From a virus: a DNA stretch of 40,878 nucleotides. The position numbers and the translations under genes are program-made. The notes beneath the pieces are model-generated. The model did not search any database. It was not told the origin of the DNA and saw only the letters and a list, made by a program, of their open reading frames with translations. Shown piece after piece: positions 1 to 40,878 of the stretch. The stretch lies in IMG/VR virus record IMGVR_UViG_3300034072_001941, positions 1-40,878 of that record; one strand, given 5' to 3'. The first letter of the stretch is position 1; the number at the start of each line of letters is the position of its first letter.

Positions 1-960
1 GCCTCCCTTGTGGGCCCTGCCGGTGAGGATGGGCAGGACGGCGCTCCCGGGGCGGACGGTCAGGATGGAGCCAGTGCGTATGAGATCGCGGTGGCGGCTG
101 GTTTCGTGGGCGATGAGTCGGCGTGGTTGGCCTCCCTTGTGGGCCCTGCCGGTGAGGATGGGCAGGACGGTGCTCCCGGCGCAGACGGTCAGAACGGCGC
201 TCCCGGGGCGGACGGTCAGGATGGAGCCAGTGCGTATGAGATCGCGGTGGCGGCTGGGTTCGTGGGCGATGAGTCGGCGTGGTTGGCCTCCCTCGTGGGC
301 CCTGCCGGTGAGGATGGGCAGGACGGTGCTCCAGGCGCAGACGGTCAAGACGGCGCTCCCGGGGCGGACGGTCAGGATGGAGCCAGTGCGTATGAGATCG
401 CGGTGGCGGCTGGGTTCGTGGGCGATGAGTCGGCGTGGTTGGCCTCCCTCGTGGGCCCTGCTGGCGGCGGAGGAGGTGGAGGTGGCCCCACGGTGGCGCG
501 AATTGCGCAGGAGTTCTCATCATCAAGCGTTGACCTCGCGGATGTGTCCGGGCTGTCATTTGAGGTGGCGGCCAACACGAACTATACGGCGGAGATTCTG
601 GTTATTTTGTCCTCGGCCATCGGCTCGGGCGGCGCACGTTTTGCTGTAACGGGTCCGGCTAATCCAACAGCGTTGTTTTTTGTCTGCGAAGGCGGGATGC
701 AGGCAATAAACCAGAGCCGTCGGGCGTATAATGCTGAAGTCAATGCGCTCAGTGCATTCGCTACCAATTTCGGACAGGAAATGTTGTTAGCCGACTGGGC
801 ACAGGACACATTAAATGTAGGCGGGGCGCTCATGAGATTTTTCCTCAATTTGCAAAACGGAAGCAATGCCGGAACCGTCCAATTTCAGGCTGCGGCTGAG
901 ATCGTAAATAACGAGATGCGAATCAAACTTGGATCATTATTACGCGTATGGCAGGGGTAA
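1..960 (+). CDS. Collagen-like tail fibre, C-terminal part (5' end is at 40582-40878)
   Basis: This is the 3' part of a trimeric tail fibre or receptor-binding protein; the reading frame is open from base 1 to a TAA at 958-960. It holds three Gly-X-Y collagen-like units ([16 protein letters not shown] style), each ending in the phage-fibre motif [18 protein letters not shown], then a seven-glycine hinge (about base 466-486) and a C-terminal domain of about 150 residues. That domain starts with [16 protein letters not shown] and resembles the beta-rich tip domains of phage fibres ([18 protein letters not shown]). The tip domain is visibly less GC-rich than the repeats and the rest of the genome, which suggests a swapped host-range module. 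The gene ends 13 bases inside the next gene. Receptor binding is inferred from architecture; the receptor is unknown. Confidence 0.85.
13..453 (+). repeat. In-frame tandem repeats of the fibre gene (129, 156, 156 bases)
   Basis: Three near-identical units start at 13, 142 and 298. The first is 43 codons; the next two are 52 codons because a nine-codon GADGQxGAP block is duplicated. All are multiples of three, so gain or loss of units keeps the frame. Single-base differences between units are mostly synonymous. Two more copies lie at the other end of the window. They code for collagen-like shaft, and are not a CRISPR array. Confidence 0.95.
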
Positions 961-1364
961 CGATAAGTCAAATTTTGAACCACGCGTGGCCGGATCGCGG
1001 AGGCTGGATCGTGCAAGGGGACGCGATCGCGGCTGGAGACGGCGGCGCAGTCCCGACGATGCAGCAGATCGAGTCGATGCGGCCCGCTGCGCAGGCATAT
1101 TATGACGCGTTGCCCGAGCAGCTCCGGCCGGATGCGACCATTTTCCAGGTCCGAGTTTTCATGGCTCAAAACGGAATCGATCCAGACACGGTCCCGGCTA
1201 TCCTCGATAGCCTCTACCCGGACGGTCCAGAGCGATGGGAAGCAAAAGCGCGCTGGGCCACGGCGCCCCGAGTACCGTTTGATCATCCACTCGTCTCCTT
1301 GATCGCGGGCCAGTTATCGCTGACACCGTCGGAGGTGTGGGACCAAATTTTAGCCGTCGTCTGA
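948..1364 (+). CDS. Hypothetical protein overlapping the fibre gene
   Basis: A 138-residue protein whose ATG lies 13 bases before the fibre stop, so it is translationally coupled to the fibre. I see no signal peptide or membrane segment and do not recognise a family. The N-terminus ([20 protein letters not shown]) and the acidic, Pro-rich middle look like an ordinary soluble protein. Its place as the last gene before attP, directly after the fibre, fits a fibre chaperone or fibre-associated factor, but that is only position-based inference. It would be the last gene at one edge of the integrated prophage. Confidence 0.7.
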
Positions 1365-1412
1365 TTCGGCGGCACTAAAGCGGCACATTTTGCAACTTTT
1401 CCCCGCTCGATC

Positions 1413-1459
1413 ACGGATTTCTAATCCGTGGGTCGCAGGTTCGAGTCCTGCAGGGAGTG
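1413..1459 (+). other. attP: attP core: 3' part of a tRNA-Arg(UCU) gene
   Basis: Bases 1413-1429 form an exact anticodon arm (ACGGA-TTTCTAA-TCCGT, anticodon TCT). They are followed by a five-base variable region, an exact T arm (GCAGG-TTCGAGT-CCTGC, 1435-1451), the 3' acceptor strand AGGGAGT (1452-1458) and a discriminator G. No matching 5' acceptor strand or D arm is found upstream, so this is a tRNA 3' fragment, as carried by phages that integrate into tRNA genes and restore them. The minus-strand peptide GLEPATHGLEIR, a well-known false translation of tRNA genes, confirms the match. It lies about 3 kb from the integrase gene, which is unusual. Confidence 0.85.
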
Positions 1460-1467
1460 TTAGGTTC

Positions 1468-1500
1468 AAGGCTTCTCCGGTGGCATCGGGGAAGCCTTTT
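1468..1500 (+). terminator. Rho-independent terminator after the tRNA fragment
   Basis: AAGGCTTC (1468-1475) pairs exactly with GAAGCCTT (1491-1498), with two further G/C pairs towards the loop and a T run on the 3' side. On the other strand the stem is also followed by A/T, so it may work both ways. It ends transcription from the tail-fibre side and isolates the following MglA gene; it could also be the natural tRNA terminator carried in attP. Confidence 0.75.
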
Positions 1501-1663
1501 GCTTTGGGTGGCGCGGAGCTTTTGCGGGCGTGTTTGTAAGCCTGTATTTCTGTAAACGCCGTATTCAGTATGTCAAAAGTCTGTTTTGTGCAACTCGGAC
1601 ACGGCACATGGACGGCACGGGATTTTCTTTGACTATTCTAGAAAGTATAGGAGATAAAGAAGT

Positions 1664-2269
1664 ATGGCGTTGTTCAATCCCGAAACGAAAGAGGTGCAGT
1701 TCAAGATTGTCTATTGTGGTCCGGCCTTTGCCGGGAAGACTACGAACCTGCAACACATCCATGCCCGGATCGATGATGACCGGCGCGGGGATTTGCTGTC
1801 CATGGCCACGTCCACGGACCGGACCCGGTTTTTCGATTACCTGCCAATCGATGCCGTGTTGATCAAGGGGTGGCATACGAAGTTCCAGCTTTACACGGTG
1901 CCGGGGGATTGCCGGTTCCATGCCACCCGGCAATTGGTGCTGAAGGGCGCGGATGGGATTGTCTTTGTGGCGGATTCTACGCCGGAGTCACGGGCGGCCA
2001 ATGTCGAGTCTTTGGAGATCACCAAGGAGTCTCTCCGGCAAAACGGCGTGGAGTTTTCGGACCTGCCGTGGTGTTGGCAGTTCAACAAGCGGGACGTGCC
2101 TGGCGCCCTGGCTATGGAGGATCTTACGAAGGATTTGAAGTGCATCGGTTTCCCGTGCATCGAGGCCGTGGCTTCTCAAGGCTTCAACGTGTTTGCCTCT
2201 CTCAACGCCGTGGCCGAAGAGGTGTTGCAGCGTTTTCATGCCAAGCTAGCCGATGGAGTTCCCGCATGA
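1664..2269 (+). CDS. mglA: MglA-like small GTPase (Ras-like polarity switch)
   Basis: A 201-residue protein that aligns without gaps to the N-terminal 90 residues of Myxococcus MglA as I remember it. It has the P-loop GPAFAGKTT (19-27), TDRTRFFDYLP (51-61, including the conserved Arg53), LYTVPG (76-81), and the guanine motif NKRD (141-144). MglA-GTP marks the leading pole and controls type IV pili and gliding. The residue after TVPG is Asp82, where MglA has the catalytic Gln82; changes of Gln82 in M. xanthus are known to lock the protein in the GTP form. No MglB (its GAP) is encoded here. An AGGAG lies upstream of the ATG. The gene sits just inside attP, behind a terminator, and overlaps the next gene by ATGA: a typical accessory (moron) position. 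Confidence 0.9.
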   Translation: MALFNPETKEVQFKIVYCGPAFAGKTTNLQHIHARIDDDRRGDLLSMATSTDRTRFFDYLPIDAVLIKGWHTKFQLYTVPGDCRFHATRQLVLKGADGIVFVADSTPESRAANVESLEITKESLRQNGVEFSDLPWCWQFNKRDVPGALAMEDLTKDLKCIGFPCIEAVASQGFNVFASLNAVAEEVLQRFHAKLADGVPA

Positions 2270-2448
2270 AGACGTGTTCAAGTTGCAACCGGGAAATGGA
2301 AGCCACAGAACTGACGTGGCCGTCCGTTGACGGGCCTGGGGGACCGGATCTTTGCCAGGAGTGCTGGGAATCTCAAACGGACAAGATGTGGTGGGAGATG
2401 GTGAACGCGATGGCGGAGGCGGGATTGACCGCGGAACCGGAGTCATGA
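2266..2448 (+). CDS. Small zinc-ribbon protein
   Basis: A 60-residue protein starting at the ATG that overlaps the MglA stop (ATGA), so the two are probably made together. Two Cys pairs, C4xxC7 and C30xxC33, give a four-Cys zinc-binding knuckle; the C-terminal half (CWESQTDKMWWEMVNAMAEA) looks helical. Such small ribbons act as adaptors or nucleic-acid binders. Strict coupling to MglA suggests a partner or effector, but that is inference. It overlaps the following gene in the same way. Confidence 0.75.
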   Translation: MKTCSSCNREMEATELTWPSVDGPGGPDLCQECWESQTDKMWWEMVNAMAEAGLTAEPES

Positions 2449-2987
2449 AACTGTCTGCTGCTCTGATTGCTGCGTTTGCTTCTCATGCCACTCTTTCTGA
2501 GGTGGTCATTCCTCCCCGCAACTCCAAGGCGATCGTCTTGGAAAACATTTCCGCCACGTCTGACAAGGCGGCGTCCGTGATTGCGATGTTGGTGGGCGAT
2601 GTCCCCGGCAACTTGGCGGCGGATGCTGCGGTGAGTGCCACCACGTTGTCCGTGTCCGAAGCCTACGCCGGGACGTTGGCCCAAAATGATCGTTTCTATC
2701 TCTACAACATGGCCACGCGGACCGGTGAGGTGCGGACGCTGTCCAGCAAAACCGGGGGAACGTTGACCTTCGGTGGTTCCGCTTTGGCGGTGGCTTACCC
2801 GGCGGCCACAACCCGTTTGTTCAAGCTAGTTTCCGGTGGATCGATCCCGCTGGGGGCGGCCACGAAGGAGATTCGCTTGTCTCCTGGATTTCTGACGATG
2901 GCACCGGTGGGCCGTCCGTTGGTGGTGGATGTGGATTCCACGTCCGCCGGGGCCATCAACCACCTATTGGCCCGCTACGTCGACTGA
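2445..2987 (+). CDS. Hypothetical 180-residue protein in the MglA cassette
   Basis: Starts at an ATG overlapping the zinc-ribbon stop (ATGA). The N-terminus is mildly hydrophobic (MKLSAALIAAFASHATLSEV) and could be a weak signal sequence or a buried strand. The rest is rich in Ala, Thr, Val and Gly with alternating patterns (TRTGEVRTLSSKTGGTLTF), as in beta-rich virion decoration or cell-surface proteins. I do not recognise a family. It is third in a tightly overlapping set with MglA and the zinc ribbon, so it may be the output or surface part of that module; a structural role is the alternative. Confidence 0.65.
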   Translation: MKLSAALIAAFASHATLSEVVIPPRNSKAIVLENISATSDKAASVIAMLVGDVPGNLAADAAVSATTLSVSEAYAGTLAQNDRFYLYNMATRTGEVRTLSSKTGGTLTFGGSALAVAYPAATTRLFKLVSGGSIPLGAATKEIRLSPGFLTMAPVGRPLVVDVDSTSAGAINHLLARYVD

Positions 2988-2988
2988 T

Positions 2989-3017
2989 CGTGCACATGTG
3001 CGCCACGTGCACATGTG
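2989..3017. repeat. 12-base direct repeat with palindromic cores
   Basis: CGTGCACATGTG occurs at 2989-3000 and 3006-3017 (period 17). Each copy contains the palindromes GTGCAC and CACATGTG, and CCAC at 3003-3006 can pair with GTGG at 3015-3018. It fills the gap between two genes and could be a tandem operator or a weak hairpin; no T run follows, so a classic terminator is unlikely. Confidence 0.4.
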
Positions 3018-3035
3018 GCAAACATTTCTTGATCC

Positions 3036-3170
3036 ATGAGCGCGGCAGTTTCAGCCCTTTTGGTTCACTCCGCTTCTCCGGGGCCTGAGTTCCCCGGGGA
3101 TGCGGTGATCATCGTGGCCGCGTTGTTCCTGGCATCGCTGTTCTCTGCGTTGTGGTCCGTGGGGGTGTGA
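3036..3170 (+). CDS. Small single-pass membrane protein
   Basis: A 44-residue reading frame with one strong hydrophobic segment (VIIVAALFLASLFSALWSV, about residues 24-42) after a polar N-terminus. Its TGA overlaps the ATG of the next gene by one base, which supports its being translated. No Shine-Dalgarno sequence is visible before its own ATG. Role unknown; small membrane proteins next to phage accessory genes are often exclusion or lysis-related, but nothing here decides. Confidence 0.5.
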   Translation: MSAAVSALLVHSASPGPEFPGDAVIIVAALFLASLFSALWSVGV

Positions 3171-3772
3171 TGGAAATGGATTTTGATTTGGAAGGGGTGA
3201 TCCGGGGGGCGCGGGTGGTGTTTTTGGCCGGGCCTCCGGGTGCGGGCAAAGATACGTTGGCGCGCAAGCTTCAGGTGGCTTTTCCGGATGATGTCATGGT
3301 GGCCAAGATGACCGGCCTTCTCGATGCCATGACGATGCCTCTGTTTCCCTCTGAGGTGGCGTTCCGGCTTTACCGGGAGACGCTCAAGGAACAGTCTTGC
3401 CCGTGGTTGGGCGGGGTGACGTTGCGGAGATGGTATCAGGACCTTTCCGAAGACTTCGTGAAACCGCGGTTGGGCCCGGAGGGGTTTGGCCTGGCGTGTT
3501 TGGCCCGGGTTAAGCCGTGGCTTGATGCCGGCAAGACGGTGGTGATTTCTGATTCCGGGTTTTTACCGGAAGCGATGCCGTTCATTCGGGAGATGGGTGC
3601 CCGGGCGTGTTTGCAAGTCCGGATCCATCGGGCCGGGTCTACGTTTGACGGGGACACGCGCTCGTGGTGGGCTTACCCGGGTTTGCGGATCCGGGAGGTG
3701 ATCAATGGGTGGCCAGGGGATCACTCTTGGGCCGTGGTGCCCGGTTCCGAACGAATCGCGATGGCGGCGTGA
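3170..3772 (+). CDS. P-loop nucleotide-kinase-like protein
   Basis: A 200-residue P-loop protein starting at the ATG that overlaps the previous stop (TGATG). Strand RVVFLAG leads to Walker A GPPGAGKDT (21-29), the GKDT form seen in phage deoxynucleoside monophosphate kinases. VVISDSGFLPEA in the second half fits the second core strand with an acidic residue, and an Arg-rich stretch follows. It probably phosphorylates dNMPs to feed DNA synthesis, but it sits away from the replication operon, so another P-loop kinase role is possible. It overlaps the minus-strand gene at 3721-3921 by 52 bases, tail to tail. Confidence 0.7.
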   Translation: MEMDFDLEGVIRGARVVFLAGPPGAGKDTLARKLQVAFPDDVMVAKMTGLLDAMTMPLFPSEVAFRLYRETLKEQSCPWLGGVTLRRWYQDLSEDFVKPRLGPEGFGLACLARVKPWLDAGKTVVISDSGFLPEAMPFIREMGARACLQVRIHRAGSTFDGDTRSWWAYPGLRIREVINGWPGDHSWAVVPGSERIAMAA

Positions 3773-3921
3773 TCGGCTTTGTTCTCCCGGGCTTGCCGGG
3801 CGGATTGGTTTAGCTTTTCGACGTTGGGAGCCATGAGGTGATAAAGCACCGCGGCGGCCAAGATTGGAAGAAGACATCCGGCGGGGCCGTCTCCCCCGCT
3901 GCTTTGGCATTTGCAAGACAT
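3721..3921 (-). CDS. Small minus-strand protein with Cys-rich head and hydrophobic segment
   Basis: A 66-residue frame read leftwards, 47 bases downstream of the minus-strand gene 3969-4358. MSCKCQSSGG at the start carries two Cys, then a short hydrophobic stretch (GCLLPILAAAVLYHL), then a charged helix (EKLNQSARQARENKA). This could be a small anchored or lipoprotein-like protein. No good ribosome binding site is visible and it runs 52 bases into the 3' end of the converging kinase-like gene, so I hold it as probable only. Confidence 0.45.
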   Translation of the reverse strand: MSCKCQSSGGDGPAGCLLPILAAAVLYHLMAPNVEKLNQSARQARENKADHAAIAIRSEPGTTAQE

Positions 3922-3968
3922 CCCGGAAAGTCAGGGAGTCCGTCAGGGTTGGCGATTACAAATCGAGG

Positions 3969-4358
3969 TCAGAAATCGAATGCCAATTGGAGCGGCTGGG
4001 CCAGTGTCAACGATTCCTTGACGGTTGGCGGTGTCCGGAGCGTTTCCCAGATCTCCCAGGCGTCTTGCAGTTTGGCGCGGGTGAGCATCCAGACCGGGTC
4101 CGGGTATGCTTCCGAGAACCACGGGGCGGCGAGGACATCGCGGACGAACGGCCATCCACAATCGCATTGGGTGATGCGGTAGCCGGTGCGGGATTCGAAG
4201 TAGGCCACGAACTCGGCATCGTGGAGATCGTAATGGAAAAAAGGGTGAACCCGGGTGAATTGCTCAAGGATTTCCGGGGCTTGGCAAATTTGGAGCGGAT
4301 GGGCCAGGGAGTAGCCAAGACCGGCGGCGGTGCGCTTGGAAATGTGAACGCGGTTCAT
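3969..4358 (-). CDS. Hypothetical minus-strand protein
   Basis: A 129-residue protein starting with MNRVHISKRTAAGLGY on the minus strand. Composition is that of a real globular protein: many aromatic residues (FFHYDLHDAEFVAYF), a Cys pair (CDCGW) and a Trp-rich helix (LQDAWEIWETLRTPP). I do not recognise a family. An AAGGAAAG lies upstream of the ATG, a little far. With the following small gene it forms the only minus-strand pair outside the repressor and XRE genes. It lies between the accessory block and integrase, a usual place for genes expressed from the prophage. Confidence 0.65.
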   Translation of the reverse strand: MNRVHISKRTAAGLGYSLAHPLQICQAPEILEQFTRVHPFFHYDLHDAEFVAYFESRTGYRITQCDCGWPFVRDVLAAPWFSEAYPDPVWMLTRAKLQDAWEIWETLRTPPTVKESLTLAQPLQLAFDF

Positions 4359-4450
4359 TATGGTGACTCTAGCTTTCCTTGAAATCTGAGGTTTGCAACC
4401 GGATTGTGTGCCGGGGTTGACGGCACCATGGCCCTGGCTTTGGTGGAGGC

Positions 4451-5635
4451 ATGAAGGTGCGGAAGCGGAGCGATGGGCGCGGGTGGATGCTCGATGCGGG
4501 GATGATCGACGGAAAGCGGGTCCGGAAGTCGTTCCCGAGCAAGGAGGAGGCGGAAGGCGAAGGGGCGCGGCTCCGGGCGGAGCTGCGCCGGGCCGGGGAC
4601 CGGGTGGCCGCGGTGACTCCGGAGGAACGGGCCCGATGGTTGGCACTGGAAGACCGGTGCCGGGCGGCGCATGGGACGATCGAGGACGCGGTGGAGTTTT
4701 GGCTGGCCTCCCGGCCTACGGCGGACACTCCCCCGCTCTCCACTCTCCTCCCCCGATGGGACGAGGCCAAGGAGGGACGCCGGGGAAGCCGGCACCGGGA
4801 CCAAGTGCGGTTGCACTGGAAGGACTTTGTGGACGATGTGGAGCGGTGGCGCGGGATGGACATTCCGGCCACGGAGGCGACGGCGGCGGATGTGATGCGG
4901 CACATGGAGCGGCCGGAGTGGAGCGCGGGGACGCGGCGGGCGCGGTTGGCATCGCTCTCCTGTGTCTTTGGATGGGCGGCGCGGCAACGGCTGGTGGCGT
5001 CCAACGTCGTGTCCTTGGTCCACCGTCCGGAACTGCCGATTGTGGACGAGATCCGGTTTGCCACGGTGGAGGAGGCGCGGGCGCTGCTGACGCGTGCCTG
5101 GGAGATGGGGCCCGCCAACCGGGATCTCGTGGTCTATTTGGTCCTGGGGATGTTTGCCGGGGTGCGACGTTCTGAGATTCAGCGGACCCGGGGTGGAGAC
5201 TTCCACCTGGCGTCCGGGGAATTCGTGGTGCCGTTGGGCAAGCTGTCCGCGAACATCACGGCGAAGCGGCGGACGAGGAAGCGGCGCGTCGTTGATCTGG
5301 AAATTACGGCTTTGGAATGGCTCCGGGCGTGTGAAGTGGAGAGGTGGAAGCCGGACGAACTGATCATCCGGCCGAACTGGCGGCGGCGGTGGGAGCGGGT
5401 GCAAGCGGTGATTCAGCCGTGGCCGGAGAATGTCCTCCGGCACACGTTTCCCACTTACCACTTTGCCCTTTACCGGAATGAGGCCCGCTTGCAATCCCTC
5501 ATCGGTCACGACTCTGCAAACACGCTCCGGGAGCATTACCTGGGACTTGTGCGCCGTGAGCAAGCGGAAGCGTTCTGGGCGTTGCGTCCGTCCGCGTTCC
5601 GGCTTACGGAGAAGCCGGACCTAAGCGAGAGCTAA
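4451..5635 (+). CDS. int: Tyrosine recombinase (phage integrase)
   Basis: A 394-residue integrase that should recombine attP with a tRNA-Arg gene. N-terminal arm-type domain: WMLDAGMIDGKRVRKSF (12-28). Core-binding region about 85-190. Catalytic set: Arg239 (GVRRSEI), Lys in the basic loop 272-279, LRHTF (Arg330, His331), His353 (IGH) and nucleophile Tyr363 (EHYLGLV). The usual first His of HxLRH is Asn327 (ENVLRHTF); this variant, with the HYxxLV...AxxFW ending, recalls integrases of Verrucomicrobiota and relatives. The ATG at 4451 is only two bases after GGAGG, so translation may be weak or the start may differ slightly. Confidence 0.95.
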   Translation: MKVRKRSDGRGWMLDAGMIDGKRVRKSFPSKEEAEGEGARLRAELRRAGDRVAAVTPEERARWLALEDRCRAAHGTIEDAVEFWLASRPTADTPPLSTLLPRWDEAKEGRRGSRHRDQVRLHWKDFVDDVERWRGMDIPATEATAADVMRHMERPEWSAGTRRARLASLSCVFGWAARQRLVASNVVSLVHRPELPIVDEIRFATVEEARALLTRAWEMGPANRDLVVYLVLGMFAGVRRSEIQRTRGGDFHLASGEFVVPLGKLSANITAKRRTRKRRVVDLEITALEWLRACEVERWKPDELIIRPNWRRRWERVQAVIQPWPENVLRHTFPTYHFALYRNEARLQSLIGHDSANTLREHYLGLVRREQAEAFWALRPSAFRLTEKPDLSES

Positions 5636-5658
5636 GCCGGAAAAAGATGACAGGGCTA

Positions 5659-5768
5659 CCTCGCAAGCGAGGAAACCTATGCAAAAATCGGACTTGACAC
5701 GCAAAAACACGGGCAAAAACGACGCACCTACCGAAGTGCATTAGAAAAGAAAAAACGGTAGGCAAAAT
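5659..5768. promoter_or_regulatory. Inverted and direct repeats after the integrase
   Basis: The gap between integrase and the minus-strand repressor gene is AT-rich. It holds a hairpin CCTCGC-AA-GCGAGG (5659-5672), GCAAAAA at 5681, 5701 and 5713, GCAAAAT at 5762, and CCTACCG (5727-5733) inverted as CGGTAGG (5756-5762) around a 22-base purine-rich loop. The A-tract repeats look like arm-type or IHF-like sites of an integrase; the last inverted repeat could end transcription of both converging genes. No long T run is present. Confidence 0.4.
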
Positions 5769-5818
5769 AGAAACTTGCTAGTGTTTGGCGAGACTTTGAG
5801 AATGCAGTGGGTAGCCTG

Positions 5819-6079
5819 TCATTCTCCTTCATTTAACCTAAATGAAGTTTCTTGAGTATCATATACGCTCTCTGGATCTACAGCCTCGGCTTCCATATCC
5901 TGTTCTTGACGGAAAACAGGATCTTCCCGGTAGAGGTATTCATGTAGGGCGAGCTTAGCAATCGTTCCCGGACCGGCTCCCTTTTTTGCTTTCAAACGGC
6001 GAAGTGATCGCCAGTAGCCGGGTTCCATCGAGACTGCCAATTGCCGAGGGTATGTCTCGGGCTTTTGACTTTTAGCCAT
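5819..6079 (-). CDS. Ribbon-helix-helix DNA-binding protein, repressor candidate
   Basis: An 86-residue basic-then-acidic protein. The N-terminal half fits a ribbon-helix-helix fold: strand RQLAVSMEP (about 12-20), helix YWRSLRRLKAKKG (22-34), turn GPG, helix TIAKLALHEYLYR (39-51). The acidic tail has no recognised fold. It is transcribed away from the early operon, and the intergenic region carries a strong -35 box overlapped by an inverted repeat, so it is the best candidate for the lysogeny repressor. RHH proteins bind DNA as dimers through the strand. No Shine-Dalgarno sequence is visible. Confidence 0.65.
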   Translation of the reverse strand: MAKSQKPETYPRQLAVSMEPGYWRSLRRLKAKKGAGPGTIAKLALHEYLYREDPVFRQEQDMEAEAVDPESVYDTQETSFRLNEGE

Positions 6080-6125
6080 GGTCTAAGATACGCGCGTCCC
6101 CCGGAAAAAAATCTGCTGAAAAACT

Positions 6126-6162
6126 AGAATTATTTGACATTCTATATCCATCATTTATTCTC
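6126..6162 (+). promoter_or_regulatory. Early promoter with an overlapping operator
   Basis: TTGACA (6135-6140, perfect -35) is followed after 16 bases by TATTCT (6157-6162, 4/6 match to -10), reading into the early operon. The inverted repeat TAGAAT-N8-ATTCTA (6126-6145) covers the -35 box, so a bound dimer would block polymerase. It sits between the divergent RHH gene and the first early gene, in an AT-rich stretch of an otherwise GC-rich genome. Confidence 0.6.
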
Positions 6163-6265
6163 GGGATACAGTAAACGAGCGTAAATGAGTGTCCTGGAAT
6201 GTTTTGTAGTAGAAAGACGATGCGCCGATGCCCCAGGGGGAATCTCCGGGTTTGCACGTGTCGTA

Positions 6266-6285
6266 GCTTCCTCGGGTGAGGAAGC
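6266..6285 (+). promoter_or_regulatory. Perfect 8-bp hairpin in the early leader
   Basis: GCTTCCTC (6266-6273), loop GGGT, GAGGAAGC (6278-6285). No T run follows. It lies in the leader between the early promoter and the first well-supported start at 6332, and may be an operator or an RNA element. If the alternative start at 6185 is used, it is coding. Confidence 0.4.
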
Positions 6286-6331
6286 GGCTGCGATGGCGTT
6301 TCCGGGGCCGCTCGAAGAAGGAGAACTGATT

Positions 6332-6634
6332 ATGGCAAGGCTCATGCAGAACATGACGTCCACGGCGTCCCGGCCACGGGGTGGGCGTCCGACGTTCCGG
6401 GCGGTGGTGACCTCCGTGTTGGAGGCTCATCCCGGGCTTCCGGTGTCGGATCTGATCACCCCGTTGACCGAGGAGTGGCGGAAAACCAACCGGGCTTACA
6501 GCAAAGACATGCTGGCGCTTCGGCTCTCGCAACATCTCCGCGAGATGGAACTAAAGGGACAGGCGAGCCGATCCATCATCAATGGGGAAACCCGGTGGTG
6601 GCCCGGATTGGGCGAGGAAGGAGGTGTCGCTTGA
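6332..6634 (+). CDS. Winged-helix-type protein, first gene of the early operon
   Basis: I start it at the ATG at 6332 because AAGAAGGAGA lies eight bases upstream; the frame is open back to an ATG at 6185 (149 residues), which has no such site. The 100-residue product has RPTFRAVVTSVLEAHPGLPVSDLI, then a helix with LRLSQHLREMELKGQASRS and a wing-like INGETRWWPG, as in winged-helix DNA-binding domains. As first early gene behind the operator it could be a Cro-like regulator. It overlaps the next gene by TTGA. Confidence 0.65.
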   Translation: MARLMQNMTSTASRPRGGRPTFRAVVTSVLEAHPGLPVSDLITPLTEEWRKTNRAYSKDMLALRLSQHLREMELKGQASRSIINGETRWWPGLGEEGGVA

Positions 6635-6978
6635 CGGCGTTGGCGATCGGGTTGGAAGCGGTGCCGGTGGGGAACCTGTTTTCCCGGCTCCGCGTGGTTT
6701 GCGGGCGCCATGGTTTGACCTTGTCTCAACTGTCTTGCCTATCGGTTCTTCATGAGGAGCCGTTGAACATGACGGAGATTTCCAAGGTGATGGACCATTC
6801 CACGGCGGCGTCCACGGGGTTGGTGGACCGGTTGGAAGAGATGGGTTTGATCGAGCGGAAGCATGCCAAGGGTGATCGCCGGTGCATCTACGTGCACCTG
6901 ACGGACAAAGGGCGGGGCGTCCTCGAAGACGTGGCCGCGGAGATCAAACAAGAAAGGGCTCCGTGCTATGTTGTTTGA
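6631..6978 (+). CDS. MarR-family transcriptional regulator
   Basis: A 115-residue MarR-type winged helix started at a TTG (6631) that overlaps the previous stop and has AAGGAGGTG eight bases upstream. The core is clear: LTLSQLSCLSVL, MTEISKVMDHSTAASTGLVDRLEEMGLIER (HTH, written in parts: MTEISKVMDHS and TAASTGLVDRLEEMG), then the wing KGDRRCIYVHLTDKG. MarR proteins bind palindromic operators as dimers. It is shorter at the C-terminus than cellular MarR proteins. It probably regulates the early operon; its operator is not identified. Confidence 0.85.
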   Translation: MTALAIGLEAVPVGNLFSRLRVVCGRHGLTLSQLSCLSVLHEEPLNMTEISKVMDHSTAASTGLVDRLEEMGLIERKHAKGDRRCIYVHLTDKGRGVLEDVAAEIKQERAPCYVV

Positions 6979-7309
6979 GATCAAAGAGTCGTTGAGTCCC
7001 AAGGAAGCTTGGTGCCGTCGGTTCCGGATTCTGACGGTGCATACGGCCCCGGGCGAATATGACACCAAGGGCCATCCCATCACGGAATCCCGGCAATGGT
7101 TGGCTGTTCGGCCCAACCCGCAGAATCCCGCGGAGACCATCCGTGGCGAGGGCGCCACCGAGCACGAGGCTTTGGCGGCGTTGGCGCTCAAGATCGGTGT
7201 CCCGATGTGGAACGAAGAAGGCTATGTGGCGTTCACGCCCTCTACACCAACGATCAACCGGACAGACGAGGTGCAATGCCTCTTGGCTTTGGAAGGGAGG
7301 GTGGCTTGA
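6968..7309 (+). CDS. Hypothetical early protein
   Basis: A 113-residue protein whose ATG overlaps the end of the MarR gene by 11 bases. It reads as a soluble protein with RWFRILTVHT-like strands, a WLAVRPNPQNPAETIRGEG segment and a predicted helix EHEALAALALKIG. I do not recognise a family. Phage early proteins with this 'AETIRGEGATEHEALAAL' style often carry a small DUF-like substrate-binding fold, but I cannot name one. It overlaps the next gene by TTGA. Confidence 0.65.
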   Translation: MLFEIKESLSPKEAWCRRFRILTVHTAPGEYDTKGHPITESRQWLAVRPNPQNPAETIRGEGATEHEALAALALKIGVPMWNEEGYVAFTPSTPTINRTDEVQCLLALEGRVA

Positions 7310-7479
7310 ACCCGGAGTTGGTGACGATCCACGATCTTGCCACGCGATGGCAAGTCAAGGTTCCCGCAGCGCGGGGAATTTGCAAACGCTTGAAGCTCCG
7401 TCCGTTGGAGCTAACCAGCAAGGTGAAGCGCTACCGGATTGAAGACGTGCGCCGGAAGGAGGCGGCTTTGGCATCGTGA
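7306..7479 (+). CDS. Small HTH protein, excisionase-like
   Basis: A 57-residue protein from a TTG start (7306) that overlaps the previous stop; GGGAGG lies six bases before it. The sequence LVTIHDLATRWQVKVPAARGICKRL is a MerR/excisionase-type helix-turn-helix followed by a wing and RYRIEDVRRKEA. Such proteins bend DNA at att sites to favour excision or act as small regulators. A second HTH of this type is encoded at 9731-10042, so which one is the excisionase is open. Confidence 0.65.
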   Translation: MNPELVTIHDLATRWQVKVPAARGICKRLKLRPLELTSKVKRYRIEDVRRKEAALAS

Positions 7480-7943
7480 ACGCGTTGGCACAGATTCAGA
7501 TTGTCAAGGTGGGGGACATTGTCCGGGTGCAGGGGGCTGGGCTTTCTGCGGTGGTGTTGGGCTTTCGCCAGGGGTTGGCGAGGTTTCCGGTGGTCGGGTG
7601 GTCGGCAAACGCTTTCGCGGCGATCGCTTTGGAAGAGGTGATCGAGATCATGGGGAGCGTGTTCGATCTGCCATGGCCGGAGGGAGTGGGTTGTATGTCC
7701 GCTCCGCTTCGCCTCGAGGTCGGGGACATCATCCGGGTGCATGATCCGGCGTTAGCCGAAGAGGACGGAGTGGATTGTGGATTCCTTGTCGGTGAATGCT
7801 GCGAGCATGGCACCGCTCACATTGCCACGCCGGGGAAAATCGGGACCTACAAAACCCATCAACTTTTGGCGCGAATGGGCAACGTCTTCGATTTGCCGGG
7901 TGGGCCGGGGCAGAAATTACAAACGGAAGGGGGTGTGCAGTGA
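7476..7943 (+). CDS. Hypothetical protein with an internal duplication
   Basis: A 155-residue protein from a GTG overlapping the previous stop (GTGA). It consists of two copies of one module: residues 10-67 (VKVGDIVRV ... GSVFDLPWP) and 80-143 (LEVGDIIRV ... GNVFDLPGG). The middle of the second copy contains DCGFLVGECCEHGTAH, with three Cys and a His that could bind a metal; the first lacks them. The VGDIVRV strand is typical of small beta-barrel (SH3- or KOW-like) folds. Function unknown. Confidence 0.65.
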   Translation: MNALAQIQIVKVGDIVRVQGAGLSAVVLGFRQGLARFPVVGWSANAFAAIALEEVIEIMGSVFDLPWPEGVGCMSAPLRLEVGDIIRVHDPALAEEDGVDCGFLVGECCEHGTAHIATPGKIGTYKTHQLLARMGNVFDLPGGPGQKLQTEGGVQ

Positions 7944-8275
7944 GAAAATCAAGTTTTGCTATTTTGGATATCATGGCCGCGTTTGGCGCGGGTATGGGGC
8001 AATTGTTCCGGGACGTTGGCGTAGGAGGTAGGATGCCGATGCCGGGCCGTGGCCGCCGGGTGCGGTATGGGGTTTCAGCGAGTGCCGGGCGCTCATTGAA
8101 TGACCGTTGTGTTGATGCCTATGGGACGCGGTATCGGACCGTTTTCCGCCAAGTTGGGAATAAGTTGGTCAAGGCGGGATTAGAGCGGACTACGAACAAA
8201 GGCCCTAGTCCGTGGCGCCGGGAAAAGCTCCGGCGCTTCATGGCGCGGATGAAGGAGGAAGGGCTTCCAGTATGA
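7940..8275 (+). CDS. Hypothetical basic protein
   Basis: A 111-residue, strongly basic protein from a GTG (7940) overlapping the previous stop, with GGAAGGGGG upstream. N-terminal hydrophobic helix (FAILDIMAAFGAGMGQLF) then Arg-rich regions (GRGRRVRYG, WRREKLRRFMARMKEE). It may bind nucleic acid or membrane. I do not recognise a family. ATGA overlap with the next gene supports the end and coupling. Confidence 0.55.
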   Translation: MRKSSFAILDIMAAFGAGMGQLFRDVGVGGRMPMPGRGRRVRYGVSASAGRSLNDRCVDAYGTRYRTVFRQVGNKLVKAGLERTTNKGPSPWRREKLRRFMARMKEEGLPV

Positions 8276-9051
8276 AGAAGGAGTGCACCAAAGCAAGCGT
8301 CCAAGCGGGGCCGCTGAAGTTCGCGGAATGGCGGGAAGCGATCGATGAAAACGACCCGGCCACGCTACTCATGGAGGCGGAAGCGGAGCAATGGGAGCAA
8401 CGGCTTTCCGATGCCCGGGCGGCGCTCCGGTTGTTTGCCGGCGGCGCGGTGCCGGGGATGCCGCGGGCTTCGTGGGAGATCGCCCGGAATGTGGTCCAGC
8501 GCATCCATGACGTGGCCTTGACGGAGGTCAGGGACGCGGGCGGAGATGTCGAGATCCCGCGGGGCCGGATGAGTCTGGCGGAAGCGCTGGGGGCCGGGGA
8601 GACGGCGGAACGGAAAAAGCTCCGGCTCGAACACTACCGGGTCTTTATGCGGTTTATCGGGCAGGGTGGCCCTCGCGACCTTGGTGCACTCCTGAAGAAC
8701 TTTCTGACGATCGCCCGCAAGGTGATGCCCACAATCGTGGACGGGATGACGCAAGTCGAGATGGGGGCCCTTGTGGGAGACTCCAAGCAAGCCCAGCGCA
8801 ACCGTGAGGAGAAGGTGGAACTCTTCTTCCGTTCGCGGGGGTTTGCCGGGTTCCACCTGATGGGGAACACGGCCACGGAGGAGACCCGGCAAAAGCTGGC
8901 CAAGTCTCAGGCCGGGAATAAGAACCGTGCCACCGGGACGGCGCGGAAGAAGGCGGAAGCGGCCAAAGCTGCCGGGACGGCGGCGCCGGAACCGAACGAG
9001 GCGCGACGGGCCAAGAAGAAGGCAGCCAAGAGGAAAGGGGGCTCAAAGTGA
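8272..9051 (+). CDS. Hypothetical helical protein with Lys/Ala-rich tail
   Basis: A 259-residue protein starting at the ATG that overlaps the previous stop. It is mainly helical; MTQVEMGALVGDSKQAQRNREE (in parts MTQVEMGALVGD and SKQAQRNREE) resembles a helix-turn-helix, and the last 45 residues are rich in Lys, Arg and Ala (TARKKAEAAKAAGTAA, RRAKKKAAKRKGG), as in histone-H1-like DNA-binding tails. Genome handling or regulation during early infection is a reasonable inference. No family recognised. Confidence 0.65.
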   Translation: MKKECTKASVQAGPLKFAEWREAIDENDPATLLMEAEAEQWEQRLSDARAALRLFAGGAVPGMPRASWEIARNVVQRIHDVALTEVRDAGGDVEIPRGRMSLAEALGAGETAERKKLRLEHYRVFMRFIGQGGPRDLGALLKNFLTIARKVMPTIVDGMTQVEMGALVGDSKQAQRNREEKVELFFRSRGFAGFHLMGNTATEETRQKLAKSQAGNKNRATGTARKKAEAAKAAGTAAPEPNEARRAKKKAAKRKGGSK

Positions 9052-9458
9052 CTTACGTGGCGATTGCGGACGATCGGCTGTCGACGGATGCGTTGGTGTG
9101 GGCGGGTGGGTTTGAGTTTTTGGACACGGCGTGGGCTTATGCGGACATGGTGGCGCGGAACGAGCGTTACCGGGTGCCGGTGGCTATCCGGGCAGAGGGG
9201 GAGATTTTGTGGAAGGCTCCGGTGGCCCAATGCGTCCCGGGGGGTGTCTTTCGCCGCTCTCAGATCATCGAGTCCCTGGCCGGTTTCGGCCGGGAATACG
9301 GATTGGATGAGAAGATCCCGGGAGCGGAGCCGGAGAAGGTCAAGGAACGGGTGGTTTATGAACTGCCGGAACCGTGGCCGGTGATGGTGGCGCAAGAGGT
9401 TTGGCGGCGTGTGCGGCGCTGGTTCCTCGATTGGTGGCCGCTGGGGTGGTTTCTTTAA
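9048..9458 (+). CDS. Hypothetical early protein
   Basis: A 136-residue protein from a GTG overlapping the previous stop (GTGA). The N-terminal part (WAGGFEFLDTAWAYADMVARN) and AIRAEGEILWKAP suggest a small alpha-beta fold; the C-terminus is Trp-rich and amphipathic (WRRVRRWFLDWWPLGWFL), which might touch membrane. No family recognised. The early operon pauses here with a 36-base A-rich gap (AAGAAGTAAGC, repeated before 10348). Confidence 0.6.
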   Translation: MTYVAIADDRLSTDALVWAGGFEFLDTAWAYADMVARNERYRVPVAIRAEGEILWKAPVAQCVPGGVFRRSQIIESLAGFGREYGLDEKIPGAEPEKVKERVVYELPEPWPVMVAQEVWRRVRRWFLDWWPLGWFL

Positions 9459-9494
9459 GAAGTAAGCGAAAAACAACAAACAAGCAAGATACAA

Positions 9495-9734
9495 ATGGCA
9501 AACCAAGCACCTGTGTTTCAAGTCCGGCTCGGCTCCGTCTCTGGGGCGGTGTTCGAGCGGTCCACGAATGGCGGGGGACGGACGTGGTATTCCACGAAGA
9601 TCAACACGCAATATAAGGACGAGCGGGATGGGCAATGGAAGGACTCCATGAACTTTGACGAAGGCGACCTCGCCAACGTGGAAAAAGTCTCCCTCGCCTG
9701 CCTCCAATTCATCATCAAGCAGAAGACGAAGTGA
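9495..9734 (+). CDS. Conserved small protein of unknown function
   Basis: A 79-residue protein. The order VFQVRLGSVSGAVFE, a WYSTKINTQYKD strand, W-K-D-SMNF and a final helix NVEKVSLACLQFII matches a small uncharacterised family that I remember from planctomycetes, verrucomicrobia and their mobile elements. It looks like a compact beta-beta-alpha DNA- or ligand-binding unit. The link supports the host inference. GTGA overlap joins it to the following HTH gene. Confidence 0.65.
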   Translation: MANQAPVFQVRLGSVSGAVFERSTNGGGRTWYSTKINTQYKDERDGQWKDSMNFDEGDLANVEKVSLACLQFIIKQKTK

Positions 9735-10042
9735 ACTTGAACGAACCAACCAACCAACCGATTTCTCCGGCCCTGACCTCCCTCACGGTGAAGCAAGTGG
9801 CCGTGATCGTGGGGGCACCGGCTCCGACGTTGTATCAACTGATCGAGCGTGGGGAGTTCCCAGCGCACAAGCTGGGCGGCCGGATCCACATTTGGCGGCG
9901 TCAGCTCATCAACTGGCTGGTGCAAGCCGGGGCGGCGGCGGACGAGGCGGAAGCGGAGATCATCATCGAACGCCACCTCGCTGCAGAACCGCCCAAGAAA
10001 CGGAACCGGGGACGACTGGGGCGGCCGGTGGGGCTGGTTTGA
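9731..10042 (+). CDS. Excisionase-family HTH protein
   Basis: A 103-residue protein from a GTG overlapping the previous stop. Residues 17-60 (LTVKQVAVIVGAPAPTLYQL, GEFPAHKLGGRIHIWRRQL) are a classic excisionase/MerR-like DNA-binding domain, the type that reads as 'helix-turn-helix domain 17'. The C-terminus is basic (KKRNRGRLGRP). Together with the smaller HTH at 7306 it is a candidate for the directionality factor of the integrase. Confidence 0.75.
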   Translation: MNLNEPTNQPISPALTSLTVKQVAVIVGAPAPTLYQLIERGEFPAHKLGGRIHIWRRQLINWLVQAGAAADEAEAEIIIERHLAAEPPKKRNRGRLGRPVGLV

Positions 10043-10077
10043 GTAAGTGAGAGGTGAGAATGCAGAAGGGAGAATAG

Positions 10078-10326
10078 ATGAGTAACACGAAATCAAGAGG
10101 GGGAATTGGCTTTATCGGCTTGCTGACGATTTTGTTTATCGGCTTGAAGCTCTGCGGGGTGATCGATTGGGCGTGGCTTTGGGTGCTGTCCCCGATGTGG
10201 ATCATGGCCATCATCGTCGTGCTCGTATTGGGGACGCTGTTTTTGGCTTTGGTAAGTGAAACGCCGTCCCAGAAGGCGGCGCGCTTGGCTGGGGAGCGTG
10301 CCGAGCGGTTGAGAAATAAGAAGTAA
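10078..10326 (+). CDS. Two-pass membrane protein, 'transmembrane Fragile-X-F' type
   Basis: An 82-residue protein with two membrane segments (FIGLLTILFIGLKLCGVI and MWIMAIIVVLVLGTLFLAL) and a charged C-terminus. The string GFIGLLTILFIGLKL...WLWVLSPMWI is the signature of the small phage and prophage proteins annotated as transmembrane Fragile-X-F. Their function is unknown to me. AGAAGGGAGA precedes the ATG. Confidence 0.8.
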   Translation: MSNTKSRGGIGFIGLLTILFIGLKLCGVIDWAWLWVLSPMWIMAIIVVLVLGTLFLALVSETPSQKAARLAGERAERLRNKK

Positions 10327-10347
10327 GCAGAAGGTAGAAAGCAAACG

Positions 10348-11949
10348 ATGAACCACACGGAAGTCATGAACATCACCGTTTTGTCCTTGGGCGAACTGGT
10401 GGAACCGGCGGCCAATGCCCGGCGCAAGATGGACCCGGCCAAGCTGCAAGATTTGGCGCGGAGCATCTTGGCGGATGGGGTGTTGCAAAACCTGCTCGGC
10501 AAGGTCCGGGAGGACGGCAAGGTGGAGGTCGTCGCAGGGGCGCGGCGTCTCCGTGCGTCCCGTTTAGCGGTCGAGATGGCTTTGGAGCGGGGTTTGCAAG
10601 AGTTGGCCCGGGCGCGTGCCACTGTGCCCGTCCGGATCCTCACCACCGAGGAGGCGGCCAAGGCGGAAATCCTCCAACTGGTGGAGAACCTGCAACGGGA
10701 ATCGATGTCCATCCGGGACGAGGTGGACGGCCTGGGGCGGCTGGTCGATGCCGGGATGAGTGCGGACGAAGTGGCGGAGCGGACGGGCCTGGAATCCAAA
10801 TACGTCCGGAACCGGGTTCTTCTCCGGCGTCTCCCGGAATCTTTGATGGCGGCGCTCGAAGCCGGGAAGGTGCAGGTGAAGGCGTGCGAGCATGTGGCCA
10901 AGGTGCCGGGCGCGGAAGATCGGGAAGCTTTGGCGGTGCGCGTGCTGCGTCCGGAATCCTCCGAGCATCCGCTCACGGCGGAGGAGACGCTGGAAATCAT
11001 CCGGGATGAATATGTGATGCCTTTGGAGAACGTGATCTTTGGCCCGATGACGGAGCTTCATGGATTCCCGGTGTGCGCGGGCTGCCCTCACCGGATCATC
11101 AAGCAGCGGACCGGGGCGTGGTGCTCCAACGTGGCGTGTCTGCGGGAAAAGGCGGTGGCGGAGTTTGTGCGGGGAGAAGGCCGGGGCTCCGCGGACGATG
11201 TCCGGGTTTACACGGACATCGAAAGCGCCTGGACGGGTCCAGGTGGATCCCTTGCGGCGGATGCGCGGTATTTGGACACGGCGGCGCCGGTGCCTCCGCG
11301 TGAGTTGGGGCACTATGACGAGGTGCCGTGGTGGGTCTATCTGGACGAAAAGGTTCCGGGTTGGCGGGACGAAATCAAGACGTTCCGGGTGTTGCATCCG
11401 CGGACCGGGGTGGTGCATGTGGTGGTGGACAAGGGGGCGCTGAAGCTGCTGATCAAGTCCCGGGCGGAAGCGGCGCCGGTGCCCGCGGAGTCCCCGGGTT
11501 CTGCGGAGGGGGCTGAAGTCGACGGGACCGAGGAAACGCCGATGCCGGAAGCGCCATCCCGGGATCGTGGGCCCGCTCCGGAAGCGAAGGCGAAGACGAT
11601 GGAGCCGGGGGATTTGGCCATCTACCGGGGTTTGATCAACTCCACGGCGGCCATCGGCGGGGATGTCCTGTCCTTGCCATCGGTGCTCCGGTTTCTAGGG
11701 CATGTGCTGATGGTGACGATGCCGGCCGCGGATCTCCGCCGGTGGTGCGAGGCGTGCGGGGTGGACATCTCCGTGGAATCTCCGGCCGGGGCGATGACCA
11801 CGGCCATGGAGCATCTCCACCCGATCGTCCGCGAGGCGTGGATCCTGGCGGGGTTGACGATCCGGGACGCGGCGCATGCCTCGACGGTGACGGGGTTCAT
11901 CGATGACGCGTTGGAAGCCTGTGTGAAAGGAAAGGGGGTGGCGGCGTGA
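10348..11949 (+). CDS. ParB-like protein with a four-Cys cluster
   Basis: A 533-residue protein. N-terminal ParB/Spo0J-type domain (about 8-120) with AANARR, GVLQNLLG and VVAGARRLRA; then an HTH (SADEVAERTGLESKYVRNRV, 138-157) and a linker to C243xxC246H...C259xxxxC264, a probable zinc site. A low-complexity acidic/Pro stretch separates a C-terminal helical domain (about 410-533). ParB folds bind CTP and load on DNA; phage members act in plasmid-like partition, regulation or replication. No ParA is encoded near, so classic partition is unlikely. ATG at 10366 is an alternative start. Confidence 0.8.
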   Translation: MNHTEVMNITVLSLGELVEPAANARRKMDPAKLQDLARSILADGVLQNLLGKVREDGKVEVVAGARRLRASRLAVEMALERGLQELARARATVPVRILTTEEAAKAEILQLVENLQRESMSIRDEVDGLGRLVDAGMSADEVAERTGLESKYVRNRVLLRRLPESLMAALEAGKVQVKACEHVAKVPGAEDREALAVRVLRPESSEHPLTAEETLEIIRDEYVMPLENVIFGPMTELHGFPVCAGCPHRIIKQRTGAWCSNVACLREKAVAEFVRGEGRGSADDVRVYTDIESAWTGPGGSLAADARYLDTAAPVPPRELGHYDEVPWWVYLDEKVPGWRDEIKTFRVLHPRTGVVHVVVDKGALKLLIKSRAEAAPVPAESPGSAEGAEVDGTEETPMPEAPSRDRGPAPEAKAKTMEPGDLAIYRGLINSTAAIGGDVLSLPSVLRFLGHVLMVTMPAADLRRWCEACGVDISVESPAGAMTTAMEHLHPIVREAWILAGLTIRDAAHASTVTGFIDDALEACVKGKGVAA

Positions 11950-12191
11950 ACTCTCGGGTGTCTTATCAACGCGGGCGGGTGCGGGTAATCCGGCGAAAGA
12001 TCCGGCGGAAAGAACCGCGCCACAATGAGGTGATTGGGCGGGTTTACGTGGTGCAAGTGTGGACCAAAGGAAAGGGATGGGCGGATATTTTGGACCGCTG
12101 GAACTTCCTCCCGGCCCGGGCCATCGCCATGGCGCTTTCCCGGATCATCGGCGGGGAACGGTATCAAACCAAGGTGGAGGGCGGCGCGTGA
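11946..12191 (+). CDS. Small basic hypothetical protein
   Basis: An 81-residue protein from a GTG overlapping the ParB-like stop (GTGA). The first 30 residues are strongly basic (RGRVRVIRRKIRRKEPRH), then VIGRVYVVQVW, WADILDRWNF and a helix ARAIAMALSRIIGG. It looks like a small nucleic-acid-binding protein. No family recognised; position is directly upstream of the replication genes. Confidence 0.6.
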   Translation: MNSRVSYQRGRVRVIRRKIRRKEPRHNEVIGRVYVVQVWTKGKGWADILDRWNFLPARAIAMALSRIIGGERYQTKVEGGA

Positions 12192-12394
12192 TGGATGGGG
12201 AGATTTCGGGCTTGCCCTTGGCGGCGCAGTGTCTGGAAGGGGCCATCGTGCTCCTGACCCGGGCGGCGGACGAGGTGGGGAAGTTTGAGGGCGCTCAAGC
12301 GATCCATGAGGAAGCTTCGATCGACCTGGCGCTTGATCAGTGCCGGACGGTGAAGGCGTTTTTGAGAGACCGGATTTTTAGTGAGGCAAAGTAG
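12191..12394 (+). CDS. Small acidic hypothetical protein
   Basis: A 67-residue helical protein from the ATG at 12191, one base into the previous stop (a GTG at 12188 is in frame and would overlap as GTGA). It contains LPLAAQCLEGAIVLLTRAADE and LALDQCRTVKAFLRDRI, probably two or three helices. No family recognised. It lies just before the primase gene. Confidence 0.55.
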   Translation: MDGEISGLPLAAQCLEGAIVLLTRAADEVGKFEGAQAIHEEASIDLALDQCRTVKAFLRDRIFSEAK

Positions 12395-12396
12395 CC

Positions 12397-13560
12397 ATGG
12401 ACATCATCGAACGAGCCAAAAAACTAGCGGCCACGGCGCGGCCGGCGGTCCAGGGGCAGCATGGAAGCGGCACAACGTTTGCCCTGGCCGTCTCCTTGGT
12501 CCACGGCTTCGGGCTAGACCAAACCGATGCCCTGGCGGTGATGCTGGAAGACTGGAATCACCGGTGCATGCCACCGTGGTCTGAAGCGGATCTGGCCCGC
12601 AAGGTGCGGGAGGCGGCGGCCAAGGGGCGTCCTCCGGCGGGGAAAACCTGGGGATGGCTCCTCGAAGGGGCCCCGGCGCCGGATTACGGGACCGGGCGGA
12701 CGGTGCCGGCCGCGGGTTCGGTGGAGGCGCGGGCGTGTTTCAATCCGGAAGCGCTCCGGGCCAAGTATGTGCCGGAGTTCGGCCAGAAGAAGTGGTGGAC
12801 GTCGCGGTCACCGGTGCAACGCCCGGCGGAGGTATCGGCCACGGCGTATTTGGACGCGGTGTTCCGGCCCGGGGACAAGGTGCTGGTGTGCACTAGCAAG
12901 ACGAGCCAAGGCGATTTGCTTTATTGGGTGGGGCGTGGCTGGTTCCGGCTGGGGAATGCTCCGGGCATCCAAGCGGCGCCGTGTGATGCGCCAACCGGTG
13001 GCCCGGAGGGAGTGTGGTATCTTTCCAATCCGGTGACGGGCAAGTGGGCTTGCAAAGCGTGCCGGCATGAGGCCGGGCCGGGTGTCACGGGCCGGATTTG
13101 TGCCCAGCATGGCACCGCGCATTGGAACACGGCGGACCGGAACGGGTGGGTGCTCTCCCGGCGGGCGGAAGCAAACGTGGCGGATTTCCGCCACCTGGTC
13201 CTCGAACACGATCCACCGGAGCATGCGGACAAGCTGGAGCATGCCCAACTGTGGGTGTCGTTCTTGGCTCAATTGCCCATGCCCATCGTTTCGATCGCGA
13301 ATTCCGGTGGCAAGAGTTTCCATGCCGTGATCCGGCTGGAAGCCGCAACAAAGCGGGACTGGGACGAGCTTCGGTCGGTGTGCATCAAGTGGTTGGTGCC
13401 TTACGGCGCCGATCCGAGGGCCATCCGGGCGGTGCAACTGACACGGCTCCCGAACTGCATGAGGGGGAGTCAGAACCAAGAGTTGTTGTATCTGGATCCG
13501 GCGCCGGATGATGAGCCGGTGGCGGGGTGGAAAATGAATGTGGGAGGGCAGGGACGATGA
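12397..13560 (+). CDS. Primase of the archaeo-eukaryotic (AEP) type
   Basis: A 387-residue protein. Residues 1-80 form a PriCT-like helical unit (PPWSEADLARKVREAA). A Cys/His stretch 219-245 (CKACRH ... CAQHGTAH) may bind zinc. The catalytic AEP part has FRHLVLEHD (264-272, acidic motif), SIANSGGKSFHAVIR (299-313, the sGGKSxH motif), D339 and RLPNC (350-354). It should make primers for phage replication and partner with the helicase encoded two genes later. GAGG precedes the ATG at a usable distance. Confidence 0.8.
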   Translation: MDIIERAKKLAATARPAVQGQHGSGTTFALAVSLVHGFGLDQTDALAVMLEDWNHRCMPPWSEADLARKVREAAAKGRPPAGKTWGWLLEGAPAPDYGTGRTVPAAGSVEARACFNPEALRAKYVPEFGQKKWWTSRSPVQRPAEVSATAYLDAVFRPGDKVLVCTSKTSQGDLLYWVGRGWFRLGNAPGIQAAPCDAPTGGPEGVWYLSNPVTGKWACKACRHEAGPGVTGRICAQHGTAHWNTADRNGWVLSRRAEANVADFRHLVLEHDPPEHADKLEHAQLWVSFLAQLPMPIVSIANSGGKSFHAVIRLEAATKRDWDELRSVCIKWLVPYGADPRAIRAVQLTRLPNCMRGSQNQELLYLDPAPDDEPVAGWKMNVGGQGR

Positions 13561-13916
13561 AAACGAGAGTGATCGAAAGAGAAAGCAGTTGCGACACCGT
13601 AAGCCTGACTTTGGGCGATTGGATGGATTTCAACACTGGGGTGCCGATCCCGGACAAGTGGAAGGGTTTGCAGCCCTGGGATGTAGTGGCCTGGCAGACG
13701 GTGGATCACAAAGAGGAAGTAACGTTTCAAATCATTGCGGAAACCCCGGCGGAAAGGTTTGCTTTGGAGAACAGTGATAAACTCGTCTTGGAAGGTCACG
13801 AGTTTTTTCTCAAGCGCGTGGCTCGCAAAATCGTTTTCGGGGGTGTTGATCCGATTGAGTATTGGGAAGTTCGCGCGGTGCGCTTCTTTGAGCCGGAGGT
13901 TGACGCGGCCCCCTAA
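13557..13916 (+). CDS. Hypothetical protein between primase and helicase
   Basis: A 119-residue protein starting at the ATG that overlaps the primase stop (ATGA). It reads as a mostly beta protein (WDVVAWQTVDHKEEVTFQII, FFLKRVARKIVFGG, YWEVRAVRFFEPEV), possibly an OB- or PUA-like fold. The codon composition is a little less GC-rich than its neighbours. No family recognised; its place suggests a replication accessory role. Confidence 0.6.
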   Translation: MKTRVIERESSCDTVSLTLGDWMDFNTGVPIPDKWKGLQPWDVVAWQTVDHKEEVTFQIIAETPAERFALENSDKLVLEGHEFFLKRVARKIVFGGVDPIEYWEVRAVRFFEPEVDAAP

Positions 13917-13922
13917 AACGCC

Positions 13923-15635
13923 ATGGACAACGAACCCAATCAACCGGCCGCTGAAACGTTGGCCCGGGCGGCGGAGCTTGACCGCAAACTGTCCGAGTTG
14001 GCGGCGAAAACGGAGACGGTCTTCGATGTCAACGATCCCGTGGAGGTGATCGCCCGGAGCGTGGGCGAGGTCTTCCGGCCGCGCCGGGAGCTGTTTTTCC
14101 GCACGTCGGACCGGACGGTGGTGGCGCGGGGTGCGGATGGCCAATGGGAGCCGATGGACCAAACGTGGGCCGTCACGTATTTCCCGGAACACGGGGTGAA
14201 GTGGACCAAGGGCAAGCGCAAGGCGAACCTGAAGCAGCAAATGGCCGCGGAAATCCTTCGGGCCACCGCCTTCCGGGACGCTCTTCCGAAGCTGAACGGG
14301 GTGAACCCGGTCCGGCTCCCGGTGGTGTCGGAAGACCTGGACGAAAGGGGTTTCGCGAAGCGGAAGGGGTTCGGCAAGATCCGGCTGTTGCCGATCGGCT
14401 ACGACGAGGAAACAGGGATTTGGACGGAAGATGGGATCGATTACCCGGAGGACATTCATTCGGACGATGCGGTGGAGTGGTTTGATCGGCTCTACAAGTA
14501 TTTCGATTGGACGGATCCGAACCGCCAAGCGGTGCAAATGGCTGCCTGTCTGTCCGTTTACATGCGGGAGATGTTCGATGGCCGGCCCCCGATTTTCGTG
14601 TGGAACTCGAACATTCCCGGGTCTGGCAAGTCTCGCCTGGCGGAGATGATCGGCCGGATGATCTTTGGGGCGTGCGAGTCCATGACGTTGGACCAAATCA
14701 ACCGGCGGGAGTTGGAGCAACTCCTCCACACGTGCGCCTTGAATGACGAAAAAATCGTCTGGTTTGATGACGTGGAAGGCAAGCTCTACGCGTCCGAACT
14801 CCGGCAATGGGCCACGGCGAAGTCTCGCGGGGGCCGGGCGTTCCACTCCCAAAAGAAGTTTTACGTGGACCGGGTCCGGAGTGCCACGTTTGTGACCGGC
14901 ACTCACCTGAAGATCGACGAACACCTCGAACGTCGGTCTCTCTACGTCGACCTGTTCCCGGTCCTCGAAGCGAAAAACCGTCGTCTCCCGGCCGATGCCA
15001 TGGAGATCACGGACGAATGGCTGGACGATCCCGAAAACCGGTCCCGGTTCCTAGGTTGCCTCTGGGCGCTCGTCCGGAGGTGGGACGAGGCAAATCGCCC
15101 CCTTGGTCCACGCCCGAAGTTGGCCTCGTTCGAGGGTTGGTCCCGGATGGTCCCGGGCGCCGTGGCATGCGCGGGCTTTGGCGATTGCCTGGCGCCGTTT
15201 GAGGCTCCGGACGCCGGTGGCCTCGATACGTCCGAAGCCAAGCAGCTAGTGGAAGCGCTGATCAAGCACCACGCCAAGGAGTTCGACGGCAAGGGCTACG
15301 CGGACGCTCTGGACGTGATCGCGGAAGCGCGGAAACATCGGCTTTTCGTCCACGTCCTGGGAGACGTGGATCTGATCGTCCAAGACTTGGACCGCAACCC
15401 GCGGTGGCGTTGGGTGGCCAACGCGGACGGGGAAGAACTTACGATGGGGCAAAAGCTCCGGCAAGCGGCTCGATACCGGGACGCGGCCATTGATTCGAAG
15501 TGGGGCAAGCTGTGGAATCGACTCGCCTGCCAAGGCCGGACCTTCGTGGTGGACGGCCGGGCCTTTTCGTTTGGGCGCCGGGATGATACCCGGACGAAGC
15601 GTTATGACATTGTGGAGGTGGAGTTACCGGGATGA
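13923..15635 (+). CDS. Replicative helicase-like ATPase
   Basis: A 570-residue P-loop ATPase. Walker A is in NSNIPGSGKSRLAE (228-241), Walker B is KIVWFDDVEG (277-286), a sensor-like TFVTGTHLK is at 322-330, and an Arg pair (ERRSL, 336-340) could be the finger. This order fits the AAA+/superfamily 3-like helicases that follow AEP primases in phages and plasmids. The N-terminal 200 residues are probably a DNA-binding or loading region; the C-terminal region (about 430-570) may be winged-helix. No Shine-Dalgarno sequence is visible before ATG 13923. Confidence 0.8.
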   Translation: MDNEPNQPAAETLARAAELDRKLSELAAKTETVFDVNDPVEVIARSVGEVFRPRRELFFRTSDRTVVARGADGQWEPMDQTWAVTYFPEHGVKWTKGKRKANLKQQMAAEILRATAFRDALPKLNGVNPVRLPVVSEDLDERGFAKRKGFGKIRLLPIGYDEETGIWTEDGIDYPEDIHSDDAVEWFDRLYKYFDWTDPNRQAVQMAACLSVYMREMFDGRPPIFVWNSNIPGSGKSRLAEMIGRMIFGACESMTLDQINRRELEQLLHTCALNDEKIVWFDDVEGKLYASELRQWATAKSRGGRAFHSQKKFYVDRVRSATFVTGTHLKIDEHLERRSLYVDLFPVLEAKNRRLPADAMEITDEWLDDPENRSRFLGCLWALVRRWDEANRPLGPRPKLASFEGWSRMVPGAVACAGFGDCLAPFEAPDAGGLDTSEAKQLVEALIKHHAKEFDGKGYADALDVIAEARKHRLFVHVLGDVDLIVQDLDRNPRWRWVANADGEELTMGQKLRQAARYRDAAIDSKWGKLWNRLACQGRTFVVDGRAFSFGRRDDTRTKRYDIVEVELPG

Positions 15636-16507
15636 CTGGAAAGGAAGGATTGAATGAGTTGGCATTGTTCGCAGGCGCTGGTGGCGGAATTCTTGGCGGA
15701 AAACTCCTCGGGTGGAGAACCGTCTGTGCCGTCGAAATCGATGGCTATTGTCGGAAAGTCCTCATGCAAAGGCAAGACGACGGAATCCTTGAACCATTCC
15801 CGGTCTGGGACGATGTCCGAACCTTTGACGGAAGACCGTGGCTCGGCATTGTTGACGTGGTTTCTGGCGGGTTTCCGTGTCAGGACATCTCCGCCGCGGG
15901 GAAAGGCGCCGGGATCGGAGGGGAACGAAGTGGGCTGTGGGGAGAAATGGCGCGAATTATCGGTGAAGTTCGACCGCGTTTCGCGTTCGTGGAAAACTCA
16001 CCGTTGCTTGTGGGAAGAGGACTTAGTCGAGTCCTCGCTGATCTTGCCGCGATGGGGTATGATGCGCGGTGGGGTGTTGTGGGAGCGGTCCACGCCGGCG
16101 CACCTCACAAGCGGGAAAGAATTTGGATTGTGGCCAACGATTCGGAGTTCCGACGGAGAGAGGGGCGGACGCGGGGACCTCACCCCTCGGGCGTCTGCAA
16201 ACGAAAATCGGCAAACCAAACTAACGCCATCCCAAAAAAAAGGGAAGCACGGGCTGAGTCTGTGCGCGGCGGTAAATCTGTTTGCAACCCCGATCGCCAG
16301 AGATTGGAAGAGTGGAAAAGCATCGCAAAAAACTATGGAGAAGAATTCACGCCCCCTTTCGGAACAAATTGGTGGGATGTTGAACCCGAAGTGGGTCGAG
16401 TGGTTGATGGGGTGGCCTCTCGGGTGGACCGATTGCGAGCGCTTGGGAATGGACAAGTTCCCGCAGTGGTTGCGCTCGCATGGAGAATGTTAGGCGGCGG
16501 CGCTTAA
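15632..16507 (+). CDS. DNA (cytosine-5) methyltransferase
   Basis: A 291-residue Dcm-family enzyme. Motif I is ALFAGAGGGILGG (11-23), motif II ends in EID, motif IV is GGFPCQDIS with catalytic Cys83, motif VI ENS (121-123), motif VIII RERIWIVA (161-168), and motif X-like GNGQVPAVVALAW near the end. The target-recognition part between motif VIII and IX is short and polar. It probably protects phage DNA against host restriction. It starts within the helicase stop (ATGA). A second frame inside this gene is also coding-like (15654-16493). It ends 18 bases inside the convergent XRE gene. Confidence 0.9.
   Translation: MTGKEGLNELALFAGAGGGILGGKLLGWRTVCAVEIDGYCRKVLMQRQDDGILEPFPVWDDVRTFDGRPWLGIVDVVSGGFPCQDISAAGKGAGIGGERSGLWGEMARIIGEVRPRFAFVENSPLLVGRGLSRVLADLAAMGYDARWGVVGAVHAGAPHKRERIWIVANDSEFRRREGRTRGPHPSGVCKRKSANQTNAIPKKREARAESVRGGKSVCNPDRQRLEEWKSIAKNYGEEFTPPFGTNWWDVEPEVGRVVDGVASRVDRLRALGNGQVPAVVALAWRMLGGGA
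15654..16493 (+). CDS. Overlapping-frame protein inside the methyltransferase gene
   Basis: A 279-residue frame, shifted one base relative to the methyltransferase and almost fully inside it. It starts MSWHCSQALVAEF, continues with WKTHRCLWEE, LPRWGMMRGG, FATPIARDWKSG and PLSEQIGG, and ends with NPKWVEWLMGWPLGWT and DKFPQWLRSHGEC. I know this order from many phage proteins that lie in the alternative frame of Dcm-type genes. AAGGAAGGA sits five to eight bases before its ATG. Between methyltransferase motifs VIII and IX this frame keeps the more family-like sequence, which suggests selection on it. Function unknown; whether it is made is unproven. Confidence 0.6.
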   Translation: MSWHCSQALVAEFLAENSSGGEPSVPSKSMAIVGKSSCKGKTTESLNHSRSGTMSEPLTEDRGSALLTWFLAGFRVRTSPPRGKAPGSEGNEVGCGEKWRELSVKFDRVSRSWKTHRCLWEEDLVESSLILPRWGMMRGGVLWERSTPAHLTSGKEFGLWPTIRSSDGERGGRGDLTPRASANENRQTKLTPSQKKGKHGLSLCAAVNLFATPIARDWKSGKASQKTMEKNSRPLSEQIGGMLNPKWVEWLMGWPLGWTDCERLGMDKFPQWLRSHGEC

Positions 16508-16717
16508 CATTTCCTCCAGCTTGATCCGGGCCGGTTTGTAGCGGCGGGCCAACCGGAGAAATTCAAACGCTAGCGCGGCCGTTCGCGGGAATGGCCGCTT
16601 TAAGCGGCCGTTTTCCCATGTCGAAACCGTTTTGGTGGTCACGTCCAGTAACGTGGCCAATTGACGTTGGGTGAGGTTGAGTTCTGCACGAATTTTCTGC
16701 ACTTCTTGACCTGTCAT
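16490..16717 (-). CDS. XRE-family HTH regulator
   Basis: A 75-residue protein on the minus strand, with the start at the ATG preceding TGQEVQKIRAEL. The HTH is clear: LTQRQLATLLDVTTKTVSTW then ENGRLKRP. The C-terminal helix (TAALAFEFLRLARRYKP) probably dimerises. It converges with the methyltransferase gene and diverges from the membrane-protein gene, so it may control either. It could be a second repressor, or a regulator of the methyltransferase as in control proteins of restriction-modification systems. Confidence 0.85.
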   Translation of the reverse strand: MTGQEVQKIRAELNLTQRQLATLLDVTTKTVSTWENGRLKRPFPRTAALAFEFLRLARRYKPARIKLEEMLSAAA

Positions 16718-16798
16718 AATGTGACCTCGCAACGCGTCAATCCTTCCGGTCTGCCATGGGAACTTCGGTTGGGTGCTTGTTTGTTGTGGGGAGTGATT

Positions 16799-17596
16799 AT
16801 GGCCGCTCTCGCGGTGGTGTTGCAGTCCGGGCTTTCGGGCCTTCAACTTCCCGGGCTGGGCGCCGTGCCTTGGTTGGTGTGGTTGTTGGCCGTGGCGCTC
16901 ACGGTGGCGGACTCGGTGTTGTTGTTGGCCTGGCATCGGTGGAAGGCGTGGCCGCTTGTGGCGGCCGTTGGGCTTGTTTTCACCCTCACGCTCTCGCTCG
17001 AAGCCGTGAACGTGGCCAACGGGTTGAAGGCTCACCATGCCGGGCCCATCGAGGCCCGGGCTTTGGCTGAACAATCGGAACGTTTACGGGTGGACGCGGC
17101 GGACCGGCGGGCGGACGCCGAAACGCGACTTTTTCAGATTCGGGCGTCTCGGGCCACGTGGACCAAGGACGGGGACCCGGCCAATGATGGCCAGGAAGAA
17201 GCGGCGGCCAAGGCGCTGGCAGAAGCGTTCAGCGTAGAGGCGGAGGCATCGACCACCGCCAAGAACGCCCAAGCGGCCGTGGCGGTGGCGGAAGGAACGT
17301 CATCGGTGATCACTACGTTACCTCACCTTGGCGCGTGGATCTTGGCCGGGTTGGCGGCGCTTAAGCTTGTGGCCTTGGCGCTAGCCTCCTTGGTGCACTC
17401 CTCTCCGGCGGAACCGGAGAAACCTTCGCCATTGCCACCGGAAAAAACTTCCGGGCCTGAACCGGAACCCGTCCAAATTTTGCCACCTTTGCCGATTCCG
17501 GCGCGGAAAGGGGCGACCCGCCCGCCGGAAAGAAGGGTGAGGCGAACTATCGTGGGGGCGTCGCTGGGGCGACTGGCTGACCGCTTCATGCGCTAG
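16799..17596 (+). CDS. Membrane protein with coiled middle and Pro-rich tail
   Basis: I start it at ATG 16799, which has GTGGGGAG just upstream; the frame is open back to a GTG at 16721 that abuts the divergent XRE start. The 265-residue product has three hydrophobic segments near the N-terminus (MAALAVVLQSG, VPWLVWLLAVALTVADSVLL, WPLVAAVGLVFTLTL). These are followed by an Ala/Glu/Arg-rich helical region (about 85-165), another membrane segment (HLGAWILAGLAALKLVALAL), and a Pro/Glu-rich cytoplasmic tail ending in basic residues. Not recognised as a family; it resembles host-range or DNA-transfer-type membrane proteins only in layout. Confidence 0.65.
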   Translation: MAALAVVLQSGLSGLQLPGLGAVPWLVWLLAVALTVADSVLLLAWHRWKAWPLVAAVGLVFTLTLSLEAVNVANGLKAHHAGPIEARALAEQSERLRVDAADRRADAETRLFQIRASRATWTKDGDPANDGQEEAAAKALAEAFSVEAEASTTAKNAQAAVAVAEGTSSVITTLPHLGAWILAGLAALKLVALALASLVHSSPAEPEKPSPLPPEKTSGPEPEPVQILPPLPIPARKGATRPPERRVRRTIVGASLGRLADRFMR

Positions 17597-18170
17597 CGCG
17601 GTGCGCGGATTCGTCAGACGTGCGTCTGGTGAGTCTGGGGATTGATGGGGGTGAGTCGCAGACCAGAGAGGGGGCGTTGCGTCCCTGCACCCCTAGGCAC
17701 CCCCTCCCGGCCCCCCGGGTCTTGCGTTCATGCGCGACCCTCGCGGACCGTCGCGACCCTTAAAACCCTCGAAGAAATCGTCGAGGGTTGCAATGGTGTT
17801 CGTTTGGACCCTCGCAAGCTTGAAGAGGGTAGTTCTACGGGGAAAAATAGGTCATTTTCGAGGGTTCGAGGGTTTCGAGGGTTTTTCTGTTATTCCAGCT
17901 AAAACGCGTTTTTGGCCTCAAAAGAGCATGAAAAGTGCTGTTTTTAGGGAATATATAAAGAATCACCCTCGAAACCCTCGCACCCTCGCGGGATCGTGCT
18001 ACTTTAGATCATCCGGGAGGGGTAAGGAATCTTTTTTGCCGGGGTCGCCGTAGTCAGGTGTTACCGTCCGTTCTCAAAAACTGTAAAAATCCGCAAGCCA
18101 AGATCCGCAAGGGCGGGGGTCCTGGGGAAAGGTTGGGCCGGAATGGTCAATTGACATCCGTTGCGGTGAC
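17597..18170. promoter_or_regulatory. 574-base non-coding region: cos or origin candidate
   Basis: This is the largest gap in the genome, directly before the terminase genes, which is where lambda-like phages have cos. It holds a perfect hairpin CAGACG-TG-CGTCTG (17615-17628), the ACCCTCG array (17737-17988), a perfect palindrome AAAACGCGTTTT (17901-17912) in an AT-rich core of about one third GC, and a C-rich run (17698-17717). TTGACA at 18151-18156 lies close to the terminase start. Short open frames across it translate the repeats as low-complexity peptide and are not convincing genes. Confidence 0.65.
17737..17988. repeat. Ten ACCCTCG/CGAGGGT iteron-like repeats with a 24-bp inverted pair
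   Basis: ACCCTCG occurs at 17737, 17765, 17808, 17965, 17974 and 17982; its complement CGAGGGT at 17782, 17859, 17867 and 17876. The triplets at 17859-17882 and 17965-17988 form an inverted repeat with 23 of 24 bases matching, around an 82-base AT-rich spacer with a central palindrome. This arrangement fits binding sites of a terminase small subunit (cosB) or of a replication initiator. Confidence 0.85.
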
Positions 18171-18755
18171 GTGGGCGCAAAGCGCAACCATCACCTTTCC
18201 GCCCTCGTGGCACTTTACGCCGAATCCGCCGGGATCGCTCTCCGGACGGCCCAACTTCACGCCCAACGCTCGAACCCGAAGTGGTTGGAGTTTGCCAAAC
18301 GGAACGGGGTGAGTCTGGACGGCGAGTCCGAACCGCAAGAGATCACCGTGGGCGTGGTGGGTGGCCCGGAAAAACCGATCGAGCACCAAATGGAAGAAGG
18401 GCATCGGGACTTGTGGTCTGAAGCGATGTCCAAAGCTACTGCGGCCACGAAGCGGGGAGATCTCGCGGTGGCGTCGGCGTTGGGCAAGCTGGCCAAGGAG
18501 CAGCTTGAAGCCTACGAAAAGGCGAAGCGGCTCCGGATGGCGCGGGACATTGAAGACCGGGAGTTAATCCGCTCCCACGAGTGGTCCGGGTTGCTCGATT
18601 TCGTGGCGCGGATTGCCGGCATGATCACCGGTCTTGACCGCGAACTCGCGGACCGGGTGAACCCGGAAAATCCGGGCGTGGCCGCGGCGGCGATTCGCGA
18701 TTGGATCGATACAAAGTGGAATCCGGCGGTGGAGGCGTTGCCCGCGCTTGCATGA
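18171..18755 (+). CDS. Terminase small subunit candidate
   Basis: A 194-residue protein from a GTG, ending ATGA over the large terminase gene. Its N-terminus (ALVALYAESAGIALRTAQLHAQRSNP, in two parts AESAGIALRTAQLHAQ and RSNPKWLEF) fits an HTH of the Nu1/TerS kind, followed by a helical region DLAVASALGKLAKEQLEAYEKA. Position directly before GpA-type terminase and after the repeat region makes recognition of the packaging site the likely job. The assignment rests mainly on order and the HTH, not on a clear family signature. Confidence 0.7.
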   Translation: MGAKRNHHLSALVALYAESAGIALRTAQLHAQRSNPKWLEFAKRNGVSLDGESEPQEITVGVVGGPEKPIEHQMEEGHRDLWSEAMSKATAATKRGDLAVASALGKLAKEQLEAYEKAKRLRMARDIEDRELIRSHEWSGLLDFVARIAGMITGLDRELADRVNPENPGVAAAAIRDWIDTKWNPAVEALPALA

Positions 18756-20494
18756 CCTGGCGGGCCGAAGCGATCCGGGAGCAGTTCAAGAGGAAACCAC
18801 TCCCCGGCGTTTGCGAATGGTTGGAGAGAAACATCTATCTCCCCAAGTTGGTGACTCCGGAGCCGGGGCCCCTTTCTTTTCATGGCCGGGAATACATGCG
18901 GCCGATCATGGAGCATTGGAACCCGGAGTCCGGCGTGATGGATCTTTCGATTTCCTCCGGCACCCAAGCCTTGAAGACGGCCGGGCTTTTGTTCGGCCTG
19001 GCGTATCTCATCGTGCACCACCCATCGTCCACGTTGGTGGTTTGTCCGTCGCTGAACTTCGCCCGGGACTTCTACTTTGGCGAAAAGATAAACCCGTTGA
19101 TCGAAGCCAACCCGATCCTTGAAGCACGGAAGCCGACGAACTCGGACCATTTCAAGGCGCTTTCCATGGCGATGGCAGGGGGGACGATTTCGCTTGTGGG
19201 CGCGAATTCTCCCACGAACCTTTCCGGCCGATCGGTCCGCGCGGTGCTCCAAGATGAAGTTTGCAAATACGAGCACCGGGTCTCCGAGCAATCGCCTGAG
19301 TCTCACCCTATGCTTCTGGCGGACGAGCGAACCAAGGCCTATGGCTCGCAAGGGTTCCGTTACAAGTCCTCGTCTCCGAACGTCATCACTCACCCGTTTT
19401 GGCAAACCGTCGAGCAAGGCTCCCAGACCGTCATGCAGATGCCTTGCCCGAACTGCGGAGAAGGCTTCCACTTTGAGTTCAAAAAGGGCGAGAACGGTTA
19501 CCGCTCTTTGGAGTGGGACCCGCACGCCAAGGGCAAGGACGGGCTTTGGGACTTGCAACGGGTGAAAGAGTCCACGCGCTACGTTTGCCCTCACTGCGAT
19601 TACCGGATCTCTTCGGACCAAAAACGGGCGATGGTGCGGGCCTGCCAACCGGTCGACCTGAATCCCGCGGCGCCGAAGTCCCGGCGGAGTTACATCCTTT
19701 CGAGTCTCTACTCTCCTTCCATCTCGTTCGGGGAGTTCGCGGCCAAGTTTCTCGATACGGATCTCTTCGGCCTTCGCAATTTCACCAACTCGTGGTGTGG
19801 GCTTCCTTACTCGGAAATTTCCGTGGACGTAAAGGAAGAGGACGTCCGCAAGCTCATCGACCGCACGCACCGCCGGAAAACCATCCCGTTCGATCCGGTG
19901 GCCATCATGATCAAGGCGGACCCGGGCGAAGTGTCCGGGTGCCACTGGATGGTCACGGCCCACGCGGAAAACGATGACATTGCCGTCCTAGATTGGGGCG
20001 TGGCCACCGGTGTGGAAGCCGTCGAGGCGTTGCGGCTCTCGGGCTCCTTGGTCTACTCCGTGGCCGGCACGAAAAAGCTGGTGGCGCCCGGCGGCGGTTA
20101 CATCGATTCCCGTTACGATTCCGACAAGGTTTACAGCATGTGTGCCCACTCCGGCGGGTTCTGGACGCCCACGCGGGGCAGTGATAGCCGTTACGGGAAC
20201 TGGACGTCCAACCCGGTCAAGTCTCACCCCGGGTTGCGGGTCTTCGTGTTTTCGGATTTCCAGTTGAAGCGGGAGCTTTATGCCCGGCGGATGCGCGGAG
20301 AAGGGCCACGGATCATTCTCCCGGGAGATTCGGACGAGATGTTGATCAAGCAACTTTCTGGGCAGCAACTTGACGCCCAAACCGGGACATGGAAACGGCT
20401 TCCAAATGACCACCTGGGGGACTGCCTCAAGCAAAGCGTGTTGGGACAGTGGGTCCGGGCGGCGGTGATGTCCGCCATGCACAAGGCTGCGTAG
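18752..20494 (+). CDS. terL: Terminase large subunit (GpA family)
   Basis: A 580-residue packaging motor and nuclease. ATPase: SISSGTQALKTAG (66-78), the GpA-type P-loop variant, and Walker B AVLQDEV (164-170). Zinc knuckles CPNC (232-235) and CPHC (279-282) are typical of GpA-like terminases. The C-terminal nuclease part has IKADPG and VLDWGVATG. It is a little shorter than lambda GpA (641). GpA-family terminases are usually of cos type, which supports a cos site in the region before 18171. ATG overlaps the small subunit stop. Confidence 0.95.
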   Translation: MTWRAEAIREQFKRKPLPGVCEWLERNIYLPKLVTPEPGPLSFHGREYMRPIMEHWNPESGVMDLSISSGTQALKTAGLLFGLAYLIVHHPSSTLVVCPSLNFARDFYFGEKINPLIEANPILEARKPTNSDHFKALSMAMAGGTISLVGANSPTNLSGRSVRAVLQDEVCKYEHRVSEQSPESHPMLLADERTKAYGSQGFRYKSSSPNVITHPFWQTVEQGSQTVMQMPCPNCGEGFHFEFKKGENGYRSLEWDPHAKGKDGLWDLQRVKESTRYVCPHCDYRISSDQKRAMVRACQPVDLNPAAPKSRRSYILSSLYSPSISFGEFAAKFLDTDLFGLRNFTNSWCGLPYSEISVDVKEEDVRKLIDRTHRRKTIPFDPVAIMIKADPGEVSGCHWMVTAHAENDDIAVLDWGVATGVEAVEALRLSGSLVYSVAGTKKLVAPGGGYIDSRYDSDKVYSMCAHSGGFWTPTRGSDSRYGNWTSNPVKSHPGLRVFVFSDFQLKRELYARRMRGEGPRIILPGDSDEMLIKQLSGQQLDAQTGTWKRLPNDHLGDCLKQSVLGQWVRAAVMSAMHKAA

Positions 20495-20543
20495 AATCCT
20501 CACATCAGCCGGGAACGGCTGCGGATTTAAACGAAAACACTTT

Positions 20544-20559
20544 CCCCACCAACGTGGGG
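20544..20559 (+). terminator. Short GC hairpin after terminase
   Basis: CCCCAC-CAAC-GTGGGG (20544-20559) follows AAACACTTT and is followed by GCTTT. It is a modest rho-independent-type hairpin between terminase and the connector gene, probably a partial terminator since the head operon continues on the same strand. Confidence 0.5.
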
Positions 20560-20633
20560 GCTTTCCGCGTCTCAGGGGAACCTGGGGCGCGGTTTTGTTT
20601 TCGGTCGGGGAGATTGACCGTCAAACGGCTACC

Positions 20634-20918
20634 GTGACGGCACGAGCGGAAGGATTGGCGAAGTTCCACACGGTCGAAGAGATCGAGGACATGTGGCGCC
20701 GTGTGCTCGCGGCAAGCCTGGAGCGGTCCGAGGTGAACATCATCATCAATCAGACCTCGAAGCCGGACGGCCGGTCCGCCAACGGCATCACGTTGGCGAC
20801 CCTGGAACAACAAGAAGCGTTCATGGCGGACTGTCGGGAAGCGCTTGCCTCGAAGTCCGACGCTCCCACGCGTCTTCCGCGCCACCTCTCCTTCCGCAAT
20901 CGCCGAACCGAAGCTTGA
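20634..20918 (+). CDS. Head-tail joining protein candidate (gpW-like position)
   Basis: A small gene between large terminase and portal, the place of gpW in lambda. I start at GTG 20634 (94 residues); a TTG at 20595 is in frame and gives 107. The product has a helix (TVEEIEDMWRRVLAASL), a strand turn with DGRSANGITLATL and a final helix EQQEAFMADCREAL, which fits the two-helix, one-hairpin layout of gpW. Sequence similarity is too low for me to be sure. Confidence 0.55.
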   Translation: MTARAEGLAKFHTVEEIEDMWRRVLAASLERSEVNIIINQTSKPDGRSANGITLATLEQQEAFMADCREALASKSDAPTRLPRHLSFRNRRTEA

Positions 20919-20921
20919 CCC

Positions 20922-22499
20922 ATGGCCCGCCCGAAGACCAAGACCAAGACGAAGACCAAACGCCAGAGGGAAATCAACCGCTTGCAACGGGCCATGGATC
21001 CGGAGCGGAACACGCAGTCCCCGGAGGAAACGCCGTTTTTGCTAGTCGGGAGCAATTGGGAAGCGGCCAACACCTCGGACCGGCGCGGCTTCCTGCTGTG
21101 GCATCCATCGGCGGACCCTCGCCGGGAGATGCGTCCGATGGATGATCTCGAAATCCGGCGGAAAACCCACTGGCTTTACGAGAACGATCCCATTTCCCGA
21201 CGGATTCTTCGTGGGCAGGCTCACTTGATCGGGTTCCAGACTCCGCAACCGGTCACCGATGATGACGACTGGAACGAAGTAGCGTGGGAGTATTTCCAGA
21301 GGACGGCCGGCAATCCGGACGTGTTCGACGCCCGGGGCCGCCATGACTTTTACGGCGCCCAGGTGCAAATCAACATCGAGTCCGCCAAGGACGGCCGCGT
21401 CCTCGGTGTCTTGACCGAGTCTCCCGGCGGGCACGCTCGCCAAGCGTTTTACGGGGCCCACCAAATCCGGTCCAGCCGGGAGCAAGACAAGGAAGGTTGG
21501 GAGCAAGGACTCCGGCTCGACAAGTTCGACCGTCACCTTGCTTACGCTCTTTGCGATTCCCGGGACCCGGATTACAGCTTTGCCGTCTCCGCCCGGGATG
21601 CCATCTATTACGGCCACTTCGATAGCATGAACGCCCTGCACGGGCAACCGATGCTCAAGGCGGCCGTGCATCACCTCCATGACCTCGTAGAGATCAACGC
21701 GTCCACGAAGTGGGCCATCAAGCGCACGGACGAAATCGGCATCGTGGTGGAGACGGAAACAGGTCCCGGCATCATGATGCCGAACGGCCAACTTCTGGGC
21801 GTGCCTACGGTCCGGACGGTGGACGTGGTCGAAGAGACCGAGGACGACAACGGCAATCCCACCACGGAAGTCCGGCAGAAGAAGGTGACCTGGGACGAGG
21901 TCACCGGCCCCACGGGGATTTCTGATCTGAAACCGGGGCAAAAGGTCAAGATTGTGCAGAGCGATAACCCGGGGCCGAACCGCGAAGCGTGGTCTAGGCG
22001 GCTGGTGGATTACGTCGTCCTATCCACGGACTGGGAAGCGGAAGCGCTTCATTATGTCTCCGATCTCAAGGGGCCTGGCGTGCGTTACTGCATGCAGAAA
22101 ATTCAACGGCTCGTGATGCTGATTCATGCGCGGCAAGCTTCGCGGTGGAATCGCCATTACACTTACGCGATTGCCAAGGGGATCAAGCGCGGGTTTTTGC
22201 CTCCGGGGCCGGAAAACTGGTGGCGGAAAACGCTGTGGATCGGCATGCCGGACCCAACGATCGATGCCGGCCGGGACGGCGCCATGACGGTGACCTCCTT
22301 GGCTTCCGGCCTGACCACCTGGGGCGATGAATGGGCCCGCAAGGGCAAATTCGGGTGGAGCAAGGTCAAGGAACGGATTTGGGAATACGCCCGGGCCAAG
22401 CGGGAAGCGATCGAGGCGGGCAATTACTACGGGCTCGACGGAAATCTCGACCTCGGGGAAATCATCACCACCGGCCGGGGAAACGGCGCGGCCGCGTAA
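20922..22499 (+). CDS. Portal protein (lambda family)
   Basis: A 525-residue portal. After a Lys/Thr-rich start (KTKTKTKTKRQREIN) it has RKTHWLYENDPISRRIL and the typical middle with RDAIYYGHFDSMNAL, GQPMLKAAVHHLHDLVE and STKWAIKRTDEIG. The C-terminus contains YAIAKGIKRGFLPPGP and WGDEWARKGKF, as in lambda-type portals. It forms the dodecameric ring through which DNA enters the head and to which terminase docks. No Shine-Dalgarno sequence precedes ATG 20922. Confidence 0.9.
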   Translation: MARPKTKTKTKTKRQREINRLQRAMDPERNTQSPEETPFLLVGSNWEAANTSDRRGFLLWHPSADPRREMRPMDDLEIRRKTHWLYENDPISRRILRGQAHLIGFQTPQPVTDDDDWNEVAWEYFQRTAGNPDVFDARGRHDFYGAQVQINIESAKDGRVLGVLTESPGGHARQAFYGAHQIRSSREQDKEGWEQGLRLDKFDRHLAYALCDSRDPDYSFAVSARDAIYYGHFDSMNALHGQPMLKAAVHHLHDLVEINASTKWAIKRTDEIGIVVETETGPGIMMPNGQLLGVPTVRTVDVVEETEDDNGNPTTEVRQKKVTWDEVTGPTGISDLKPGQKVKIVQSDNPGPNREAWSRRLVDYVVLSTDWEAEALHYVSDLKGPGVRYCMQKIQRLVMLIHARQASRWNRHYTYAIAKGIKRGFLPPGPENWWRKTLWIGMPDPTIDAGRDGAMTVTSLASGLTTWGDEWARKGKFGWSKVKERIWEYARAKREAIEAGNYYGLDGNLDLGEIITTGRGNGAAA

Positions 22500-22512
22500 G
22501 CACCACACCACC

Positions 22513-23319
22513 ATGACAAATCACAGCAACACCATTTGGATGGTCATGCCGGGGACGAAGGTTTCCGGGATCATCGAACAAACTTCCGAGATCATCGATC
22601 AACTCGCGTTGAAGCCGTCGCAAAAAGCGCGAGGGCTCACGGAAAATGAACCGCGTTCATTACCGGCAAATGCGGAAGTTATTGGAGATCTAGCGCGTAT
22701 TCCTTTGTATGGAGTTCTTCGCTATCGGGAAGGCGGTTGCGATTACTCCGACTTGCGCCGGGCCGTGGGTATGATCCGGGAGATGGACGAAGTCACCACG
22801 GTGATTCTCGACATCAACTCACCTGGCGGGATGGCTTGGGGGTGCGAAGAAGGTGTGATGGAAATGGAAACCCTCCGCGATGCCGGCAAACGGATCATGG
22901 CGTGGATTGATCCGCTGGGGGCGTCCGCTGCTTATTGGTGGGCCGCGTCCGCAGACAAGATTTACGCCCTGCCCTCAAGCCTCGTGGGCAGTATCGGCGC
23001 CGTCCGGCGTTACTACGATTGGTCCGGCTTCTTCTCGAAGATCGGCATCACCCTTGAAGCCTTCACCTCGGGCAGTCCTGGGAAAATCCGGGGCGTCTGG
23101 GGCAAGAAGACCACCGAAGACGACCGGGCCCACATGCAAGAGTCCGTGGACGAAGCCGGGGGACGCTTCCGGGATTACGTGACCGCCCGGCGGGGCGCCC
23201 TTGGTCCACAAGCCTTCTCCGGTGACGTCTGGTCCGGCCGTAAAGCGCTGGAGATGGGCCTCGTCGATGGCTTGGCGCCGGATCTGGGCACGGCGTTGGC
23301 CATGTTCCTGGGAGAGTGA
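22513..23319 (+). CDS. Head maturation protease (S49, SppA/GpC-like)
   Basis: A 268-residue S49 peptidase that should cut scaffold and head proteins. NSPGG (102-106) forms the oxyanion turn, Ser138 in PLGASAAYWWA is the nucleophile and Lys191 in TSGSPGKIRG the base; their spacing of 53 fits the Ser-Lys dyad of SppA-like enzymes. Unlike lambda GpC it lacks an in-frame scaffold tail; a separate scaffold gene follows at 23345. The leader before the ATG is ACCACACCACC, with no Shine-Dalgarno sequence. Confidence 0.9.
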   Translation: MTNHSNTIWMVMPGTKVSGIIEQTSEIIDQLALKPSQKARGLTENEPRSLPANAEVIGDLARIPLYGVLRYREGGCDYSDLRRAVGMIREMDEVTTVILDINSPGGMAWGCEEGVMEMETLRDAGKRIMAWIDPLGASAAYWWAASADKIYALPSSLVGSIGAVRRYYDWSGFFSKIGITLEAFTSGSPGKIRGVWGKKTTEDDRAHMQESVDEAGGRFRDYVTARRGALGPQAFSGDVWSGRKALEMGLVDGLAPDLGTALAMFLGE

Positions 23320-23322
23320 GGA

Positions 23323-23342
23323 TTGACCGGGAGACCGGTCAA
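23323..23342 (+). promoter_or_regulatory. Hairpin that holds the ribosome binding site of the scaffold gene
   Basis: TTGACCGG (23323-23330), loop GAGA, CCGGTCAA (23335-23342) is a perfect 8-bp hairpin that ends three bases before the scaffold ATG. The GGGAG Shine-Dalgarno sequence (23329-23333) falls at the top of the stem and in the loop. It may set the amount of scaffold relative to protease and coat. Confidence 0.55.
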
Positions 23343-23344
23343 AG

Positions 23345-23914
23345 ATGAGTCAACCGACCGAACCCACTCCGGAGCCGAACAAGCCGTCCCGTCTCAGTGC
23401 GGCGGTTGAAGCGCTCACGAACCACAAAAACACCGTGGCCGCCCTGAAATCGGCCCGGGAAGAAGTCGTCCGCGTGACTGCCACGCTGGCCACCACCCAA
23501 GCGGACCTCGAAACCGCCACCACCTCTTTGGAATCGGCCATCGCGGAACGCGACACCGCCCAGACTGAACTTTCCGCGGCGCGGGATCGCATCGCGGAAC
23601 TTGAAGCGGAAGCGGCCAAGGTTCCCGGATTGCAAGCGGAACTCACCACCGCGCAAGCGGAAGTGGCTAAGCTCACCGGCGAGGCCAAGACCGTGACTCA
23701 AGTCGTTACGGCGGAGCTTGAAACCCTCGGCGTGACCGCCGAAGCGCTCCCCGGCACCACGCGGACCGAGACCGTGGACAAGGGCACCGCTCTTTTGACC
23801 AAATTCAACGCGGCAAAATCCGGCGCGGAGAAAATCGCCATCATCCGCGAAGCCAAGGCGGCCGGGATCAAGCTTTCCGACCTCGAAGCCAAGTCCAAGC
23901 AAAGCCTCAACTGA
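23345..23914 (+). CDS. Scaffolding protein candidate
   Basis: A 189-residue protein, nearly all coiled coil: heptad-like KSAREEVVRVTATLATTQAD, AIAERDTAQTELSAARDRIA and LEAEAAKVPGLQAELTTAQA, rich in Ala, Glu and Thr. The C-terminal 40 residues are basic-helical (EKIAIIREAKAAGIKLSDLE), as expected for coat binding. It lies between the S49 protease and the coat gene, where scaffolds are found. Low sequence information prevents a family call. Confidence 0.75.
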   Translation: MSQPTEPTPEPNKPSRLSAAVEALTNHKNTVAALKSAREEVVRVTATLATTQADLETATTSLESAIAERDTAQTELSAARDRIAELEAEAAKVPGLQAELTTAQAEVAKLTGEAKTVTQVVTAELETLGVTAEALPGTTRTETVDKGTALLTKFNAAKSGAEKIAIIREAKAAGIKLSDLEAKSKQSLN

Positions 23915-23952
23915 TTGACCATCTCCGGAACCTCGTAATCACGAAATAGACC

Positions 23953-24867
23953 ATGGCCAACGTAATCGACTCAAAACTTCTCATCTCGGAAATTGCCGAG
24001 GTGACCCTCACCGCCCTGAAACGCGTCTTCCTGCCTCTCACGGCGTTCTCCATCGCCTTCGATGCGAATCTCCAAGGCAATGACAAGGTGCAAGTCCCCT
24101 ATTACCCGCTGTCCACGGCCGCGTCCGTGACCCGGACCGATGGAGCAGACTACTTCACACTGGCCGAAGACACCGCCACCCAAGTCCGCGAAATCACGGT
24201 GGACAAAAACAAGACCAAGGTTCTGGCCTATACGAGCAAAGAACGCCGGCGCCAACCGATTTTCGATCCCGAAAAGCTGGGCCTGCAAATGGCGGACAAG
24301 CTTGGCTATGATGTCATCACGGACATTCTAAGCCTTGTAACTCCCACCAACTACCCGGGCGCCACCATCGCGTCCGTGCTTCCTGCGGATTTCGATTTCG
24401 ATCTCGTCAACGAACTGGCGGAAAAATGCGATGACGCGTTCTGGCCGCAAGGTGCCTCCATGCGGAGCTTGATTTTGAACTCCGCTTTGTCTCGCCGTTT
24501 GGCCGTGAACTCCGTGGGTTACAACATCTCCCAGGCGGACGGCATGTTCCAAAATGGGCAAGCCGATGAAGTGGCCGGGTTCCGTCGTTTCACCTTCCCG
24601 GGCCTGCCTGGGAATAGCGTGAACCTGGGCGGCATGGCCGTTTATCCATCCGCCATCTTGGCCGCGTTTGCCCCGGTCCGTCCCACGGAAGCCGTGCAAG
24701 CGGCGCTCTTCGATTACCAAGAGTTTACGGACGAAACCTCCGGCCTGACCATCCAATACAAACACATGGCCAAGGCGTTCGAGGACAAAGAAGCGCAAGT
24801 GTTCGAAATTTATTACGGTTACGCGGAAGGTGAAGAAGCGGCGCTGAAGCCGATCATCACCGAGTAA
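23953..24867 (+). CDS. Major capsid protein
   Basis: A 304-residue coat protein by position and fold-like features: N-terminal helix LISEIAEVTLTALKRVFLPL, a DKVQVPYYPLSTAASVTRTD strand region, long EKLGLQMADKLGYDVITDIL helix, LILNSALSRRLAVNS and the C-terminal EDKEAQVFEIYYGYAEGEE. It fits the HK97-like fold, in the P22-coat-type style of 'gene 5' proteins. There is no Shine-Dalgarno sequence before the ATG even though this should be the most expressed phage protein. Confidence 0.8.
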   Translation: MANVIDSKLLISEIAEVTLTALKRVFLPLTAFSIAFDANLQGNDKVQVPYYPLSTAASVTRTDGADYFTLAEDTATQVREITVDKNKTKVLAYTSKERRRQPIFDPEKLGLQMADKLGYDVITDILSLVTPTNYPGATIASVLPADFDFDLVNELAEKCDDAFWPQGASMRSLILNSALSRRLAVNSVGYNISQADGMFQNGQADEVAGFRRFTFPGLPGNSVNLGGMAVYPSAILAAFAPVRPTEAVQAALFDYQEFTDETSGLTIQYKHMAKAFEDKEAQVFEIYYGYAEGEEAALKPIITE

Positions 24868-24900
24868 CCGGTTTCCCATTCCGGCTCCGCTTTTCTTGTC

Positions 24901-25200
24901 ATGAGAATTGGCATCATCATCCACACCGCTCCGGACGGCGCCGTCACCGTGGCCGCCGGTCCGGGCCAAATGTCCGAAATGGAAGCGGCTTACCCGTCCT
25001 TGCGGAAGGCCTTGGTTCCGCGGGCGAAGTTGGCCTTGGTCGATGTGGAGTTGGGTGCCATCAAGCGGACCCGGCAAAGTCCGAACGTTGGCCAATCTGA
25101 AAGTCTTACCACTGAGGGGGACTCGGCAAAGAGCGATCTTTCCACCGGGTCCCCCGCCTCCGAACCTCGACGCTCTCGCAAGCTGACGGGGATTGGGTGA
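24901..25200 (+). CDS. Hypothetical protein after the coat gene
   Basis: A 99-residue protein. The first 55 residues read as a compact unit (MRIGIIIHTAPDGAVTVAAG, LRKALVPRAKLALVDVELG); the rest is Ser/Thr-rich and ends with basic residues (PRRSRKLTGIG). It has no Shine-Dalgarno sequence. Probably a small head-related protein by position. A strong terminator-like hairpin follows it, so it is the last gene of the head unit. Confidence 0.55.
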   Translation: MRIGIIIHTAPDGAVTVAAGPGQMSEMEAAYPSLRKALVPRAKLALVDVELGAIKRTRQSPNVGQSESLTTEGDSAKSDLSTGSPASEPRRSRKLTGIG

Positions 25201-25245
25201 ACCAAATTCTGGCGGGTCCTAGACCCCATCAAAACGCGATTAAGT

Positions 25246-25284
25246 CCGGGCCGGGTGGAGGTAAGGTGCCTCCTCACGGCCCGG
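25246..25284 (+). terminator. Strong hairpin between head and tail genes
   Basis: A 16-base stem with two mismatches: left arm 25246-25261 (starts CCGGGCCG), loop TAAGGTG, right arm 25269-25284 (ends GGCCCGG). It is followed by CACCATTTTAG. It probably ends or reduces transcription after the head genes, so that coat is made in excess of tail proteins. Confidence 0.7.
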
Positions 25285-25301
25285 CACCATTTTAGGAAAC
25301 G

Positions 25302-25625
25302 ATGAAAGCGTCTCAACTGACCGCATTCGAGGCCCGGGCCCATGCTACGGACGTTGGCCTGACGCCGATGTCCGTGACCGTGGACGGGCAGGTCTACCAA
25401 GGCTCCGGGACGCATGCCGGCCACAAACACGTCCGCTTGCTCGAAGGCGGCGAGGCCCAAAACCGCGAGGCGCATTTCACGATCTCGAAGCAATTGCTTC
25501 CGGCGGCGTGGGCGCTCCACACCATCGTGGAGATCGCGGGCGAGATTTACCAAGTCCGGAAAGTCTGGGGACACGATGCCGTGGACCCGGTGTGGTCCTT
25601 CCGGCTCGAACAATGGATGGAGTGA
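25302..25625 (+). CDS. Head-tail connector candidate
   Basis: A 107-residue protein with a basic beta-rich pattern (MSVTVDGQVYQGSG, TIVEIAGEIYQVRKVW, WSFRLEQWME) as seen in head completion or stopper proteins of siphoviruses. GGAAACG is the only purine run before its ATG. It is the first gene after the terminator and overlaps the next gene by one base. Confidence 0.6.
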   Translation: MKASQLTAFEARAHATDVGLTPMSVTVDGQVYQGSGTHAGHKHVRLLEGGEAQNREAHFTISKQLLPAAWALHTIVEIAGEIYQVRKVWGHDAVDPVWSFRLEQWME

Positions 25626-25825
25626 TGGACGGCGTGCTCGAATTTGATTTGTTCTGCGGGACGTGTGCGGCCTTGGTCCACCCTTTGGGCGCGGATGAAT
25701 GGTTCCTCGAAATCCGGGGATGGGACGAGACGATCCCGTCGGAGTTCTTCCCGGCGGAGGAATGGAGGCCCGCGGCGCCGGACGAAGTGGAGGCGGCGTT
25801 TGTGAAATTGACCGGCGTCCGATAG
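25625..25825 (+). CDS. Small acidic hypothetical protein
   Basis: A 66-residue protein from ATG 25625 (TGATG with the previous gene); GTG 25622 and ATG 25613 are in frame. It contains two Cys (FCGTCAALVHPL) and an acidic, Trp-rich middle (WFLEIRGWDETIPSEFFPAE). It is possibly a small connector or adaptor protein. No family recognised. Confidence 0.55.
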   Translation: MDGVLEFDLFCGTCAALVHPLGADEWFLEIRGWDETIPSEFFPAEEWRPAAPDEVEAAFVKLTGVR

Positions 25826-25828
25826 CAA

Positions 25829-26158
25829 ATGGCCACCAGCGCTCTTTTCAACGTTCAATCCACCTTTGGCCTGACCGCTCCGCAAGGTGCCGTGGTGCAA
25901 CGCTCCCGGCGGACCCGGACGGTGGAGATGGACGAAATCGACGGGGCCAACGCAGAGGTGGCGCTTGTCTGCCCTTTCCCCTACGGGCGCGAAGTGGTGG
26001 AGATTTCCGGCCGCGGGGATGTGGCCCACGCGACGTTGACGGCGGATTCCATTAACATCGGCACCGCGGTGATCACGTCCCGCACGCGCCGGGAAATGAA
26101 CACGAAACGGCCGGAGTTTACGATCCGGAGCGAGAAACTTTTTAGCACTGAATCATAA
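25829..26158 (+). CDS. Small beta-rich virion protein candidate
   Basis: A 109-residue protein rich in Val, Thr and Arg. Strand-like runs RSRRTRTVEMDEIDG, EVALVCPFPYGREVVEISG and SRTRREMNTKRPEFTIRS suggest a beta sandwich. I have a faint memory of similar proteins in verrucomicrobial prophages, always paired with one like the next gene. It may be a tail tube or head-decoration component. No Shine-Dalgarno sequence. Confidence 0.6.
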   Translation: MATSALFNVQSTFGLTAPQGAVVQRSRRTRTVEMDEIDGANAEVALVCPFPYGREVVEISGRGDVAHATLTADSINIGTAVITSRTRREMNTKRPEFTIRSEKLFSTES

Positions 26159-26163
26159 CGATC

Positions 26164-26508
26164 ATGGGAGCTTGTGCAGACCTTCGCGGCGTCCGTTCTG
26201 TCGACGCCACCTACGCCCAGGAGTTGGAGATCGAAGCCACGGTCCAGACTTCGGAGCCATTGCTTACCCGTTTAGGCGTGCCCGTGTGCATGGAAACGTA
26301 TCGTTCCGTAAACCGGATCAACCTGACTGGAGCCGGTGATCTTCCGGAAGGTCTGGTGGCCGCGGGTTCGATGTCCGTTACCGGGTTGACCGGTGGAGTG
26401 ATCCGCATCTCCGAAACTACCGAGGAGCAAGAAACCGGCCGTTACCACCGGTTTACGGTCCAAGCGAACCATTACCCGTTCGCCACGGACGAGGACGCGG
26501 CTCCGTAA
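26164..26508 (+). CDS. Small beta-rich virion protein candidate, partner of the previous gene
   Basis: A 114-residue protein: VDATYAQELEIEATVQTSEP, CMETYRSVNRINLTGAGDLP, VTGLTGGVIRISETTEEQET and a final HRFTVQANHYPF. It is predicted to be beta-rich throughout, consistent with a tail or decoration protein. It is separated from the previous gene by five bases. No classic major tail protein of about 150-250 residues is seen in this phage, so one of these small proteins may be it. Confidence 0.55.
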   Translation: MGACADLRGVRSVDATYAQELEIEATVQTSEPLLTRLGVPVCMETYRSVNRINLTGAGDLPEGLVAAGSMSVTGLTGGVIRISETTEEQETGRYHRFTVQANHYPFATDEDAAP

Positions 26509-26517
26509 GGTTGAGTC

Positions 26518-26973
26518 ATGGATGAAACCATCACCGTGGCTGTGGTCTGCCGTGAAAACGGTGGTGGTGGCGCTGTGGATCCTGAATCCGCGCTGGCCGC
26601 GTCCGCTATCGCGGCGGGATTTCGTTTCTCGTCGGAAAAACCGTATTACGATTTCGTGGAACGGCTCCACGATGGTGCCCCTCGGCGGGTGACCACCTGG
26701 ACCTTTGCGGCGGAAGAAGTCGTGATCGATGGGGAGCGGCTGAACTTCGATCAATTTCGCAAACGGTGGGAGGATGTAGAGTGGATCTCCGCGCATCGGT
26801 CCTCGACCATCGCTCGTTTGCACGTGGCCACCACGGGACTGCATCACCTGCACCAAACGCTGTTCCGACAGGGGCCTCACGTCGTGATCCGCAACGGCCA
26901 ACGCTTTGTGTCCATCCCGGCCAATGCTTCTGAGGAAGAGCAACGGGAGTTGCTGGGCATGCTCCACGGTTGA
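26518..26973 (+). CDS. Hypothetical protein in the tail region
   Basis: A 151-residue protein. It has a helix (ESALAASAIAAGFRFSSEKP), a strand pair (RRVTTWTFAAEEVVIDGERL), a RWEDVEWISAH segment and many His residues (LHVATTGLHHLHQTLF). It ends in a helix EEEQRELLGMLHG. AAGG precedes the ATG. No family recognised; a tail completion role is possible from position. Confidence 0.6.
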   Translation: MDETITVAVVCRENGGGGAVDPESALAASAIAAGFRFSSEKPYYDFVERLHDGAPRRVTTWTFAAEEVVIDGERLNFDQFRKRWEDVEWISAHRSSTIARLHVATTGLHHLHQTLFRQGPHVVIRNGQRFVSIPANASEEEQRELLGMLHG

Positions 26974-26989
26974 CCCAACCTTTCGTTAC

Positions 26990-27319
26990 ATGAAAACCGT
27001 TGAAGATCAGCCCAAACCGCTCCGTTTGAACCGTCGAACCCGGGGTCACAAACGAATCATTCCCCGGTTGGGTGGGCCGGCGTCTGCGATTGTGGACGAA
27101 AAGGAATGGGATGCCCTTACCAAAGATGAACGCTTTGAAGGGACTTTGGTTTTGATCTGGCTTTTCATGCAGCCGATCGACGACCTAAAGCCGGGTGGGA
27201 AGCTGGATTCCGCGATTGAAGCGCAATCCTGGGGCCGGTATTTTAAAGACTGGGAATTCAGTATCGCTGATGACGAAATCCCGGCTTTGGTGTCGGAGCT
27301 AAACGAAGTTTTGGCGTGA
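26990..27319 (+). CDS. Tail assembly chaperone candidate, first part
   Basis: A 109-residue protein from ATG 26990. The N-terminus is basic (LRLNRRTRGHKRIIPRL), then TLVLIWLFMQPIDDL and an acidic end (DEIPALVSELNEVL). It ends in GTGA overlap with the next gene, and together they lie directly upstream of the tape-measure region, the place of the G and GT chaperones. Here translation coupling would replace the usual frameshift; I see no obvious slippery heptamer. Confidence 0.5.
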   Translation: MKTVEDQPKPLRLNRRTRGHKRIIPRLGGPASAIVDEKEWDALTKDERFEGTLVLIWLFMQPIDDLKPGGKLDSAIEAQSWGRYFKDWEFSIADDEIPALVSELNEVLA

Positions 27320-28014
27320 TCACGGCCGAAGACCGCCACAAGGCGCGGACGGATGCGTGGTTGCTCCCGGCCAAGGTGAAGTTTGGTCCGGAGCTTTGCC
27401 GGCCGTTGTCCTTGGGGTCCATGTTGTTGTTTCCGCGGTTGGGCATCGATTTTGCCAAGGCTGCGGATCCGGACTGGGCGGAGGAAGTCGTTTTGCGCTA
27501 CCTCTGGGCCCATGCGACAGATTTGGACAGTGTCCTTTGGTCCACCTCCGCGGGCACGTGGGAGGATGAACTCGCGGATTACTCGTTTACGATCGATGTG
27601 GAATTCCTCGTGGCGCCGGTGTTGGCCTATGTCGAGAAAGTGTTCCGGTTGATGGATGCGCTCACAGTGAAAATCCAACCGCGTCCGCAAACGGCGGGAT
27701 CCGGTGCGGACGTGCCACCTCCAGATTTGTTGGCGCCGGATTTCGTGGCCGCGCTGGTCTCCGATGCTGGGGCGTGTCTGCCGGGCATGACGGAGCGGGC
27801 CCTCATGTGGGAAATGCCGGTGCCCCGGGTCCTTTCGTATTATCACGTGCAGCGTTGGAAAAGCTCAGAATGGACGGTGCCATGGTTGGCCACGCGTGGA
27901 TCGGACGAGCAATTGGCCGCGGCGAAAACGGCCTTGGAAGCGGCGCGGGCAATGGCTCCGCCCCAAACTGGAACGGACGCCGCTTTGGCGTTGCTTGACC
28001 GTCTCTCGTCTTAG
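27316..28014 (+). CDS. Tail assembly chaperone candidate, second part
   Basis: A 232-residue protein from a GTG overlapping the previous stop. It is mainly helical (FAKAADPDWAEEVVLRYLW, WEDELADYSFTIDVEFLVAP, LAYVEKVFRLMDALTVKI) with a Pro-rich linker and a C-terminal helical part (ERALMWEMPVPRVLSYYHVQ). Position before the tape measure suggests a chaperone for it. No clear family. Confidence 0.55.
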   Translation: MITAEDRHKARTDAWLLPAKVKFGPELCRPLSLGSMLLFPRLGIDFAKAADPDWAEEVVLRYLWAHATDLDSVLWSTSAGTWEDELADYSFTIDVEFLVAPVLAYVEKVFRLMDALTVKIQPRPQTAGSGADVPPPDLLAPDFVAALVSDAGACLPGMTERALMWEMPVPRVLSYYHVQRWKSSEWTVPWLATRGSDEQLAAAKTALEAARAMAPPQTGTDAALALLDRLSS

Positions 28015-28016
28015 AG

Positions 28017-28685
28017 ATGGGGTGGACGTTTGACATGAGGGAGTTTGAGCGGGGCATCAAGGTGGCCCGGCCAACTTCGAGGAAGTCCGATGAAGACTTC
28101 ATCCGGATGCAAGGGCGCGGTTTCGTGGGCTTGCTCATCGATGTGACACCACCTTCGAAGGGGTTGGGCCGGTCCCGATTGCAGAACCGGCAAGCCGGAG
28201 ACAAGACCATCGAGGTGGACGCGTGGCGCGTAGGGCGTCCGGTCCGTTCGAGGCAGCGAGCGGAGATCGTCACGGAAGGCGAGTTTTTTGCAGAATGGGA
28301 AAGCCGTCGAAGCCGGCACAATGGGCGAGTAAGAAAAGGCGGGGAGAAAATGACGGTCTATTCCCCGGTGTTTCATGCGGAGATTCGCACGAAGAAAGCC
28401 AAGGTGGGCCGTCTGGCGGCGGGATGGCTGCCGGGGGCGCGGGAAGTAAAAGCGCCGGTGCCGGCGTGGATTGCGCGGCACCCTGGCAAAGAAGGCCTGG
28501 CGCGGTCCTATTCGACGGTTGGAAAAGTAGGATTTTACCTGGAGAACGCGGTTTGGTATGGGGACCGGGTCACGGGATTTCGGCGGAGGGTGCAATTTGC
28601 CTTGGACGTGCAAGGGCGGCGGATGGCGCGTGCCGCGGCATCCTATTGGGAGGAACGGCTCCGCAAGGCTGGATTTTTGACCTGA
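28017..28685 (+). CDS. Minor tail/neck protein, HK97 gp10-like
   Basis: A 222-residue basic protein. The first third (MREFERGIKVARPTSRKSDE, GRGFVGLLIDVTPPSKG) fits the gp10/minor tail Z pattern, where a helix is followed by 'TPxxxG'. The central part is rich in Arg and Lys, and the end is a helical VQGRRMARAAASYWEERL. Such proteins cap the tail tube end nearest the head. ATG 28035 is an alternative start. Confidence 0.55.
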   Translation: MGWTFDMREFERGIKVARPTSRKSDEDFIRMQGRGFVGLLIDVTPPSKGLGRSRLQNRQAGDKTIEVDAWRVGRPVRSRQRAEIVTEGEFFAEWESRRSRHNGRVRKGGEKMTVYSPVFHAEIRTKKAKVGRLAAGWLPGAREVKAPVPAWIARHPGKEGLARSYSTVGKVGFYLENAVWYGDRVTGFRRRVQFALDVQGRRMARAAASYWEERLRKAGFLT

Positions 28686-28695
28686 GGCCGAACCC

Positions 28696-30663
28696 GTGAA
28701 GGTTTCCGCTGAACTGACCCTGGAAATTGACCGTTTGCGGCAAAATGCTCAAGCGGCGGAAGCTCACCTCAAACGCGTGGGCGTGGTTGGCGCGGCGATG
28801 TCCGCGGGGTTGGACCGGTCAATGGCCGGGGTTGGGCGTGGGCTAGGGCGGAACATCGATACAAACCGGTTTCGTGGTCTGCAAAATGCCATCGCAACCA
28901 CCAACCAGCATGTGGCCAAATTCGGAGCTGGCCTTGGGGCGGCCATGGCCCAACAAGATTTCATTCAGGGCGGACCAAATCAGGGTTTCCGAGTTTTGGC
29001 CGGGGCCGCGGCCGGTGCCGCGGTAGTCTTGGGCGGGTCTTTTGTCGTTTCGTCGGTGAAGGCGGCCGCGTCCTTGCAAGATACAGAACTGCAAATTGCC
29101 CGGTTTTCCGGGTCTTTGGCCACGGCCCAATCTCTTATGGCCCAAGGGGTGGATTTGTCCGTCTCCACTCCGTTTGAGACAGACACGATTTTCGAACTCC
29201 AATCCGGGTTGCTCGGTGCCGGCATCGCGGCCCAAGACTTGATGGAAGACATCAAGCGCTTGGCCGCCGTGGCCCAAGATGATCAAGCGCTCCGGGAACT
29301 CGGTGATGTTTACGGCAAAGGGTTTGCCAACCAGAAATTTGACACGGAACGGATCAACCAGTTTTTGGACCGACGGATCAACCTGCTACCGGCGTTGCAA
29401 GGCGTGACCGGTTTGGGCTTGGACGATCTCCGGAAAGCGATCGAACAGGGCAAGGTTGGCATCGAAGAGATCCGGGCCGCGTTGGACCAAATGCGCGGGC
29501 CCGGCGGCCAGTTTTTCGGCATGATGGAAGCGCGGTCCAAAACGCTTCCCGGCCTTTGGTCCACCTTGGTGAGTAACTTGGCGGAAGTGCGGAAGGAATT
29601 CGGCGCGGCGTCCGTGGGGCCGTTGTCGGACGGAATCGAAACGGCGTTGGGGTTGATGCCTCAACTCACGGCCCGGGCCGGGGATTTTGGCCAATCAATG
29701 GCTAGTGCCATCGACATCTCAGTGGCGGGCCTGCAAGATTTGGCCGAAACCAAATTGGATTGGTCCAAGATCGGAGATGATTTTGTGATCGAGTTTCAGG
29801 GGGTTTTGAACCGGATCAATGCCTCGTGGACGCAAATGATCACGGAGCTTTCCCCTACTGGGTCGAGCAATTTCTTTGATTTGCTGCCTGGAAATGACAA
29901 AGTGGCCGGAATGGCCAGAAGTCTCCTGGAAGGAGAAATCAACCAGCAAGCCGGGAATCTGCATTACCTCCGGAACATCGAACTGCCGTTGGCCCGCGGC
30001 TTTGATTTGGAACCATTCATCGATTGGCCTGGCCGGACCGGGCAACCGTTCAAGCCGGGGGGAGCGGTGGAGTTTGTGCAGGGGCAGATTGCCAAAGAGG
30101 AGGCCAAGTTGGCGGAGTTGCAAGAACGGCTGAAAAAGCTCAATCCTCCCGGAGATTTGCGAGCCTTGAAAGAGGTGGCGGCGGTGGGGAATCCAAGTCC
30201 TGTTTCGTCCCCTTCCCTTGCTATCCGGCGTTTGAATGTGGAACTTGGAGACTTTCATTCTCCGGGTTATGACCCGGAAATGTTGAGCGAAGGTCTGGCC
30301 AAAGCGATGGCGCGGGCGGACGCGGCAATCAATCGCCGGGCATCCAAACCGGCTCCGGAGATGGGGCAATCTGAACCGGTGCCGGGCGATCCAGCAAACG
30401 AAGATCAATCCGGGAGCAGGCAATCATCCGGAGGCGGTCTTGGGCAATCTGAAGCATCCGGCCGTTATTTTGTCCCCGGCGTCATGGCCCAAGCCATCAA
30501 CCGGCTGACCCGGCGTTCAACGGCGGAGCTTGTCTATATGCAAGCGGAGAAACAAACGGCGTTGTTGGAAGGGATTGGGCGGAGTCTGAAGAACATCGAC
30601 AGCAAAATGGACCAACCTCAAACGGTTGCCGTGCCGGCGCCGGGAACGTTTGCAAAACCTTGA
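28696..30663 (+). CDS. Tape measure protein
   Basis: A 655-residue protein from a GTG with GAGG upstream. It has the TMP layout: N-terminal helical repeats, Gly/Ala-rich and hydrophobic membrane-type segment (VLAGAAAGAAVVLGGSFVVS, about 99-118), then the tape-measure domain (LQDTELQIARFSGSLATAQS ... GVDLSVSTPFET, GLGLDDLRKAIEQGKVGIEE, QMRGPGGQFFGMMEARSKT) and a low-complexity C-terminus. With about 0.15 nm per residue, the tail would be near 100 nm. This protein sets tail length and helps DNA pass the host membrane. Confidence 0.9.
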   Translation: MKVSAELTLEIDRLRQNAQAAEAHLKRVGVVGAAMSAGLDRSMAGVGRGLGRNIDTNRFRGLQNAIATTNQHVAKFGAGLGAAMAQQDFIQGGPNQGFRVLAGAAAGAAVVLGGSFVVSSVKAAASLQDTELQIARFSGSLATAQSLMAQGVDLSVSTPFETDTIFELQSGLLGAGIAAQDLMEDIKRLAAVAQDDQALRELGDVYGKGFANQKFDTERINQFLDRRINLLPALQGVTGLGLDDLRKAIEQGKVGIEEIRAALDQMRGPGGQFFGMMEARSKTLPGLWSTLVSNLAEVRKEFGAASVGPLSDGIETALGLMPQLTARAGDFGQSMASAIDISVAGLQDLAETKLDWSKIGDDFVIEFQGVLNRINASWTQMITELSPTGSSNFFDLLPGNDKVAGMARSLLEGEINQQAGNLHYLRNIELPLARGFDLEPFIDWPGRTGQPFKPGGAVEFVQGQIAKEEAKLAELQERLKKLNPPGDLRALKEVAAVGNPSPVSSPSLAIRRLNVELGDFHSPGYDPEMLSEGLAKAMARADAAINRRASKPAPEMGQSEPVPGDPANEDQSGSRQSSGGGLGQSEASGRYFVPGVMAQAINRLTRRSTAELVYMQAEKQTALLEGIGRSLKNIDSKMDQPQTVAVPAPGTFAKP

Positions 30664-30667
30664 TCGT

Positions 30668-31399
30668 ATGGCGGTAAAACTAGAGATTTTCGGGCTAAAA
30701 GGAAGCTACCGGCGGGACGGGGGGGTGGTGTTCCAAGTGCCGTATGCCATGGATACCCTGGCGGATGTGCGTGACCTGCCCCGCACGTGGGAAGGATTGA
30801 TCATGGTCGGTGACGTGGATGTTTCTCCGCGGGAATCCGGGAAAATCAACGCGGTGGTGACTTATGAAGGTTTGCTGGCCGGGGGAATTGGGGAAGGATC
30901 GCTCGCACAAGACGAAGACGGGGATTGGGAAGTGGACCCGTCCTTGTCTGAGGAACCGCTCGAATCATCTCCCATCCTGGTTTCGTTGCTGCTAGAGTAT
31001 GATGGCTATTTTGACGAAGAAGACAGGTTGAGGTTTCCGGAACGATTGGAGCGCTCCCAACCGGCCACGCGTGGGCTTTTCGGGGGGGATGTTGGCAAGG
31101 TGAAAATCGGGGATCGAAACCCGATGTTCGGCCGGGAAACCTACTTGTTGCCGGGGGCCATCGTGCGACGGACTCGCGTGTTGGCCAGTGTGCCGGATGA
31201 TGTCATGAGCCGGGCCGGACAAGTGATCAAACGGTTGCCGATTGAGGCGTTGAAGGATGTGGACTGGGGGGATGCAGATTGGCTCACGCTCCAGGCCCGG
31301 CCGTCCAAATTCGGGAACGCGGTGCGGCTGGTGGAAGAATGGATCAAGAGTCCTCCGGGTGGATGGCCTCCGTCGCAAACGTTGATCGATAAGCGGTGA
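30668..31399 (+). CDS. Tail tip protein candidate
   Basis: A 243-residue protein from ATG 30668, four bases after the tape measure. It begins with a beta-rich part (AVKLEIFGLKGSYRRDGGVV, TWEGLIMVGDVDVSPRES), has an acidic middle and ends in WIKSPPGGWPPSQTLIDKR. Position right after the tape measure suggests a distal tail protein, but no Dit or gpM signature is clear. It overlaps the next gene by GTGA. Confidence 0.6.
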   Translation: MAVKLEIFGLKGSYRRDGGVVFQVPYAMDTLADVRDLPRTWEGLIMVGDVDVSPRESGKINAVVTYEGLLAGGIGEGSLAQDEDGDWEVDPSLSEEPLESSPILVSLLLEYDGYFDEEDRLRFPERLERSQPATRGLFGGDVGKVKIGDRNPMFGRETYLLPGAIVRRTRVLASVPDDVMSRAGQVIKRLPIEALKDVDWGDADWLTLQARPSKFGNAVRLVEEWIKSPPGGWPPSQTLIDKR

Positions 31400-31932
31400 A
31401 CCTCCGGGAGCTTTACGTCAAGCCGGGTGATCTGATCTGGCTGAAGTGGCAAGCGTTGCTCCGGTGGCTACGGATGCGGCAGTTTATTCGGAAACCGGGG
31501 ATTCGGTTTCGAGAAACGCCTTCCGGCGTGGAGATCATCGTCAAACGCCGGGGCAGCTATCCACACCCGTTCCGCGTCAGTTTGTCGGGGAATGCGTTCC
31601 GCATCTCTGAGGGGACGCTCGACGGGGAGTCTGTGGCGATCGGTGACCGGTTCCTTGATGGCAGGTCCGTGAAGTCCGGAGTGGAGGGGCAAAAGCCTAC
31701 TCTGGAAGTGGGCCGGATGAAATCCGGGACGGTGCGGTCGTGGGTCGTGTTGCACAGGGCCAAGTCTCCAGAGGAACCGGCCACCATCTCCCACGTGACG
31801 GAACGGGACCCGGACGCCCAACCGCTCGCCTTGGTCCACTGGACCGGCGGCAATGGCCGGGTCCGGCAAATCGTCCGGCATCATTTGGCCAGTGGGACCA
31901 GCGGGGCGCGGGTCTATTTCTGGGCGGTTTGA
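31396..31932 (+). CDS. Tail tip/baseplate hypothetical protein
   Basis: A 178-residue protein from a GTG overlapping the previous stop. The N-terminal segment is very basic and aromatic (WLKWQALLRWLRMRQFIRKP), then a beta-rich body (GVEIIVKRRGSYPHPFRVSL, VRSWVVLHRAKSPEEPA). No family recognised. Its place between the tape measure and large tail protein suggests a tip component. Confidence 0.55.
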   Translation: MNLRELYVKPGDLIWLKWQALLRWLRMRQFIRKPGIRFRETPSGVEIIVKRRGSYPHPFRVSLSGNAFRISEGTLDGESVAIGDRFLDGRSVKSGVEGQKPTLEVGRMKSGTVRSWVVLHRAKSPEEPATISHVTERDPDAQPLALVHWTGGNGRVRQIVRHHLASGTSGARVYFWAV

Positions 31933-31939
31933 ACCAACC

Positions 31940-32890
31940 ATGAGACGGCCCATCAAACTGCCCACGTTTACCCGGGAACAACTGTTCCGTCTCCCGGCGG
32001 AATGGTGGAATGACATGATCCGGGATTTGATCCGGACCGAAATCATCGAGGTGACCGAAACGGCGTCCGTCCGGGAAGCGCACGCGTGGAAAACCCGCAT
32101 CCGCTGGAATGCCGAAGCGGGGCAATGGCGGGCGATCGTCGGGGCAGGGATTGTGAATTGGGAAGAAGCAGTCGTGGCGGTGACTGATGCGAAAGGCGTG
32201 GTGTCAGACGTGCCGTTGTCCCAAGGCCCGGAATTGCCGTTGGCCCGGTTTCGTCCGGTGGTCGATGTCCCTCCGTATTTTGCGTCCCGCTACCAGTTCA
32301 AACCGGCGGAAGAATTCCGCGGGGATTTCGATTTTGGGGGCGGCTTTGTCCGGAATCCGGTGGCCGAAGCGGCGGCCCGGGCGGACGGAGGGTGGCGGAC
32401 CTTGTGGTCTTGTTCCATCCACCTCACCGTGAGGCGTCCGCAAACCGTGGTGGACGTGCGGCCGGATGGGCGGGTTTTACTGGGCTTATCAAATGCCCAC
32501 GAGGAAGTGTTCCGCGTGGGCACCTCCACGACGGTCCCGGACGTGGCGGTCCCCTCTCCGTTGGCCCAACTGCGGGATGGGTTACGGGACCCGGGCGTGG
32601 ACGTGCAACCGTTGGCCACCGTTTACATGCTTTCACCGGCGGGAGGGGACCCGAAGAAAGAACCAGACCGCGCCTTTCAACCGTTTGTGGAACATCACGC
32701 CTTTTACCATCTCCGGCACGCCGTCCGCGTCCCGGACGTGCCGCTGGAAGGAATCGAGGTGTCCTTGGGGTATACGGGTTTCGGAGGAGAAATCATCCGG
32801 CAACTGTTGGATGATCTGGAACGGCAAGATTCGGTGATCAACGCGACCATTTCCCGTTCGCAGGTGTTGGGGAAGTTTTGGAGTGTTTGA
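31940..32890 (+). CDS. Tail hypothetical protein
   Basis: A 316-residue protein from ATG 31940. It contains RLPAEWWNDMIRDLIRTEII at the start, then beta strands with many Trp and Arg residues, and IRQLLDDLERQDSVINATIS as a C-terminal helix. I see no motif that gives a family. It is probably part of the tail tip or baseplate, since it is flanked by other structural genes. No Shine-Dalgarno sequence before the ATG. Confidence 0.6.
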   Translation: MRRPIKLPTFTREQLFRLPAEWWNDMIRDLIRTEIIEVTETASVREAHAWKTRIRWNAEAGQWRAIVGAGIVNWEEAVVAVTDAKGVVSDVPLSQGPELPLARFRPVVDVPPYFASRYQFKPAEEFRGDFDFGGGFVRNPVAEAAARADGGWRTLWSCSIHLTVRRPQTVVDVRPDGRVLLGLSNAHEEVFRVGTSTTVPDVAVPSPLAQLRDGLRDPGVDVQPLATVYMLSPAGGDPKKEPDRAFQPFVEHHAFYHLRHAVRVPDVPLEGIEVSLGYTGFGGEIIRQLLDDLERQDSVINATISRSQVLGKFWSV

Positions 32891-32893
32891 CAA

Positions 32894-33079
32894 ATGAGTG
32901 ACGGGTTTGGATTGAACAAGCGGGCCGCGTTGGAGGCGGAGCGGGAAGCGCGGGCGGAGGCGGCCAGGGCGGAACCGCAAGCGGACGGCTTGAACCCACC
33001 GTGGCCGTGGGCCGTGGTGCCGTTTGATCCGGCTTTCTTTCAGTTGGATGGGGATCCGGTGCCCGATGCCGGTGATTGA
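32894..33079 (+). CDS. Small Ala/Glu/Pro-rich protein
   Basis: A 61-residue protein from ATG 32894: a charged helix (KRAALEAEREARAEAARAEP) followed by a Trp/Pro-rich segment (LNPPWPWAVVPFDPAFF). It may be an adaptor peptide between tail proteins. Only short intergenic gaps surround it, which supports coding. Confidence 0.5.
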   Translation: MSDGFGLNKRAALEAEREARAEAARAEPQADGLNPPWPWAVVPFDPAFFQLDGDPVPDAGD

Positions 33080-33104
33080 TTGACCTGTTGCGGACCTGTG
33101 ATCC

Positions 33105-35489
33105 ATGGTCCGCCTATACAACGATTTGGCCCGGCATCGCCTGAACGATACCACCGGCGCGGGCTCTTTTGATTTTCCAACGCTGAAGCAGGGCACGGAC
33201 TTGGTCATGGCCTTCCGCTTCCAGGCGCGGATTGATGGGGAATATATTGAAACGCCGCGGGATGTCCTTGGCGTCACGGCTACCATTTCCAAGGTGGACG
33301 CGCGGCCCACGGCGGGCACGTTCAGATTGACCACCGGAGTTTCGACCACGGCGGCGCTGGATTACAACGCGTCCGCGGCCGCATTTCAAACCGGCATGGC
33401 CACGCTTTACGGAGCGGTGGCCTTGGAAACGGTGCTCGTGGATGGGTCGTGGCTGGTGTTGTTTTCCGGGGAAATCGATGACCCTTCCGTCCGGGAGAAT
33501 GTCCTGTCTCCGTCCTCTTTCCTCCGGTGGACCAAAGAAGAGCAAGCGGATGGCACGTGGCTTTACGAGTTCCGCGCCGTGCAAGCTCCGGTGGCGTTCA
33601 CGGACACCTTCGAGCGGACGCTCCCGGAAGGGCCAAAGGTCGAAATCGTCCAAGAAGGGGCGTCTGTGGACGGCGTGTTGATTCCGGAAATCCAGGCACT
33701 GCGCTTGGATCCGTGGTTCGCGGGAGTGTATCGGTTGCGGCGGGGCAATGGCCGGGTGTCTGCGGATTTGTCCATCGATGACGGGCCGGAAGAGATCCAA
33801 GAAGCCATTCAAGCGTGGCTCACGACGTCGGAAATTGCCGATGGTGCGGAGCTGACTGTCACGCGTCCAGCGTCCGGGACCGCACACATCACGTTCGGCG
33901 GGGCGTTGGCCGGGGAAGATGAGGAGTTGATCACCGTGGAGGTGGTCGACGCTCCGGTGGGAGATCCCACGATCGTTCTTCCGCTCACCTGGCACTCGCT
34001 GAACACCGCTCTTCGGGGCAAGCAGTCCGAGACGTTCCAACTAGATCTCACGTGGAGACTCCGGGACGAAACCGCGGCGGACGATGACCTCGAAGCGGTT
34101 TACACGGTGACCGGCTATCGCGGGCCCATCACGATCGTGCCCAAGCTGGCGCCGGACAACGGGCTAAACGTTTACCCGTCTTGGGTCCGGCCAACGTCTC
34201 CCGAGACCTATCGTCCGTTTTCCCGGGATCAAATCTTTTTTGGAAGCCGGCATTTCATCTCGGAACCGATCGCGGCGTTTGGAACCTACGTCATCCCGCA
34301 CAATCTGGATTCAGAGCAATTGATCGTCACGGCCATCGATGCCGGGGGCTTGATCCGTTACGAGTCAGGGGTCGAAACCAGCATCGTTTCCCCGTCTGCC
34401 GTGGAGGTGACTGTGGGTTCTCCCGCAGACTTGCCGGTCCGGATTCTCATCTCCACCGTGGGCGCGGAAGAACACTTCTTGGCGCACACCCACACGTTGG
34501 GGGATTTGCCGGAGGTGGCCGCGCTTTTGGCGCAAATTGGCGCCCGGTTGACCGCTCTGGAAAATCTCCTCCCCTCTGGTTCACTCACCGCTTCCGACGA
34601 CACCGTGGCCGAAATCGCACGATGGACGTTGCCCACGGTCTCCACGGTCACCCCGTCCCGGAAACCGATCACGATTCCTGAAACGGGCATCCTGTCTCTG
34701 GACACCACCAAACTCCGCGGCGGGTTGCTCCCGGCGATCCACACCACCACGGCCCCAGCGGATTTGCCGTCCATGGCGGTGCCTCCGACGGAGCAACAAT
34801 CCGGCAAGGTTTACCGCAACGTCTCCGGATCATCGGTGATCGTGCCTGGCGGTGGCGGGCGTCCGTCCGCATCGGTGCCAAACAATGGCTTGGTGGGCGC
34901 GGCGTGGGATCCGGTGAAGCGGCGGGGAGCATGGTATCCAGTGGCTTTGAAAGCCGGAACCTCCTCTTACTACCCGTCCGCGTTCGACCTGCCGTTGTTC
35001 GAGTTGCTGGTCACGGCGGAACAGTTCCGGCTCCGGACTCGTTTCCGCGTGGAGTTTGGCTTTGATGCGGCGATTCTCAAATCCTCCAACCGCGTCCGCT
35101 GGCAACTGCTGGTGGAATACGGGTTGCCCACGGCGGCCACTTCCCCGGGCACGCCGGGCCCGAACCTTGAATCGATCACCTGGGACGAAGCAAACCCGGC
35201 GATCGACCAGACGCTCTACCTGGGGCCAACGCCCACCCGGCACCGGATCGGCCTCGAACTCGAACGCGTCCTTGCCTCCGGCGAGAACATGATCAAGGCG
35301 GAAAAATCCCTGTATGGCGCCCGGACCGTGGCCGGTGCTCCCACGGCGGCCACGTTTGGGATCCGGGCGCGGCTGGCTCGCTTCGACATTCTCGACGCCC
35401 CGGCGTTTGACGGATTGTTGGCCGTGCAAGGCCTGAACCTGCCCTCGGGCGAAACTGACATCCAACCGGGCTTTGCCTGGATCGCGTAA
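33105..35489 (+). CDS. Large tail/adhesion protein
   Basis: The largest tail gene after the tape measure, 794 residues. The N-terminal third is beta-rich (TLKQGTDLVMAFRFQARIDG) with repeated Val/Thr strands, then a region with FISEPIAAFGTYVIPHNLDS and HTHTLGDLPEVAALLAQIGA (a collar plus short coiled coil of fibre type, about 465-485). A Gly-rich hinge (VPGGGGRPSASVPNNG) leads to a C-terminal beta domain. It takes the place of the J-like tip protein of lambda but shows no J signature. Probably the main tip or side fibre. Confidence 0.65.
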   Translation: MVRLYNDLARHRLNDTTGAGSFDFPTLKQGTDLVMAFRFQARIDGEYIETPRDVLGVTATISKVDARPTAGTFRLTTGVSTTAALDYNASAAAFQTGMATLYGAVALETVLVDGSWLVLFSGEIDDPSVRENVLSPSSFLRWTKEEQADGTWLYEFRAVQAPVAFTDTFERTLPEGPKVEIVQEGASVDGVLIPEIQALRLDPWFAGVYRLRRGNGRVSADLSIDDGPEEIQEAIQAWLTTSEIADGAELTVTRPASGTAHITFGGALAGEDEELITVEVVDAPVGDPTIVLPLTWHSLNTALRGKQSETFQLDLTWRLRDETAADDDLEAVYTVTGYRGPITIVPKLAPDNGLNVYPSWVRPTSPETYRPFSRDQIFFGSRHFISEPIAAFGTYVIPHNLDSEQLIVTAIDAGGLIRYESGVETSIVSPSAVEVTVGSPADLPVRILISTVGAEEHFLAHTHTLGDLPEVAALLAQIGARLTALENLLPSGSLTASDDTVAEIARWTLPTVSTVTPSRKPITIPETGILSLDTTKLRGGLLPAIHTTTAPADLPSMAVPPTEQQSGKVYRNVSGSSVIVPGGGGRPSASVPNNGLVGAAWDPVKRRGAWYPVALKAGTSSYYPSAFDLPLFELLVTAEQFRLRTRFRVEFGFDAAILKSSNRVRWQLLVEYGLPTAATSPGTPGPNLESITWDEANPAIDQTLYLGPTPTRHRIGLELERVLASGENMIKAEKSLYGARTVAGAPTAATFGIRARLARFDILDAPAFDGLLAVQGLNLPSGETDIQPGFAWIA

Positions 35490-35498
35490 AACACACTC

Positions 35499-36272
35499 AT
35501 GGCCGTTCCTGTCATCGATCCTGTTACCTCCGTCCTCGTGATGACACGAGGGCGGGCCTATGCCTTTCAACCGGCCTTGGCGCCAGGATCGGACGCGGCC
35601 ACGTCGTGGTCTATCGTTTCCGGCGGTTTGCCCACCGGTCTGACGCTGAACACGACCACGGGCCGGATCTCCGGAACTCCCGATTCCGAGTCCGAGGGAT
35701 CCACCTTCCGCGTGGGTCTCCGGGCCACGAACGGGGACGGGAACTCGGCAACCGTGATGCTGACCATCGGCATCGAATACGCTCCGACCGATCCTCACGG
35801 GGGCATCGATGCGGTGATCGATCTGGATTCCGGAGTCCTCGGGTTCGTGGGTCTCCAGCAAAAGACGGAGGACAACCGCGCGGTCTGTCACGTCCGGCGC
35901 GGGGATGAGTTCCCGCTCATTGTCCAGTTTATCCGGCGCGGCCGGGTCATCGATCTGCCCGCGGTCACCATGCGGGCCACGGCCAAACGCCGGGAACCGG
36001 ACGCCCCGATCAATCTCCAGGCGCTGAACGATTACCTCGTCTACAAGCAAGGCGAAGGGGAAACGGCACGTTACTCGATTTGGCTCTCCCTCAAAGACGA
36101 TACGTTCGCCAACGATCTGTCCGAAGACGAAGCGGACGAAGGCACGGCGGTGCCTTACATCGGGGAAATTCACTGGACTTACAGCGTGTCCATGGGTGAA
36201 CAAAATCTACGGACCGCGCGGCGTTCCACGCTGGAATTTTATTGGGTGATTCACCGCGATTCCTTGCCATGA
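35499..36272 (+). CDS. Tail protein with putative Ig (He_PIG) and BppU-like domains
   Basis: A 257-residue protein. Residues about 10-95 match a putative Ig domain: SWSIVSGGLPTGLTLNTTTG then RISGTPDSESEG and FRVGLRATNGDGNSATVML. The C-terminal half (RGDEFPLIVQFIRRGRVIDL, MRATAKRREPDAPI, LEFYWVIHRDSLP) resembles the baseplate upper-protein (BppU) N-terminal fold. This points to a surface adhesion or fibre-attachment role. ATGA overlap with the next gene. Confidence 0.7.
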   Translation: MAVPVIDPVTSVLVMTRGRAYAFQPALAPGSDAATSWSIVSGGLPTGLTLNTTTGRISGTPDSESEGSTFRVGLRATNGDGNSATVMLTIGIEYAPTDPHGGIDAVIDLDSGVLGFVGLQQKTEDNRAVCHVRRGDEFPLIVQFIRRGRVIDLPAVTMRATAKRREPDAPINLQALNDYLVYKQGEGETARYSIWLSLKDDTFANDLSEDEADEGTAVPYIGEIHWTYSVSMGEQNLRTARRSTLEFYWVIHRDSLP

Positions 36273-37198
36273 GCATTCCTCCCCGCATGACGTTTCCTTT
36301 CGCCCATCATGTGGCCCGGGCGGGGCATGATGTCCGCCGGATTGGTTGGACGGACAAATGGTGGCGTTATCGGGGCGGTATTTGGTTCGTGGTAAGTGGC
36401 GGCGTGCAACGCGTGGCCGAAGCGGCGGACATCACCGAAGCGGACATCTTGGCATGGGATTGGACTACGGCACCCGTAGATTGCGATTTGGCGGACGGTC
36501 CAGTGGATCCGGCCGTTTTGCTGACTGTGCGGCCATTCGACGGCACGGCGCCGGTCTCGGATCCGTTTGGCCAAGGGTGTGCTTTGCCGGAATTGGCCCC
36601 GATCGAAACGCAGACGTTCCCGTCTTTGACGGTGCCGCCGGTCGATGCGGACGGGGTTTTGGTGCGGGCGGATGCTCCGGACCCGTTGTTGTTGCCTTCT
36701 CCCCCTAAGGGACCGGAATGGTTGCCGATGCGTAGGCAACGGCGCGAAACCGCGGCACCTCCTCCGGTTGATCCGGTCCCGGATCCGGCTCTCGTCTTTG
36801 CATGGACCCTAAACACGAATCTGCCCGATTATTTGGGCTATGTGGACGGATCCGCGTGTGTCGAACCGGTCTACGTCATCGAGGACGGTGTTACCATTAC
36901 GATTTATGGCGGTGGCGTCCAATTCACTGGCGGCGCGGCTGGCAGTAATTATCTGGTCACCATCGGTTTGGAAGGCTCCGTGGGAGTCATCACCGAACAA
37001 TGGTGGCAAAGCACAATCGCGGTGGGAGTGTTGGTCTCGTGGACCGTGCCTCCACAGTTTTCAGCGAAGACGTTGGCGATCGGTGAACAAATTTCAGTCT
37101 TGGCCACTTGGGAAAAAGTGGGCGGAGGGGCTAGCGGCTCGTCCAGCAAAACGGTGTTGATCCCGTCCGTATGTGGAGGTGTCGGCAGTGGCCAGTAG
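36269..37198 (+). CDS. Tad2/DUF2829-like domain fused to a tail-locus protein
   Basis: A 309-residue protein from ATG 36269. Residues 8-67 match the DUF2829 (Thoeris anti-defence Tad2) pattern: TFPFAHHVARAGHDVRRIGW, a strand WRYRGGIWFVVSGG, then DITEADILAWDWTT. Tad2 proteins bind the signal nucleotide of Thoeris. The rest has a Pro-rich linker (about 95-170) and a C-terminal beta domain of about 120 residues (DGVTITIYGGGVQFTGG, SVGVITEQWWQSTIAVGVLV). It sits among tail genes and ends ten bases inside the glycosyltransferase gene, so it might also be purely structural. Confidence 0.6.
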   Translation: MSIPPRMTFPFAHHVARAGHDVRRIGWTDKWWRYRGGIWFVVSGGVQRVAEAADITEADILAWDWTTAPVDCDLADGPVDPAVLLTVRPFDGTAPVSDPFGQGCALPELAPIETQTFPSLTVPPVDADGVLVRADAPDPLLLPSPPKGPEWLPMRRQRRETAAPPPVDPVPDPALVFAWTLNTNLPDYLGYVDGSACVEPVYVIEDGVTITIYGGGVQFTGGAAGSNYLVTIGLEGSVGVITEQWWQSTIAVGVLVSWTVPPQFSAKTLAIGEQISVLATWEKVGGGASGSSSKTVLIPSVCGGVGSGQ

Positions 37199-38624
37199 TT
37201 CGCGGCTCATCATTGCCGTGGGCGGAGTTCCGGCGGAGCTCGATCCCGGGGACATTCTCCGCACCATGCCGAATTTCCCTTCCGCCCGGTCCGTGGACCT
37301 TCTTATGCGGGAAACGGGCGCGGCCACGGTCCGCATCGTCACCCCTCCGGAAACAACGTTCGCTGTCGTCGTCACGGCTCACCGTCCTTATGTGCCGTTT
37401 TTGCTAGATGTCCTCGTGGCGTGGTTTATGGAAAACCCGGGCGGGGAACTAATACTCGCTCTTGATGGGGTCGAGGCATCCGAGTTCCCGGACCCGTCCG
37501 CGTTTTGGACCGTGATCCGTGGCAACTGGGGACATCCGGCGGATGCCCGAAACGCGGCCTTGGATCACGTCACCGCGGAGTGGGTCCATTTTTGGGACGC
37601 GGACAACGAGGTCCCGCGTGACATCGGAGCATCGGCGCGGGCCGCGCTCTCCGGGGTGGCGCACGAAGCCGGCTACCTGGGCCCTTGGTGCACTCCCGGT
37701 GCCGATGCCCGGGACGCTTGGGGCATCGATACCAACGGCCTTTGGAGGACGCGTGCCGTGCGGATGGCCGGAGGATGGCCGCGGACATGGTTAGAAGATT
37801 GGGCACTCGGGGTTCGCGTGCAAGGCATTGGTTTCCGGGCGGAGCGGTGGGCATCCGGCGCAGTGCGGAGAGATCATCCAGGGCAACGAGGCAAGACGAG
37901 GGGCAAACACGAAGCGGTGTGGAGTGCCCGCGTTCTCAGCGTCATCACATTGCAACGGACCGTGTCAGGCTTTAGAAAATGGGTGGAAGCGTGGGCCCGT
38001 CAAAGGAAGCCATCTCCGGACAACCTCCGTTTGATCATTGGTTGCGAAGGTGCGGACGTGGAAATGGAAGCGCGACTCGCTACGTTTGCGACACTCGGGG
38101 CCGCATCCGTGACCATTTGGAACACTGGTTCCACGGCGGTGTCTTTCGGCTCCGTCCCGGAACCGGTCAGACATTCCCGGGTTTCAGGCCTATTTCTTCG
38201 GGCGGCTCAATACATTTCCCGGGAATCGTCCATCGTCCTGACCTGGGAAGATGATGTTTTTCCGGACCGGGACGATGCCATCGAAGCGCTGTCGCTAGCC
38301 CTTCCCGTAGAATCGGGAATTGGCGCCGTGGCCAGTGCCTATCCTGGCCGTCAAAATACGAAATTCGCCGTGGCTTCCAGACGCGCGGACCGGTGGGAGG
38401 GAGTTTGGCGAATGGATGAACTGCCGGACCATCCGATCGACGTGGGAACTGTGGGCGCTGGATTCACCCTGTGGCGGGCTTCGGTCTTGGAAACGATTTC
38501 CGGTGCCGTGCAACGTCCAGAAGTCCCGTTGGGCTGGGACGCGTGCGCCTCCGCGGAGGTTCATCGAAGCGGGCGGCGGGTCTTGCTGCACGGCGGTGTG
38601 AAATGCGCCCATGGGGCCTATTGA
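37188..38624 (+). CDS. Tandem GT-A glycosyltransferase (family 2-like)
   Basis: I start it at GTG 37188 because GGAGG lies eight bases upstream; GTG 37173 is also in frame. The 478-residue product has two GT-A-like halves. The first (58-235) has FAVVVTAHRPYVPFLLDVLV, ARNAALDHVTAEWVHFWDAD with the metal-binding DADN (137-140), and WLEDWALGVR (201-210) as the base-containing motif. The second (279-470) has LRLIIGCEG, SSIVLTWEDDVFPD with DD 355-356 and WRASVLETISG. No membrane segment. It may glycosylate phage fibres or host surface sugar; the neighbours favour the virion. Confidence 0.75.
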   Translation: MASSSRLIIAVGGVPAELDPGDILRTMPNFPSARSVDLLMRETGAATVRIVTPPETTFAVVVTAHRPYVPFLLDVLVAWFMENPGGELILALDGVEASEFPDPSAFWTVIRGNWGHPADARNAALDHVTAEWVHFWDADNEVPRDIGASARAALSGVAHEAGYLGPWCTPGADARDAWGIDTNGLWRTRAVRMAGGWPRTWLEDWALGVRVQGIGFRAERWASGAVRRDHPGQRGKTRGKHEAVWSARVLSVITLQRTVSGFRKWVEAWARQRKPSPDNLRLIIGCEGADVEMEARLATFATLGAASVTIWNTGSTAVSFGSVPEPVRHSRVSGLFLRAAQYISRESSIVLTWEDDVFPDRDDAIEALSLALPVESGIGAVASAYPGRQNTKFAVASRRADRWEGVWRMDELPDHPIDVGTVGAGFTLWRASVLETISGAVQRPEVPLGWDACASAEVHRSGRRVLLHGGVKCAHGAY

Positions 38625-39111
38625 CAGCTTGCCGGGATTCGTGCGGTTGGTCTTTCAGCGTGGAAACGACATCGGGGCGGCCTTGATCCGTTGGCATTCG
38701 CGTTCCCCCTGGAATCACGTGTGCATTTGGGACCCGCAGACCATGACCATGTGGGAGGCCCGGCAATCCACCGGTGTCCGCCGTTACGATCACTGGTGGC
38801 CATCGCCAAAAGACCGCGTGGCCCGCTTCGCCCAACCTCTGGACGAGCACCAACGGAGGCGCATGGTGGATTGGCTCAATCACCAAATCGGCAAAGGTTA
38901 CGATTGGGGCGCCGTGCTCCGTTTTGTTTCGCGGCGGAAGGTGAACCCGGCGGAATCCTCCCGGCGTTGGTTTTGCTCTGAACTGGCCGCGGCCGCGTGG
39001 ACCATGGCCACCGGTGGAATGTTGCTCCGTCTCCCCTCGTGGAAAATCTCCCCCGGTCTTCTTTACGCGTCCCCTCTTGTGATCCCTGAACCGATGTTCC
39101 GCCCCGCATGA
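38611..39111 (+). CDS. Permuted NlpC/P60-like papain-fold hydrolase
   Basis: A 166-residue protein whose order of residues is that of the permuted papain fold (YiiX/YebB type): His36 in SPWNHVCIW, Glu49 in MWEARQSTGV, and Cys122 in RRWFCSELAAAAW. It may cut peptidoglycan peptides, as an endolysin or a virion entry enzyme, or deacylate lipids. It overlaps the glycosyltransferase by 14 bases and the following membrane protein by ATGA, a lysis-like pair. Confidence 0.75.
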   Translation: MGPIDSLPGFVRLVFQRGNDIGAALIRWHSRSPWNHVCIWDPQTMTMWEARQSTGVRRYDHWWPSPKDRVARFAQPLDEHQRRRMVDWLNHQIGKGYDWGAVLRFVSRRKVNPAESSRRWFCSELAAAAWTMATGGMLLRLPSWKISPGLLYASPLVIPEPMFRPA

Positions 39112-39497
39112 GCACCACGGAAATGCTAGAGACCGGCACGGAGCGAGACCTGTTCCGGGAATTGTTCAGCCGGCAAAACGCCACCGATGTCCGCTCCGCG
39201 CGGCTCGAAGAAAGCGTGGAAGGCTTGGTGGCCAAAATGGATGGCTTGGCCAAAAGCGTGGAAAAGGTCGCGGACCGCATTAGCAAAGGGAACGACTGGG
39301 GTGTCCTTGCAGCGTGGGCTAGCGTGATTTTGGCCGTCGTGGGTTCGTGCGGATGGCTGGCCTTGCAACCTCTCCGGGAAGACATCGCGGAACTGAAAGA
39401 ATCTGCGGAATCCGCCGAAACCACGGCGCGGCTGGTCGAGCGGCTCGACGAGCGATCACGGTGGCAAGCCGTGATAACCATCGGCAAACTTCCATGA
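39108..39497 (+). CDS. Coiled-coil membrane protein, holin-like
   Basis: A 129-residue protein: N-terminal coiled coil (RSARLEESVEGLVAKMDGLA, KSVEKVADRIS), one membrane segment (LAAWASVILAVVGSCGWLAL, 67-86) and a charged tail with a second short coil. The layout is that of XhlA-like or similar phage membrane proteins that accompany lytic enzymes. It overlaps both neighbours by ATGA. A holin or spanin-like role is inference. Confidence 0.65.
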   Translation: MSTTEMLETGTERDLFRELFSRQNATDVRSARLEESVEGLVAKMDGLAKSVEKVADRISKGNDWGVLAAWASVILAVVGSCGWLALQPLREDIAELKESAESAETTARLVERLDERSRWQAVITIGKLP

Positions 39498-40210
39498 ACG
39501 AAACTGCCATCGAACGAGGCCTGGTCGCGTCTCTCCGCGCGGTGTTTGAAGGTGCGGAGCTTGATCTGTCTGTCCGGGCAGGGTCCGACAACACGCCCGT
39601 GGCCTCGACGGCGCGTTACGTGCTTGTGAACTGTTTGGACGCAACGAACGAAGTGGAAGACCTCTACACCGTCCGCATGGCCCTAGCCGTGGTCTCCCCG
39701 CGCCTTGGCCCACCGTCTCTTGTGGATGGGCACGAAACCGCCGTCCGCAATCTCGAACGATCGTTTCGGGCCTGCATGTTCGCGGTGCACGCGGCTGGAA
39801 TTTGGCAAGCGGCCGGCTACGTCCTCCACGGCTGGGACATCGAGATGACGGACCGTTACCTCGAAGACGGCCGCATGGTTGAAGGCTTACAAATTGTTTT
39901 TGGGATTGAGGCTTGTCTCGGTGGCCAGGGGAAAACCTTGCCCTGGACGCTCCTTTCCATCGCGGCGCCGATGGCTCCCACTTTGGAGGTGGACGGCGTG
40001 CAAGGGGAACAATGGTTGATCGACACGCGCGGCGCCGCGGCGCCGATCACCTACAACGTCCCGTCCTTACAAGGGCAAGTCCTCGTTTACCTGATCGGCA
40101 CGGGAATAAGTGCGGGAGTGGAATGGGACAATGACATCGTGTTGCCGGCCGGTTCCGTGGAAATTCCGGCCGGATCTCTCGTGGCGCTTTCCATCGGCTG
40201 GTTGGATTGA
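39494..40210 (+). CDS. Hypothetical protein near the fibre genes
   Basis: A 238-residue protein from ATG 39494. The N-terminal half (LRAVFEGAELDLSVRAGSDN, VRNLERSFRACMFAVHAAGI) fits a tail-terminator-like alpha/beta unit. The C-terminal half (VLVYLIGTGISAGVEWDNDI, VEIPAGSLVALSIGWLD) looks like a beta sandwich ending. It is probably virion-associated, by position before the BppU-like gene and fibre. No family is clear. Confidence 0.6.
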   Translation: MNETAIERGLVASLRAVFEGAELDLSVRAGSDNTPVASTARYVLVNCLDATNEVEDLYTVRMALAVVSPRLGPPSLVDGHETAVRNLERSFRACMFAVHAAGIWQAAGYVLHGWDIEMTDRYLEDGRMVEGLQIVFGIEACLGGQGKTLPWTLLSIAAPMAPTLEVDGVQGEQWLIDTRGAAAPITYNVPSLQGQVLVYLIGTGISAGVEWDNDIVLPAGSVEIPAGSLVALSIGWLD

Positions 40211-40226
40211 CCTAGGCCAAAAAGCA

Positions 40227-40580
40227 ATGATCAAACCGGGGCCATACAATTTGGAAATCCGAAAAGGGGCGGATTTGGGACCGCTCCGAATCATTGCCAA
40301 AGACGGCCAAACTCCGCCGGTGCCGGTTGATCTGACTGGATGGACCGCATCGGCCCACGTAAGGAGCATTCCCGGTGGAGTGCTATTGGTGGACCTAGAA
40401 CCAGCAATCACGGATGCGGTGAATGGAGAAATCACAATCCATCTGTCTGCGGAGCAAACGGAGAACCTGGCCGCGGGCCGCTATGGCTGGGACCTGATGC
40501 TCACAACGGCCACGGGCCGCGTCATCGGTCCAGTCTTGGCCGGAACCTGCCTAGTGATCAAGCCATACACGGAAGTCTAA
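40227..40580 (+). CDS. BppU-like fibre-attachment protein
   Basis: A 117-residue protein: YNLEIRKGADLGPLRIIAKD, VDLTGWTASAHVRSIPGGVL, DLEPAITDAVNGEITIHLSA and GRYGWDLMLTTATGRV. This order (gated strand, 'DLTG', 'gRY.WDL') is that of the immunoglobulin-like N-terminal domain of baseplate upper proteins. It lies immediately before the fibre gene and probably links the fibre to the tail. No strong Shine-Dalgarno sequence. Confidence 0.75.
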   Translation: MIKPGPYNLEIRKGADLGPLRIIAKDGQTPPVPVDLTGWTASAHVRSIPGGVLLVDLEPAITDAVNGEITIHLSAEQTENLAAGRYGWDLMLTTATGRVIGPVLAGTCLVIKPYTEV

Positions 40581-40581
40581 A

Positions 40582-40878
40582 ATGGCCGATGACGTGACCA
40601 ATGTGACGGTAACGCTGGACGCTCCGGTGCGGACAGTGGAGCTGGGATGGCTGCCTCCGTCTGAGGATGCGGGTGGTGGGGCGGACGGTCAGGATGGAGC
40701 CAGTGCGTATGGGATCGCGGTGGCGGCTGGGTTCGTGGGCGATGAGTCGGCGTGGTTGGCCTCCCTCGTGGGCCCTGCCGGTGAGGATGGGCAGGACGGC
40801 GCTCCCGGGGCGGACGGTCAGGATGGAGCCAGTGCGTATGAGATCGCGGTGGCGGCTGGTTTCGTGGGCGATGAGTCG
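40582..40878 (+). CDS. Collagen-like tail fibre, N-terminal part (continues at base 1)
   Basis: The first 99 codons of the fibre, with GGAAG just before the ATG. Residues 1-33 (MADDVTNVTVTLDAPVRTVE, then LGWLPPSEDAGGG) form the short attachment part. The collagen-like repeats start at once. The frame runs off the window end after GFVGDES. The frame at base 1 begins with ASLV; the repeat needs AWLASLV, so exactly three codons are missing if the ends are joined. Confidence 0.9.
   Translation, partial: MADDVTNVTVTLDAPVRTVELGWLPPSEDAGGGADGQDGASAYGIAVAAGFVGDESAWLASLVGPAGEDGQDGAPGADGQDGASAYEIAVAAGFVGDES
40681..40878 (+). repeat. Fibre collagen-like repeats at the right end
   Basis: A partial unit from 40681 and a second from 40771 that stops nine bases before its expected ASLV. 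They match the units at 13-453 almost perfectly; the first has Gly where others have Glu (AYGIAV). The presence of the same repeat at both ends explains why an assembly was broken here. Confidence 0.9.

Follow-up and report, generated by a model that had tools for sequence, protein, structure and literature searches.

Gene content of the distal-tail end

The window, that is the whole stretch of DNA that was analysed, is 40,878 bases long and constitutes the entire IMG/VR virus record IMGVR_UViG_3300034072_001941. Its portal and terminase are distantly related to those of Akkermansia phage Moulinsart, with 28% and 38% identity respectively. The distal-tail end of the genome holds a 309-aa ORF (36269..37198, plus strand) for a fusion protein that joins a predicted Tad2-fold N-terminal domain, a Pro-rich linker and a C-terminal domain, and that has a full-length homologue with a conserved ATG in one other phage lineage (L229). 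Because the relatives start at the same point (MT(T)IPxK), ATG 36269 is taken as the correct start. It overlaps, in an ATGA, the stop of an upstream He_PIG (Ig-like) partner gene (35499..36272, plus strand; Pfam He_PIG, E 1.9e-14), while a family-2 glycosyltransferase gene (37173..38624, plus strand; E 3e-5) overlaps the 3' end of the fusion gene. The location between adhesion-type and glycosyltransferase genes given in the original prediction is thus correct. The gene order reads tape measure (28696..30663, plus strand; marker of the tail module, by annotation match and synteny), three more tail genes, a 794-aa distal-tail protein (33105..35489, plus strand; homologues in G051, G053 and, by eye, G054), He_PIG, the 309-aa ORF and the glycosyltransferase. 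The tape-measure and distal-tail genes are syntenic with those of two other phages.

Directly after the glycosyltransferase, positions 38611-39111 hold a gene that matches phrog_1128 (E 4e-20) and, weakly, a permuted papain-like C92 amidase (E 0.03); judging by these matches, its product is possibly a wall-active or lysis enzyme. Elsewhere in the window, a single block (10348-16507) carries a ParB-like gene, a primase-like gene, a 570-aa protein (phrog_10537) common to Caulobacter and Brevundimonas giant phages, and a DNA methyltransferase. The last three are also present in Moulinsart, in a different order.

Within the fusion protein, the Tad2-fold domain covers residues ~7-69 (36287..36475, plus strand), as delimited by profile searches, profile-profile alignment and an AlphaFold model. 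It is followed by a family-specific extension (residues 72-112; 36482..36604, plus strand), in which Cys72, Cys104 and the motifs TVRPxDG and DPxGxxCxLP are conserved in four members. The Pro-rich linker to which the domain had been predicted to be fused is indeed present, with 16 Pro in 65 residues (113-177; 36605..36799, plus strand), and the same fusion recurs in L229. The 132-aa C-terminal domain (36800..37195, plus strand) is weakly conserved with that of L229 and looks beta-rich, by eye only; no recognised family and no recognised adhesin fold were found for it.

Relatives and a recurrent adhesin-type cassette

Searched as a single sequence, the 309-aa protein matches nothing in Pfam, PHROGs or PDB and is without a close relative among phage records; early single-protein scans of viral contigs gave no full-length relative, and their sole N-domain match (L001) runs antisense to another frame and was judged spurious. 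A DNA pattern for RRxGWxDxW retrieved one true relative (L123, the same contig as L225), the alignment of which led to L226, L227/L228 and L229, and a family-HMM search added G054 (L212). Tad2-fold relatives are therefore known from four further IMG/VR phage lineages (L226, L227/L228, L229 and G054). Short matches in G063, G064, G073 and G088 were not counted because these loci had been chosen by the same motif, and a Bacillus KLEB27-3 baseplate match (H83, E 10) falls in unrelated sequence. Terminase and portal queries returned no genome relatives. Neither the Pfam Tad2 profile (PF11195) nor the 309-aa protein matched any of 50 records with related terminases, and a six-row family profile matched none in 49 of them; the family is therefore sparse in that set.

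The heads are conserved, at 46-53% identity among the window, L226, L228 and L229, and the C-parts have diverged, their identity being weak or undetectable across the family. The architecture of the fusion is the same in L229 as in the window, with 39% identity along the entire protein. L226 and L228 encode the head on its own, in a gene for 115-116 aa that is followed by a separate ATGA-overlapping gene for a Pro/Ser-rich linker and C-part, and the similarity of these C-parts to the C-domain of the window protein is not significant. G054 has two tandem copies of the Tad2-fold gene, in the second of which the domain is fused to yet another C-domain.

Several features of these loci are worth recording separately. 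The separate linker genes (L226 4350-5450, L228 6852-7847) encode mucin-like PPSSS/PPSST repeats, which may be a glycosylation target, and then a short Cys-containing C-terminal domain, with the motif YYSDGTNFWQ in that of L226; in both phages the repeat gene adjoins a gene for a GT29-plus-methyltransferase fusion. DUF4417-type nuclease-like genes precede He_PIG in L226 (2411-3235) and, by eye, in L229 (414-1031), and are not seen in the window. In G054 (L241 3473-4572) the tandem genes follow a He_PIG gene at an apparent prophage end, with MocR-like and FUSC-like host-type genes downstream, by eye. A Gly/Thr-rich linker precedes the domain in the first copy; the second carries a ~160-aa C-domain, whose lectin-like appearance was dropped from consideration as it found no support in Pfam or PDB.

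One constant feature of all these loci is the He_PIG gene, which every relative (L226, L227/228, L229 and G054) carries immediately ahead of its Tad2-fold gene. Between phages, the He_PIG proteins (compared for L226, L228 and L229) and the Tad2-fold parts are 46-55% identical, far above the values for TerL (only ~22%) and tail genes (21-38%) in the same phages; this excess conservation of the He_PIG/Tad2-fold pair is what would be expected of a mobile adhesin module. A structural model of the He_PIG protein matches bacterial SraP adhesin domains in PDB (Z ~9.5) and Ig/tail-fibre phage proteins in BFVD. An initial impression of a BppU-type attachment domain in its C-terminal half was confirmed neither by Pfam nor by PDB comparison.

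In the window and in G054 a 794/777-aa tail protein stands ahead of the pair, which closes the tail gene cluster, while in L226, L228 and L229 the pair precedes the terminase genes; the term 'tail locus' is therefore true of the window and G054 only. Sugar-modifying enzymes lie beside the pair in four of the five lineages: the family-2 glycosyltransferase in the window, a methyltransferase plus GT29 in L226 and L228 (the latter by eye), and in L229 a probable glycosyltransferase (by eye) followed by a sulfotransferase. No recognised sugar gene was found downstream of the pair in G054. Among the neighbours of the cassette, no defence or counter-defence genes were found.

Relationship to Tad2 and changes on the pocket side

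The first ~70 residues had been assigned to DUF2829/Tad2 from the letters alone, and profile searches, profile-profile comparison and the predicted fold all bear out this relationship. Over the whole 40.9-kb record, the PF11195 profile has a sole match, at 36287-36367 (7.1 bits, E 0.38, below the curated Pfam cut-off of 25 bits). PF11195 is also the sole Pfam match of L226, L228 and one G054 copy (E 0.12, 0.16 and 1.4), again with scores under that cut-off (13.4, 13.0 and 10 bits). An HMM built from 18 diverse phage Tad2-like proteins places the 309-aa frame at the top of 758 window frames (E 0.06), and under this HMM the window, L226 and L228 domains each beat 5000 of 5000 shuffles and the L229 domain 4999 of 5000. 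Comparison of the six family domains with the 18 Tad2s (hhalign) yields a probability of 86% and E 5e-6 over 63 collinear columns. Conversely, the six-domain profile finds seven matches at E<=10 among 177,635 PDB sequences, all of them Tad2/AcrIIA7 (best E 0.019), and the family HMM ranks six Tad2s at the top against 19,526 unrelated frames (best E 1.8e-4). When the domain was run by tblastn against 2.3 Gb of phage records, the top match, though at E 7, was likewise a DUF2829 gene. We regard it as established that the N-terminal domain of the 309-aa protein is a remote homologue of Tad2/DUF2829 (PF11195).

Tad2 sponges are homotetramers; the domain was modelled as a monomer. Its AlphaFold model, based on four family sequences, has the order alpha-beta-beta-beta-beta-alpha-beta, with pLDDT 65-75 across most of the core and a low overall mean of 54. 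Plain Foldseek against PDB did not place Tad2 among the best 50 matches listed; the Tad2 matches came from VIA re-alignment of Foldseek's 320 candidates, in which all seven listed Tad2 entries (apo, and with gcADPR, hisADPR or cGG) rank first, at Z 6.2-6.8 and rmsd 2.0-2.4 A over ~59 residues (model 8-69), against Z 2.1 for the best non-Tad2 chain. In a Foldseek search of BFVD, several DUF2829/Tad2-like models stand near the top. The comparison with Tad2 structures that had been proposed as a check thus speaks for the relationship, and the domain is predicted, at modest pLDDT, to adopt the Tad2 fold.

Conservation was compared at the 16 positions kept in at least 13 of the 18 Tad2s. The family keeps hydrophobic and Gly positions among these as well as the core: F7, A10, G17, R22, W25, D79, D84 and W85 of Tad2 are present in the window and three relatives (L226, L228 and L229), and the invariant residues R22, W25, D79, D84 and W85 correspond to R24, W27, D59, D64 and W65 of the 309-aa protein. 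None of the six family domains has lost R22, W25, D84 or W85; four of them also have D79, which is Glu in the G054 copies. Trp73, found in 18 of 18 Tad2s, is missing from all six domains (Ala, Thr or Ile; Ala in the window), the placement of this column hinging on a one-residue alignment gap. In the NGK loop, N26 is replaced by Thr or Val and G27 by Asp in every family domain, K28 is retained in part, and S76 is not retained. The window protein has T28-D29-K30 (36350..36358, plus strand) in place of this loop, and D54 (36428..36430, plus strand) near the site of Trp73; D29 and D54 are both invariant in the six domains, and the motif TDxWW is conserved in four members. The beta2-beta3 insertion, which forms helix alpha2 in Tad2, is absent from four of the six domains (alignment of the window, L226, L228 and L229), and in the window model strands 31-35 and 38-43 are linked by a short turn at that point.

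The gcADPR pocket of Tad2 is formed by the beta1-beta2 loop, the beta3-beta4 loop, beta4, the beta4-alpha3 loop and alpha3, the V-shaped dimer uses alpha2/beta2, and the cyclic-dinucleotide site lies in the beta2-beta5 insertion (PMC12043709). On this assignment, made by segment from that review and not by single contacts, the residues lost by the family (N26, G27, W73 and S76) map to the beta1-beta2 loop and the beta4/beta4-alpha3 segment. Since the substitute residues are themselves conserved, the pocket side appears remodelled and not merely decayed. These losses, together with that of the insertion in four of six domains, speak against the original reading of the domain as a sponge for the Thoeris signal. 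Tad2 ligands differ across the family, however, and include gcADPR, hisADPR and CDNs (PMC12043709); since functional divergent Tad2s also differ in ligand, loss of residues is no proof of lost binding.

Interpretation and comparison with known systems

We judge the domain to be more likely a module put to new use than a weapon against host defence, because it forms the head of an apparent tail adhesin and because its pocket-side residues have changed. The best explanation, to which we assign a probability of roughly 0.6, is that the Tad2-fold domain forms the base of a tail adhesin, or serves in its assembly, within a mobile cassette composed of the He_PIG Ig protein, the Tad2-fold domain with its Pro-rich linker and diverged C-domain, and a sugar-modifying enzyme. 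At the distal tail, the domain would associate with the He_PIG protein, form oligomers, or do both; the linker would project the C-domain outward, and the adjacent glycosyltransferase or sulfotransferase would modify the adhesin or a host glycan. The homology, the predicted fold, the make-up of the cassette, the pattern of conservation and the lost pocket signature are computational results; that the protein is part of the virion, that the domain has an anchoring role and that it sequesters no nucleotides is what we infer.

The domain could instead be a genuine sponge, made late in the infected cell and not brought in by the virion, with gcADPR, hisADPR or a similar immune nucleotide as its ligand; the remainder of the protein would then be an unrelated fusion partner. 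The clear homology, the predicted fold, the retained core (R22, W25, D84 and W85 throughout, D79 in four domains), the existence of the domain as a free protein in L226 and L228, and the variability of ligands among Tad2s would all suit such a role. We nevertheless think it unlikely, in view of the loss of W73 and of NG from the NGK loop in all six domains and of helix alpha2/insertion in four, the constant Ig-like partner gene, the frequent sugar-modifying enzymes, the lack of defence or counter-defence genes among the neighbours, and the position of the cassette at the end of the tail cluster in two genomes.

Quite improbable in our view is a pocket rebuilt around D29 and D54 for a sugar or sugar nucleotide, serving the adhesin or the neighbouring glycan enzymes. 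Such re-use is consistent with the conservation of the altered loops and with the sugar-modifying gene downstream in the window, L226, L228 and L229, but G054 has no such recognised gene after the pair, and the invariant Asp residues are possibly structural. That the resemblance arose by chance or convergence, in a small alpha-beta domain that happens to have GW...DW motifs, is very improbable: single-sequence scores do fall under the Pfam cut-off, PHROGs gives no match and model confidence is modest, but reciprocal profile searches return Tad2s first (among ~19,500 frames) or exclusively (in PDB), the alignment is collinear across the entire domain, and Tad2-like folds are matched in two structure libraries.

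Proteins that enter the cell with phage DNA normally come from inside the capsid or from the lumen of the tail, as the tape measure does, and an Ig/adhesin-linked distal-tail protein remains outside. Least credible of all, therefore, is the proposal that the virion carries the protein in its tail and injects it, so that the Thoeris signal is neutralised immediately: the gene does adjoin distal-tail genes, but adhesin-side proteins are not ejected with the DNA, a sponge acts stoichiometrically while few copies per virion would enter, and the Tad2 pocket signature is lost. The original interpretation is accordingly upheld in part and weakly: the Tad2 relation, the fusion and the gene's place stand, the reading as a sponge finds no support, and injection is unlikely.

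A Tad2-like match in a phage genome nowadays easily leads to an anti-Thoeris annotation. A Tad2 fold in an adhesin-type cassette, with an altered pocket signature, implies that annotation by fold or motif only over-calls anti-defence genes. The family also raises the question of the origin of Tad2 sponges. We advance as a speculation, on balance doubtful, that phage tail adhesins contain a structural sister family of the Tad2 fold, whose pocket, rebuilt round the two invariant Asp, binds a new ligand (such as a glycan or nucleotide sugar); in that case either the sponges would descend from a domain of the virion, or a sponge would have been taken up into virions. In a limited literature search we found no description of a Tad2-fold domain in a cassette of the tail-adhesin type.

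With Tad2 itself (DUF2829, PF11195; SPO1 gp34.65, ModTad2) the family shares the predicted alpha-beta4-alpha-beta fold (rmsd ~2 A over 59 residues), the N-terminal FxxA...GxxVxRxGW and C-terminal D..LAxDW blocks, and the invariant R/W/DW core. It differs in having neither the NGK loop nor Trp73, in the absence, from four of its six domains, of the beta2-beta3 insertion with helix alpha2, in its added conserved 40-residue extension with two Cys, and in being fused to or paired with adhesin-like parts among tail or late genes. The AcrIIA7/HgmTad2/SptTad2 branch belongs to the same fold family and is matched by our family profile, but its members bind cyclic dinucleotides via a long beta2-beta5 insertion, which the window domain is without. 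The csAssE-Sib DUF2829 protein (252 aa; L085), the best tblastn match mentioned above, likewise joins a Tad2-like domain to another part; there, however, the domain is C-terminal, W73 is kept (NWNPTEHD) and the gene lies among small non-structural genes. In its organisation, the cassette resembles He_PIG/Ig-like tail proteins and tail-fibre operons with glycosyltransferases, with which it shares the He_PIG overlap, the conserved head and diverged C-part, and the sugar enzyme downstream.
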